From assembly GCA_003056205.1 (NCBI GenBank), contig LSNS01000011.1, positions 1-53,871 on the forward strand: a stretch of DNA of 53,871 nt, given 5' to 3'. The stretch is from Parcubacteria group bacterium M6-OD1-4. Lineage in GTDB: Bacteria > Patescibacteriota > Patescibacteriia > Patescibacteriales > UBA12465. The notes beneath the pieces were generated by a model. The model did not search any database. It saw only the letters and a program-made list of their open reading frames with translations, and was not told the origin of the DNA. This document shows, piece after piece, positions 1-53,871 of this stretch; the stretch's first letter is position 1, and each line of letters opens with the position of its first letter. A program made the position numbers and the translations under genes.

Positions 1-15
1 GACTACGTACACACT
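1..15. repeat. Contig-terminal inverted repeat, left copy
   Basis: gactacgtacacact is the exact reverse complement of the last 15 bases of the window. Confidence 0.95.
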
Positions 16-191
16 GATCCGAAATAATGGCCAGAGAGATAAATCAGAATACTGGCTGCCACCACCAAGGCTGAAATAACCACAATAGTGTTCTGAGACA
101 CCGGACGAGCCAGATTCCAGAAGAAGAAAGTAGAAATAATGATGAAAATGACCGTTTCTAAGATCATTTCTAAAAAAACAGATTTTTTCAT
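3..191 (-). CDS. Hydrophobic membrane protein or fragment; 3' end at contig edge
   Basis: ORF MKKSVFLEMILETVIFIIISTFFF..., two hydrophobic segments; its stop codon lies inside the 15-bp contig-terminal repeat, so the real C-terminus is uncertain. Confidence 0.35.
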   Translation of the reverse strand: MKKSVFLEMILETVIFIIISTFFFWNLARPVSQNTIVVISALVVAASILIYLSGHYFGSVCT

Positions 192-337
192 GATGAGGTT
201 TTTAGTTAAACATAGATTTAATTGATTACTAAGACTACTTGCCGAACAACTAAGCTTGGCAATCAATTAAATCTAAGTTATATTTTAAAAGAACTAATAG
301 TTCTAAATTATCATAATAAATAATTACTGTCAATTAT

Positions 338-694
338 ATGATTCAACAAATTATTGCTCTCGTTTTAATCGCTATTTTTATCTGGCGCTTAGTATCACAA
401 AAAAATAAAAAACAAATTAAACAAAATGAATTCATTCTCTGGTTAGTTTTCTGGTTGTTGGGCGCTCTGGCAATTATTTTCATTCATGATATTGATCAAT
501 TTGTCCACTACCTTGGTTTCTCTGGAACTGGAATTAGTTTTCTAATTTATTTAGCTGTTCTAATTCTCTTTTATTTAGTCTTCCGCCTCCGTCTTAATTT
601 AGCTAAAATGGAAGAAAATATTACTAAACTAGTAAGAACAATAGCTTTAGATAAGGAACAAAAACATTCCCAGCATGAAAAATATCAAAAATAA
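338..694 (+). CDS. DUF2304-like small membrane protein
   Basis: 118 aa, three hydrophobic segments then a charged tail (RLRLNLAKMEENITKLVR); sits directly upstream of a glycosyltransferase as is typical for DUF2304. Confidence 0.7.
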   Translation: MIQQIIALVLIAIFIWRLVSQKNKKQIKQNEFILWLVFWLLGALAIIFIHDIDQFVHYLGFSGTGISFLIYLAVLILFYLVFRLRLNLAKMEENITKLVRTIALDKEQKHSQHEKYQK

Positions 695-1829
695 GATAAA
701 AGTTGCTTCTATTGTTTGCGCTTGGCCACCAGCGGCGGGTGGTATTGGAAATAGCGCCTACCAAATTAATCAATTGCTGAGCGATCGGGTAGAGATTGTT
801 AATTTTACCCCCGGAAAAAATCTTCGACCTTGGCTCCAAAAGGGACATGGAGCTTTTTTACCACAACTTCTTTGGCGTTTAAAAGATTTTGATTATTTAT
901 ATTTTCACTATCCCTTTTTTGGAACTAGTGAAATAATCTACTTATTTAAAAAATTACATAAGAAGAGACCAAAATTGATCATTCACTACCACATGGATGT
1001 CAAAAATAGTGGCTTACTAAGCAAAATTTTAAGTTTGCCAAGTCGTATTCTTCGTCGTTCCCTCCTCAATCAAGCGGATATAATTGTGACTGCTAGCTTA
1101 GACTATATTAAACATAGCCAAATTAGAAAATATTATTTCGCCCATCCCGAAAAATTTAGAGAAATTCCCTTTAGTCTTGATCTCCAAAAATTCCAGCCAA
1201 AAAGTTTAAATCAAAGTAGTAGTAACGGACTAATTAGCTATGCCCAAAAAATAGTTCATTATGTTAATAATGAATTTATTAAAAAGAATCAACGACAATT
1301 ACTGTTTGTTGGTGGTTTAGACCGAGCTCATTATTTTAAAGGCTTAGAGGTTTTATTTATCGCTCTTAGTAAGCTGAAAACAAAAAATTGGAAATTAGTA
1401 ATTGTCGGTGAAGGGGATCGCCGAAAACATTATGAAAAATTAAGTGAAAAATTAGCTTTAACAAAAAAAATAGAATTTCGAGGAAAATTATCTGCTACTG
1501 ATTTAATTCGGACTTATCAAGAAGCCGATCTCTTACTTCTGCCATCAATCAATACTAATGAAGCTTTTGGTTTAGTGATTATTGAAGCCTTAGCTTGCGG
1601 AGTGCCGGTCATCGCTTCCAATCTCCCTGGTGTTCGTCAAGTTTTTAACAATGAGCAAGAAGGTCTACTGGTTAATCCTGGAAATAGCGAAGATTTGAAA
1701 AATAAGTTAGAATTTATTTTAAATCATGAAAATTCTCGACGAAAAATGGCCCAAGCGGCTCGCGAATTAGCAGAAAAGAGATATGACCAAGAGAAAATAA
1801 AAAAAGATTTAGAAAGCTTATTTAATTAA
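675..1829 (+). CDS. Glycosyltransferase family 4 (GT-B)
   Basis: PPAAGGIGNSAYQ N-terminus, LLFVGGLD, VIVGEGDRR, LLLPSINTNEAFGLVIIEALACGVPVIAS motif. Confidence 0.9.
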   Translation: MKNIKNKIKVASIVCAWPPAAGGIGNSAYQINQLLSDRVEIVNFTPGKNLRPWLQKGHGAFLPQLLWRLKDFDYLYFHYPFFGTSEIIYLFKKLHKKRPKLIIHYHMDVKNSGLLSKILSLPSRILRRSLLNQADIIVTASLDYIKHSQIRKYYFAHPEKFREIPFSLDLQKFQPKSLNQSSSNGLISYAQKIVHYVNNEFIKKNQRQLLFVGGLDRAHYFKGLEVLFIALSKLKTKNWKLVIVGEGDRRKHYEKLSEKLALTKKIEFRGKLSATDLIRTYQEADLLLLPSINTNEAFGLVIIEALACGVPVIASNLPGVRQVFNNEQEGLLVNPGNSEDLKNKLEFILNHENSRRKMAQAARELAEKRYDQEKIKKDLESLFN

Positions 1830-1838
1830 AGTGGAAAG

Positions 1839-2915
1839 ATGAAAATTGCTATTATTAATAATCTATATTTTCCTTTTAACCATGGTGGTGCCGAACAAGT
1901 CGTCCGAACGATGATTCAAGAATTAAGAAATTCTGGTCATGAAGTTTTTTTAATCACCAGTCGACCCTCGGGAAAGTTTAAATCCCCAACAACAGATTTC
2001 TCAATTTATTACCTTCCCTCTTTAATTTATAATCTTGATCGCCTACCTAGCGGATTACGATTTTGTTGGCATCTCCATAATCTCTTTAATTTAAAAAAAT
2101 ACTATCAACTTAAAAAAATTCTTCAACACACTAAACCGGATCTCGTCATTACTCATAATCTTTTAGGCTTAGGCTTTTTAACTCCCCGCCTAATCAAAAA
2201 ATTGAAGATTAAGCATCAACACGTTCTACATGATATTCAGCTCCTTCACCCTTCAGGCTTAATGCTTCTCGGACAAGAAAAAAAAATTAAGAGCTTCGCA
2301 GCTCGAAGTTATCAATACTGTACACGTTATCTATTCTCTTCACCAGAAAAAGTTATCTCACCTTCAAGATGGCTGATGGCTGAACACCGTCAACGAGGCT
2401 TTTTCCCTGATTCCCAATTAGAAATTAAACCCTTCAAAATTCCAATCCAAGAAATAAAAGTTAAGCAAAATGTTCTTCATCAGCAAGGCGCTGAGAAAGT
2501 CTTTCTTTTTGTTGGTCAACTAGAAATTCAAAAAGGAATTCTCTGGTTGATAAAAGTTTTCCAACAGTTAAATAATAAAGCAGTTAAATTAATTATTGTC
2601 GGAAGCGGTCCAAAAGAAAAAGAAATTAAAAAATTAATTAATTCCAATTCACAAATAGAACTTCGGGGACAATTAAACTCTTCAGAAGTTAAAAAAGTAA
2701 TGTTAGCAAGTGATTATTTAATCGTTCCCTCACTATGTTATGAAAATTCTCCAACCGTGATTTATGAAGCTCAGGCTGTGGCTTTACCAGTGATTGCCGC
2801 CCAAATTGGCGGTATTCCCGAAATACTTAAAAATTCAGACTATCTATTCCCAGCCGGGAATGAAAAAGAATTAATTAGAATTCTAATGAATAAAATTACT
2901 AATAATAAAAATTAA
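1839..2915 (+). CDS. Glycosyltransferase family 4
   Basis: FNHGGAEQVVRTM, FVGQLEIQKGI, PSLCYENSPTVIYEAQAVALPVIAAQIGGIPEI. Confidence 0.9.
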   Translation: MKIAIINNLYFPFNHGGAEQVVRTMIQELRNSGHEVFLITSRPSGKFKSPTTDFSIYYLPSLIYNLDRLPSGLRFCWHLHNLFNLKKYYQLKKILQHTKPDLVITHNLLGLGFLTPRLIKKLKIKHQHVLHDIQLLHPSGLMLLGQEKKIKSFAARSYQYCTRYLFSSPEKVISPSRWLMAEHRQRGFFPDSQLEIKPFKIPIQEIKVKQNVLHQQGAEKVFLFVGQLEIQKGILWLIKVFQQLNNKAVKLIIVGSGPKEKEIKKLINSNSQIELRGQLNSSEVKKVMLASDYLIVPSLCYENSPTVIYEAQAVALPVIAAQIGGIPEILKNSDYLFPAGNEKELIRILMNKITNNKN

Positions 2916-2922
2916 ATAGTAG

Positions 2923-3945
2923 CTAAGAGCCCAAACCTTGTAATCTCTTGTTGGCTTGGATATCAAATATAGTTTTTTGAAGACCATTGCGCAGAGTGAC
3001 AACTGGCATCCAAGATAAATCATTCTTAGCGAGACTGATGTCTGGTAAAACTAACTCACTGACAAATAGCTTGCTGGTACTATAAGTAATTTTAGATGAC
3101 GATTTTGTCTCTTCAATAATCAATTTAACTAAATCTGTTAAATTGACATTAACATCAGAACCAATATTAACTGGACCAGCAATTTCTGAAATCATTAATT
3201 TAGAAACAGCATCAATCAAATCATCAATATAACAAAAGGAAGAGGAAAAACTAGCATCACCATGGATAACAACATCTTTGTTTTCTAAAGCACTAATAAT
3301 ATAATCAGGAACAATTTGATGTTCGGCAATAGCCATCCGCGGTCCATAGACTCGAAAAAGGCGAATTAAACGAGCATCAATATTATAGACTGCTCGATAA
3401 TTAGCAACTAGTGTTTCGGCAAAACGTTTTCCTTCATCATAAGCTGCCCGGTCAGCTAACTGATCAACTTGGCCAAGATGATCTTCTTTAAATTTTAACT
3501 CAGAATGAAGAGGATCACGAGGACCATAAACAACCGCTGAGGAGAATTGTAAAAACTTAGCTTGGTATTTAATGGTTAAATCTAATAAATTCTTGACCAC
3601 TAAAGAATTAGCGGCTAAAACTGCTACGCGATTAACTAAGAAATGTTTTGGCGAGGCGGGACAAGCTAAATTATAAATTTCTTGGATTCCTTGAAATTCC
3701 ACCTTAAATTCTTTCAAGTCTTCAATTTTTTCCAATTCCAAAGGTAGGCTTAAATCGTGATTGATAAAAATAAAATTTGGGTTAGCAAGAAGATGATCAA
3801 TATTACGTTCAGTCCCAGAAACAAAATTATCAATACAAATAACCTTATGTTTTTTTACCAATTCGTCACAAAGATGAGAGCCAATAAAACCTGCTCCACC
3901 AGCAACCAAGACATTTTTTTTATCAAAAATTACTTGTTTAGACAT
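2923..3945 (-). CDS. NAD-dependent epimerase/dehydratase (UDP-glucuronate decarboxylase-like SDR)
   Basis: VAGGAGFIGSHLCDELV Rossmann motif, NLACPASP, RVYGPRM, NIGSDVNVNLTDL. Confidence 0.8.
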   Translation of the reverse strand: MSKQVIFDKKNVLVAGGAGFIGSHLCDELVKKHKVICIDNFVSGTERNIDHLLANPNFIFINHDLSLPLELEKIEDLKEFKVEFQGIQEIYNLACPASPKHFLVNRVAVLAANSLVVKNLLDLTIKYQAKFLQFSSAVVYGPRDPLHSELKFKEDHLGQVDQLADRAAYDEGKRFAETLVANYRAVYNIDARLIRLFRVYGPRMAIAEHQIVPDYIISALENKDVVIHGDASFSSSFCYIDDLIDAVSKLMISEIAGPVNIGSDVNVNLTDLVKLIIEETKSSSKITYSTSKLFVSELVLPDISLAKNDLSWMPVVTLRNGLQKTIFDIQANKRLQGLGS

Positions 3946-3966
3946 AGTCTTAAAACTTATTAAAGA

Positions 3967-6003
3967 TTAGTTAGATACTTTTATTATAGCAATATTTGCT
4001 CCACCATGCCAATTAGTTTTCCAAGTATAAAAAGATTGTAGAAGAGCTCCTTGACCATTAAAAATCCTAATTTCTGGGGCAGCCCCTGGTTCGGCACCAA
4101 CAATAATATCTCCAATACCATTATTATTAATATCACCCGCAGCGAGATTAACTCCACCTTGCCAGTTAGTACGGAAAACAAGAAACTTCTTTTTCAAGAC
4201 TGCACGATTAGTAAAAATTTTAATTAAGGGATTCCGTCCTGGACCAGGAGCAACAATAATTTCTTGTTTATTACGATCCCGTCGCCCATCAACATTAGTG
4301 ACCGCTACTTTAATCCCTCCCCGAAAAGTTTTTTCATAAGCATAAAAAGCACTTAAGATTTTACCCGTGGGGGTAAAAATTTTAATCACTGGTGCTCGCC
4401 CACGACCATAAGCAACAACAATCTCTCGATTTTCTTTGCCATCTAAATCACCAACAGCGACACTCAAACCACCACGCCAGTTTTTGCTATCCACTGAGAA
4501 ACTTCTTAATAATCGTCCCTGATTACTATAGATATAAACTTTACCTCGTCCTGCAGAAGCAGCGGTCACAATAATTTCTGCTTGACCATCACCCTGAAGA
4601 TCGCTAACAGCGAGATTAAGGCCACCACGAAAATGGGAATTCAAAACGGAAAATGTTTTCAACACTTGCCCCTGAGAACTAAGAATTTTAATTTGTGGTT
4701 TTTGTCCTAAAGCAGAGGCGACCACAATTTCATTTTGACCATTTCCATAAAGATCACCGCTGGCAACTTGAGAACCAGGCGCTAAACTCTTTAAAGATAA
4801 TTGGCGAATAAAGTCTCCGTTAACTGCTGTAATTTTAGAATGCCGAAAAGTTTTTTTAATATTTTTATTGCTGACAACCACTAGACGAGCTAAATAACTA
4901 TAAAGTTTAGCTTTAGCCATTTCCACCGCCTTAAAAACATCTAAACGTCCATTACCAAGTTCACTGAGATAATGAGGATTCAAACGATTAATATTATCAG
5001 TAGAAGCAAAAAGAATATTAACCACCTGACGAGGACTTAATTCTGGATTAGCCTGTTCAATTAAAGCTAAAGTTGCCGAAACTAAAGGAGCAGCCATTGA
5101 GGTCCCTGACCAATAGCCATCATAAATTTTACTAGGATTATTCTTAATACTCCCAGCGGTGATCGTATTAAAAAAACTAATTCCCGGAGCAGTAATATCA
5201 ACGCAACGTGATCCATAACTAGAAAATTTTGCTTTTTGATCTAAAGCATCAGTGGCGGCAACACCAATCACCATATTTTGATTAAAACTACCATCATAAC
5301 AAGCGGGATAAATTGGTGTTTTACTAATATTATAACCTTGACCATTAGCCTGCCCATTTCCAGCAGCAGCCACCACAATCACCCCGGCTTGATGAGCCCG
5401 AGCAATTGCTTCTTGTAAGGCCTGACTATATTTAAAAGAGGTAAAACTTAAATTAATAATATCCGCACCATTATTAGTTGCATAATCAATAGCCCGAATC
5501 ACATCGCTCACCTTTCCCTGCCCCCGATCGTTTAAAACTCGAAGGGGCATTATTTTAGCTGACCAAGTTACACCCACCACACCAATCTTATTATTTCCTT
5601 GGGCAGCAATAATACCGGCCACCATCGTTCCGTGCGATACTCCAGTTTCCGTCCAACCGGGATCAAATTTAGCCGGTGCTTGAGGAATATTATCCACAAA
5701 ATCCCAACCATGAACATCGTCGATAAAACCATTGCCATCATCATCTCGGCCATTAGCGGGAATTTCTTTTGTATTCGTCCAAATATTATGGCGTAAATCA
5801 GGATGATTTAATTGGACCCGACCATCAATCACCGCAATAACAATGTCGGGGCTGGCAGAAATAATATCCCAAGCCTGATTAGCTTTAATCTTGGCTAAAT
5901 ACCACTGATTGTTATAATAGCGGTCGTTAGGGTGCACCGCTGCTAAAACTGGTTCAGCAATTAAGAAAGCCAGAATAAAAAAAGATGTTAGTATTTTTTT
6001 CAT
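3967..6003 (-). CDS. Secreted S8 (subtilisin-like) serine protease with C-terminal FG-GAP/VCBS-like repeats
   Basis: Signal peptide; catalytic motifs VIDGRVQLNHPDL, SHGTMVAGI, SGTSMAAP; about five C-terminal repeats of the GDLxGxGxxEIVVA...IKIF type. Confidence 0.9.
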   Translation of the reverse strand: MKKILTSFFILAFLIAEPVLAAVHPNDRYYNNQWYLAKIKANQAWDIISASPDIVIAVIDGRVQLNHPDLRHNIWTNTKEIPANGRDDDGNGFIDDVHGWDFVDNIPQAPAKFDPGWTETGVSHGTMVAGIIAAQGNNKIGVVGVTWSAKIMPLRVLNDRGQGKVSDVIRAIDYATNNGADIINLSFTSFKYSQALQEAIARAHQAGVIVVAAAGNGQANGQGYNISKTPIYPACYDGSFNQNMVIGVAATDALDQKAKFSSYGSRCVDITAPGISFFNTITAGSIKNNPSKIYDGYWSGTSMAAPLVSATLALIEQANPELSPRQVVNILFASTDNINRLNPHYLSELGNGRLDVFKAVEMAKAKLYSYLARLVVVSNKNIKKTFRHSKITAVNGDFIRQLSLKSLAPGSQVASGDLYGNGQNEIVVASALGQKPQIKILSSQGQVLKTFSVLNSHFRGGLNLAVSDLQGDGQAEIIVTAASAGRGKVYIYSNQGRLLRSFSVDSKNWRGGLSVAVGDLDGKENREIVVAYGRGRAPVIKIFTPTGKILSAFYAYEKTFRGGIKVAVTNVDGRRDRNKQEIIVAPGPGRNPLIKIFTNRAVLKKKFLVFRTNWQGGVNLAAGDINNNGIGDIIVGAEPGAAPEIRIFNGQGALLQSFYTWKTNWHGGANIAIIKVSN

Positions 6004-6105
6004 AACATCTTAATAATATCATAATTTAAATAGATAAAACAAGCTCAAGAATTCACAAAATTACAGCTAAAATTATTTTTGTAAGAGTTTGAAGAGAATA
6101 AATCT

Positions 6106-7317
6106 TTACAGACTTTCCAGTAGTTTCAAAGTTTCTTGAGCACACTTTCGCCAACTAAATTGTTGAGCACGTTTTCGTCCCCGAATAATTAATTGGGCTC
6201 GCAATTGCTGATCACTGATAATATTAAACATCGCTTTAGCAATTGCGTTTTTATCATTTTGATTAAAGTATAAAGCGGCTTCACCGGCAATTTCTCGCAA
6301 AACACTTAAATCCGAAACAGCAGTGGGAACTCCACAAGCAAAAGCTTCTAAAATTGGAATGCCAAAACCTTCATGCTTAGTCGGAAAAATAAAAGCTTGA
6401 GCAGCACTAAAAATATCTGGTAAATCTTTTTCCTGAACCCAACCCGGCAAAAATATCTTATCTTCCAAACCATATTCACTAATCGTATAACCAATTTCAT
6501 CATAACCAAAACTAGCATCGCCCACTAAAACTAAATTCATCTTTAGTTCAGGATGAGCTTCGGTTAATAAGGCAAAAGCTTCGACCAGAGCAACGGTATT
6601 TTTCTTTTTTTCCAAGCGACCAACATATAAAAGATAAGGGGCTTGTAAACCATATTTCGCTAAAATTGCTGATTTTTTTTCCTCAGTACTATTTGCTGGA
6701 TATAATTCTGAATCATAACCATTGTGAATAACCACTATTTTCTCTGGGGAGGTTTTTTTATAAAGTTTTAAAATATCTTGTTTAGTATTTTCCGAAACGG
6801 CGATAATTTTTTTAGCATGGCGTAGGGCAAAAGTAGTTGACCAGTAGAGATAGTCTAAAGATTCTGATCGGTAACGGCCATAAGTAATAATTTTAATAAA
6901 AAAATTTACCAAACGTCGTAAACCAAAAACTTTTGTCTTCAGTTTAAAGGAGTGATATAAGTTACTTTCTTGCCAAAAAGCTAAATCATGAATAGTGTTG
7001 ACGGTTTTGAAAGGGCCAAAAAGCGGTAAACCATGGGCGGGAACAAATAAAACATCTGGACGGTGCCAAAACATTTCCAAAGTTAAACGCCCTAAAGTCC
7101 AGAAAGAAGCGAATGGCCAATTCAAGAGTTTGATTGAAAAATTGGGATGATCTTTAATTATTGCTAAAAGATCTGGTCGCGCTGGTTGGTTGAGATAGAG
7201 ATGGTATTGATTAACAGAATCAATTTCTGCTAAATTTTTAATTAAATAAAAGGAATACCATTCAGTCCCGGTTTTATGAAGTAAATTAGCGCGTGAAGCG
7301 TCGATGCCAATAATCAT
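6106..7317 (-). CDS. Glycosyltransferase family 4
   Basis: LLYVGRLEKKKN, FIFPTKHEGFGIPILEAFACGVPTAVSD. Confidence 0.9.
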   Translation of the reverse strand: MIIGIDASRANLLHKTGTEWYSFYLIKNLAEIDSVNQYHLYLNQPARPDLLAIIKDHPNFSIKLLNWPFASFWTLGRLTLEMFWHRPDVLFVPAHGLPLFGPFKTVNTIHDLAFWQESNLYHSFKLKTKVFGLRRLVNFFIKIITYGRYRSESLDYLYWSTTFALRHAKKIIAVSENTKQDILKLYKKTSPEKIVVIHNGYDSELYPANSTEEKKSAILAKYGLQAPYLLYVGRLEKKKNTVALVEAFALLTEAHPELKMNLVLVGDASFGYDEIGYTISEYGLEDKIFLPGWVQEKDLPDIFSAAQAFIFPTKHEGFGIPILEAFACGVPTAVSDLSVLREIAGEAALYFNQNDKNAIAKAMFNIISDQQLRAQLIIRGRKRAQQFSWRKCAQETLKLLESL

Positions 7318-7319
7318 AT

Positions 7320-7346
7320 AAAAAAACGACCATTGAAATCATGGTC
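7320..7346 (-). terminator. Rho-independent terminator downstream of the second mreB
   Basis: On minus strand GACCAT-GATTTCA-ATGGTC stem followed by a T run. Confidence 0.7.
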
Positions 7347-7352
7347 TGTTAA

Positions 7353-8360
7353 TTATTTAGTCGCTAGAATACTACGTTTATAGGAGTCAAGATTATCAAG
7401 GGCAATTCCCGTCCCTTTCGCTACACACAACATAGCATCATCGGCGACATAAGCCGCCACACCAGTCGTGCGAGCAATCAATTGATCAATATTTCGTAAT
7501 AAAGAGCTTCCCCCGGTGAGAATGATTCCCTTGTCCATAATATCGGCTGATAATTCTGGTGGAGTTTTTTGTAAAACTTTTTTTACCACCGAAATAATCG
7601 CTTCTAGTTCACTTTGAATAGCTTCAGTCACATCGTCACTAGAAACCGTAATACTACGAGGTAAACCAGTAACAATATCTCGCCCACGAATATCTAAATA
7701 TAATTTATCTTCAATATATAAAGCCGAACCAATATTGATTTTTACTTCTTCAGCAGTCCGTTCCCCAATTGCTAAATTATATTTTTTTCGAATAAATTCT
7801 AAAATCGCCGCATCAAATTTATTACCACCAACGCGCACGGAAGTGGAAGCGACGATTCCTCCTAAAGAAATCACCGCCATTTCTGCTGTACCACCACCAA
7901 TATCAATCACCATGTGTCCCGTTGCTGAACCAATCGGAATATCGGCTCCAATTGCGGCAGCAACTGGCTCTTTGATGATATAAGCGGCTTTCGCTCCAGC
8001 AGCGATGGTCGCTTCAATCACCGCCCGTCGTTCAGTGGAAGAAATGCCAGCTGGAACAGCAACCATTACTTCGGGCCGGAATAAACGAATCCCGCCTAAA
8101 GTCTTGTTAACAAAATAACGAATCATCGCTTCGGTGGCTCGATAATCAGCAATAACCCCGTCTTTCAAAGGACGAATGGCGGTAATAATATCGGGAGTGC
8201 GTCCAATCATATCCTTGGCTTCATTACCAACAGCAAGAATTTTTTTATCTTCTACTGACACAGCAACCACGCTAGGCTCATTAACAACGATTCCTCGTCG
8301 CGGAACATAGATTAAAGTATAAGTTGTGCCTAAATCAATACCGATTCGTTTAATAAACAT
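7353..8360 (-). CDS. mreB: Rod-shape determining protein MreB (second paralog)
   Basis: IGIDLGTTYTLIYVPRRGIVVNEPSVVA, DIGGGTAEMAVISLGGIV, LTGGSSLLR. Confidence 0.93.
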   Translation of the reverse strand: MFIKRIGIDLGTTYTLIYVPRRGIVVNEPSVVAVSVEDKKILAVGNEAKDMIGRTPDIITAIRPLKDGVIADYRATEAMIRYFVNKTLGGIRLFRPEVMVAVPAGISSTERRAVIEATIAAGAKAAYIIKEPVAAAIGADIPIGSATGHMVIDIGGGTAEMAVISLGGIVASTSVRVGGNKFDAAILEFIRKKYNLAIGERTAEEVKINIGSALYIEDKLYLDIRGRDIVTGLPRSITVSSDDVTEAIQSELEAIISVVKKVLQKTPPELSADIMDKGIILTGGSSLLRNIDQLIARTTGVAAYVADDAMLCVAKGTGIALDNLDSYKRSILATK

Positions 8361-8405
8361 AAAAATCTTATTAAATACTAGTCTATCTTAATATTTTACC
8401 GAGCA

Positions 8406-8855
8406 TTAGTCAATATCATCTTCATTATTTCCGCTACCACCTTCTTGAGAAAATTTTTCTTTATTAGTAACAATTTTTTTCACTTTTTCAGCAAATTGAA
8501 AAGTATCAAATTCTTCTTTGAAAAAAAAGTAATCAGCTCCTAATTCTAAGCTCCGACTACGACTATCAGCCACACTCAAATCGGTAAAAATAAAGATTTG
8601 CTTATCACTCAGCTCGGGGTCAGCCTTAATCTTTTTAATAATATCAAAACCATCAACTTTCGGCAGGATTAAATCTAAAATAATATATTCTGGAGAAAAA
8701 TCTCGTAAGCGTTGCAATAATTCTTCTGATTCTTCATCCCCATAACTTAGCTCGACGTCAAATTCGGCAGCAGCAAACTGGGATTCTAAGCCATAGAGAA
8801 TATCCGCATCATCTTCAATAATAAAAATTTTTCTAGTTGACATATTATTAAACAT
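8406..8855 (-). CDS. Stand-alone response regulator receiver protein
   Basis: KIFIIEDDADI, ILDLILPKVDGFDIIKKIK, conserved later F/K positions; no output domain, acidic tail. Confidence 0.88.
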   Translation of the reverse strand: MFNNMSTRKIFIIEDDADILYGLESQFAAAEFDVELSYGDEESEELLQRLRDFSPEYIILDLILPKVDGFDIIKKIKADPELSDKQIFIFTDLSVADSRSRSLELGADYFFFKEEFDTFQFAEKVKKIVTNKEKFSQEGGSGNNEDDID

Positions 8856-8905
8856 TTTTTATTAACCACTCCATACTTAAAATTTGAGTAATTAATAAAA
8901 TAAAA

Positions 8906-9868
8906 TTAACTTTTAAGTTTTTTCCACCAAGAAGAATGTTGTTGATACCAGTTAATGGTTTCTTGTAATCCTTGTTGAAAATTAATTTTTGGCGACCAAG
9001 AGAGTTCTCGCTGAGCTTTACGAGAATCAATAGCATACCGCTGATCATGCCCAGGACGATCACTAACATACTTAATTTTGCTCTCCGGGAAAGACATTAA
9101 TTTTAAAATTAATTTCGTAATCTCTAAATTAGAATATTCATTATTAGCCCCCAAACAATAAGTCTCACCAATCTTCCCGTGATGAATGATTAGGTCTATT
9201 CCACGGTTATGATCATCAACATGAATCCAGTCCCGAACATTCTGGCCAGTGCCATAAACTGGAACAGTCTGATCTGTTAATAAATTAGTAATGAATAAGG
9301 GAATTAATTTTTCGGGATATTGATAGGGGCCATAGTTGTTAGAACAATTAGAAATAGTAATGGGCAAATTGTAAGTATGGAAATAAGCCCGTACCAAATG
9401 ATCAGCCGCCGCTTTAGAAGCACTATAGGGAGAGTGGGGCTGATAAGGACTCTGCTCATTAAATTTTTCAGCATTAAAGTCTAAACTACCAAAAACCTCG
9501 TCAGTAGAAATATGGTGAAAACGAATTTGTCGCTGACGGGCTGCTTCTAATAGCACTCGAGTACCCTCAACATTGGTTTTAATAAAATCAGCACTATTGA
9601 GAATAGAACGATCCACATGGCTTTCAGCAGCAAAATGAACAATCAGCTCAACGTCCGCCACTAATTTATTAACTAAACGAGCATCACTAATATCACCGTG
9701 AACAAATTGATAATGAGGATGACTACTAATATCTTCTAAATTATCCAAATTGCCAGCATAAGTCAGTAAATCTAAATTAACCAAATAATCAGTGGGATAT
9801 TTTTTTAACCAATAATGAATAAAATTGGAGCCAATAAAACCTGCCCCACCAGTTACTAATAATTTCAT
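8906..9868 (-). CDS. rfbB: dTDP-glucose 4,6-dehydratase
   Basis: LVTGGAGFIGSNFIHYWL, HFAAESHVDRSI, STDEVFGSL, SNNYGPYQYPEKLIPLFI. Confidence 0.92.
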   Translation of the reverse strand: MKLLVTGGAGFIGSNFIHYWLKKYPTDYLVNLDLLTYAGNLDNLEDISSHPHYQFVHGDISDARLVNKLVADVELIVHFAAESHVDRSILNSADFIKTNVEGTRVLLEAARQRQIRFHHISTDEVFGSLDFNAEKFNEQSPYQPHSPYSASKAAADHLVRAYFHTYNLPITISNCSNNYGPYQYPEKLIPLFITNLLTDQTVPVYGTGQNVRDWIHVDDHNRGIDLIIHHGKIGETYCLGANNEYSNLEITKLILKLMSFPESKIKYVSDRPGHDQRYAIDSRKAQRELSWSPKINFQQGLQETINWYQQHSSWWKKLKS

Positions 9869-9904
9869 AAAAGATGAAAAACTAAACCACTATTTTAATA
9901 AAAC

Positions 9905-10300
9905 TTAACTCCTTAACTTTTTAATAATTTCTTCGGCGGCTCCCGGGGCATAAGTAGTTCGCAACCAAGAACGGTGTTGATCATGAGCATCACGGGGGAT
10001 AAGATGAAAATGGAGATGCTCCACCTCTTGACCAGCGGCACGACCATTATTAACTGAGAGATTATAAGCAGCTAATCCTAATTTGGTCTTTAATAAATAA
10101 GCAACTTTTTTAACCACCGTAATTAAATACTTCAATTCCTCTTCAGGAATTTCTTCCAAATTTTGATAATGTTTTTTTGGAATCACTAAGGTGTGTCCAG
10201 GATTGACTGGTTTAATATCTAAAAAAGCTAAAACTTGCTCATCTTCATAAACTCGATAAGCAGGGATTTCCTGATTAATAATTTTACAAAAAATACACAT
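9905..10300 (-). CDS. HIT family protein
   Basis: CIFCKIINQEIPAYRVYED, HTLVIPKKH, HLHFHLIPR histidine triad. Confidence 0.95.
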   Translation of the reverse strand: MCIFCKIINQEIPAYRVYEDEQVLAFLDIKPVNPGHTLVIPKKHYQNLEEIPEEELKYLITVVKKVAYLLKTKLGLAAYNLSVNNGRAAGQEVEHLHFHLIPRDAHDQHRSWLRTTYAPGAAEEIIKKLRS

Positions 10301-10332
10301 AGTCTGTTATAAATTAAAACTGATAATTAAAA

Positions 10333-10785
10333 CTATTTAATCTGATAAGGACTTGTCGGATCTTGCTCCCAACGAATTTCATCTATTTTCTCTTTTTTTC
10401 CTAAACCTTTATATAATTTATTAGGAAAATTAATGCTAAAAGCGGGAATCTTAGAAATACATTTATAACCATGGACAACTCCAGGAGGAACAATGACTAG
10501 ACAAGGATTATTTTCACCAACTTCAATCTCGAGAGATTCACCATTCGTTTTTGAGTCTTGACGACGATCCCAAAGATAAAGACGAAAAGTACCAGGACCC
10601 ACAAAAATAAAACAATCACTTTGAGCAACATGCTCATGTGGACCACGCACTATTCCTGGCTTGGTTAAACTGACATAAGACATGGTGGGTTTAAAATCTA
10701 ATTCATCGTTCCGAAAAACTTCCGCCAACCAACCACGTTCATCAGAATATTTAGCAATTTTTCTAATAAGAACATCTTTAATCAT
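10333..10785 (-). CDS. RmlC-like cupin / dTDP-4-dehydrorhamnose 3,5-epimerase family
   Basis: DERGWLAEVFRND, GIVRGPHEHVAQSDCFIFVGPG, VPPGVVHGYK. Confidence 0.8.
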   Translation of the reverse strand: MIKDVLIRKIAKYSDERGWLAEVFRNDELDFKPTMSYVSLTKPGIVRGPHEHVAQSDCFIFVGPGTFRLYLWDRRQDSKTNGESLEIEVGENNPCLVIVPPGVVHGYKCISKIPAFSINFPNKLYKGLGKKEKIDEIRWEQDPTSPYQIK

Positions 10786-10793
10786 AAATAATA

Positions 10794-11798
10794 TTATTTA
10801 ATTTCTTGAGCAGCTGGATATTCTAGTAAACCCCGCTGGGCTCCTAAATGAGAAACTTTCGCCGCTGCATTTAAAAGAGCCAATTCTAAAGCACGATTAA
10901 TATCATTAGAAAATAAGATCATCCCCGCGGCAAACGAAGAATTAAAAACATCCCCAATTCCAGTAGTATCCACGGTTTTTGTCCCTTTAATAATTTGCCG
11001 ACGATAAATCTGCTGACCATCATAAACCATCACTCCTTCAAAACCGAGAGTAATTACGACATACTGGGGGCCAAAACTATGCATAATTTTAATTAAATTT
11101 TCCGGATTATTCAAAAATTTCCGCCCCAGGTGACGATGTTTCTCAGAACTCATAATCAATTCTAGAGCTTCATCCTTATTAGAAGCTAAAACACTAACCT
11201 TCTTTAAATAGGGAGCAATTTTCTTTACTCCTAATAAATATTGAGTCATCCCTGGATTCCAAAATACTCGCGGACTGTTTTTTTGATCCAGCACTGAGAA
11301 AATCTTTTTTAATTCGGCCGGCCAATTACCAGCGAGAGAAGCAATATAGATGTTTTGGGCGGAAGATAAAACCTTTAACTGTCGGGGACTTAAAGATAAT
11401 TTAGTATTTGCTCCTCGCTGAGCAAAAATAATTCGTTCTCCAGAAGGAGAAATCAGGACAAAAGAAGAGCCACTCTCTGCCCCCTTAATTATCGACAGAA
11501 AATTAGTATTCACCTTTTGCTGACGAAGATTTTTTTTGATAAACTCTCCATCCTCATCATCACCAATGGGCGCTAAACAAGCAACTCGAAAACCAAGTTT
11601 TGCTAAACAAACTGCCGCATTCGCTGCCCCTCCGCCAAAAGCATAATAAAATTTATCTACTTTAATCTTCGCCCCAGTTTCAAAAGCGAGAACATTTTGA
11701 CGTAAAAGATCACGACGATTCTTAATCAACACTCCTTGATCAGTAAAAAAAGAAATATCTCGAGTCGTCCCACCAATAGTAATAAAATTATAAATCAT
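10794..11798 (-). CDS. PfkB family carbohydrate kinase
   Basis: GGGAANAAVCLAKLGF, DTTGIGDVFNSSFAAG signature. Confidence 0.9.
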   Translation of the reverse strand: MIYNFITIGGTTRDISFFTDQGVLIKNRRDLLRQNVLAFETGAKIKVDKFYYAFGGGAANAAVCLAKLGFRVACLAPIGDDEDGEFIKKNLRQQKVNTNFLSIIKGAESGSSFVLISPSGERIIFAQRGANTKLSLSPRQLKVLSSAQNIYIASLAGNWPAELKKIFSVLDQKNSPRVFWNPGMTQYLLGVKKIAPYLKKVSVLASNKDEALELIMSSEKHRHLGRKFLNNPENLIKIMHSFGPQYVVITLGFEGVMVYDGQQIYRRQIIKGTKTVDTTGIGDVFNSSFAAGMILFSNDINRALELALLNAAAKVSHLGAQRGLLEYPAAQEIK

Positions 11799-11819
11799 AT
11801 TGTTATCATAACATAAAAA

Positions 11820-12353
11820 TTATTTCTTTTCCAAAAAGAAGGGTTGCCAACGCCGGCTAAAAAAATTAACTAAGTTAAACATCAGCAAGGCAAAGATTTC
11901 ACTCCAAATAATTTGATAAATAAGGGTCGACCAAAAATAACTATTCTGAAGAAAGAATATTTTGGAACTAGCAAAGGAAAAATAACTTAATGAAGCTAAT
12001 AAAAGATTATAAAAAATAGTTGCTAAAAATATTAACAAACTAAAAGAATATAGAGAACGATTGGTCAGCCATTTTCGTAAAATCCAGCTAACAAAAACAA
12101 CCGTTAAAAATAAAGTAATAAGGTAGAAGCCAAAAAAATTAAAGAACAAAATATCGAGATAAAAACCGCCAATAATGGCCGCACTGGCTGCTGAACGAAA
12201 ATCATAGAAAAAAAGAAGAAAAACTAGAATAATTAATAATAAATTCAAATCACGAAAAAATTGTGGCAAGACGGCTAAAATAGAAAATTGGCTAATAACC
12301 ACCAAGAGAATAAAGAGAAAAAAAAGAATAATTTGTCCAATTTTTTTAAACAT
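11820..12353 (-). CDS. mreD: Rod shape-determining protein MreD
   Basis: Multi-TM protein of 177 aa immediately downstream of mreC in the mre operon. Confidence 0.75.
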   Translation of the reverse strand: MFKKIGQIILFFLFILLVVISQFSILAVLPQFFRDLNLLLIILVFLLFFYDFRSAASAAIIGGFYLDILFFNFFGFYLITLFLTVVFVSWILRKWLTNRSLYSFSLLIFLATIFYNLLLASLSYFSFASSKIFFLQNSYFWSTLIYQIIWSEIFALLMFNLVNFFSRRWQPFFLEKK

Positions 12354-12412
12354 AGCTGGAACTAAATTGAAAGAAAATTAAATTCTATAAAAGCGAAAAC
12401 AAAAACCACAAT

Positions 12413-13246
12413 TTATTGCGGGATAACAATAGAAACAATAGTTAAATTATCAAAGTTAATTAGTGGTTGAATAGTGGCTGTTTGCCAAACCGCATTACTG
12501 CTTTGATGAATTTGTGAGATCTTGCCAATTAACAAACCGCGAGGAATTTCGTTCTCTAAACCAGAAGTAATAATCATCTCCCCAAGTTTAAGTTTTTCAG
12601 ATTGGGGAATAAAATTCATTTGAATAGTCAAGCCAAGATTACCACTCGTCACCCCTTGCGTTAAAGTTTGATTTTGAACTGCGGCGGCTAATTTACAATT
12701 AATATTCGTGCTTAAACAAGCAATAGCACTAGTATTCTTGACTTCCATAATTTTTCCAATGATTATTCCTTGGGAATTAATTATCGCCAATCCTGGTCGC
12801 AAACCAGATTGCCGACCACGATCAATAATTAAATCTCCTCGATTACCAAGACGAAGCTGTTTAGCAATAATCGTCGCCGTTATCGTCTGAAAATGATGAG
12901 TGCTTTTTAATTTTAAAATAGAACGTAATTTTTGATTACTAGCATTAATTTCTAGACAGCGGGAATTAGCAACTGTGAGCGTATTAACCAATTTCTCAAG
13001 TTGTTGAACTTTGGTCTGCAGGACCTGACGATCATAACGTTGTTGATAAGAACTTCGAAAATTTGTTCCCCAGTCATACAAACGAACAGTTAATGGTTTA
13101 GTAGCAGATAACAAAAAATCTTCTAGCGGAGCTAAAAGACCAATGCTATGTAAAACAATTAGGAAGACAATAAGCGTTGAGAAAATTACTAGGGGATTAT
13201 TTTTCTTAATTTTTAGCATACAAGATTCTTTTCTTGAACAAAGCAA
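12413..13246 (-). CDS. mreC: Rod shape-determining protein MreC
   Basis: N-terminal TM, coiled coil, LIIDRGRQSGLRPGLAIINSQGIIIGKI; follows mreB. Confidence 0.9.
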   Translation of the reverse strand: MLCSRKESCMLKIKKNNPLVIFSTLIVFLIVLHSIGLLAPLEDFLLSATKPLTVRLYDWGTNFRSSYQQRYDRQVLQTKVQQLEKLVNTLTVANSRCLEINASNQKLRSILKLKSTHHFQTITATIIAKQLRLGNRGDLIIDRGRQSGLRPGLAIINSQGIIIGKIMEVKNTSAIACLSTNINCKLAAAVQNQTLTQGVTSGNLGLTIQMNFIPQSEKLKLGEMIITSGLENEIPRGLLIGKISQIHQSSNAVWQTATIQPLINFDNLTIVSIVIPQ

Positions 13247-13248
13247 AA

Positions 13249-14289
13249 CTATTCTTCTTCATTGGGCATCATCACCTTATCTAGTAATTCTTTATTATCT
13301 AATAAAATACCAGTTCCCCGAGCCACGCAGGTGAGTGGATCGTCAACTAGTTTAACGGGAATCTTAGTAGCTGCTGATATGGCCTGATCTAAACCACGGA
13401 GTAAACCACCCCCCCCAGATAAAAATAAGCCTCGTTCATAAATATCAGAAACTAATTCCGGCGGAGTAGTTTCTAAAATTGTTTTAATATTTTCAATAAT
13501 CCGATTTACTGTTCGACTCAAAGCTTCCCGAATCTGTTTATCGGTGGCCATTAAAGCTTTAGGCAAACCAGTTAATAAATCACGACCCCGAACTTCAATT
13601 TCTTGAGGACTTTCCAAAGGACCAGCAGAACCAACGGCGATTTTAATACTCTCCGCTAATTGTTCACCAATTAAAATATTAAATTCTTCCCGCACATATT
13701 CAATAATATTATTATCAAATTCATTGCCAGCGGCTTTTAAAGACTTCCAAGTAACGACACCACCAAGAGAAATTACCGCAATTTCAGTTGTGCCACCGCC
13801 AATATCAACAATCATTGTCGCCGTCGCTTCCGTTACTGGTAACCGGGCACCAATAGCTGCCGCCATCGCTTCATTAATTAAATACACTTTCCGAGCCCCA
13901 GCCGATTTAGCAGCATCTTCTACTGCTTTTTTCTCTACTTCAGTTAAATCTAAGGGAATGCCAATCACCACCCGGGGGCGAGATACTAAAGAGAAATTCT
14001 CATGATGAACTTTATTAATAAAATATTTCAACATTTTCTCAGTAATCTCAAAATCAGAAATTACACCATCCACCAAAGGTTTAATGGCCTCAATATGTCC
14101 TGGAGTTTTACCAACCATTTTTTTAGCAGCTTCACCTACTTCCAAAATTTCATTAGTCCGCTTATTAATGGCGACAACGCTGGGTTCATTAATAATAATT
14201 CCTTTATCTGCTAAATAAACCAAAGTATTTTTGGTCCCCAGATCAATTCCTAAATCTTGATTAAATTTTCCAAAAAATTTACCAAACAT
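13249..14289 (-). CDS. mreB: Rod shape-determining protein MreB (mreBCD copy)
   Basis: DLGIDLGTKNTLVYLADKGIIINEPSVVAIN, DIGGGTTEIAVISLGG. Confidence 0.96.
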   Translation of the reverse strand: MFGKFFGKFNQDLGIDLGTKNTLVYLADKGIIINEPSVVAINKRTNEILEVGEAAKKMVGKTPGHIEAIKPLVDGVISDFEITEKMLKYFINKVHHENFSLVSRPRVVIGIPLDLTEVEKKAVEDAAKSAGARKVYLINEAMAAAIGARLPVTEATATMIVDIGGGTTEIAVISLGGVVTWKSLKAAGNEFDNNIIEYVREEFNILIGEQLAESIKIAVGSAGPLESPQEIEVRGRDLLTGLPKALMATDKQIREALSRTVNRIIENIKTILETTPPELVSDIYERGLFLSGGGGLLRGLDQAISAATKIPVKLVDDPLTCVARGTGILLDNKELLDKVMMPNEEE

Positions 14290-14346
14290 AATTTAAATAT
14301 AGATGACCATTATTAATTAATAAATAATAATGAAAATATCAGAATT

Positions 14347-15783
14347 TTAATAACTGCGAGCAAATAACCAATCGTGTTTAGCTTCTTGACCACTAATAAA
14401 ACATTTCTTGTTTTTTGGTGCTCGTTGAGCATTTTCAGGTAATAATAAACGAGAAACTATTCCATATTTTTCTTTAAGTTGCTTTTCAGTTTCTGGATCT
14501 TCACTCCAACTAGCCTCAAACCAAACCTGTTGCTTATCAATTTCTTCCCAATTTTCAATTCGTTTAATATGCCCAGTAAAAAAGTTTTGAGCTTGCTGAT
14601 ATAAATTATCTTGAATTTCGGAAATCAAGTTTACTAAATAATTATCTAAATTAACTCGAGAGATTAATTCTTTACGATCATCATCCCGACGAAAAACTGT
14701 GACTTCTTTTTTATTCACTTCTTGCAAACCAATCTCTAAACGAACTGGTACGCCCCGTATTTCCCAATGATTAAATTTAAATCCTGGACTTAAATTCTGG
14801 CGACGATCAATTTTAACCCGATATTTCTTTTGTAAAGTCTGCTCCAATTCTTGGCAATAAGCGAGCACCTGTCGTTGACCATCGTCATCTCGATAAATCG
14901 GAACAATAATGATTTGAATCGGCGCCACATTAGGTGGTAAACGTAAACCATTATCATCACCATGGACCATAATTAAAGCACCAACCGCTCGCCAAGATAA
15001 GCCCCAACTATTCTGATGAACAAGATGTGATTGACCATCGGCCCCTAAATAATTAACGTTAAAAACTTTAGCAAAATTAGTTCCCAAATAATGACTAGTA
15101 GCTCCTTGGATAGCCTTTCCATCCCGAGACATAAGTTCTACCGTCGTCGTCGCTACCGCACCCGCAAATTTCTCACTCTCTGACTTTTGACCAGCTAAAG
15201 ACGGAATGGCCATAAATTTATAAATATCCTGATAAATTTGCGTCATCTTTTGAACTTCTGAGCGGGCCTCCTCTTCATTTGCAAAAGCAGTATGTCCTTC
15301 CTGCCATAAAAATTCACTCCAACGCAAAAAAGCACGTGGTCGTTTTTCCCAACGAACAACATTCGCCCACTGATTTAATCGTAAAGGTAAATCTTGGTAG
15401 CTTTGAATCCAACGAGCATAGGTCTTATACATGGCCGCTTCACTCGTCGGACGAATAACTAATTTATTCTCTAATTCTTTGCCACCAGCATGAGTAACCA
15501 CTGCTAGTTCTGGAGCAAAACCTTGAACATGGTCTTTTTCCGCTTCTAAATTAGCCAGCGGAACAAAAATTGGGAAATAAACATTTTCCACCCCATCTTC
15601 TTCCAAACGCCGACTTAATTCTGCTTTGATTAATTCCCAAATTTTTAAACCATAAGGACGGACAATCCCACAACCGCGGACCTCTGATGGTTCAGCTAAT
15701 TCGGCCTCACGGACCACATCCTGATACCATTGAGGAAAATCAGTAGCTTGCTTAGTAATTGTTTTTTTTCCTGTAATAGACAT
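14347..15783 (-). CDS. proS: Prolyl-tRNA synthetase, archaeal/eukaryote-like short type
   Basis: RGCGIVRPYGLKIWELI, VIRPTSEAAMYKTYARWI, RAFLRWSEFLWQEGHTAF; C-terminus WLFARSY. Confidence 0.95.
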   Translation of the reverse strand: MSITGKKTITKQATDFPQWYQDVVREAELAEPSEVRGCGIVRPYGLKIWELIKAELSRRLEEDGVENVYFPIFVPLANLEAEKDHVQGFAPELAVVTHAGGKELENKLVIRPTSEAAMYKTYARWIQSYQDLPLRLNQWANVVRWEKRPRAFLRWSEFLWQEGHTAFANEEEARSEVQKMTQIYQDIYKFMAIPSLAGQKSESEKFAGAVATTTVELMSRDGKAIQGATSHYLGTNFAKVFNVNYLGADGQSHLVHQNSWGLSWRAVGALIMVHGDDNGLRLPPNVAPIQIIIVPIYRDDDGQRQVLAYCQELEQTLQKKYRVKIDRRQNLSPGFKFNHWEIRGVPVRLEIGLQEVNKKEVTVFRRDDDRKELISRVNLDNYLVNLISEIQDNLYQQAQNFFTGHIKRIENWEEIDKQQVWFEASWSEDPETEKQLKEKYGIVSRLLLPENAQRAPKNKKCFISGQEAKHDWLFARSY

Positions 15784-15831
15784 AATAATTCTTCTTTATC
15801 TTAACCAAAAAAAATGCTCTTGTAAAGTCGC

Positions 15832-17040
15832 CTAAATTCGCTCAGCAAGAATATAATAAGCTTGCTGATCTCCCAAAATAGTGAAAATTAAAAATAACTG
15901 GCCACCTTCTTTTAATTTAGTTCGTCGATAAACTTCTTCCGGTTTAAATGGAAGGTGTTTGACAATCACATTCGCTCGCTCTAAATGGCGAGCTTTAATA
16001 AATTTTTGCAGAGCTGACCAAGAAAAAGTTTCAGAAGCTAAAACTTTAAACACCCGCCAGAGATCGGGAATTTCCGCTTGAACAATATTTTGACTAGTGA
16101 GAAAGGGTAAATAAGGGCTTAATTTTGATAATTGATATTTAAGAGCCAAGTCATCAACGAGATGAGCCTTGACAATCGCTTTATTAGGTTCATACCAGTA
16201 ATTTAAAGCCTGCTTCACAAAAACTGGATTTTTCCGAGGCTGGTTTTGATAAGTTTTAAAGCCATCCGCAGTTAAAATAGTTGCCCGCCGTTCTGCCGTT
16301 TTTAAGTCACCAAACCAGAGCATCACCACTTTATTAGTATTATGTTCAGAAATTACCTCAACTTCAGGTTGTTCTGGTAATAATTTCAATTCCCGATAAT
16401 CAAAGGCCGGAGAAATTTTCACTCCCAAATTTTTAGTAATTGAAAAAATAGCTGGTAGAATTTCCAAGAGAGGAGGCTGAGAATTTAAAAAAGAACGAGT
16501 TTTAGTCTTCCCCGGACGATAACGAGAAGGATCTAAAAATAAAGCATCAACTCCTCCTAATGATTCTTGTTTTGATAATTCTTCTTGAACCTCAGCTAAA
16601 ATAAATTTAATTTTTGAAGAAACTCCCCAAACCTGAGTATTGAGCCGAGCACAAGCTAAATTAACTTCATCCTGATCGATGGCAATCACCCGTCGACAAC
16701 GTCTTGCTAAAGAAATTAAATTGCCACCCAAACCACAAGTTAAATCAGCAACTCGCCATTCTTTTTTGAATCGTTGCGCTAAATAATTAGAGATTTTTTC
16801 TCCCGTTGCTTGTTCTAAGGCTAAAGAACTAAAAAACATTTCTGCGGCACGACTAAACTTTTCCTGAGCTTTCCGCCGTAATTTAAGCAAACTAACCACC
16901 GCTCCCAGATAAGGAGAATCTAATTTTTTTTTGGATCTCAACAATAAACGAAAGAGAGCGGTCTCGTCATCATTGACATACCGCTCTAATAATTCTTTTC
17001 CCGCTGAAGATGTTAAAAAATCTAATTCCGAAATAGTCAT
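15832..17040 (-). CDS. Class I SAM methyltransferase with THUMP-like C-terminal domain
   Basis: VADLTCGLGGNLISLARRCRRVIAIDQD, DALFLDPSRY; C-terminal YRRTKLKEGGQLFLIFTI. Confidence 0.82.
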   Translation of the reverse strand: MTISELDFLTSSAGKELLERYVNDDETALFRLLLRSKKKLDSPYLGAVVSLLKLRRKAQEKFSRAAEMFFSSLALEQATGEKISNYLAQRFKKEWRVADLTCGLGGNLISLARRCRRVIAIDQDEVNLACARLNTQVWGVSSKIKFILAEVQEELSKQESLGGVDALFLDPSRYRPGKTKTRSFLNSQPPLLEILPAIFSITKNLGVKISPAFDYRELKLLPEQPEVEVISEHNTNKVVMLWFGDLKTAERRATILTADGFKTYQNQPRKNPVFVKQALNYWYEPNKAIVKAHLVDDLALKYQLSKLSPYLPFLTSQNIVQAEIPDLWRVFKVLASETFSWSALQKFIKARHLERANVIVKHLPFKPEEVYRRTKLKEGGQLFLIFTILGDQQAYYILAERI

Positions 17041-17042
17041 GA

Positions 17043-17627
17043 CTATTTTTTAAATATTTTTTTTAAAGCCTGTTTAACCCGTTCACCGCTATCTTTAATT
17101 TGAGAGTCTACTAAACTTAAGGCTTGCCGGGCCTCACTGAGAGAATAGCCTAAAGACATTAGAGCATCAATTTCATCACTACTCGCCATTAAACTAAGTG
17201 GATCTAAAGATCCCGTCTGTTGACTGGAGCGAAGAACTTTATTTTTTAATTCCAATACTAAACGTTCCGCAGTTTTCTGACCAATTCCCGAAACTTTTGT
17301 CAGAAGATTAGCATCGCCCCGAATAATAGCTTCACGAATATCTTCTGTCGCCGCCATATTCAAAACACCCAAAGCTGATTTTGGTCCGATCCCAGAAACA
17401 GTTAATAGTAATTCAAATAATTCTAAATCTGCTAAATTCGGGAAACCATATAAATCACTAGCTTCTTCTCGCACCCGATGATGAATATAGACTTCTAACT
17501 CTTGCTTAATTTTTAGATCAGCTAAAAAAGTTTCGCCCATAAAAACTTGATAGCCGATATTAGTAACTTCAATAATTGCATAATTTAAAGTTTTATTAAT
17601 TATTTTTCCTCTTAAAAATGAAATCAT
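17043..17627 (-). CDS. ruvA: Holliday junction branch migration protein RuvA
   Basis: MISFLRGKIINKTLNYAIIEVTNIGYQVF, VSGIGPKSALGVLN, VSGIGQKTAERLVLELK; ATG at 17627 preferred over the TTG at 17636. Confidence 0.95.
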   Translation of the reverse strand: MISFLRGKIINKTLNYAIIEVTNIGYQVFMGETFLADLKIKQELEVYIHHRVREEASDLYGFPNLADLELFELLLTVSGIGPKSALGVLNMAATEDIREAIIRGDANLLTKVSGIGQKTAERLVLELKNKVLRSSQQTGSLDPLSLMASSDEIDALMSLGYSLSEARQALSLVDSQIKDSGERVKQALKKIFKK

Positions 17628-17629
17628 AC

Positions 17630-17658
17630 TTGACAAAAAAATTATTAAGTGCTAGTAT
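17630..17658 (+). promoter_or_regulatory. Sigma70-type promoter for the intergenic ncRNA
   Basis: TTGACA (17630-17635), 17-nt spacer, TAGTAT (17653-17658) with extended TGC upstream of the -10. Confidence 0.75.
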
Positions 17659-17664
17659 ATAGAC

Positions 17665-17955
17665 AAGAAAGCGGCATAAGTATAAGTCGCAAATAATGGT
17701 GGTATTAAACCACCGATAGAGCATGTGGGCAAAATCCCCACTCTGTCATCCGCAGTAAAGGAAGACAGGTTCCGCGTCAAAGTCGGTTATTATATTCTGG
17801 GACTTAAAGCGAAAGAAGTCGAAAAAAATGCTTGAAAAAGCCCCAGTCCCGACGAAGAGAAATGCTCAAAGCACCGCTATATGTTTTTAAAGATGATTGA
17901 TTGTTCTGCAGGACAATTAAATCTATAACTTTAAAAACTATAGCGGTTTTTATTT
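17665..17955 (+). ncRNA. Structured stand-alone RNA of unknown family, about 290 nt
   Basis: Promoter directly upstream, multiple hairpins (GGTGGT-ATTAA-ACCACC; GTGGG-CAAAATC-CCCAC; CTGTC...GACAG; GACTT...AAGTC; GTCGG...CCGAC with CTGGG...CCCAG), terminator at the end; visibly higher GC than flanking intergenic DNA. Confidence 0.7.
17873..17955 (+). terminator. Long-stem intrinsic terminator of the ncRNA
   Basis: ACCGCTATATGTTTTTAAAG / CTTTAAAAACTATAGCGGT inverted repeat followed by TTTTTATTT; inner hairpin ATTGTTC-TGCA-GGACAAT. Confidence 0.75.
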
Positions 17956-17967
17956 ATCCTGTAAATA

Positions 17968-19266
17968 TTAAACAACATCGATCTTCCTTCTCAGAACAGT
18001 TAAAGCAGGAATCTTTCCTGTTTTTTTATTTAATTTTAAAACAGCAATTTGACCGCCACCACCACCATGGGCTTCGCTCAGTTCTTCTCCACTGTGAGCA
18101 TCCCATAGTTGTTGAGACTGTACTTTAATTATATCATAATCGGGACGAATAATCTCTACTTCATCACCAACCTTGATTGTATTATGAACTTTAAAATATA
18201 TTAAATTAGCATCCTGGTCTAAATTTTTAAAAACTTTGGCATAACTTTTTAAAGGTTTAAGCACCTGTCCACAGAATTCCCAAGCACTACTATTATGAGC
18301 ATTCGCAATATTTTGATCAGCTTTTTCACCTAATAAAAACCCCGTGGTATAACCCCGTTGGACTAATTTAGTTTCTAACTCGGAATATAAATAATCTATT
18401 TCTTTCTGAAATTCTTGAGGCTTTATTTTTTTATTCAATAGATTTATAGCTCGACGATAGATGCCAACCACATTAGCTTGATAATAAACACTCTTTGCTC
18501 GACCTTCAATTTTAAAACTAGTGACTCCCGCGGCTTTCAATTCTTGAAGATGTTTAATTAAACATAAATCTTTAGAATTTAAAAGATAGGTGCCATGTTT
18601 TTCTTCCACTAATTCTAATTCTTCTTGATGATTGTCAGTTTTTAATTTAAATCTTTGAACATCATAGGGCCAACGACAAGGTTGAGCACAATCCCCTAAA
18701 TTAGCACTCCGATCAACAAATAATTTAGAGAGAAAACAACGCCCGGAATAGGCCATACACATGGCGCCCTGCACAAAATACTCTAATTCCATTTTCGGTA
18801 CTGCTCGATGAATTTCTTTAATTTCTGATAAAGTAACTTCCCGTCCTAAAATAATACGTTGTAAGCCTTGCCGAGCCCAAAACTTAACCGCTGCTAAATT
18901 TGTACAGTTCGCTTGAGTAGAAAGATGAATTTCGGCTTGAGGCCAAGTCTCCTGAACAACAAAAATAATTCCGGGATCAGAAATAATTAAAGCATCCACT
19001 TTTAGCTTTTTAAGTTCCTGTAAATATTGCGGTAATTTTTCAAAATGCTGATTATGAGCAAAAATGTTTAAAGTAATATAGACTTTTTTGTTTTGTTGAT
19101 GAGCTTCTTGAACAGCCTCTTTAATCCCTAATAAATTAAAATCATTAATTCGTACTCGCAAAGAAAAATCAGGAAGACCTAAATAAACAGCATCCGCTCC
19201 ATAAGCAAAAGCGGTGGCCATTTTTAATTTATTACCAGCAGGAGCGAGCAACTCTAATTTAGACAT
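17968..19266 (-). CDS. U32 family peptidase-like protein (RlhA/TrhP-type RNA hydroxylation family)
   Basis: LLAPAGNKLKMATAFAYGADAVYLG, MCMAYSGRCFLSKLFVDRSANLGDCAQPCRWPY, FKIEGRAKSVYYQANVVGIYR. Confidence 0.92.
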   Translation of the reverse strand: MSKLELLAPAGNKLKMATAFAYGADAVYLGLPDFSLRVRINDFNLLGIKEAVQEAHQQNKKVYITLNIFAHNQHFEKLPQYLQELKKLKVDALIISDPGIIFVVQETWPQAEIHLSTQANCTNLAAVKFWARQGLQRIILGREVTLSEIKEIHRAVPKMELEYFVQGAMCMAYSGRCFLSKLFVDRSANLGDCAQPCRWPYDVQRFKLKTDNHQEELELVEEKHGTYLLNSKDLCLIKHLQELKAAGVTSFKIEGRAKSVYYQANVVGIYRRAINLLNKKIKPQEFQKEIDYLYSELETKLVQRGYTTGFLLGEKADQNIANAHNSSAWEFCGQVLKPLKSYAKVFKNLDQDANLIYFKVHNTIKVGDEVEIIRPDYDIIKVQSQQLWDAHSGEELSEAHGGGGGQIAVLKLNKKTGKIPALTVLRRKIDVV

Positions 19267-19280
19267 AATTTATAAAAATA

Positions 19281-20273
19281 TTATTTTTTCCGAGAGTTTT
19301 TAACTTGAGACTTTTTTTCTTCTCGAAAGCGTTTGACCCGAATTAAACCAGAAATGGGAACAATTTCTATCCCCTTCTTCTCTAGCTCATCTAGAAATAA
19401 ATTCAATCCAAGAGAATCAGAGGCCATATGACCAGCAACCACAACATTTAAATGATGTTTTTCTGCTTCTTGACGATGTTTTTCACTCATATGCATGCTA
19501 ATAATTGTTCCGATTCCTTGTTGAGCCATTTTTTCATAAATATCTTTAGAACCACTTGTTCCCCCCGTAAATTCAGTCACCACAATCCGACCACAAGCAC
19601 CGTCTAAAGAACCGTTAAAAATAATTGGTCCCGCTTTACGGACTTGAGCTTCTTGATACTCGGGAATAGTTTTTAACAATTTTAGTAAGTCTTCTAAAGT
19701 TTCAAGATTTTTTTCATTCTTTTTGAGGAGTTTAATCATAAAATCTGCTCCCAAATTATCAGCGGGAGTATGAACACACATAAAATCTAAACCGAGAATT
19801 TGAGCAATATCAACAGCACGGTTATGATTAATCGGCGACAAACCTCGCAATACTTCAGCAATCCGTGGTCGATCAATGTCTTCGGCAATATTAATTGGCA
19901 CACCATAACGAGCCAAAACTTGCGCTTGAAGATGCATCACTTCGGCTAAATCTGCTAAAGCTGGACCTTGAGGATGATGAGCAATAACTAAATCAATATC
20001 CCCCAACTGTTTCGCCAATAATAATTCAGGTCCTTCCATATCAACCCCCACCAGAATTTTTTTAATTTGTTTTTTCTGATTATCAACCAAAATTAGAGAA
20101 TCAGCATAGGGATTTGTTAATTTACTCTGATCAAAATCCTTTTTTTCGGCAAGGGACAGAGAATCATATTTTTTTTTAATCCGTGCTAAATTCTTAGCAA
20201 CTTGTTCAGAACCACGTAAATCGTGGCTAACCCCTAATTTAATAGCTAAATCATAAATTTGCTTAGTAGTCAT
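19281..20273 (-). CDS. NIF3-like protein
   Basis: DLVIAHHPQGPAL, MCVHTPADN, VVTEFTGGTSGSKD, VVAGHMASDSLGLNL. Confidence 0.75.
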   Translation of the reverse strand: MTTKQIYDLAIKLGVSHDLRGSEQVAKNLARIKKKYDSLSLAEKKDFDQSKLTNPYADSLILVDNQKKQIKKILVGVDMEGPELLLAKQLGDIDLVIAHHPQGPALADLAEVMHLQAQVLARYGVPINIAEDIDRPRIAEVLRGLSPINHNRAVDIAQILGLDFMCVHTPADNLGADFMIKLLKKNEKNLETLEDLLKLLKTIPEYQEAQVRKAGPIIFNGSLDGACGRIVVTEFTGGTSGSKDIYEKMAQQGIGTIISMHMSEKHRQEAEKHHLNVVVAGHMASDSLGLNLFLDELEKKGIEIVPISGLIRVKRFREEKKSQVKNSRKK

Positions 20274-20322
20274 ATATTTTTGACATTAATAAATTTAAAA
20301 ATCTTTTGTGATATTATTTTTC

Positions 20323-21237
20323 TTATATTGCTCGTAACTTTTTAATTCTTTCTTGAATAGGTGGATGATCAGCTAAAGCCCTGCTCAACCAACCCCTTTT
20401 CTTGCGACCACCAATATCTTTTTTAAAAGGTGAAGCAATATAAAGATGAGCAGTCGCTCGATTAGCTTCTCGGAGAGGTTTCCGATCACCAGCAATTTTT
20501 TCCAAAGCTCGTGCTAAACCTTCGGGATAACGAGTCAACAAAGCACTATCAGCATCGGCTAAATACTCTCGTTTTCGAGAAATAGCAAATTGCATTAAAT
20601 AGGCAAAAAGTGGAGCGAGAATAGAAAAAGCAATAGCGGCAATAAACATCACCGTCCCCAACTGTCCTTCTCCTTGAGAATTGCCTCTTCTTCCCCCACC
20701 TAAAAAAGTCCAATTCCGAAACCAGTCCGCTAACAAAACAACAATACCAACCAAAACTGTCACCATCGTTGCTAACAAAATATCACGATTACCAATATGC
20801 GATAATTCATGACCAATCACTCCTTCTAATTCTGGTTTATCTAAAATCTGGAGTAAGCCACTGGTAACAACTAAAACCGCATGGTTTTTATCACGCCCAG
20901 TTGAAAAAGCATTTAAGGCCGAGTCATTAATAATATATATTTTAGGCAAAGGGAGACCAGCGGTAATACAAAGATTTTCGACAATTTGGTAGAGATCACG
21001 AGCATTATCTCGAGAAACCAACTTAGCTTTACTCATCGCTAAAACCATCTTATCGCTATACCAATAACTGATTAAACTATAAGATAAACTGAAGATAACC
21101 ACAATATATAAAATGGCTGGATTTTGAAATTCATAACTAAAAATATAACCAACAATCATGATCACTATTAAAAAACTAGCCAGTAACCACCAAGTTTTCC
21201 GACGATTAGCATCACTTTGATTATAAAGAGTGGCCAT
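20323..21237 (-). CDS. htpX: Zinc metalloprotease HtpX
   Basis: GVIGHELSHIGNRD (HExxH), NAFSTGRDKNHAVLVVTSGLL, DHPPIQERIKKL. Confidence 0.96.
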   Translation of the reverse strand: MATLYNQSDANRRKTWWLLASFLIVIMIVGYIFSYEFQNPAILYIVVIFSLSYSLISYWYSDKMVLAMSKAKLVSRDNARDLYQIVENLCITAGLPLPKIYIINDSALNAFSTGRDKNHAVLVVTSGLLQILDKPELEGVIGHELSHIGNRDILLATMVTVLVGIVVLLADWFRNWTFLGGGRRGNSQGEGQLGTVMFIAAIAFSILAPLFAYLMQFAISRKREYLADADSALLTRYPEGLARALEKIAGDRKPLREANRATAHLYIASPFKKDIGGRKKRGWLSRALADHPPIQERIKKLRAI

Positions 21238-21273
21238 ATATTATTTGATAAGATAAATCAGACCCAGATACTG

Positions 21274-21831
21274 CTAGAATTTTACATCAACGACCTGACG
21301 TTCTTGGTCATTAGCTAATTGAAAGAATTTCTTGGCTGTAAAACCAAGCATTCGACCAAAAATATTAGTTGGGAAAATTTGTAACTTAGTGTTGAAGTCC
21401 CGAACATTACCATTATAAAAACGTCGCGAAGCCATAATCTTATTTTCAGTATCCGTTAATTCATTCTGTAAATCTAAGAAATTTTGGCTTGCTTTCAAAT
21501 CTGGATAATTCTCAGCTAAAGCAAATAAAGATTTCAAAGTTGATGAGAGAGCATTTTCAGCCGCCAATTTTTTCTCAACATTTTCTCCACTGGTCGCCAT
21601 TGCTTGATTACGAGCAGCCACTACTTTTTCAAAAGTACCCTGTTCATGGGCCGCATAACCCTTAACTGTACTTACTAAATTAGGAATTAAATCATAGCGA
21701 CGTTTCATTTGCACGTCCATATCACTATAACTTTCGGCGACTCTATTTTTGAGACGAATTAAACCGTTGTACATTGCCATCATCATTAATAGCAAGATGA
21801 GAACAACAGCCACAATAATCCAAGTAATCAT
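21274..21831 (-). CDS. lemA: LemA family protein
   Basis: N-terminal TM, RRYDLIPNLVSTVKGYAAHE, ARNQAM, ENYPDLKASQNF, FPTNIFGRMLGF. Confidence 0.96.
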   Translation of the reverse strand: MITWIIVAVVLILLLMMMAMYNGLIRLKNRVAESYSDMDVQMKRRYDLIPNLVSTVKGYAAHEQGTFEKVVAARNQAMATSGENVEKKLAAENALSSTLKSLFALAENYPDLKASQNFLDLQNELTDTENKIMASRRFYNGNVRDFNTKLQIFPTNIFGRMLGFTAKKFFQLANDQERQVVDVKF

Positions 21832-21905
21832 ACATTTTTTAACTAATAACTAACAGTCTTAATCTATTAGTTAATAATTTTAATTATTTAATAAAAGCAA
21901 TTTAA

Positions 21906-24900
21906 TTATTTTTCTAAACTTAATAAAATAACTTGATCAGCAAACTTCAGTTCCCGTTGCTGTTGACTACTGACTTGCTCTGGAAGACCGGGCAAAAAAT
22001 CTCGGGCAAGAGTCTCTTTCATAATCGTGGTCTTCATTTCTAATAAACTTTGTTTTAAGGCGGAATCAGAAGTCTGATAATAAATTTGTACTTGATCTTG
22101 AAGAGTGAGCTTATTCTCTTTTCGTAATAAATTAAGAGAACGAATAATTTCTCGCTTTAAACCCTCTTGTTTTAACTCTGGACTTAAAACTGTATCTAAC
22201 TCTACTGTCAATTTGGGGGCTTGAGGCTTAGTAAATAATAAGTTCTGAATATTTAATTCGGCTAATACTAAGTCACGATATTCGGGATCAAGAGGAACCA
22301 TTCCTTGAACAGTTAAGCTAGCGAGCATTTGTCTAATTTTAATCTTAGCCATATCACGCTTTGCTAACCCTAACTCCGCAATTTTTCGGACCATGGACAT
22401 CTGTTGAAGAATTTTTTCTTCCCCGCGCTGTGAACCAAATCGTTGCCAAGTACGTTTAATAAAATTATTTCCCGATAGCTGGTCCGCTGGCCAAGATTCC
22501 AAATGAACTGATTGTTTCTCATCTTTAAAATTAAAACCAGTGGTTTTCTGCCAAATTCTCTCAGCAATAAAAGGCATAAATGGCGCCATCAACTTACTAA
22601 GAGTAATCAGGACGGCTTTGGTTGTTTTTAAAGCCAGAAACTTATCTTCTAGATTATCAGACTTAAAACGTTCTCGACTTCGTCGCAAATACCAGGTTGA
22701 TAATTCATCAATAAAAGCGGTAATCGCCCGAGAAGCTTTCACTAAATCATAAGCTTCTAAAGAAGTAGTTACTTTATTAACCAATAATTTTAACTCTAAC
22801 AAAATCCAACGGTCCAAAACATTTTCGCTAACTTGTTCATTATCTTTCAAATCTTCTTTAACATCTTGATCAGATTCTAAAGCAAACATTTCATAGAATT
22901 TATAAACGTTTTCTAAAATCAAAATATTCTTCCGTAAAGCTTCTTGAACCCCTTTTTCCGAAAAGTTTAAATTTTCCGCTAACATTACCGGAGAAGATAA
23001 TAAATAAGCTCGTAAAGCATCAGAACTATATTTTTCCATAATCACTAGGGGATCAGGGTAATTATGTAAACGTTTAGACATTTTCTTGCCGTCTTCCGCC
23101 AACACAATGCCATTGACAATAACATTACTAAAAGCCCTTTTTTGAAATAAGCCTCCCGCTAAAACATGCAAATAATAAAACCAAGTACGGGTTTGATCAA
23201 TTCCCTCCGCAATAAACTGCGCCGGAAAATTATGTTCAAATTTACTTTTGTTTTCAACTGGATAATGAAGTTCGGCAAAAGGCATTGCCCCAGATTCAAA
23301 CCAACAATCTAAAACATCACTCACTCTTTTCATTTCTCCCTCACATTTCTGACACTTAAAAGTTAGAGGATCAACTTTATCTTTATGAATATCTTTAATT
23401 TCTGTGCCAGTTAATTTTTCTAATTCAGCAACACTACCAACCACCTTCCGCGCTCCACAAGAAGTACACTCCCAAATGGGAATAACACTGGCCCAAAAGC
23501 GTTGACGAGAAATTGACCAATCATGAGCACCCTGTAGCCAATTACCAAAACGACCTTCTTTCACATAGCTGGGCGACCAATTAATACCCTTGGCAGTCTT
23601 TAGTAACTCTTTCTTGATCTTCACAACGTTAACAAACCAGGAAGAAGTAGCATAATTAAGCAAAGGGGTTTCACAACGCCAACAATGCGGATAACTATGC
23701 TCATATTTTTCTTTACTAAAAAGAGTTTCATGAGCGGCTAAATATTTGATAATTTCCACATCAGTGGCCTGAGGATTATCCGCTGGCTTAACATGTAAAC
23801 CCGGGAAATCTTTTACTTCTGCTTTAAAAATACCATCCAAACCAACATGCTGAATAAAAGGTAGCTTTTTTTCCTTCCCCAATTTCATGTCTTCCTCACC
23901 AAAAGCTGGAGCAAGATGAACAATCCCAGTACCATCAGTAGTGGTGACAAAATCAGCTAGATACACCTTCCAACCTTGTTCTCTATTTTTTAAAGAATGA
24001 TCGTGATAATAATAATCAAAAACTGGACGATAGGCTCGACCACTTAAATCATAACCTTCATATCTCTCCACAATCTCATAGTTTCCTTCTGGAAAAACAT
24101 GTTCCAAACGTTTTTTAGCGACAATATAATGAGCATCAGCAACCTTGACTTTAACATATTTAATATCTCCGCCAACTGCTAAAGCAACGTTGGCAATTAA
24201 AGTCCAAGGCGTCGTTGTCCAAGCCAATAAATAAGTTCCCGGTTCATCAATTAATTCAAACTTAGCAGTAACTGCTAAATCCTTGACGTCCCAATAACCT
24301 TCAGCAACTTCTGATTGGGATAAAGTAGTTTCACAACGAGGACAAATATGCATTGAACGATAATCTTTGTAAATCAAATCTTGGTCCCATAAACGTTTAA
24401 AAGCCCACCAAACTGAGTCCATAAAATTCAAGTCCATTGTCCGATAAGCATGTTTCATATCAGCCCAACGTCCTAAACGCCGAATAATTTTTTGCCAATC
24501 ATCAACATAAGTTAAAACTTGAGTTCGACACAAATTATTGAATTTTGCTACTCCTAAATCTTCCACTTCTTTTTTGCTTTTTGTCCCTAATTCCTTCTCA
24601 ACAATATTCTCAATTGGTAAACCATGACAGTCCCAACCCCATTTTCGTTCCACATGATAACCCCGCATAGTTTGATAACGCGGAATAGCATCTTTAATTA
24701 AACTAGCAACAATATGTCCATAATGCGGAGTACCCGTCGCAAAAGGCGGACCATCATAAAAAGTATATTCTCCTCGTAAAGATTCTTTTTGTAAAGTTTT
24801 CTGAAAAGTATCAGCCCGCTCCCAAAAATCTAAGACCTCTTCTTCTTGCTGAGGAATGGAAAGCGGAATTATTTTTTTTGTTTCTTCCAGTTTAGAAAAA

Positions 24901-24959
24901 GACAAAGAGCTGTCTATTTGCTGTTTTTCTTCGGACATAAAGATTATTTTAATTTTCAA
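21906..24959 (-). CDS. ileS: Isoleucyl-tRNA synthetase, eukaryote/archaeal-like type
   Basis: FYDGPPFATGTPHYGHIVASLIKDAIPRYQTMRGYHVERKWGWDCHGLPIE; KMSKR. Confidence 0.96.
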   Translation of the reverse strand: MKIKIIFMSEEKQQIDSSLSFSKLEETKKIIPLSIPQQEEEVLDFWERADTFQKTLQKESLRGEYTFYDGPPFATGTPHYGHIVASLIKDAIPRYQTMRGYHVERKWGWDCHGLPIENIVEKELGTKSKKEVEDLGVAKFNNLCRTQVLTYVDDWQKIIRRLGRWADMKHAYRTMDLNFMDSVWWAFKRLWDQDLIYKDYRSMHICPRCETTLSQSEVAEGYWDVKDLAVTAKFELIDEPGTYLLAWTTTPWTLIANVALAVGGDIKYVKVKVADAHYIVAKKRLEHVFPEGNYEIVERYEGYDLSGRAYRPVFDYYYHDHSLKNREQGWKVYLADFVTTTDGTGIVHLAPAFGEEDMKLGKEKKLPFIQHVGLDGIFKAEVKDFPGLHVKPADNPQATDVEIIKYLAAHETLFSKEKYEHSYPHCWRCETPLLNYATSSWFVNVVKIKKELLKTAKGINWSPSYVKEGRFGNWLQGAHDWSISRQRFWASVIPIWECTSCGARKVVGSVAELEKLTGTEIKDIHKDKVDPLTFKCQKCEGEMKRVSDVLDCWFESGAMPFAELHYPVENKSKFEHNFPAQFIAEGIDQTRTWFYYLHVLAGGLFQKRAFSNVIVNGIVLAEDGKKMSKRLHNYPDPLVIMEKYSSDALRAYLLSSPVMLAENLNFSEKGVQEALRKNILILENVYKFYEMFALESDQDVKEDLKDNEQVSENVLDRWILLELKLLVNKVTTSLEAYDLVKASRAITAFIDELSTWYLRRSRERFKSDNLEDKFLALKTTKAVLITLSKLMAPFMPFIAERIWQKTTGFNFKDEKQSVHLESWPADQLSGNNFIKRTWQRFGSQRGEEKILQQMSMVRKIAELGLAKRDMAKIKIRQMLASLTVQGMVPLDPEYRDLVLAELNIQNLLFTKPQAPKLTVELDTVLSPELKQEGLKREIIRSLNLLRKENKLTLQDQVQIYYQTSDSALKQSLLEMKTTIMKETLARDFLPGLPEQVSSQQQRELKFADQVILLSLEK

Positions 24960-25069
24960 GCTTTAATTCTGATAAGATTCTTTCGATATTTTACAAATTT
25001 TACCCTTTAAACTTAACACGAAGAGACAGAAAAATCAAGAATAAAGCCTAATAACACTTATTATAAAAG

Positions 25070-25105
25070 ATTAAAAAAATAGACATTTTAAATGCCTACT
25101 CTTTT
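25070..25105 (-). terminator. Rho-independent terminator
   Basis: Minus strand TAGGCATTTAAAATGTCTA stem followed by TTTTTT, downstream of the 25132-25842 ORF. Confidence 0.7.
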
Positions 25106-25131
25106 TAATATGTTTAAAGTTATTTTTATCA

Positions 25132-25842
25132 CTAATTTTTCCGCCGAGCCTGACTATAGGGATGAATATCACCCCAAGGATCACGACCACTTTCATCATA
25201 TTCAATTTCTTCTTCATTGTTAGAAAACTTTTGAGACTGAGAATCCTGAGAAGAGCGTGAAAAAGACGAATGGGGATTTCTTTTTTTTGTTTTGCCTCTA
25301 GCAACTTTGGCTTTTGGCTTATTTTGAAGCTGGGCTTCAGCATCTAAAAAATCTTTATGTAAAACATAAAGACGAGCAATTTCCTGATAAATTTCCTGTT
25401 CGCCATTAGTCGGGTCAACGGTTAGCCAATAAAGCTTCTCCTTCTCTTTTATTTTCTCTTTTCGAGCTGAAGATGATAGACGTTGCCAATCTACCCGCTG
25501 ATCAAATTCTCGATAATCTTTCTTAAATTGTAAATAGCGTTGATGATAGACTTTTAATTCTGGAAGAAATTCTTGAAAGTCTGCTCGAGAAAGATACTCT
25601 TGACGAGTCGTTAATAAGTAATGTAAACGTTCTAATTTTTGTGGACTAAATTTTTTGCTTTCTAATATTTCCAAATTTTCTGTCGGGGCTATTCTTTCAG
25701 AGCTTCTAACTTCGTTGATTTGCTGTCCACCTTTTTCTTTCTCTGCTCGTTCTAGTTTTCGCCCCAACTCTAATTCTGAAGAAGCCTTTTCCTCTTCTCT
25801 TTGATCAAAAATATTAAAAAAATTTAATTGCTTATCAGACAT
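25132..25842 (-). CDS. Hypothetical charged protein
   Basis: 236-aa ORF directly downstream of secA; no recognised motif. Confidence 0.7.
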   Translation of the reverse strand: MSDKQLNFFNIFDQREEEKASSELELGRKLERAEKEKGGQQINEVRSSERIAPTENLEILESKKFSPQKLERLHYLLTTRQEYLSRADFQEFLPELKVYHQRYLQFKKDYREFDQRVDWQRLSSSARKEKIKEKEKLYWLTVDPTNGEQEIYQEIARLYVLHKDFLDAEAQLQNKPKAKVARGKTKKRNPHSSFSRSSQDSQSQKFSNNEEEIEYDESGRDPWGDIHPYSQARRKN

Positions 25843-25864
25843 ATTCTAAGAAAATATTAAAATT

Positions 25865-28672
25865 TTATTTTCCGTGGCAATGTTTATATTTTTTGCCAGA
25901 ACCACAAGGACAAGGATCGTTACGACCAATTTTTTTGCCACTAGCATCTTTTTCTTTTTCAGGAACTAAATCTAAGGAATCATCGGCCTCACTCTGACGA
26001 TGCATTTGCTTTTCAGCACCACTAAAACTCAATTTCTTCTCCATTCTTTGATTGGCAAAAAGATTAAGACCAGGAGCAGTTGTCAGGCGGAGAGCATCAC
26101 CAGTTTTATAAATAGCATAAACCACTTGTTTGTTAATTAAACCATTTAATTCCTGATAAAGACGATAAGCTTCTTTTTTATACTCCACCAAAGGATCGTG
26201 TTGTCCATAACCCCGCAAACCAATTCCCTGACGTAAATAGTCAATGGTTTCCAAGTGTTCCACCCATAATTCATCAATAGATTTAATTAAAATCCCTTTT
26301 TCAACATCTAAAAATCGCAAATTAGCCCGTTCAAAATCTTCATTCAAAGTTCGATAACGTTGCTCCGCTTCCGTTTGTAGATAATTAATAATATTCTCCC
26401 GTGCTAAATCTTTCGTCTTATAATCTTTTATAAAACTTTCCAGTTTTTCCAAAACTGAAGATTCCACAGTCCAAATAGTTTGAACAGTTTCATAAATTTC
26501 TTTGATATTCCAATCAGCAATATTATCAGCACTGGTATGAAAATGAACTAAATCTTGAATTTCATTTTTAACCATTTCTAAAATAATAGCACTAAGATTA
26601 TCTGTTTCCGAAACAACAACAGCCCCAGAAGAATCAGTAGTTGGAGAAGAATCCTCGGCAGGAGAAACTGGTGCAGAGGTGGTTGGGGTTTGGGTGGTCT
26701 TTTCTTCGGCTAGCATTCCTTCAGAAATCTCAATAATTCGCCGCCGACGATGATAAATCGCTTCCCGGTGACGATTAATGACATCATCATATTCCACTAA
26801 GTGTTTCCGAGTATCAAAGTTATTGCCCTCTACTTTCCGTTGGGCACTTTCAATGGATTTGGAAATCATTTTATTCTCAATCGGCATGTCCGCGGGCACT
26901 TTCAAAGTTTCCATTAAGCGTCGCATCTTATCACCTCCGAAAATACGCATTAAATCATCTTCGGTAGAAACATAAAATTGTGATGAGCCTGGATCTCCCT
27001 GACGACCAGCACGACCACGCAACTGATTATCAATTCGACGAGATTCGTGTCGTTCTGTTCCCACCACATGTAAACCACCGGCTTGACGAACTGCTTCCTG
27101 CTCAGCTTTGAGAGGTGGATTTCCTCCTAGAATAATATCTACTCCACGACCAGCCATATTAGTCGCCAAAGTGATTGCTCCTCGTCGTCCAGCCTGAGCA
27201 ATAGTTTCTGCTTCCTTTTGGTGGTTTTTGGCATTCAACATACTAGGGCGCAAACCCTCTCTCTCCATTAGTTCAGCTAATAATTCATTTTTTTCAATGG
27301 AAATTGTTCCAATTAAAATTGGTTGTCCAGCCTCATGTCGTTTTTTAATATCTTTAATGACCGCCCGAAACTTATCTTCTTCGGTCCGGTAAATAAAATC
27401 ATTAAAATCTTTTCTAATATTTGGTCGGTGGGTAGGGATAACCACAGTTTCTAATTTATAAATCTCATGAAATTCCTCAGCTTCGGTTACTGCCGTTCCG
27501 GTCATTCCAGACAATTTATGGTAGAGACGAAATAAATTCTGAAAGGTAATCGTCGCCATAGTCTGTGATTCTTTTTGGACTTTCACTCCTTCCTTGGCTT
27601 CAATCGCCTGGTGTAGCCCTTCGCTATAACGTCGTCCAGGCATTAAACGTCCGGTAAATTCATCGACAATCATAATTTCATTATCTTTGACCACATAATC
27701 TTTATCACGTTTAAAAAGTACTCGGGCTTTTAAAGCTTGTTCTAAATGCAAAACTTCCTTCACGCCCCCTTCGACATAAATATTCCCAATACCCAAAATC
27801 TTTTCTACTTTATTAATTCCATTCTCTGTAAGAGTTGCCGCCCGCATTTTTTCATCAATATTATAATCTTTGTCTTCTTCTAAATTAGCAACAATTTGGG
27901 AAAATTTAGCATATTTATCAACATTTTCTTCGGCCATTGCACTAATAATTAACGGCGTACGCGCTTCATCAATTAAAATGGAATCAATTTCATCTACAAT
28001 GGCATAGTTTAAAGAACGCTGGACAGCTTGGTCTAAAGTATAAATCATATTATCGCGAAGATAATCGAAACCAAACTCATTATTTGTCCCATAAGTAACA
28101 TCCGCATAATAAGCTTCTCGACGAGGAACGGAACGGAAATGTTTTAAACGTTCATCATACTGATCAGAGTCAGTATATTCTGGATCATAAAGGTAAGCAT
28201 TCTCGTTGACGATTACTCCCGTAGACATCCCTAAAAAATGAAAAACTGGTGCCATCCAACCAGCGCCTAATCGTGCTAAATAATCATTAACGGTAATTAA
28301 ATGAACGCCCTTCTCTTCTAAAGCATTTAAGTAGAGAGGTAAAGTAGCAACTAAGGTTTTTCCTTCTCCAGTTTTCATTTCCGCAATCTCTCCCCGATGT
28401 AAAACAATTCCCCCAATTAATTGGACGTCAAAATGTCGTTGTTTTAAAACCCGCCAAGCCGCCTCCCGAACAGTCGCAAAAGCTTCGGGTAATAAATCAT
28501 CTAAGGTTTTTCCTTTTTTTAGACGCTCCCGAAATTCAACAGATTTTGATTTTATCTCTTCATCACTAAGTTTTTTTAAGGCCGGCTCAAAACTACCAAT
28601 TTGTTCCACTAGCCCTTGCATACTTTTAATTATTTTATCATTCGGATCGGGAAAAAGCTTAAAAATTTTCAT
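25865..28672 (-). CDS. secA: Preprotein translocase subunit SecA
   Basis: EMKTGEGKTLVATLPLYLNAL, VDEIDSILIDEARTPLIIS, NMAGRGVDIILGG, C-terminal CPCGSGKKYKHC zinc motif. Confidence 0.98.
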   Translation of the reverse strand: MKIFKLFPDPNDKIIKSMQGLVEQIGSFEPALKKLSDEEIKSKSVEFRERLKKGKTLDDLLPEAFATVREAAWRVLKQRHFDVQLIGGIVLHRGEIAEMKTGEGKTLVATLPLYLNALEEKGVHLITVNDYLARLGAGWMAPVFHFLGMSTGVIVNENAYLYDPEYTDSDQYDERLKHFRSVPRREAYYADVTYGTNNEFGFDYLRDNMIYTLDQAVQRSLNYAIVDEIDSILIDEARTPLIISAMAEENVDKYAKFSQIVANLEEDKDYNIDEKMRAATLTENGINKVEKILGIGNIYVEGGVKEVLHLEQALKARVLFKRDKDYVVKDNEIMIVDEFTGRLMPGRRYSEGLHQAIEAKEGVKVQKESQTMATITFQNLFRLYHKLSGMTGTAVTEAEEFHEIYKLETVVIPTHRPNIRKDFNDFIYRTEEDKFRAVIKDIKKRHEAGQPILIGTISIEKNELLAELMEREGLRPSMLNAKNHQKEAETIAQAGRRGAITLATNMAGRGVDIILGGNPPLKAEQEAVRQAGGLHVVGTERHESRRIDNQLRGRAGRQGDPGSSQFYVSTEDDLMRIFGGDKMRRLMETLKVPADMPIENKMISKSIESAQRKVEGNNFDTRKHLVEYDDVINRHREAIYHRRRRIIEISEGMLAEEKTTQTPTTSAPVSPAEDSSPTTDSSGAVVVSETDNLSAIILEMVKNEIQDLVHFHTSADNIADWNIKEIYETVQTIWTVESSVLEKLESFIKDYKTKDLARENIINYLQTEAEQRYRTLNEDFERANLRFLDVEKGILIKSIDELWVEHLETIDYLRQGIGLRGYGQHDPLVEYKKEAYRLYQELNGLINKQVVYAIYKTGDALRLTTAPGLNLFANQRMEKKLSFSGAEKQMHRQSEADDSLDLVPEKEKDASGKKIGRNDPCPCGSGKKYKHCHGK

Positions 28673-28698
28673 AAACTTTAATAATATTATTACTTAAA

Positions 28699-29022
28699 CT
28701 AAGCGTTTCGTCGCTTCGTGATTAATTTTTCTTTATACTTTTTAATTACTAATTCTAAATGGTCTTTGACCTTGTCAATCGCTTTATATAAATCCTTCTC
28801 AGTTTTTTCGACCCGCAACAAACGTCGGGGAACTTCTAGATTAACTTCAGCCCGAAAGATTTCTCCTTTGCGACGGGCACCGAGAGTCTTTTCAACCTCA
28901 ACATCACAATTAATAACCGGAACATCACCCAAATATTTTTCTAAATAATTCATTTTAAGTTGAAGATAGTCCCGAATTGCTGGACTTAATTCTAATTTAG
29001 TCGCTTTGATATTAATTTTCAT
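28699..29022 (-). CDS. hpf: Ribosome hibernation promoting factor family protein
   Basis: MKINIKATKLELSPAIRDYLQLKMNYLEKYLG...; ATG at 29022 preferred. Confidence 0.92.
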   Translation of the reverse strand: MKINIKATKLELSPAIRDYLQLKMNYLEKYLGDVPVINCDVEVEKTLGARRKGEIFRAEVNLEVPRRLLRVEKTEKDLYKAIDKVKDHLELVIKKYKEKLITKRRNA

Positions 29023-29098
29023 ATAATTATGATAATTCACTTCCCAACTTTCCAAGGCTCTTGATAATATTAGTACCTAATAGAATTAGAGCAGAAAG

Positions 29099-30259
29099 TT
29101 AAAACAAGCGAATAATATCTTTGTAAGTAACAAATAAAATAAGAACCATTAAGAGTAAGAAACCAATATTATGAATTAAATTCTCTGTTTCTCGCCGAAC
29201 AGGTTTTCCTTTAAATTTTTCAATAATCAAAAAGAGAATTCGTCCGCCGTCCAAAGCAGGAAAAGGCAGAATATTAATGACCGCTAAGTTTAAAGAAAGT
29301 AAGGCGGTAAATTGTAAAAGATAAGAAAAACCTAAACGAGCAGCTTGACCAGTAATATTAGCAATACCAATTGGACCAGCAAATTGGGCGGTAACACTTT
29401 GACCACGAAAAAGCTCAGCAACTAATAACCAAAGCGAAATAAAAATCTGTCCCAGAAGCCAACCTGTAGTTTTTAAACCCTCCCAAATTGCCCACCAGAA
29501 AGGATAAGAGACTAAACCAGAATAAGAAATTCCCACTCCAATTAAGGCGCGTTGGCCATTTTTAGCTTGGGGTTCAACTTGAACTGTCTGTTCCTGACCA
29601 CCCCGCTTAATAACTAAAACTGTTTTTTGATTAGCACGGCTAGCTATTACATCTTGAAGAGTTTTTTCGTTTTTAATTTGAATATGATTAACTTCTAAAA
29701 GAAGATCACCATCTTTTAAACCAGCACGAGAAGCCGGAGAATTTGACAGCACTTGAGCAACCATCACCTGCGATTGAGTAATATGGGCTTGCGGACCTAA
29801 ATTACCACGAGATTGAGGCATGCCGATTAAATAGCCCCAAGAGAACAGAAACCAGGCCAGCAAAATATTCATAATCACCCCCGCTGACAAAATCAAAACT
29901 CGTTGCCAAATTCGTTTAGAAGCAAAACTATTAGTCGCTTCTTTTTCCTCACCATCCTCTCCTTTAATTTTCACAAAACCACCGAGTGGTAACCAGTTTA
30001 AAGAATAAACAGTATTTTGTGGACCAGGAATTAAATCTTGATTTCGATTATTCTGTAATTGTTCAATTTTTTTATTCCCCCAAACTAAACGCCCATGTCC
30101 AGCTTGATTTCGATACCAACCAATTGCTCGTGGCGGAAAACCTAAACCAAATTCTTCCGCCTTTACTCCTAAGCGCCGGGCTGTAAAAAAATGTCCCGCC
30201 TCATGAGCAAAAACCAACACTGACAGCACAGCAATAAAAATAACAATCGTAAACAACAT
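29099..30259 (-). CDS. rseP: Site-2 protease RseP with PDZ domain
   Basis: VFAHEAGHFFTARRLGVKAEEFGLGFPPR, PDZ segment SPASRAGLKDGD, NILPFPALDGGRILFL. Confidence 0.95.
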   Translation of the reverse strand: MLFTIVIFIAVLSVLVFAHEAGHFFTARRLGVKAEEFGLGFPPRAIGWYRNQAGHGRLVWGNKKIEQLQNNRNQDLIPGPQNTVYSLNWLPLGGFVKIKGEDGEEKEATNSFASKRIWQRVLILSAGVIMNILLAWFLFSWGYLIGMPQSRGNLGPQAHITQSQVMVAQVLSNSPASRAGLKDGDLLLEVNHIQIKNEKTLQDVIASRANQKTVLVIKRGGQEQTVQVEPQAKNGQRALIGVGISYSGLVSYPFWWAIWEGLKTTGWLLGQIFISLWLLVAELFRGQSVTAQFAGPIGIANITGQAARLGFSYLLQFTALLSLNLAVINILPFPALDGGRILFLIIEKFKGKPVRRETENLIHNIGFLLLMVLILFVTYKDIIRLF

Positions 30260-30367
30260 AAAATTAAATTTCTAAACTAGCTAATAATTAATACGAAATT
30301 TTTATCTACTTAAATACTAAATTCAGCAAACAACAAAGAACAATTTAGCATATTATTCCCAGAAAAG

Positions 30368-30922
30368 CTAAATTTCCATAATGTCTTTCTCTTTGTTATC
30401 ACGAATATTTTTCAATTCTTCATTCTGTTTAGCAGAAAATTCATCCAACTCTTTAATAAAACGAAATTTATCATCTTCGGAAATTTCTTTATCTACAAAC
30501 ACTTTTTCAATAGAATTCTTAATATTATCTCGAACCGCCCGTAAACTAATTCGGGTTTTTTCCATTTTTTCGTTTAATTTCCGCACTAAATCTTGACGAT
30601 TTTCTTCGGTTAGAGGCGGAGCACTTAAACGTAATTTATCGCCTTCATTAACTACTCCTAAATTAAGATCCGCTTCAACAATTGCTTTTTCAATACTCTT
30701 CATAATTTTCTTATCCCAAGGAATAATCAAAATACTCCGAGCATCCGCCACGCTAATATTACTAACCGCATTGAGGGGATTTAAAATGTCATAAGCTTCC
30801 ACCTGAACTGTCTCTAAAATTGCTGGATTAATACGTCCCGTTCGTAAATTATTAATGTCTTGCCGAAAGAAATCTAAGGCTTTATTAAATTCACTTTGTC
30901 CGGCTTCTAGATATTGATTCAT
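30368..30922 (-). CDS. frr: Ribosome recycling factor
   Basis: LRTGRINPAILETVQVEAYDILNPLNAVSNISVADARSILIIPWDKK. Confidence 0.97.
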   Translation of the reverse strand: MNQYLEAGQSEFNKALDFFRQDINNLRTGRINPAILETVQVEAYDILNPLNAVSNISVADARSILIIPWDKKIMKSIEKAIVEADLNLGVVNEGDKLRLSAPPLTEENRQDLVRKLNEKMEKTRISLRAVRDNIKNSIEKVFVDKEISEDDKFRFIKELDEFSAKQNEELKNIRDNKEKDIMEI

Positions 30923-30933
30923 AGAATTAATGA

Positions 30934-32061
30934 TTATTTATTAAGTTTAACTGTTCCTAAGTAAATATTGTTAGGGTTCTGAGCATCAATTAAAAGCGCT
31001 GCCCCGCTCCGCCCAGTTGGTAATTTTTGTGTTTTCCAAGTTACTCCGCCATCATGAGAACTAAAGAAAGCATAGTCAGTAACATAATAAAGATCAGCGG
31101 AGTTATGAGGATTGACAGCGAAAGTTTGAATTTTACTATTTTGCGTTGTGGATAGCAATTTAATTTTTGCCCAAGAAATTCCTTTATCCGTGGAACGCAG
31201 AATTAAATTATCAGTGGCCAAGAAAATTGTTCCGTCTTGAGGATTAACAATAATGTTTCGGAAATGAGAACCAAGCTGATAATCGGCTAATACCGTGTTA
31301 AGATCAGTCCAATTATCAATTAAGAAATTTTGATTGATATTAGCAGACGGTGCTAAATTAGTATTACTATTAGAATTAAAACGAAAAATTTTATTATTAA
31401 CGCTAGCCACAAATAATAAACTACTATCAGCGGGAGAAATAAGTAATTTAGCAATACCACTCGGCAAACGGTGAATGGTTCGCCAAGACACTCCCCGGTC
31501 AATACTTTTAATAATATTCCCCTGCGAAGTACCTAGGTAAATATTACGGGGATTAACATAATCAATAGCTATTGTATTAATGGTCGCTTGTTGGTCATTA
31601 TCAAAATAAATTTGTTTCCAGGTCCGGCTACAATCTGTAGAACGATAAACACGATTAGCTAAGGCAACATAAATTGTGCATTTATTTTGGGGATCAACTT
31701 GAACATCATTAATCATCGTCGCTGGTAAACCAGAAACAAACTGCCAACCTTGTTGAATATGATAAGTATAGTAAAGTCCCCGTTGCCAGCTACCAAGATA
31801 AATCGCTGCGGGATCTTCAGGGTCCGCTCGTAAGACCTTAACATTCAAACCGTTTAAACTTAAACGCTGACCATTGATAGTCGGGATAGCATCAATTGGA
31901 CGCCAAGTATTGCCACGATTGATGGTGAAAAAAACGCTATCATTATTAGCCTTGCCAGCAATTTTGCTACGCGAGCTGTTAACACTAATAAAAGAACAAG
32001 CCGAGGTCAAGAAAACCACTGCCCCCAAGGCTACTAATAGTTTGATAAATTTAATAGACAT
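30934..32061 (-). CDS. Lipoprotein with BNR/Ycf48-like beta-propeller repeats
   Basis: Lipobox-like LTSACS; repeats SIDRGVSWRTI, STDKGISWAKI, SHDGGVTWKTQ. Confidence 0.85.
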   Translation of the reverse strand: MSIKFIKLLVALGAVVFLTSACSFISVNSSRSKIAGKANNDSVFFTINRGNTWRPIDAIPTINGQRLSLNGLNVKVLRADPEDPAAIYLGSWQRGLYYTYHIQQGWQFVSGLPATMINDVQVDPQNKCTIYVALANRVYRSTDCSRTWKQIYFDNDQQATINTIAIDYVNPRNIYLGTSQGNIIKSIDRGVSWRTIHRLPSGIAKLLISPADSSLLFVASVNNKIFRFNSNSNTNLAPSANINQNFLIDNWTDLNTVLADYQLGSHFRNIIVNPQDGTIFLATDNLILRSTDKGISWAKIKLLSTTQNSKIQTFAVNPHNSADLYYVTDYAFFSSHDGGVTWKTQKLPTGRSGAALLIDAQNPNNIYLGTVKLNK

Positions 32062-32070
32062 ATAATTTAA

Positions 32071-33057
32071 TTAAAAATTAATAACAATTTGCTCCAAAAC
32101 TAAATGCGGATTAAGATTGCTACGCAAATACTCACGAGCTTGAGCAATTAATTTTAACCTCTTTAAAATAATTAATAAAACATCATCAGCAAAACGTTCT
32201 TTCATGACAACTAAGGCCTCTTCTAACTCGGGTCGTAAAACGGAGTGTTGAATTCGATCTTGGTTTCCCCAACTCAATAATAGCAAATCTCGTAGTAAAC
32301 CTTCAAACATCGCTAAGACATTAGTTGCCGAATCAAGGGCCTGTTTGCTCCAAGTTTTATCTTTAAAAATTTGATTAAGAACTACTAACCGCTCATTAAT
32401 ATTTAAACTCGGGATAGTTAAGGCTTGCTGAGCTTTTTGCAAATAATCTTGATACTCTTCAGGTTTTTGTAATAATTTAACTGCTAACAGTGGTCGTCCT
32501 AAAGATAAGCTTGCTAAATCTTTAGCAAAAGAACGATTAACTTGATAGGTGGAAATTAAATAATCATAAATTATCTGATTAGCAACTGGATGAAAATATA
32601 AAATTTGACTGCGGGAAAGAACAGTCGCTGGCAAATTATCTTGATCGGCCACCAATAAAATAATTACCACTTTCTCACGAGGTTCCTCTAAGGTTTTCAA
32701 TAAAGCACTCTGAGCCGCAGGACTTAATAAATCCGCTTTACGAATAATACCAATTTTATAGGAATTTGAAAATGAACTAAGATTTAAAGTTTTAATAAAT
32801 TCTCTGGTGGCTTCAATAGAAATACTTTTTTTCTCTTCTTCGGGTTGAAGAATATGTAAATCACTATTAAAACCCTCCTGGGGCGCCCCTTGAAGATTAC
32901 GAGCAAAAGCGAGAGCAACGGTAAATTTCCCTAAATCACTTGGTCCAGTAAAGATATAGGTTTGAGCCAGCTTATCATTCTGTAAACTGCGCTCCAAAAA
33001 ACTAATCGAAACCTGATTACCAATATCTGGCCAAAAATGTTTCTTAGTTTTTGTCAT
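32071..33057 (-). CDS. holB: DNA polymerase III subunit delta-prime
   Basis: AQTYIFTGPSDLGKFTVALAFARNLQ, AAQSALLKTLEEP, LSRSQILYFHP. Confidence 0.85.
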   Translation of the reverse strand: MTKTKKHFWPDIGNQVSISFLERSLQNDKLAQTYIFTGPSDLGKFTVALAFARNLQGAPQEGFNSDLHILQPEEEKKSISIEATREFIKTLNLSSFSNSYKIGIIRKADLLSPAAQSALLKTLEEPREKVVIILLVADQDNLPATVLSRSQILYFHPVANQIIYDYLISTYQVNRSFAKDLASLSLGRPLLAVKLLQKPEEYQDYLQKAQQALTIPSLNINERLVVLNQIFKDKTWSKQALDSATNVLAMFEGLLRDLLLLSWGNQDRIQHSVLRPELEEALVVMKERFADDVLLIILKRLKLIAQAREYLRSNLNPHLVLEQIVINF

Positions 33058-33072
33058 AAAAATTGATTAAAT

Positions 33073-35730
33073 TTAATTAGCAATTGGAATTTCTGCTAAA
33101 TTACCATTAGTAATCCCCAAAGCTTGAGTTCTCATCACCCGAAAAGCATCTGCGGGCCTTCCTAAATAATAAAGCCGAAGATTAACCGCCGAAAAATAAT
33201 AAGCTCGACCATGATCAGCTGGTTTCAATAAAATTCGCCCCGCTAAACGACGCCAAGCGGAAGGATTTTTTTCTAAAGCCGAAAAATTTTGATTAGAGAT
33301 TCCCAAGGCTAAACGACGCATAAGATTAAAAGCGTCCGCTGGTCGTCCGAGAAAATATCTTTTATCATCCACCGGGTTAACATACCAAGCTTGTCCCCGA
33401 GATTGAACCGCCAATAAAATTCGTCCTCCTAAGCGTTGCCGCAAAGTCTGGGAAACAGAAGATGAAGAATTGGGAGAAGGCGCTGAATGAGCCACGGCAG
33501 AAAAACTAGAACTGCGAGGGATAATTCCAGCAGCGACCGCTGGTAAATAAAAACTCTGGCGATCAGTAATTAAATCTGAAGCACTAATTCGTAAATTAAC
33601 AGAATAATTTTCACCATGTCGTAAATAAAAAGCTTGACCATATTGCTGATTACCTAAACCGGTATAAATCGCTAAATAAGTACCAGCCGCCAAAGACTTT
33701 TGTAAACTCTGACCAATTTTTAACTGCCAAGAAGCTAATTTCACCCCCCGTTGATAATGACCAGTGCTATTGAGAATTAGGGAATAAAGTTGAAGAGTCG
33801 GATTGTTAGCCATCTCTTGCCCTTGCGGGTTCAGCAAGCGAAAACTAACCATACTAGTTTTTAAAATTAAAGCTGGAGTAGTTTGACCTAAACGAATATT
33901 CCAAAAAATATCTTGACGATTTAAATCATCAGGAACAACTAAGGCATAGGTCCCAGCGGGATATTCAAATTTAAACTGCCCTTGACTATCAGTTTGTAAA
34001 TTTAATAATGAAGAACCCAGACCTAAATAAGGGCCAGAAGTATTCTCCCGATAAAGCTTTAAACTCTTATTAGCTAATAATTGCCCATTAGCATCACGAA
34101 GTTCCCCTTGTGCACCACTAAGGATAGATTGGAAAGTCTGGTCCTGATTAGTAGCTATCTTAATATTATAGAAAGAGCTATCCCGACCACTGGCATCGCG
34201 AACTTTCAAAGCATAAATTCCTGATTGTCCAGGAAGATAAGGATTATAGGGAGCAAGGTAAACCGTTGCTTCTCCCCCGCCATTAGTTCTCAAATTAGTA
34301 ATCGCATCACTATCTTGATAAAAAGCCTGATGATCAGCATCATATCTTTGTGCGTACAAAGAAAAATCATAATTACGTTTTAACTGCCCCTGACTATTAC
34401 GTAAAATAATGTGTAGGGCGGGAATCGTCTTGGTGAGTGTCCGACTTTGTCCACAAGTAAAACGTACTGCTGAAAAAAACCAAAACGCCCCTAAACGAGA
34501 ATTACGATCCCAAATTTTTAAAGCATAGAGACTGCGAGGATCAGGACGAAAATTAAAACTCGCTTGACCACTACTACTAATTTGTCCGTTACCTACTTGC
34601 TGCCCAGCAACTGGTAAGCCCTGGATACTAGTTCCCTGTTGATATAAAGCAAAATTTAAACCGGGAACTAATTGACCAGCAAAATTCTGAACGGCGAGAG
34701 TAAAAGTAGAATTATTTTGGCAACTATTCGTTGAAGAATTATTATTTAAAGAAGTCGTGCTAGTCACCGTATAAGTATTAGCTTGACCACGATTGACTTG
34801 CATATCCCAAAAGTATTGATAAGTATTATTGTTGTTTTTAATCCCTAAAACATAAAGACCGGCTGGTAAATCAATCGTTCCCGAGCCATTATCACCGAGA
34901 GTAAAATCACCGACTTCTTGACCAACTTGACGAAGATTATTAGTATCAACGGTTTGTTTAAACACCATCACTCGAGTGCCTTTTGGAAAAAGTGCTCCCG
35001 TCGCATCTTGTAATTTAACTTGGAGAGCAGGAATAAAATAATTAACAGTTGTTAGTTGACCATCGTGAACTGCCAGATTATAGAGATTAAAATTTTGATT
35101 GTGGTAGTTAAGATTTAAAGCATAAACATCGCTTGCTTGACGATCCATACTTCGCAAACTTCCCTGAGGCAAATAAACCGTTACTTGACCAGTAACACCG
35201 GAGCTCGGACTAGTTAATAATTGATTGAATTGTTCTTGTGGACTAGCGAGAGAATTATAAACCTGCGAATAAATATTAAAACGAGTGTTAGTTAAAGCTT
35301 GCCCAGCAGAATCATGTAAAATAAATTTAAGACCACTGAGAGTTTTTTGAAGGGTAAGGGTCTGACCACAACTAAAACTTTGATTATAATACCAAAAACT
35401 AGCTTGCGAATTATTGATAGTTTGAAGTTTCAAAACATAAACAGCGGTATCCGAAGCCAGGCGCCAACTAAGATGAGCCGTTCCTAAAATAGCATCGGTC
35501 TGACCCCAAGCCACTTGTTGACCTGGTTTGGGCTGACCATTAATATCCAAGACTTGCTGATAAACTGTCACTTGAGTATTCGGAATAAAAGCACCAGCAG
35601 GATTAGAGACAACAACATTAATATTAGTATTTTGCGAACAAGTACTGGCTTGAGCTGGTAGACTGTAAAAACCAAAGACCAGCAAGGTAAAAACTAGAAA
35701 TAAACTATAAATTTTGAAATTCTTGAACAT
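33073..35730 (-). CDS. Large secreted surface protein with repeated Ig-like/carboxypeptidase-regulatory-like modules and C-terminal GRPADAF repeats
   Basis: Signal peptide; repeated FWYY/FWFF...FxCGQxxTLxKT..L modules; two C-terminal copies of GRILL...YYLGRPADAFxxMRxxALGIxN. Confidence 0.8.
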   Translation of the reverse strand: MFKNFKIYSLFLVFTLLVFGFYSLPAQASTCSQNTNINVVVSNPAGAFIPNTQVTVYQQVLDINGQPKPGQQVAWGQTDAILGTAHLSWRLASDTAVYVLKLQTINNSQASFWYYNQSFSCGQTLTLQKTLSGLKFILHDSAGQALTNTRFNIYSQVYNSLASPQEQFNQLLTSPSSGVTGQVTVYLPQGSLRSMDRQASDVYALNLNYHNQNFNLYNLAVHDGQLTTVNYFIPALQVKLQDATGALFPKGTRVMVFKQTVDTNNLRQVGQEVGDFTLGDNGSGTIDLPAGLYVLGIKNNNNTYQYFWDMQVNRGQANTYTVTSTTSLNNNSSTNSCQNNSTFTLAVQNFAGQLVPGLNFALYQQGTSIQGLPVAGQQVGNGQISSSGQASFNFRPDPRSLYALKIWDRNSRLGAFWFFSAVRFTCGQSRTLTKTIPALHIILRNSQGQLKRNYDFSLYAQRYDADHQAFYQDSDAITNLRTNGGGEATVYLAPYNPYLPGQSGIYALKVRDASGRDSSFYNIKIATNQDQTFQSILSGAQGELRDANGQLLANKSLKLYRENTSGPYLGLGSSLLNLQTDSQGQFKFEYPAGTYALVVPDDLNRQDIFWNIRLGQTTPALILKTSMVSFRLLNPQGQEMANNPTLQLYSLILNSTGHYQRGVKLASWQLKIGQSLQKSLAAGTYLAIYTGLGNQQYGQAFYLRHGENYSVNLRISASDLITDRQSFYLPAVAAGIIPRSSSFSAVAHSAPSPNSSSSVSQTLRQRLGGRILLAVQSRGQAWYVNPVDDKRYFLGRPADAFNLMRRLALGISNQNFSALEKNPSAWRRLAGRILLKPADHGRAYYFSAVNLRLYYLGRPADAFRVMRTQALGITNGNLAEIPIAN

Positions 35731-35734
35731 AAAT

Positions 35735-37153
35735 TTAACCTAAAATAAAGCTCTCATTAATATTATTAATCGTCGGACTCAATTGTAAATTATAAACTTG
35801 CCCGACAACCGTCATATTAGTAACTTGTAAATTATAAGTATCTTGAGAATTATAACCAGTAATTAAATCGGCTTGGACGCTTAAATTCAGAGTACTATTT
35901 TTAACTAAGCGTAAATAATTAATATCAAAAACAATTTGTCCATTAGAATTAACCGCGGAGCTACGGGCAATTACTTGACCATTTTCCCATAAACTAAAAT
36001 TATGCCAATCTCGCAGGTTAGCTGAACCATTATTAACGAAAGTAATATTCTTAATTAAAACATCTTCATTGCCAGAATCTTCACTAAGAGTCAGTTTACT
36101 CAGTAAACGACGCCCACTAGCAACTAATAAATCATTCTTTGCTAATTTATTCACTTGAACACTAACTCGTCCGAGAACATTAGCAGCGGACACTAAAGAA
36201 AAACGAGTTCCTAATAATGGCCAAGACGCTGAAACCACTAAGTTAGACTGAACATCAGAAGCTTGTTGTAGCTCTAAATCTAAGCTTTGATTATTACAAT
36301 TATGACAAGTTTTTAAATCCATTGTCACCTTAACGGTCGCTGGCAGATTAGCTTTTAAAGTTAAAGGTGGACGAAAATTAATAATTAATTGACGGTCAGT
36401 TGAACGCCAGTTAATATTGGCTTCATAATTTTGTCCCTGAGCATTATAAACCTGAAAACGATCCACCGCTGAGGCATTATAAACTCCGGCAAGATTAAAA
36501 GTAATAGCTGTTAAAGTTGCGACAGTCGGAGCGCTAAAATGAAAAATTCCCAATAAATTATCTTTAGTCCCGGGCACTAAAACGTTGCCATTAGCTCCCG
36601 GCACTAAGTCGTTAGTAATTTTTAAAACACTTTTGGACTGAGTTGAGGAAGGAGACTTAGGCTTGGTAGGAGGATTATTATCAACGACTGCTGAAGAATT
36701 AGAAATAAGACCAATATCAACGGCAGACACAGTTTGATACTGGACTAAATCAACTTTGCTCACTTCTAACACCGGTTCACCAGTTAAATGAAAACGAATT
36801 AAATCGGCCAGACTAGTAATTAAAGTTTTTTGTTGATTATGAATATAATAAATATGAGCAGTACCCGCCACCCGAAATAGTTTAGCACTTGGCCAAGAAT
36901 TCAAATAAGTAGCAGAAACCACGCGGATATCAGACCAGTGATTACCATAACTTAAATAAGCGACAGCATTAATATAAGCCTTTTTAAGATGGTCCTTTTG
37001 ACTTAAAAAATAAACTGTCGAACTATCTTTAGTTTTAACTTGAGAACTAAAATTTCCGGCCGCTTGGCTAACAGGAATAAGACTAAAAAAACAAAAGAAA
37101 GCAAGAGCAAAACTGAGGACTATAAAATAATATTTTTTATTTAATATTAGCAT
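35735..37153 (-). CDS. Secreted surface protein, CPR-type
   Basis: Signal peptide, VYFLSQKDHLKKAYINAVAYLSYGNHWSDIRVVS motif, C-terminal beta-rich region. Confidence 0.7.
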   Translation of the reverse strand: MLILNKKYYFIVLSFALAFFCFFSLIPVSQAAGNFSSQVKTKDSSTVYFLSQKDHLKKAYINAVAYLSYGNHWSDIRVVSATYLNSWPSAKLFRVAGTAHIYYIHNQQKTLITSLADLIRFHLTGEPVLEVSKVDLVQYQTVSAVDIGLISNSSAVVDNNPPTKPKSPSSTQSKSVLKITNDLVPGANGNVLVPGTKDNLLGIFHFSAPTVATLTAITFNLAGVYNASAVDRFQVYNAQGQNYEANINWRSTDRQLIINFRPPLTLKANLPATVKVTMDLKTCHNCNNQSLDLELQQASDVQSNLVVSASWPLLGTRFSLVSAANVLGRVSVQVNKLAKNDLLVASGRRLLSKLTLSEDSGNEDVLIKNITFVNNGSANLRDWHNFSLWENGQVIARSSAVNSNGQIVFDINYLRLVKNSTLNLSVQADLITGYNSQDTYNLQVTNMTVVGQVYNLQLSPTINNINESFILG

Positions 37154-37308
37154 AACATCAAAATAGAACGTTGAAAGACGATCTTAATTTTATTATAACA
37201 TATTTTTTAAAATAATAAAGAAAATTGATCACTTTTTAATTGATTTTTAGGAATGAAATTGCTATATTGATAAGTAAGAATAATTAAATAATTAAACTCT
37301 AAACTGTA

Positions 37309-38634
37309 ATGCGCAAACAATGGAAAAAATTTATTATTTTTTTGGGAGATATTATTGCTTTGCATCTCGCTTTATTCCTGACAATTGTTATTCGTTATCC
37401 CCAAAATACTTGGCTAATCAATTGGCAACGACATTGGCCAAATTTTATCTTAGTTTTTATCATTTGGCTCTTAATCCTCTATATCAATGATCTCTATAAT
37501 CTAAACATAAAAACAACTAGCCGTCAATACTTAGTCCGTTTGGGCAACACCACCATTATCAGCACTTTCTTAGCAATGGTTTATTTCTATCTTAAAGTCG
37601 CTTCTAATATTACTCCGAAAACCAATCTCTTGATTTTCACGATCATTTTCCTGATTCTTTTTTTCATTGTCCGCAGTCTTTATCAACTTCTCATACATTC
37701 CGATCACTTAAAAGAAAACTTAGCGATCATTGGCTATAACGATAAAACTAAAAAACTTCTGGAAGAGTTAGAAAACAAACCAGCGGCGGGCTATGTCAGC
37801 GCTTTAATCTTTAAAAACAAAGAAGAGCTTGCTTCTCTAAAACAAAAAATCAAAGAAAAAAACATTCATACCATTGTCGTCGGAGATGATTTTGGACAAG
37901 CTCAAGCCGTTAATCAAGCTCTTTTTGAATGTTTGGTCTATAAAATAAGCTTTTTCAATTACCCCAGTTTCTATGAACTACTAACAGGAAAAATACCAGT
38001 GGAAGAAATTGACCAGAATTGGTTTTTAGAGAATATTAATGAAGGAAGCAAAAATTATTTTGATTTCCTAAAAAAGATATTAGATTTTAGTAGTGCCCTA
38101 ATAATGCTAATCATCACTCTTCCCTTCTGGCCACTAATTGTTTTGGCAATTAAATTGGATAGCCCGGGTTCTATTTTCTTTCACCAGCAACGTCTCGGAA
38201 AAAACGAAAAAAACTTTCAAATCATTAAATTCAGAACCATGCGTGAGAAAGATAATGACCACTCCCTAACCCTCCCGAATGATCAACGAATTACTAAAAT
38301 TGGTTCTTTCCTCCGCCGAACTCGTTTAGACGAAATTCCCCAACTCCTAAATATTCTAAAAGGAGAGATGAGTTTTATTGGCCCCCGTCCCGAACGACCA
38401 AAAATTGTTGATCAACTAGAAGAAGCCATTCCCTTTTACAAAACTCGCTTATTAATTAAACCCGGTTTAACTGGTTGGGACCAGATCTCTGGTGATTATC
38501 ATTCCCCAAGCATTGAAGACAGCCTCAAGAAGCTTCAGTATGATCTCTACTATCTCAAACACCGTTCCATCTACTTAGATCTCGCTATCATTCTCAAAAC
38601 CATCGCCACGGTGATGTCCAGGGGCGGACGATAG
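37309..38634 (+). CDS. Exopolysaccharide biosynthesis polyprenyl glycosylphosphotransferase
   Basis: Multi-TM N-terminus; catalytic domain KLDSPGSIFFHQQRLGKNEKNFQIIKFRTM, RRTRLDEIPQLLNILKGEMSFIGPRPERP. Confidence 0.95.
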   Translation: MRKQWKKFIIFLGDIIALHLALFLTIVIRYPQNTWLINWQRHWPNFILVFIIWLLILYINDLYNLNIKTTSRQYLVRLGNTTIISTFLAMVYFYLKVASNITPKTNLLIFTIIFLILFFIVRSLYQLLIHSDHLKENLAIIGYNDKTKKLLEELENKPAAGYVSALIFKNKEELASLKQKIKEKNIHTIVVGDDFGQAQAVNQALFECLVYKISFFNYPSFYELLTGKIPVEEIDQNWFLENINEGSKNYFDFLKKILDFSSALIMLIITLPFWPLIVLAIKLDSPGSIFFHQQRLGKNEKNFQIIKFRTMREKDNDHSLTLPNDQRITKIGSFLRRTRLDEIPQLLNILKGEMSFIGPRPERPKIVDQLEEAIPFYKTRLLIKPGLTGWDQISGDYHSPSIEDSLKKLQYDLYYLKHRSIYLDLAIILKTIATVMSRGGR

Positions 38635-38824
38635 AAATATAAAAAAATATTTATCATAAAAACATTGCTGAAATACTTGAGCGGAACAATTTTGGAAGAA
38701 AAAATTAGTTCTCATCAAAGATTATACTTAACTAGTTCCTTTATCACAGACCAAAAATAAAGCGATCTTTAATTTAGATTCAATTACTCTATTTTGTTGA
38801 TTAAAAGTTAAAATTCTATAATTT

Positions 38825-38851
38825 AAAAAGAACTCAAAAAGAGTTCTTTTT
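38825..38851 (+). terminator. Rho-independent terminator
   Basis: AAAAAGAACTC-AAAAA-GAGTTCTTTTT. Confidence 0.75.
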
Positions 38852-38913
38852 ATAATCATTATTAAAATCTTCTAATCAATTATTACACAAGTAGAAATGA
38901 TGAGAACAAGCCC

Positions 38914-38950
38914 TTGCAAGCTTTTTTAGGATATGGTATAATTTTTATAC
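38914..38950 (+). promoter_or_regulatory. AbiE promoter with overlapping inverted-repeat operator
   Basis: TTGCAA-17 nt-TATAAT; perfect inverted repeat GTATAA-TTT-TTATAC (38936-38950) overlapping the -10. Confidence 0.65.
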
Positions 38951-38967
38951 TAATTCCTATAAATCAT

Positions 38968-39603
38968 ATGAAACTACAAGAAATTCAAAAAAAAATTGAT
39001 AATTTACTAATATTAGATAAAAAATATTTAAAATTATTAGAAAAAGATAGTAATAATTTAAATTCTAATCTAAAATATTGGTTAAAAAATAAGGAAATAA
39101 TTGCCTTAAAAAACGGTTCGTATATCTTTACAAAAAAATATAATCAAGAAAAAGATAAAAATTCCTATCTAGAATATCTAGCCAATCAACTCCTCAAGCC
39201 TTCTTATCTGTCTTTAGAATATGTTTTAGCTAAATACCAAATTTTAAGTGAAGCAACCCGGGTTATAACCTCCGTCAGTCAAAAATTAGCTAGAGAGTTT
39301 AAATCTGACATTGCCACTTGGCGCTACTATAGTTTACCGCCAAAATTGTTTTTAGGTTATAAAATATATTATTTCCATAATCAACCGATTGCGATAGCCA
39401 CCAAAGCAAAAGCTCTATTTGACTTTCTTTATTTAAGATTCCGCCGAGGACCGCAAGCTAATTTAAAAAATTTGGAAAATTTGCGTCTTAATTTAGAAAA
39501 TTTAACAACTAAAGAAAAAAATGAGTTATATGATTATTTTACTAAACTACCAGAAAAACGTTGGCAAAATTTTAAAAATATATTAAAACAATATGTTGAT
39601 TAA
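38968..39603 (+). CDS. AbiEi-like antitoxin / transcriptional regulator
   Basis: Small ORF overlapping AbiEii by about 11 nt; AbiEi-type architecture (N-terminal wHTH-like, YSLPPKLFLGYKIYYFHNQPIAIATKAKALFDFLY); ATG at 38968 preferred because the longer start overlaps the promoter. Confidence 0.72.
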   Translation: MKLQEIQKKIDNLLILDKKYLKLLEKDSNNLNSNLKYWLKNKEIIALKNGSYIFTKKYNQEKDKNSYLEYLANQLLKPSYLSLEYVLAKYQILSEATRVITSVSQKLAREFKSDIATWRYYSLPPKLFLGYKIYYFHNQPIAIATKAKALFDFLYLRFRRGPQANLKNLENLRLNLENLTTKEKNELYDYFTKLPEKRWQNFKNILKQYVD

Positions 39604-40435
39604 ACTCCTCCAAGAATATGTCGATCAAAAAAGGGCTATTAACTGGCCAGATTTTGTAATAGTTAATGCTCTTAAAGAATATTTACAATTCCCAGTTTTA
39701 ACTTTTATCTATGCTAAGCCCCAGTATCAAAATTTTATCTTCATGGGTGGTTCAGCCCTGCGTATTATTTATAAACTTCCCCGCTTATCCGAAGATTTGG
39801 ATCTTAATCTTTCCAAGTCAGATTACAAAAATTTAAATCTAAAAAAACTGGGGGAAGAATTACAAAAATATTTTAAAGATAATTTTATCATGAATTTAAG
39901 TTATCGAGTTCAAGGTAAGAGTGAATCAGGACAAACACATCTCTATCTAAAATTCCCCATCCTCAAACAACTGGGTTTAGCAAAAAAGAATGAAAGTGAT
40001 TTTCTTTTTGTAAAAATAGAACCTCAACTAGAAGATTTTAAAGATCCGGATTATGAAATTCATCCTATCTCTGGTTTTGGTTTTAATTTTCTTGTAAAAA
40101 GTTATAGCTTGAAATTCTTAATGACTGGAAAAATAATGGCAATTTTAGAACGAAATTGGTTTAAAGGTAAGAATAATGAAATAGATATTAAAGGCCGAGA
40201 TTATTATGATTTATATTGGTATTTAGAAAAAGGCGTTCAACCAGATTGGTCCGCTCTTCAAAAAAAATTTAATTTCAAAGATAAATCAGCCATAAAAAAA
40301 GCTCTGAAAGAAAAAATTGATAATCAAGTAAGCGAACGTAAGTTACTATACGATTTAATAAATTTTTTCCCAGAACAAGACTTTATTAAAAATTTCTGTC
40401 ATAATTATAAAGAAATAATAAACAGATATTTGTAA
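39593..40435 (+). CDS. AbiEii-type nucleotidyltransferase toxin
   Basis: FMGGSALRIIYKLPRLSEDLDLNL (G-S...D-x-D nucleotidyltransferase motif), GRDYYDLYWYL. Confidence 0.87.
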   Translation: MLIKLLQEYVDQKRAINWPDFVIVNALKEYLQFPVLTFIYAKPQYQNFIFMGGSALRIIYKLPRLSEDLDLNLSKSDYKNLNLKKLGEELQKYFKDNFIMNLSYRVQGKSESGQTHLYLKFPILKQLGLAKKNESDFLFVKIEPQLEDFKDPDYEIHPISGFGFNFLVKSYSLKFLMTGKIMAILERNWFKGKNNEIDIKGRDYYDLYWYLEKGVQPDWSALQKKFNFKDKSAIKKALKEKIDNQVSERKLLYDLINFFPEQDFIKNFCHNYKEIINRYL

Positions 40436-40439
40436 TAAG

Positions 40440-40486
40440 AAATATATAAAAAGCTTTAGCTACCAGTATCACTGGTCAAGATAATC
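40440..40486 (+). pseudogene. Degraded 5' remnant of gmd
   Basis: AAATATATAAAAAGCTTTAGCTACCAGTATCACTGGTCAAGAT matches the start of the intact gmd at 41650; translates KALATSITGQD-NR-stop versus [13 protein letters not shown]. Confidence 0.75.
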
Positions 40487-40537
40487 GCTAAAGAACCTCA
40501 AATTGTCCCCCGGTAATTTCTTAATTCTATATTCAAT

Positions 40538-41392
40538 TTAAACTAAAGATTTTTTATTATTCTGATTCATTAAATAATTTTTTTTATTTATCAGCGATCG
40601 TTTGAGACGTTTCTCTAAATTTTTTCGGGCATCTCCAGCAATATCGCCACCGGCCTTAGAATCATCTTTTAATTTACTAAAACCCTGCGAATCTTCAACC
40701 CGATGAATTTCCGTGGTGGCGCGCTCACCTAACATATTAAAAATAAGCTCTAAATCGTCCATATGATCACGTAAATTTTCTCTTTTCAGACCCTTAACTT
40801 CTTTATACTGAGTCGGCGTTAAACCAAAAGTCGCTTTTGATATTTCGGCCGTTAGAATTTCATAATCCAAAACATCTTTAGCACCGCGATTTTTCCATTC
40901 ATCGGTCAGTTCTTCTCGAATAGCAATACCGCGCATTCTTTTCTCAATCCAGGAATCGCTATAACCCTTTAGTTTATAAAGTGCTCTAGTTCTCTTGGTC
41001 GCTAACCCTGGATCGCTAATTTCTTGAACACGCTCGTAACCGACTTTTGCTAACCAGCGCTTGAACGGTTCGGCTTTAGGCGAAGGAATAGACTGAATTA
41101 TGCGAAATATTCCTTCGGTATTAGCGCAGTCAGTTCCATATTTTTTACCATCAGAACTTTCCAATTTCAGTTGTCCCCAATTTGGGGACAACTGAAAATC
41201 ATTAAAATCTCTAATCTTAATTTTTTCCCAATACTACCTTGGAGTTGGACTTTCTGATAATACAGCACAAACATCAACCACTGAAAACCACCACTCATCA
41301 TTAAAAATAACGCGCCGAATTTTTTTCCCTTTAAATAACACCGGCTCGTTTATTTTATTTTTTTCAATATTCTTATTTAAATTTTTTTTCAT
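40538..41392 (-). pseudogene. Bro-N domain / DinD-like protein interrupted by an in-frame TAG
   Basis: Reading from ATG at 41392: MKKNLNKNIEKNKINEPVLFKGKKIRRVIFNDEWWFSVVDVCAVLSESPTPR-TAG-YWEKIKIRDFNDFQLSPNWGQLKLESSDGKKYGTDCANTEGIFRIIQ... in one frame. Confidence 0.85.
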
Positions 41393-41462
41393 AAATTTAG
41401 ACGATTAATTATTACTTTCATATTGTAACAATTTTTTAAACCAACATCAAGCTTAATAATCA

Positions 41463-41510
41463 CTAATATTAGATGAAATATTAATAAATTAATAATAAAG
41501 TTTTTATAAA
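41463..41510. repeat. 48-bp direct repeat, copy 1
   Basis: ctaatattagatgaaatattaataaattaataataaagtttttataaa; about 41/48 identical to 53076-53123 without gaps by hand alignment. Confidence 0.5.
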
Positions 41511-41649
41511 TTATTTCCCATCAAATTTAAGCTAAAAGTCTTAATTACAGCATTTTATAGTGCTTCCCCCTTATAATCTTCAAAAAATTATGATAGGCTA
41601 TATTCAATGGAGATATAAGCAAAAATTATAAAAATCATTAAACAAATAT

Positions 41650-42702
41650 ATGAAAAAAGCTTTAATTACCGGTATCACCGGTCAAGATGGTTCTTATTTA
41701 GCTGAACTATTACTAAATAAGGGTTATGAAGTCCATGGTATTATTCGTCGCGCCTCCACCTTTAACACTGAACGAATTGAACATCTCTATCGAGATCCTC
41801 ATTTAAAAAATGTAAAACTATTTTTACACTATGGCGATATCTCTGATAGTAGTAATATCAGTCGTCTAATAGAAACTATCCAGCCTGATGAAATATATCA
41901 TTTGGCTGCTCAAAGCCACGTCCGAGTCAGTTTTGAACTCCCTGAATACACTGCGAACACTACTGGACTAGGAACGGTCCGCATTCTTGATGCTATTAAA
42001 AACTCAGGTTTAAAAACTAAATTCTATCAAGCCTCTACCAGCGAGATGTTTGGGAAAGTAAAACCAGAAGATTTACCTTTAAATGAAAATACTCGCTTTC
42101 ATCCTCGTTCTCCCTATGGTTGTGCCAAAGTCTACGCCTACTGGATCGCTAGGAACTACCGAGAAAGCTATAATCTTTTTATCACTAATGGTATTCTCTT
42201 TAATCACGAATCTGAGCGTCGTGGAGAAACTTTTGTTACTAGAAAAATCACCCGCGGTCTAGCGAGAATTAAATTAGGAATAGATGAAAAACTTTTTTTA
42301 GGAAATTTAGATGCCCAACGTGATTGGGGCTATGCTCCTGACTTTGTAGAAGGAATGTATTTAATGCTCCAAGCCAATCAACCCGAGGATTATATTCTCG
42401 CTACGGGTGAAACTCATCGTGTTCGAGAATTTGTGGAACTAGCAGGAAAATCCCTAGGGATGAAAATCATTTGGCAAGGAGAAGGGCTAACTGAAAAAGG
42501 AATAGACCAAAACACTGGAAAAACTATCATTGAAATTGACCCTAAATATTTTCGTCCAGCCGAAGTTGAAGTTCTTTTGGGCGACTATTCTAAAGCTAAA
42601 AAAGAATTAAATTGGCAACCAAAAGTAAAATTTGAAGAATTGGTTAAAATTATGGCTGAAGCTGATTTTAAAAAAGAAAAAAATAAAATTAGAACAAAAT
42701 AA
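41650..42702 (+). CDS. gmd: GDP-mannose 4,6-dehydratase
   Basis: [81 protein letters not shown]. Confidence 0.97.
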
Positions 42703-42722
42703 TCAATTTAAACATTTATAGT

Positions 42723-43655
42723 ATGAACTCTAACAGTAAAATTACCGTCTTCGGAGGAAGCGGTTTAGTAGGAAGTTCAATACTTCGAGAATTAAAAAAA
42801 CAAGGATATCAAAACCTTGATGCTCCCCGAAGTAAAGAGCTTAATCTTTTAGATAAGAATCAAGTAGAGGAATATTTTAAAACTAAACAGCCAGAATTTG
42901 TTTTTATGGTCGCTGGCTTAGTCGGCGGTATTTATGGCAATATGACTCATCCCGCTGATTTTCTCTACCAAAATTCAATGATGATTTTAAACATTATGGA
43001 AGCTATTAAAAACTTTAGTCCACAAACTAAAATCCTCTTCACCGCTTCCACCTGTATTTATCCCAAAGAAAACCCTCAACCCATTAAAGAAACTAGATTT
43101 ATGACCGGACCTCTAGAAGAAACTAACAAGGGTTATGCCGTCGCTAAAGGTTTGGGAATTGTCGCTACTCAATTATATCGCCAACAATATAATATCCAAA
43201 GCATTGCTGTAATGCCCACTAATATGTATGGCCCCAATGATACTTATGATCTAAAAAATGGTCATATGATTCCCTCTTTAATTAAAAAATTTGTCGAGGC
43301 TAAAAAGAATAATACCTCTCTAACTTTTTGGGGTACTGGAAAACCTCGCCGAGAGGCCTTGTATGTTGATGATTGCGCCGATGCTTGTATCTATTTAATG
43401 AATAACTACGAAGAAAAAGAACTAATTAATATTGGTACGGGTTTTGACTATTCTATTAAAGAATTCATTGCTATTCTAGAAGAGGTAATAGATTATAAAG
43501 CACAAATCAATTGGGATACCAGTAAACCAGATGGAACCCTGGAGAAACGAACTGATATTACTAGATTAAAGAAAATAATGCCCAACTTCGCACCTCGTTT
43601 CTTCCAGGCTGGTCTAAAAGAAACTTTGAAGGCAGATTTTGGATGGAAAAATTAG
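42723..43655 (+). CDS. fcl: GDP-L-fucose synthase
   Basis: VFGGSGLVGSSILREL, AGLVGGIYGNMTHPADFLYQN, TNMYGPNDTYDLKNGHMIPSLI. Confidence 0.95.
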   Translation: MNSNSKITVFGGSGLVGSSILRELKKQGYQNLDAPRSKELNLLDKNQVEEYFKTKQPEFVFMVAGLVGGIYGNMTHPADFLYQNSMMILNIMEAIKNFSPQTKILFTASTCIYPKENPQPIKETRFMTGPLEETNKGYAVAKGLGIVATQLYRQQYNIQSIAVMPTNMYGPNDTYDLKNGHMIPSLIKKFVEAKKNNTSLTFWGTGKPRREALYVDDCADACIYLMNNYEEKELINIGTGFDYSIKEFIAILEEVIDYKAQINWDTSKPDGTLEKRTDITRLKKIMPNFAPRFFQAGLKETLKADFGWKN

Positions 43656-43707
43656 AAAAAAATATCTAGAAGTAAATGGAAAAATAATAAAAATAAACAA
43701 TTTAATT

Positions 43708-44439
43708 ATGACGAGATTAACAAAACAAGAATATTGGGACAATTCATATAAAAATATAAAATTTAAACCAGATAATAGAAAATCTTCAATAATAAAAATA
43801 ATTAACAAAAATTTTAAAAGTGGAACAGGAAAAACAGTTTTAGAAATAGGATGCTTCCCAGGTAGAACACTATTTTATTTCGGATTAAACGGATATGAAA
43901 TAAACGGAATAGACTATTCTATATATTTAGACAGATTGAAAGAGTGGTTTGAAAATAAAAAATTTAAAATAGGTAAATTTGAAAAAGCAGATATAGATAG
44001 AATAAAGATTGACAAAAAATATGACATTGTATTTTCAAGAGGGTTTATAGAACATTTTTCAGATTATAAAGAAAAAATTAAAAAACATATAGAGGCCACT
44101 CAAAAAAATGGATATATACTAATAACAACTCCTAATTTTTCAGGTAAAATACAAAAATTCTTGCATAAAATATGTGACAAAGAGACTTTAGATAAACATT
44201 ATTTACCGGCAACTGATTACAAAAATTGGATAAAAACTTTTGAGGAAAATAATTGTTCTATAGAAAAATCTGGATATTTTGGTGGCTTTGATTTCTGGAT
44301 AGATAAACCTAATATGTCTAAATTAGGAAGAGTAATATTAATGATATTATATAAATTATTTAAGACTCCATTATTTAGGTGTCTCCCCAACAATAAAATG
44401 TGGTCTCCAACAACAGTAATGATTGCTAAAAAACACTAA
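43708..44439 (+). CDS. Class I SAM-dependent methyltransferase
   Basis: TVLEIGCFPGRTLFYFGLNGYEINGIDYS, FSRGFIEHFSDY; ATG at 43708 preferred. Confidence 0.8.
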   Translation: MTRLTKQEYWDNSYKNIKFKPDNRKSSIIKIINKNFKSGTGKTVLEIGCFPGRTLFYFGLNGYEINGIDYSIYLDRLKEWFENKKFKIGKFEKADIDRIKIDKKYDIVFSRGFIEHFSDYKEKIKKHIEATQKNGYILITTPNFSGKIQKFLHKICDKETLDKHYLPATDYKNWIKTFEENNCSIEKSGYFGGFDFWIDKPNMSKLGRVILMILYKLFKTPLFRCLPNNKMWSPTTVMIAKKH

Positions 44440-44543
44440 AGATTTTCCACTTAAAATATAATAAACTATATAAAAATTAATTAGGTGTTTTACAATACAT
44501 AAAATTAGATAAAAATCAAAATAAAAAAATATTATAAATAACT

Positions 44544-45356
44544 ATGAAAATGGCAATACTCTATATATGTACGGGCAAATATAAAATTTTTTGGAAAAAA
44601 TTTTATTTAAGCTGTGAAAAATATTTTATTTCTAATATTAAAAAGGAATATTTTATTTTCACAGATTCTGATTCCTTAAAATTCTCTGATAATAAAAATG
44701 TGCATATAATTTCACAAAAAGACTTAGGTTGGCCATATAATACCTTAATGCGCTATCAAATATTTATTAATTCGCAAAAAGAATGGAGCAATTGTGATTT
44801 TACTTTCTTTTTTAATGCAAATTTGATTTTTAATAAAAAAATAAATAGTGAAGATTTTCTGCCATCTAACAAACAAGAACTAACCGCTTGTTTACATCCT
44901 GGTTTCTTTAATAAAAAACGAAAAGAATTTACTTATGAAAAAAATCCAAGATCAACGGCGTTTATCCCTGAATATAAAGGTCAATATTATTTCGCTGGTG
45001 GAATTAACGGTGGAATAACTAAAAACTTTATAAAAGTAATAACTGTAATTGGAAATAATATTAATAAAGATGAAAAAAATAATATTATTGCGGTTTGGCA
45101 CGATGAATCCCATTGGAATAAATATATAAATGAACATATTAATGAGATTAAAATAATATCTCCATCATATTTATACCCCGAAAAATGGAATATCCCGTTT
45201 GAAAAGAAAATAATTATAAGGAATAAAAATAAGTACGGAGGACATAACTTATTGCGTGGAGTTGATGATGTTAAAAAATCATTAAAAAAGAAAATAATCA
45301 ATCAAACAAAACAACTCATAAAATCCATCTTTTTAAAAGGAAAAAAAATTATTTAA
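44544..45356 (+). CDS. Glycosyltransferase family 6 (ABO / alpha-1,3-Gal(NAc)T-like, bacterial NXN type)
   Basis: FFFNANLIFNKKI (NAN in place of DXD), STAFIPEYKGQYYFAGGINGG, IIAVWHDESHWNKYI, SPSYLYPE, RNKNKYGGHNLLRG. Confidence 0.88.
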   Translation: MKMAILYICTGKYKIFWKKFYLSCEKYFISNIKKEYFIFTDSDSLKFSDNKNVHIISQKDLGWPYNTLMRYQIFINSQKEWSNCDFTFFFNANLIFNKKINSEDFLPSNKQELTACLHPGFFNKKRKEFTYEKNPRSTAFIPEYKGQYYFAGGINGGITKNFIKVITVIGNNINKDEKNNIIAVWHDESHWNKYINEHINEIKIISPSYLYPEKWNIPFEKKIIIRNKNKYGGHNLLRGVDDVKKSLKKKIINQTKQLIKSIFLKGKKII

Positions 45357-45475
45357 AAAATTTTTAATTAACAATTTTTGTAAATTTATTAAAAACGCTA
45401 ATCCAAATATAATAAGAACTTTAAAGTATTAGTGTAAATGTTTTTTATTTTTTAAATAAAAATAAAATATTAAAT

Positions 45476-46288
45476 ATGCATATTATTTCTATTAAAAACC
45501 TCAAAATATTACTAAAACAAACGTTCTATTTTTTAAATAAAAATAAGTTAAAAACAATAAATAATAAAAAAGATTTTATTGATATAATAACCATAGCTTT
45601 TAATAATGTATCTATACTAAAAATTCAATATTTTTTTATAAAAAAGAATTTAAAAGATTGTTATGAATATTCAATTATTGATAATTCAACAAAAAAAAAT
45701 GTATCAAAATTAATAAAAGAATTTTGCAAAAATGAGAATATTGAATATGTTAAAATACCACAGATTAATATTACATTAAACCCTAGCGATTCTCATGGTT
45801 TAGCTATCAATTGGGCTATTAAAAATTTTATTAAACCCAGGAAGGCAAAATATTTTGGTATAATTGATCATGATATATTTCCTATCAAACCAACAAAAAT
45901 AATAAACATACTAAAAAAACAAGAAATATATGGACACTTACAAATTAGAAAAGCTGGATGGTATCTATGGGCTGGGTTTTGTTTTTTTAATGAAAAGTTT
46001 ATTAATAACAAAAAAATGAACTTTTTACCAAAAAATGGGATGGATAGTGGTGGAGGTAATTATAATGATTTATATAAACATTTAAAACTAGAGAAATTGT
46101 ATTTTCCTTATTATAAAATAAAAAAAATTGGAAATAATAACATAAAACAAAACGATTACATTGAATATATTGGTAATTGGATGCACATAATTAATGCATC
46201 TGGTTGGTTTAATAATGGAAATGAAAAAGACAAAATTAATAAGAAAAAAAAAATAATTATTAAAAATTATAAATATAATGAAACTTAA
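45476..46288 (+). CDS. Putative glycosyltransferase (GT-A like)
   Basis: ITIAFNNVSILKIQYFFIKKNL, IIDNSTKKN, FGIIDHDIFPIKP (DxD-like); sits inside a GT cluster. Confidence 0.6.
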   Translation: MHIISIKNLKILLKQTFYFLNKNKLKTINNKKDFIDIITIAFNNVSILKIQYFFIKKNLKDCYEYSIIDNSTKKNVSKLIKEFCKNENIEYVKIPQINITLNPSDSHGLAINWAIKNFIKPRKAKYFGIIDHDIFPIKPTKIINILKKQEIYGHLQIRKAGWYLWAGFCFFNEKFINNKKMNFLPKNGMDSGGGNYNDLYKHLKLEKLYFPYYKIKKIGNNNIKQNDYIEYIGNWMHIINASGWFNNGNEKDKINKKKKIIIKNYKYNET

Positions 46289-46294
46289 ATATAA

Positions 46295-47185
46295 ATGATA
46301 GTTATTAAATTAAAAGGTGGCCTGGGCAATCAAATGTTTCAATATTCTTTTGGTCGCAAACTAGCCAATCTTAATAAAACTGATTTGTTTTTGGAATTAT
46401 CTTCTTATCGTAAAAAATATTTTAAAAAAATAATTAAAAATATTTTAATTATTTCTTTAGAGTGTCTCAAATCTGGCAGAATAAAAAAATCCTTACAAAA
46501 AATCAGACAAGACAAAAGACAATATAATCTCAAATTTTTTGTTCTTGATAATAAAATTAAAAGAATATATACCACCAACTTGCCAGAAATTGCTGAAACA
46601 AAAGAATTTTATTTTGATAAGAATCTATTACATCGGGGAAATAATTTTTCGTATGATGGTTATTTTAATAATGAAAAATATTTTACTGATATTACTAATA
46701 TTATACATGAAGATCTAAAATTAAAAAAAAGGTACCAAGAGAAAATTCCTAAAGAATTAGTTACCAAAATTTTACAATCAGCATCCATATCCTTGCATGT
46801 ACGCCGTGGTGACTATATACACAACAAAAAAATTAATAAATTTCATGGAACATGTTCTATAACATACTATAAAAAATCTATAGAAATAATTAAACAAAAA
46901 ATAAATAATCCTCATTTCTTTGTATTTTCCGATGATATAGAATGGTGTAAAGAAAATTTAGAATTAAGTATAGAAACTACATTTATGTCTAACTTAAAAA
47001 ATTATCAAGATTTATATCTAATGAGTCTTTGTAAACATAATATAATAGCTAACAGCACATTCTCCTGGTGGGGCGCTTGGCTAAATAGTAGTCCTAATAA
47101 AATTGTAATTGCCCCAAAAAAATGGTTTAATAATAAAAAAATAGATATTAGAGACTTAATACCAAAAAAATGGATAAAAATTTAA
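46295..47185 (+). CDS. Glycosyltransferase family 11 (alpha-1,2-fucosyltransferase)
   Basis: KLKGGLGNQMFQYSFGRKLA, SLHVRRGDYIHNK, HGTCSITYYKKSIEII, NSTFSWWGAWLN. Confidence 0.95.
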   Translation: MIVIKLKGGLGNQMFQYSFGRKLANLNKTDLFLELSSYRKKYFKKIIKNILIISLECLKSGRIKKSLQKIRQDKRQYNLKFFVLDNKIKRIYTTNLPEIAETKEFYFDKNLLHRGNNFSYDGYFNNEKYFTDITNIIHEDLKLKKRYQEKIPKELVTKILQSASISLHVRRGDYIHNKKINKFHGTCSITYYKKSIEIIKQKINNPHFFVFSDDIEWCKENLELSIETTFMSNLKNYQDLYLMSLCKHNIIANSTFSWWGAWLNSSPNKIVIAPKKWFNNKKIDIRDLIPKKWIKI

Positions 47186-47988
47186 ATATCCCGCTGGTAA
47201 GTATACTTCTGCCAGTATACAATATGGAAAACTACATTAGAAACTCAATTAAAAGCATATTTAAACAGAGTTATCAACTCTTTGAATTAATAATAATTAA
47301 CGATGGGTCAAAAGATAATACGATCAATGAAATTAAAAAGTTTAATGATTCTCGTATAAAAATTATTGATAACGCAAATAACCTTGGAATACAAAAAACC
47401 TTAAATAAAGGAATTATTGCTTCTTCTGGAAAATATATAGCCAGACTGGATGCTGACGATGAATGGATTAATAAAGATAAATTAAAAAATCAAATTGAAT
47501 TTTTAGAAAATAACACTGAATATGTTTTAATTGGTACTGGAGCTGTATATATTAATGAACAGGGTAAATATCTTTATAAATATTTAAAACCTAAAACGAA
47601 TAAAAAGATTAAAAAAACGCTATTGGGTTATAATTGTTTTATCCATTCTAGCGTAGTATTTAGAAGAAACTCAGTTTTATCTGTTGGGCTATACTCCGAA
47701 GAAAAAACCGATAAACACATAGAAGATTATAATTTATGGCTCAAACTGGGAACTATTGGCAAACTCTACAACCTATCGTCATATGACATTAATTTAATGA
47801 AAAGAAACGATTCTGTTGGACACAAAAATTTAATAGAACAACTAACAAAAACTATACAAATAGCCAAGAAATTTAAAAAATATTATCCTCATAATAAATT
47901 TATTAACTTAATGAGAAATAATATTAGATTAATACTATATAAATATTTTAAAATATTTATATCACTAATACAGCTATTTAAATCCTAA
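47170..47988 (+). CDS. Glycosyltransferase family 2
   Basis: VSILLPVYNMENYIRNSIKSIFKQSYQLFELIIINDGSKDNT, ARLDADDEW. Confidence 0.93.
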   Translation: MDKNLNIPLVSILLPVYNMENYIRNSIKSIFKQSYQLFELIIINDGSKDNTINEIKKFNDSRIKIIDNANNLGIQKTLNKGIIASSGKYIARLDADDEWINKDKLKNQIEFLENNTEYVLIGTGAVYINEQGKYLYKYLKPKTNKKIKKTLLGYNCFIHSSVVFRRNSVLSVGLYSEEKTDKHIEDYNLWLKLGTIGKLYNLSSYDINLMKRNDSVGHKNLIEQLTKTIQIAKKFKKYYPHNKFINLMRNNIRLILYKYFKIFISLIQLFKS

Positions 47989-47990
47989 AT

Positions 47991-48878
47991 ATGATCTCTG
48001 TTATTATTCCAACTTATAACAACGTTTACGCACTTATTCATTATTCTCTTCCTAGTTTATTAAAACAAACCTATTCTAATTGGGAGGCTCTGATTATTGA
48101 TGATGGTTCTACTGACGGCACTTCAGAGGTAATAAAAAATTTGTTAAAACAAGATAAACGCTTAAAACTAATTAAACGAAATATTAATTATGGATTAGCT
48201 GCTAGCTTAAACTTAGGGGTAAATAAAGCGAAAGGAAATATTATTGCTATTTTAGAGCATGATGATATCTGGCTACCCAAAAAACTTAGTTCACAAATTA
48301 AAGTATTTTCAACGGGGGTAAAAGTTTCTTTTACTCGTGCAATTGTTTATGATATAAATCTTAAAAAATTTACAAAAATAAACGATGGTAATCTTTCCTG
48401 TTTTATGTTCACAAAGGATATTTCTAAACTTATCTTTCCTATACCAGAAGAAAATAAAAAATATCTAGGAATAGAAGATGGAATAATTACAGCAAGATTA
48501 AAAATTATCAAAGCTGAAAAAAGGATTAAAGACAACGAAAACATTCATATAAATACAATATTAACTATAATGAATTCTAATAACACCACACTTTCTGGAA
48601 TTAAAAATAGTTCAATTATGATGAATAGATATAAAAACGTTTTAAACTTATTTTACTCTTTAAATGGTAAATACTCGGAAATAGATAAATTGCTAAATTT
48701 TTGGAAAAACCATTATTATTTTAATTTAATAATTTCTTATCTACCAATATTTATAAAAAAAATAATTTATCGTCTTATAGAGAGGACCAAAAATAAAAAA
48801 AATAAAAAACTAATAGAAGACTTTAAAAGAAACAAAGAATATTTAATAATTAAAGAATACCGAAAACTTTTTGGTTAA
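47991..48878 (+). CDS. Glycosyltransferase family 2
   Basis: ISVIIPTYNNVYALIHYSLPSLLKQTYSNWEALIIDDGSTDGT, LEHDDIW. Confidence 0.93.
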   Translation: MISVIIPTYNNVYALIHYSLPSLLKQTYSNWEALIIDDGSTDGTSEVIKNLLKQDKRLKLIKRNINYGLAASLNLGVNKAKGNIIAILEHDDIWLPKKLSSQIKVFSTGVKVSFTRAIVYDINLKKFTKINDGNLSCFMFTKDISKLIFPIPEENKKYLGIEDGIITARLKIIKAEKRIKDNENIHINTILTIMNSNNTTLSGIKNSSIMMNRYKNVLNLFYSLNGKYSEIDKLLNFWKNHYYFNLIISYLPIFIKKIIYRLIERTKNKKNKKLIEDFKRNKEYLIIKEYRKLFG

Positions 48879-49768
48879 AACATTAACCCTTTTATCATCC
48901 CAAGCCCTTTCCGAAAATTTCTGGCTAAAAATTGTCTTAAAACCCAACCCAAATTAGCCCAATAAAACCAAGCTAATAAATAAAAGCTTGGTTTCTTATT
49001 TATAGATTTAAATATTATTTTTCGGTTACGGCTTTCTTTATAGCCTATTGAAAATTGCCCTTCCCGACTGATTTCGCTAGGATAATGACATAGTTGAGCC
49101 CTAGGCTCAATAATAAAATGATATCCATACTTTTTGGCACGCAAACAGAAATCAACATCCTCTAAAGCCGTCCGACCTCCAGAAAAATTTGAAAATTTTA
49201 ATTTTTTAGTTATATCTAATTTATATGAACAAACTCCGCCGTGAGCATAATATCCGATAGAAGCATGTTTGATTTCTTCATTCCAGACTTGAAACCCTAC
49301 GCTATTAACATCCCAATAATATTTTGAATTTATACCAAAAAAAATATTAAAATACTTTTCAAAAGATTTTTTTATACGATGATTTTTAATTATACCGCCA
49401 ACACCAATTAAACTGCTGTCATTTATTGAACTATGCCAGACTTTTATTATTGCTTCACAAAAGTTAGTCTCTAAAATAATATCATCATCTAAAATAAAAA
49501 ATATATTATTTTGTATTAATTCTAAAGATCTATTTTTAGATTCTGATAACCCTCTTCTCTCTTTTTTATGATTCTTTTTATAATAAAAAAAATTAATTTT
49601 ATGTTGATTAAAATTAATTTTATATATATCAATAAAATCTGATGATAAATTACCATCATCAATAATAATAATTTCATCAGGTAAAACTGTTTGATTAAGA
49701 ATAGAATTAAGGCATTTCTTAAGATCTTTTTGGCGATTATATGTTGGTATTACTATACTAAACTTCAT
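48875..49768 (-). CDS. Glycosyltransferase family 2
   Basis: FSIVIPTYNRQKDLKKCLNSILNQTVLPDEIIIIDDGN, FILDDDI, ALEDVDFCLRAKKYGY. Confidence 0.93.
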   Translation of the reverse strand: MKFSIVIPTYNRQKDLKKCLNSILNQTVLPDEIIIIDDGNLSSDFIDIYKINFNQHKINFFYYKKNHKKERRGLSESKNRSLELIQNNIFFILDDDIILETNFCEAIIKVWHSSINDSSLIGVGGIIKNHRIKKSFEKYFNIFFGINSKYYWDVNSVGFQVWNEEIKHASIGYYAHGGVCSYKLDITKKLKFSNFSGGRTALEDVDFCLRAKKYGYHFIIEPRAQLCHYPSEISREGQFSIGYKESRNRKIIFKSINKKPSFYLLAWFYWANLGWVLRQFLARNFRKGLGMIKGLMF

Positions 49769-50846
49769 AAATATCTTGATATTTTTTAACCATATTAATA
49801 TCTGAAAATAATTTATTATTAATTATGGCTTGATTTTCTCCTTTTAATTTATTCAAAAATTCTTCTTTATCATTTACTTCAAAACAATTCTCCACTCCGA
49901 CAATTTCTTCATTTCCTCCTACTCGACTGGAAATAGCCGGAACTTTAGCACTGACCGCCTCAATTAAACTTATTGACAAACCTTCAAAAATTGAAGGTAA
50001 AACAAATAAATCAAAGGCTTTTAAATAACGACTAGCTTGTTTAATTTCTCCACTTAAAATTATTCTATCTTCTAGTTTATATGATTTTATCAGATTTTCA
50101 TACTTAATTCGTTCTGGTCCTTCTCCAATAATTAATAATCTAGCTTTAGGTTCTATATTTTTAACTGCCTTGAAAGTATTAATTAAAAATTCATAATTTT
50201 TAGGATAAGCTAATCTACCGATTGAACCATAAACATAGTCTTCGGGATTTAATTTTAAAATTTGGCGAGCTTCTTCACGACTAAGCAAATAATCAGGTGG
50301 AAAGCTAACCCCATTATAAATTAAAGTACTTTTATTTTCTAAACCCCGGAGTAAACCAGAAGTTTTAGCAAAATCTAAATTAAGACGACTAACAAAAACT
50401 ATTTGATCTAATTTTTTAAAAGCCAGTCTGAAAAACAAACGATAAATTAATTTAAGAGGAGCAAAAACTTGATACCTATTGTCTAAAAGCGACAAACCGT
50501 GAACAGTAAAAATTAAACGTGGTCTAGACTTTAATTTAGCTAAACCCCAAACTCCCAATAAAGTGTTAGAACTATTAAAATGAACAACATCAAACTTTTC
50601 ACTTATTACATAATTTTTTAATTCCGAGATAAAACTTAAATTTTTAAAAGGATTATTGCCTCGCTTTAATTTATTTAAACGTTTAAATTTAATGTCTATT
50701 TTTTTCAATTCTTCTGGCAAATAATTTCCATCACCAGCGGCTACAACAACTTCATTATTATTTTCTTTTAACCCTCGCGCTAAATTGAGCACTACATTTT
50801 GAGCTCCGCCTATTTCTGCTTTAGTTATGACCAGAAGAATTTTCAT
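49758..50846 (-). CDS. Glycosyltransferase family 4
   Basis: ITKAEIGGAQNVVLNLARGL, LIIGEGPER, LPSIFEGLSISLIEAVSAKVPAISSRVGGNEEI. Confidence 0.94.
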   Translation of the reverse strand: MKILLVITKAEIGGAQNVVLNLARGLKENNNEVVVAAGDGNYLPEELKKIDIKFKRLNKLKRGNNPFKNLSFISELKNYVISEKFDVVHFNSSNTLLGVWGLAKLKSRPRLIFTVHGLSLLDNRYQVFAPLKLIYRLFFRLAFKKLDQIVFVSRLNLDFAKTSGLLRGLENKSTLIYNGVSFPPDYLLSREEARQILKLNPEDYVYGSIGRLAYPKNYEFLINTFKAVKNIEPKARLLIIGEGPERIKYENLIKSYKLEDRIILSGEIKQASRYLKAFDLFVLPSIFEGLSISLIEAVSAKVPAISSRVGGNEEIVGVENCFEVNDKEEFLNKLKGENQAIINNKLFSDINMVKKYQDIYEV

Positions 50847-50869
50847 AATGTAGACTGATAATAGTTATT

Positions 50870-51682
50870 CTAATTCCCATTTTTTATCTTGCATTTCCCA
50901 TTCTTAACAACCTCTTCACACCTAGTTTTAATATCAAAACAATTGATTTTTTTCTTTTTAACAACCTTCCTTCTGCTAATTTTAACATTAAAGCAATCTA
51001 TTTTTTCATTTTTATTCTTGTTTTTATTTAGATCTTTTATAATATCAATTATTTCTTTTTTAAAAAATAAATACTTTTGAAAAATTTTATTTTTTTGAAT
51101 TTCTTCTGTATTGACAATATTGCCATAGGGGTTGCCAAAATAAATAGCTGTAATTTTTCCTATTTTTTTAAAATCATAATTTTTGTCATTACCGAGGTCA
51201 TCTAAAAATCTATACTCATTCTCATACTCCCACACTAAATTCTTTGCTAATAATATTTTTTTAACTTGTTTTTTAATACCAGTACCGTTATTGATAAACC
51301 GAGGTCCGCGATAATAATATTTAATAGAACTTATTTTAGAACTTTCTTCAGAATCTTTTACGCTAACTTCAATAGCCACTCCTTTAAATCCCCCAGCATA
51401 ATGTCCCCACATTAGTGGACTATGAAAGCCCTTTCCACTTTTATCATCTCCAGAATCTCCAGAAAAAGAGCAAATCTTATACCGCGCTTTCTCCCCATGT
51501 ATTTTACTAATTTCTTCAACTACTTCCTTATTATTAAAAATACTAAAAACACCCTCCATAGGATCATTCAATTCCCAAAAGTTTGAACACCAAAATTCCC
51601 CAGTTTCAATAATTCGTCTCAAACGACAAAAATTAGTTCCATTAATTAATGGTCTAAATTTATATATTTTCATAACTGACAT
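50870..51682 (-). CDS. DUF2971 domain protein
   Basis: KIYKFRPLINGTNFCRLRRIIETGEFWCSNFWELNDPMEGVF; MWGHYAGGFKGVAIEV. Confidence 0.82.
   Translation of the reverse strand: MSVMKIYKFRPLINGTNFCRLRRIIETGEFWCSNFWELNDPMEGVFSIFNNKEVVEEISKIHGEKARYKICSFSGDSGDDKSGKGFHSPLMWGHYAGGFKGVAIEVSVKDSEESSKISSIKYYYRGPRFINNGTGIKKQVKKILLAKNLVWEYENEYRFLDDLGNDKNYDFKKIGKITAIYFGNPYGNIVNTEEIQKNKIFQKYLFFKKEIIDIIKDLNKNKNKNEKIDCFNVKISRRKVVKKKKINCFDIKTRCEEVVKNGKCKIKNGN
50906..51013 (-). repeat. Degenerate 54-bp tandem duplication in the 3' end of the DUF2971 gene
   Basis: Two adjacent 54-nt units encode KINCFDIKTRCEEVVK and KIDCFNVKISRRKVVK. Confidence 0.6.
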
Positions 51683-52112
51683 AAATTTTTATACATAGAA
51701 CGCTAATCAAGATATAACTATTATACATTATGGTAATATTATACACTATAAGCGAAATTTATTGAATTTTAATTATTTTTATTTATCATCTTCACTAATC
51801 ATTCTCTCTTCCGTTATTTAGGTTTAAGCGAGATTATCTTTATTTCATCAATTAACTTCTTTAAATATAAACTATAAATCCATTGTAAAAATGACCAAAA
51901 AATAAAAAGCCTATATTATAATATACTTTAATATAAGCTAATATCTCGCTATCAATAGGTCTAATTATTAGTCTAATTCAACTAGGCTCTATTGGTCTAA
52001 TTTTTCCGACCTTAGAACTAGACTCGTAGTTTCTTGAAGATAAATATCGGCAATATTTTATATCTCCTAATTAATAAGAAGACAATATAATTAAAGATGG
52101 TACTGAACAATA

Positions 52113-52141
52113 TTGACAAACATTTTAGACTTTGTTAATAT
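52113..52141 (+). promoter_or_regulatory. Sigma70-type promoter reading toward the 3' end of the DUF3800 gene
   Basis: TTGACA (52113-52118), 17-nt spacer, TAATAT (52136-52141). Confidence 0.65.
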
Positions 52142-52147
52142 ATCCAC

Positions 52148-52216
52148 ATAAGATATTATCATTCATAATACCTTTGAAGACAGGCGTTACCCATTGTGGG
52201 TTATGGCCTGTTTTTG
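52148..52216 (+). ncRNA. Candidate short RNA ending in an intrinsic terminator, antisense to the 3' end of DUF3800
   Basis: Between a consensus promoter and the hairpin ACAGGC...TACCCA-TTG-TGGGTTA...GCCTGT followed by TTTTTGTTT. Confidence 0.45.
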
Positions 52217-52999
52217 TTTAGCATATTTTTTAGCTTTTGATCGGTTACAATCAAAAATTGTTGCCCTAATTTTATCCCCTGATAAAATATAATTCCTAGT
52301 TTTTCGAGATGAATTTATAAAAAACGATTCTTTAATATTTAGCTTCTGATAAACGAAATTTAAAAACTTTCTTTTATATTTATTTTTACCAATAATTATT
52401 TTTTCAGTTTTTTTCAGATCATATACAATGGCTCCTAATATTAAATCTGTTAATTGTAATAAATCTGATGATTTTGAGTTTATTTGGCAAACACCAGCAA
52501 CAACAAATTTTTGATAATGATTATTTGTAAATTTTTTTATGGTATTTTCTATTTCTAGCCTTTCTGGAGTGAAATAATCATCTGCTAAGACAATCAAAAC
52601 TTCTTGAGGAATTTTGCCGACAACTAGTTTTAAAAGAGAAATTGTAAAACTTCTGTAAACTTTACATAAATCATTATTGTACTCTTTTGCAAAATCTAAT
52701 TCATCCTTATTTAATATAATACAATTAAATTTAACATCAACTTCATTTAAAAAACATTTAAAAATATCCATGGCGATATTAAAACGAATTTTTGAATTTA
52801 ATTGGGCCCACTTCACTTCTTCATTATAGTTAGATCTTTGTCTAATTTTTCTTATTTTGTTATAAATTTTTTCAGGATAACTACATTTTACTAATCCTAA
52901 TGCAAAATATTTATCTTTTTTATCAAAAATTAAACCAGTCTCATCTAAAAAACAAAAACTTGTTTTTATATTTCTAAAATCTTTTCCCATTATAGACAT
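52187..52999 (-). CDS. DUF3800 domain protein
   Basis: FLDETGLIFDKKDKYFALGLVKC, VLADDYFTPER, SSDLLQLTDLILGAIVYDL. Confidence 0.85.
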   Translation of the reverse strand: MSIMGKDFRNIKTSFCFLDETGLIFDKKDKYFALGLVKCSYPEKIYNKIRKIRQRSNYNEEVKWAQLNSKIRFNIAMDIFKCFLNEVDVKFNCIILNKDELDFAKEYNNDLCKVYRSFTISLLKLVVGKIPQEVLIVLADDYFTPERLEIENTIKKFTNNHYQKFVVAGVCQINSKSSDLLQLTDLILGAIVYDLKKTEKIIIGKNKYKRKFLNFVYQKLNIKESFFINSSRKTRNYILSGDKIRATIFDCNRSKAKKYAKQKQAITHNG

Positions 53000-53075
53000 A
53001 AATCTAACATTACCGATTTGACACTAAGTTTATTATTAAACAGAATTATAGCATTCATTAATAGATATTTCAAGG

Positions 53076-53123
53076 CTAATATTAGATAAAATTATTCTAA
53101 AATAAAAATAAAGTTTTTATAAA
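53076..53123. repeat. 48-bp direct repeat, copy 2
   Basis: ctaatattagataaaattattctaaaataaaaataaagtttttataaa; see 41463-41510. Confidence 0.5.
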
Positions 53124-53169
53124 GAACAATCTATTTATTTATTTCAAAAATCTTTTTAAAAATAAGCTT

Positions 53170-53871
53170 CTATTCGCTCCGCTCCACTATCTTCGCTAAG
53201 CTCCCTTTACCCATAATCCAAACACCCAGTGGTAAAGTTAGATAAGAAACTAGGGTGGCAATTGCTGCCCCTCTAATTCCCAGGAGAGGAATAAGTATTA
53301 AATTAAGGCCAACATTAACGACCATTGCTAAGAGATTAACAATAAAAATAGTTCGCACCTTGTCTTCAGCCATTAAATAATAGCTTAGAGCCATCCATAA
53401 GAACAAACCAACATTAGACCAAATATAAATTTGTAGGACACTAACCGCTGCCAAAAACTGACTACCAAATAACCAATAGATTAAAGGACGAGCAAGAAGG
53501 GCAATGGGGATAACAATCGCTAAAGAAATTAAAACCATAAAGACATAAAAATTCTTTAAACGTTGTCGGTAACTAGCTTGATTGGTTTTCCGAGCGTTAA
53601 TAATCGCCGGGAAAAGAGAAACCGCAATCATTCCCGGGATAAAATTCCAAACTTCTGCCAATTTAACCGCGGCCGCATACAAACCAACTTCTAAACTATT
53701 GAGCATATTACCAATCATCACCTGATCAATCCGAGAATAGATATAGCCCGCTGCGGAGGCCAACATTAAAGGCCAAGAACTCTGCCAAATTCGTTTTGCT
53801 AAGGATTGGTTAAAATGCCAAAGCTTGATCTTGAGACCCTCTAAGCGATAGGTAATAGTGTGTACGTAGTC
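53170..53871 (-). CDS. Polysaccharide flippase (Wzx/MATE-like), N-terminus truncated by contig end
   Basis: Frame is open to the contig edge: ...YRLEGLKIKLWHFNQSLAKRIWQSSWPLMLASAAGYIYSRIDQVMIGNMLNSLEVGLYAAAVKLAEVWNFIP... Confidence 0.9.
   Translation of the reverse strand, partial: DYVHTITYRLEGLKIKLWHFNQSLAKRIWQSSWPLMLASAAGYIYSRIDQVMIGNMLNSLEVGLYAAAVKLAEVWNFIPGMIAVSLFPAIINARKTNQASYRQRLKNFYVFMVLISLAIVIPIALLARPLIYWLFGSQFLAAVSVLQIYIWSNVGLFLWMALSYYLMAEDKVRTIFIVNLLAMVVNVGLNLILIPLLGIRGAAIATLVSYLTLPLGVWIMGKGSLAKIVERSE
53857..53871. repeat. Contig-terminal inverted repeat, right copy
   Basis: agtgtgtacgtagtc. Confidence 0.95.

Follow-up and report, generated by a model that had tools for sequence, protein, structure and literature searches.

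A candidate stand-alone small RNA gene between the peptidase U32 and ruvA genes of a Parcubacteria group bacterium

The stretch 17630-17955 on the plus strand of the window (the whole 53,871 nt of DNA analysed here, from the 0.78 Mb genome of Parcubacteria group bacterium M6-OD1-4) combines signals for the start and end of a transcript with an excess of fold stability, the lack of a convincing reading frame, the lack of an Rfam match and absence from relatives. These features suggest that it is probably a lineage-specific gene for a stand-alone small RNA, most likely one acting in trans; that the predicted RNA would be transcribed, be stable and act in trans is what we infer from them. The initial annotation had proposed a free-standing RNA unit of about 290 nt that has a promoter and a terminator of its own, and the sequence signals bear this out. 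The features of the locus are as follows:

17043-17627, minus strand: ruvA, probable start ATG at 17627 (the ORF lister chose TTG at 17636)
17630-17658, plus strand: promoter TTGACA-17-TAGTAT with extended -10 (TG), from sequence signals and the unit scan
17664-17955, plus strand: predicted RNA of about 290 nt, from the fold, with a presumed 5' end about 7 nt past the -10 box
17671-17690, plus strand: 5' hairpin H1, GCGGC/GUCGC, pair probability 1.0
17698-17714, plus strand: 5' hairpin H2, GGUGGU/ACCACC, pair probability 0.95-1.0
17719-17867, plus strand: predicted multi-branch core, closing helix GAGCAU/AUGCUC (17719-17724/17862-17867)
17725-17741 and 17743-17768, plus strand: predicted core hairpins
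17782-17853, plus strand: predicted third arm of the core, with two competing pairings
17873-17955, plus strand: long-stem intrinsic terminator (stem 17873-17947) and T run, from the fold and the unit scan
17968-19266, minus strand: peptidase family U32 gene, stop codon at 17968

Both neighbouring genes lie on the minus strand, so that their earlier description as divergently placed was mistaken; the next neighbours of the pair are a NIF3-like gene and a methyltransferase gene. An ATG start of ruvA at 17627 is probable, because the alignments of most relatives begin at residue 2-4 of the frame as listed. The -35 box starts 2 bases from this codon, and some dozen bases separate the end of the T run from the stop codon of U32; with both of its ends nearly touching a neighbouring gene, the RNA unit thus fills the gap. 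As had been noted, no plus-strand gene lies downstream, the next genes being on the minus strand. A cis-riboswitch or leader was therefore rejected, as no same-strand gene follows the stretch. In most members of the family that have both genes, U32 and ruvA are co-directional with a gap of about 0-40 nt. The exceptions with longer gaps are a genome of another genus (G018), two congeners that carry a palindromic insertion, and a further two family members in which the genes are separated by about 90-130 nt of A/T-rich DNA. Given that the genes nearly abut in most of the family and that the RNA is absent from 15 congeneric genomes, the 330 nt are an insertion specific to this lineage.

The promoter is of the sigma70 type, with TTGACA at 17630-17635, a 17-nt spacer and TAGTAT at 17653-17658, preceded by the TG of an extended -10. 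At the other end, the terminator stem is followed by the T run TTTTTATTT; it folds on its own with a z of -7.5, and its 3' arm is uninterrupted over 19 bases. When the window was scanned by a strict promoter-then-terminator criterion, 4 units were found, against a chance rate of 0.07 per window in whole-window dinucleotide shuffles, and the unit at 17630-17955, with its 19 bp terminator arm, clearly stood out as the strongest. Thus, the stretch has its own promoter and an intrinsic terminator on one strand, as is expected of an sRNA gene.

The predicted RNA (17660-17955) folds at -89.3 kcal/mol, as against -58.8 +/- 4.8 for dinucleotide shuffles, none of 500 of which was as low (z -6.4), and the excess persists when the terminator is excluded (17665-17870: z -4.3, 1/500 shuffles as low). 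The minus-strand fold is almost equally stable (z -5.3), as expected of any set of hairpins; in favour of the plus strand are the T run, which is found only 3' of the plus-strand stem, and the higher count of G-U pairs when that strand is folded (5 versus 2). The several clear hairpins of the initial annotation were recovered as H1, H2 and the two core hairpins. Its long-range pairing of GTCGG with CCGAC and CTGGG with CCCAG is possible, but it is only one of two nearly equal alternatives, with a probability of about 0.37 versus about 0.5 for the competing helix GGGACU/AGUCCC. The G+C content of 17665-17870 is 0.43, which is indeed above that of the other intergenic stretches of at least 90 nt in the window (0.11-0.32), the coding mean being 0.33; among the intergenic stretches of the window, 17630-17955 is both the highest in G+C and the most structured.

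No convincing reading frame was found on the plus strand: the longest frame wholly within the RNA has 36 codons and no ribosome site, the small internal frames likewise have no convincing one, and the only listed ORF that touches the RNA is a 75-codon TTG frame that begins in the terminator and enters U32 antisense. Nor did the stretch resemble a known RNA. No Rfam family scored above its cut-off anywhere in the window, a sensitive Rfam scan of a 401-base stretch with E up to 10 returned chance matches only, and a tRNA search found none. The family thus stays unrecognised, as first stated, and the Rfam models agree with the earlier failure to find tmRNA ends, an RNase P core or SRP features in the RNA. 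RNase P RNA (RF00010) and tmRNA (RF00023) do not match here, and the stretch has no tRNA-like ends; their real genes lie elsewhere in the source genome, above the family cut-offs (G000:C8:8556-8970 and G000:C6:35326-35709, respectively). 6S RNA (RF00013) and SRP RNA (RF00169, RF01854) gave no match to the stretch at E 10, and the predicted fold is multi-branched, in contrast to the 6S rod with its central bubble.

Searches for relatives of the RNA found none. BLAST against 98 relatives, against 381 genomes from the class, and against phage and plasmid records gave the RNA itself and short low-scoring pieces judged to be chance. A covariance model, built from the single sequence and hence with rough E-values, gave in 39 genomes of the family and 111 of the order only partial matches of 17-21 bits besides the RNA itself, mostly in A-rich or apparently coding DNA and likewise judged to be chance. 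In the 15 congeneric genomes, neither BLAST nor the covariance model found the RNA. Exact seed patterns, searched for in collections of viral sequences and of genomes, matched at counts near chance for 17-18-mers, with no match to the fold when passed through the covariance model; scanning named genomes for the ruvA protein gave nothing usable. The suggestion of a new RNA class with covarying homologs beside ruvA in related genomes was therefore not supported: neither sequence nor covariance-model searches found a homolog, and in nearly all relatives U32 and ruvA leave almost no room between them. Without a homolog there is no alignment in which covariation or selection could show. Since a new structured RNA class is recognised by homologs with covarying base pairs, to speak of one on a single sequence is not justified, and the stretch is a candidate small RNA rather than a class. 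It is unlikely, if worth bearing in mind, that the stretch is the first representative of a class of structured RNAs limited to a poorly sampled lineage of this reduced-genome group, belonging to a wider set of solitary RNA genes that turn over fast and settle beside ruvA.

For a stand-alone RNA gene, the following course may be envisaged. RNA polymerase would start at the extended -10 promoter, which lies on the strand opposite to ruvA some 37 bases upstream of its start codon, and would stop at the long-stem terminator, a dozen bases or so short of the stop codon of U32. The resulting transcript of about 290 nt would have a pair of 5' hairpins besides its multi-branch core and would most likely act in trans, using its unpaired stretches rich in A and G either to regulate as a small RNA or to bind protein as a scaffold. 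The same layout could also serve in cis: as a plus-strand unit antisense within the U32-ruvA pair, it might uncouple ruvA from U32, through RNA duplexes with transcripts reading from U32 into ruvA or through collision of polymerases against them. For this speak the co-directional and close arrangement of the two genes in most of the family, the occupation of the gap here by a strong opposing promoter and terminator, and a weak ruvA-directed promoter on the minus strand (TTAATA-18-TATACT, 17708-17679). The latter is, however, of chance grade (11 such found, with 5.0 +/- 2.5 expected), and pure antisense action or interference needs no internal structure of 200 nt with G+C well above background. 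Trans action is favoured here because there is more internal structure than interference would need, and a cis-acting device appears unlikely.

The stretch might alternatively be a small mobile or repeat-like element, such as a MITE or a comparable palindromic insertion, or what is left of one, happening to carry a promoter and hairpins. The insertion is indeed missing from 15/15 congeneric genomes searched, and two congeners (G007 and G015) have a different palindromic insertion upstream of ruvA. Yet it is present as a single copy in its own genome, neither terminal inverted repeats nor a clear target duplication was found at 17630-17955, and a directed layout from promoter to terminator is atypical of such elements, which makes this origin quite improbable. 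Even less probable, by a wide distance, is a very divergent housekeeping RNA. Its appeal lies in the SRP and 6S RNAs, neither of which was detected in this order: at E 0.001, RF00169 was found in 0/24 genomes and RF01854 in 0/13 (the source genome and order relatives), and RF00013 in 0/24 (the source genome and up to 23 order relatives), with control genomes positive for SRP in 11/14 cases and for 6S in 5. These RNAs of the order are thus either very divergent or missing. Against the idea stand the identified RNase P and tmRNA genes, the failure of the SRP and 6S models on the stretch and the lack of the RNA in congeners, where a housekeeping RNA would not be expected to be wanting.

The proposed stand-alone RNA gene resembles the intergenic sRNA genes of bacteria in its promoter, hairpins, Rho-independent terminator, lack of a convincing frame and position between protein genes. 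It differs from them in being rather long and multi-branched, with no known target, chaperone site or homolog. A parallel might also be struck with the raiA motif RNA, which is described as a free-standing, highly structured RNA gene reported from >2,500 species (PMC11706538); the RNA of the window is likewise predicted to be free-standing and highly structured, but it is without an Rfam match and without homologs found. Nothing relevant came from literature searches. Small RNAs seem to be little explored in reduced-genome (apparently CPR-type) bacteria, a limited literature search having found no study of them, and a solitary, strongly signalled RNA gene without a copy in congeners would show that genomes even of this small size acquire new RNA genes quickly.

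Other RNA-like units were seen near ruvA in this order. In the genome of another genus (G018), the 327 nt U32-ruvA gap holds two promoter-hairpin-terminator units unrelated in sequence to the RNA of the window; they stand in tandem between ruvA and U32 on the minus strand (L016, ~1495-1212), each with TTGACA...TATGCTAAATTAT and a terminator, the second being a branched RNA about 130 nt long (z -5.8). In G043, the RNA-like unit L013 918-1051 near ruvA has a strong promoter and a terminator stem that is both long and perfect; its three-way junction carries a GCAA loop, its z is -7.7 and no Rfam family matches it. It is followed at 1082-1415 by a second promoter-to-terminator unit with a tiny frame, MIATTATATSTS, that has a good ribosome site and looks like a threonine-rich leader peptide; no same-strand gene was seen directly downstream. 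The G018 units and L013 918-1051 share with the RNA of the window similar TTGACAAAA...TATGCTA promoters, structure, a terminator and a place adjoining ruvA, so that solitary RNA-like units do occur in this order, but their sequence similarity to it is not above shuffles. L013 918-1051 was tried as a homolog on account of an 18.7-bit model match and a similar GUGGGC..CCCC hairpin; since the reciprocal L013 covariance model misses the RNA of the window and the similarity is at the level of shuffles, homology is not claimed. The congeners G007 (L004) and G015 (L007) have in common a palindromic insertion of about 100 nt, GATTTCTGTGGC...ACGAAATCA, upstream at the ruvA start. Within the window itself, positions 1-337 of the minus strand carry TTGACA...TATGATAATTT and then a long hairpin of about 65 nt (z ~-4) in the leader of an ORF running off the contig.
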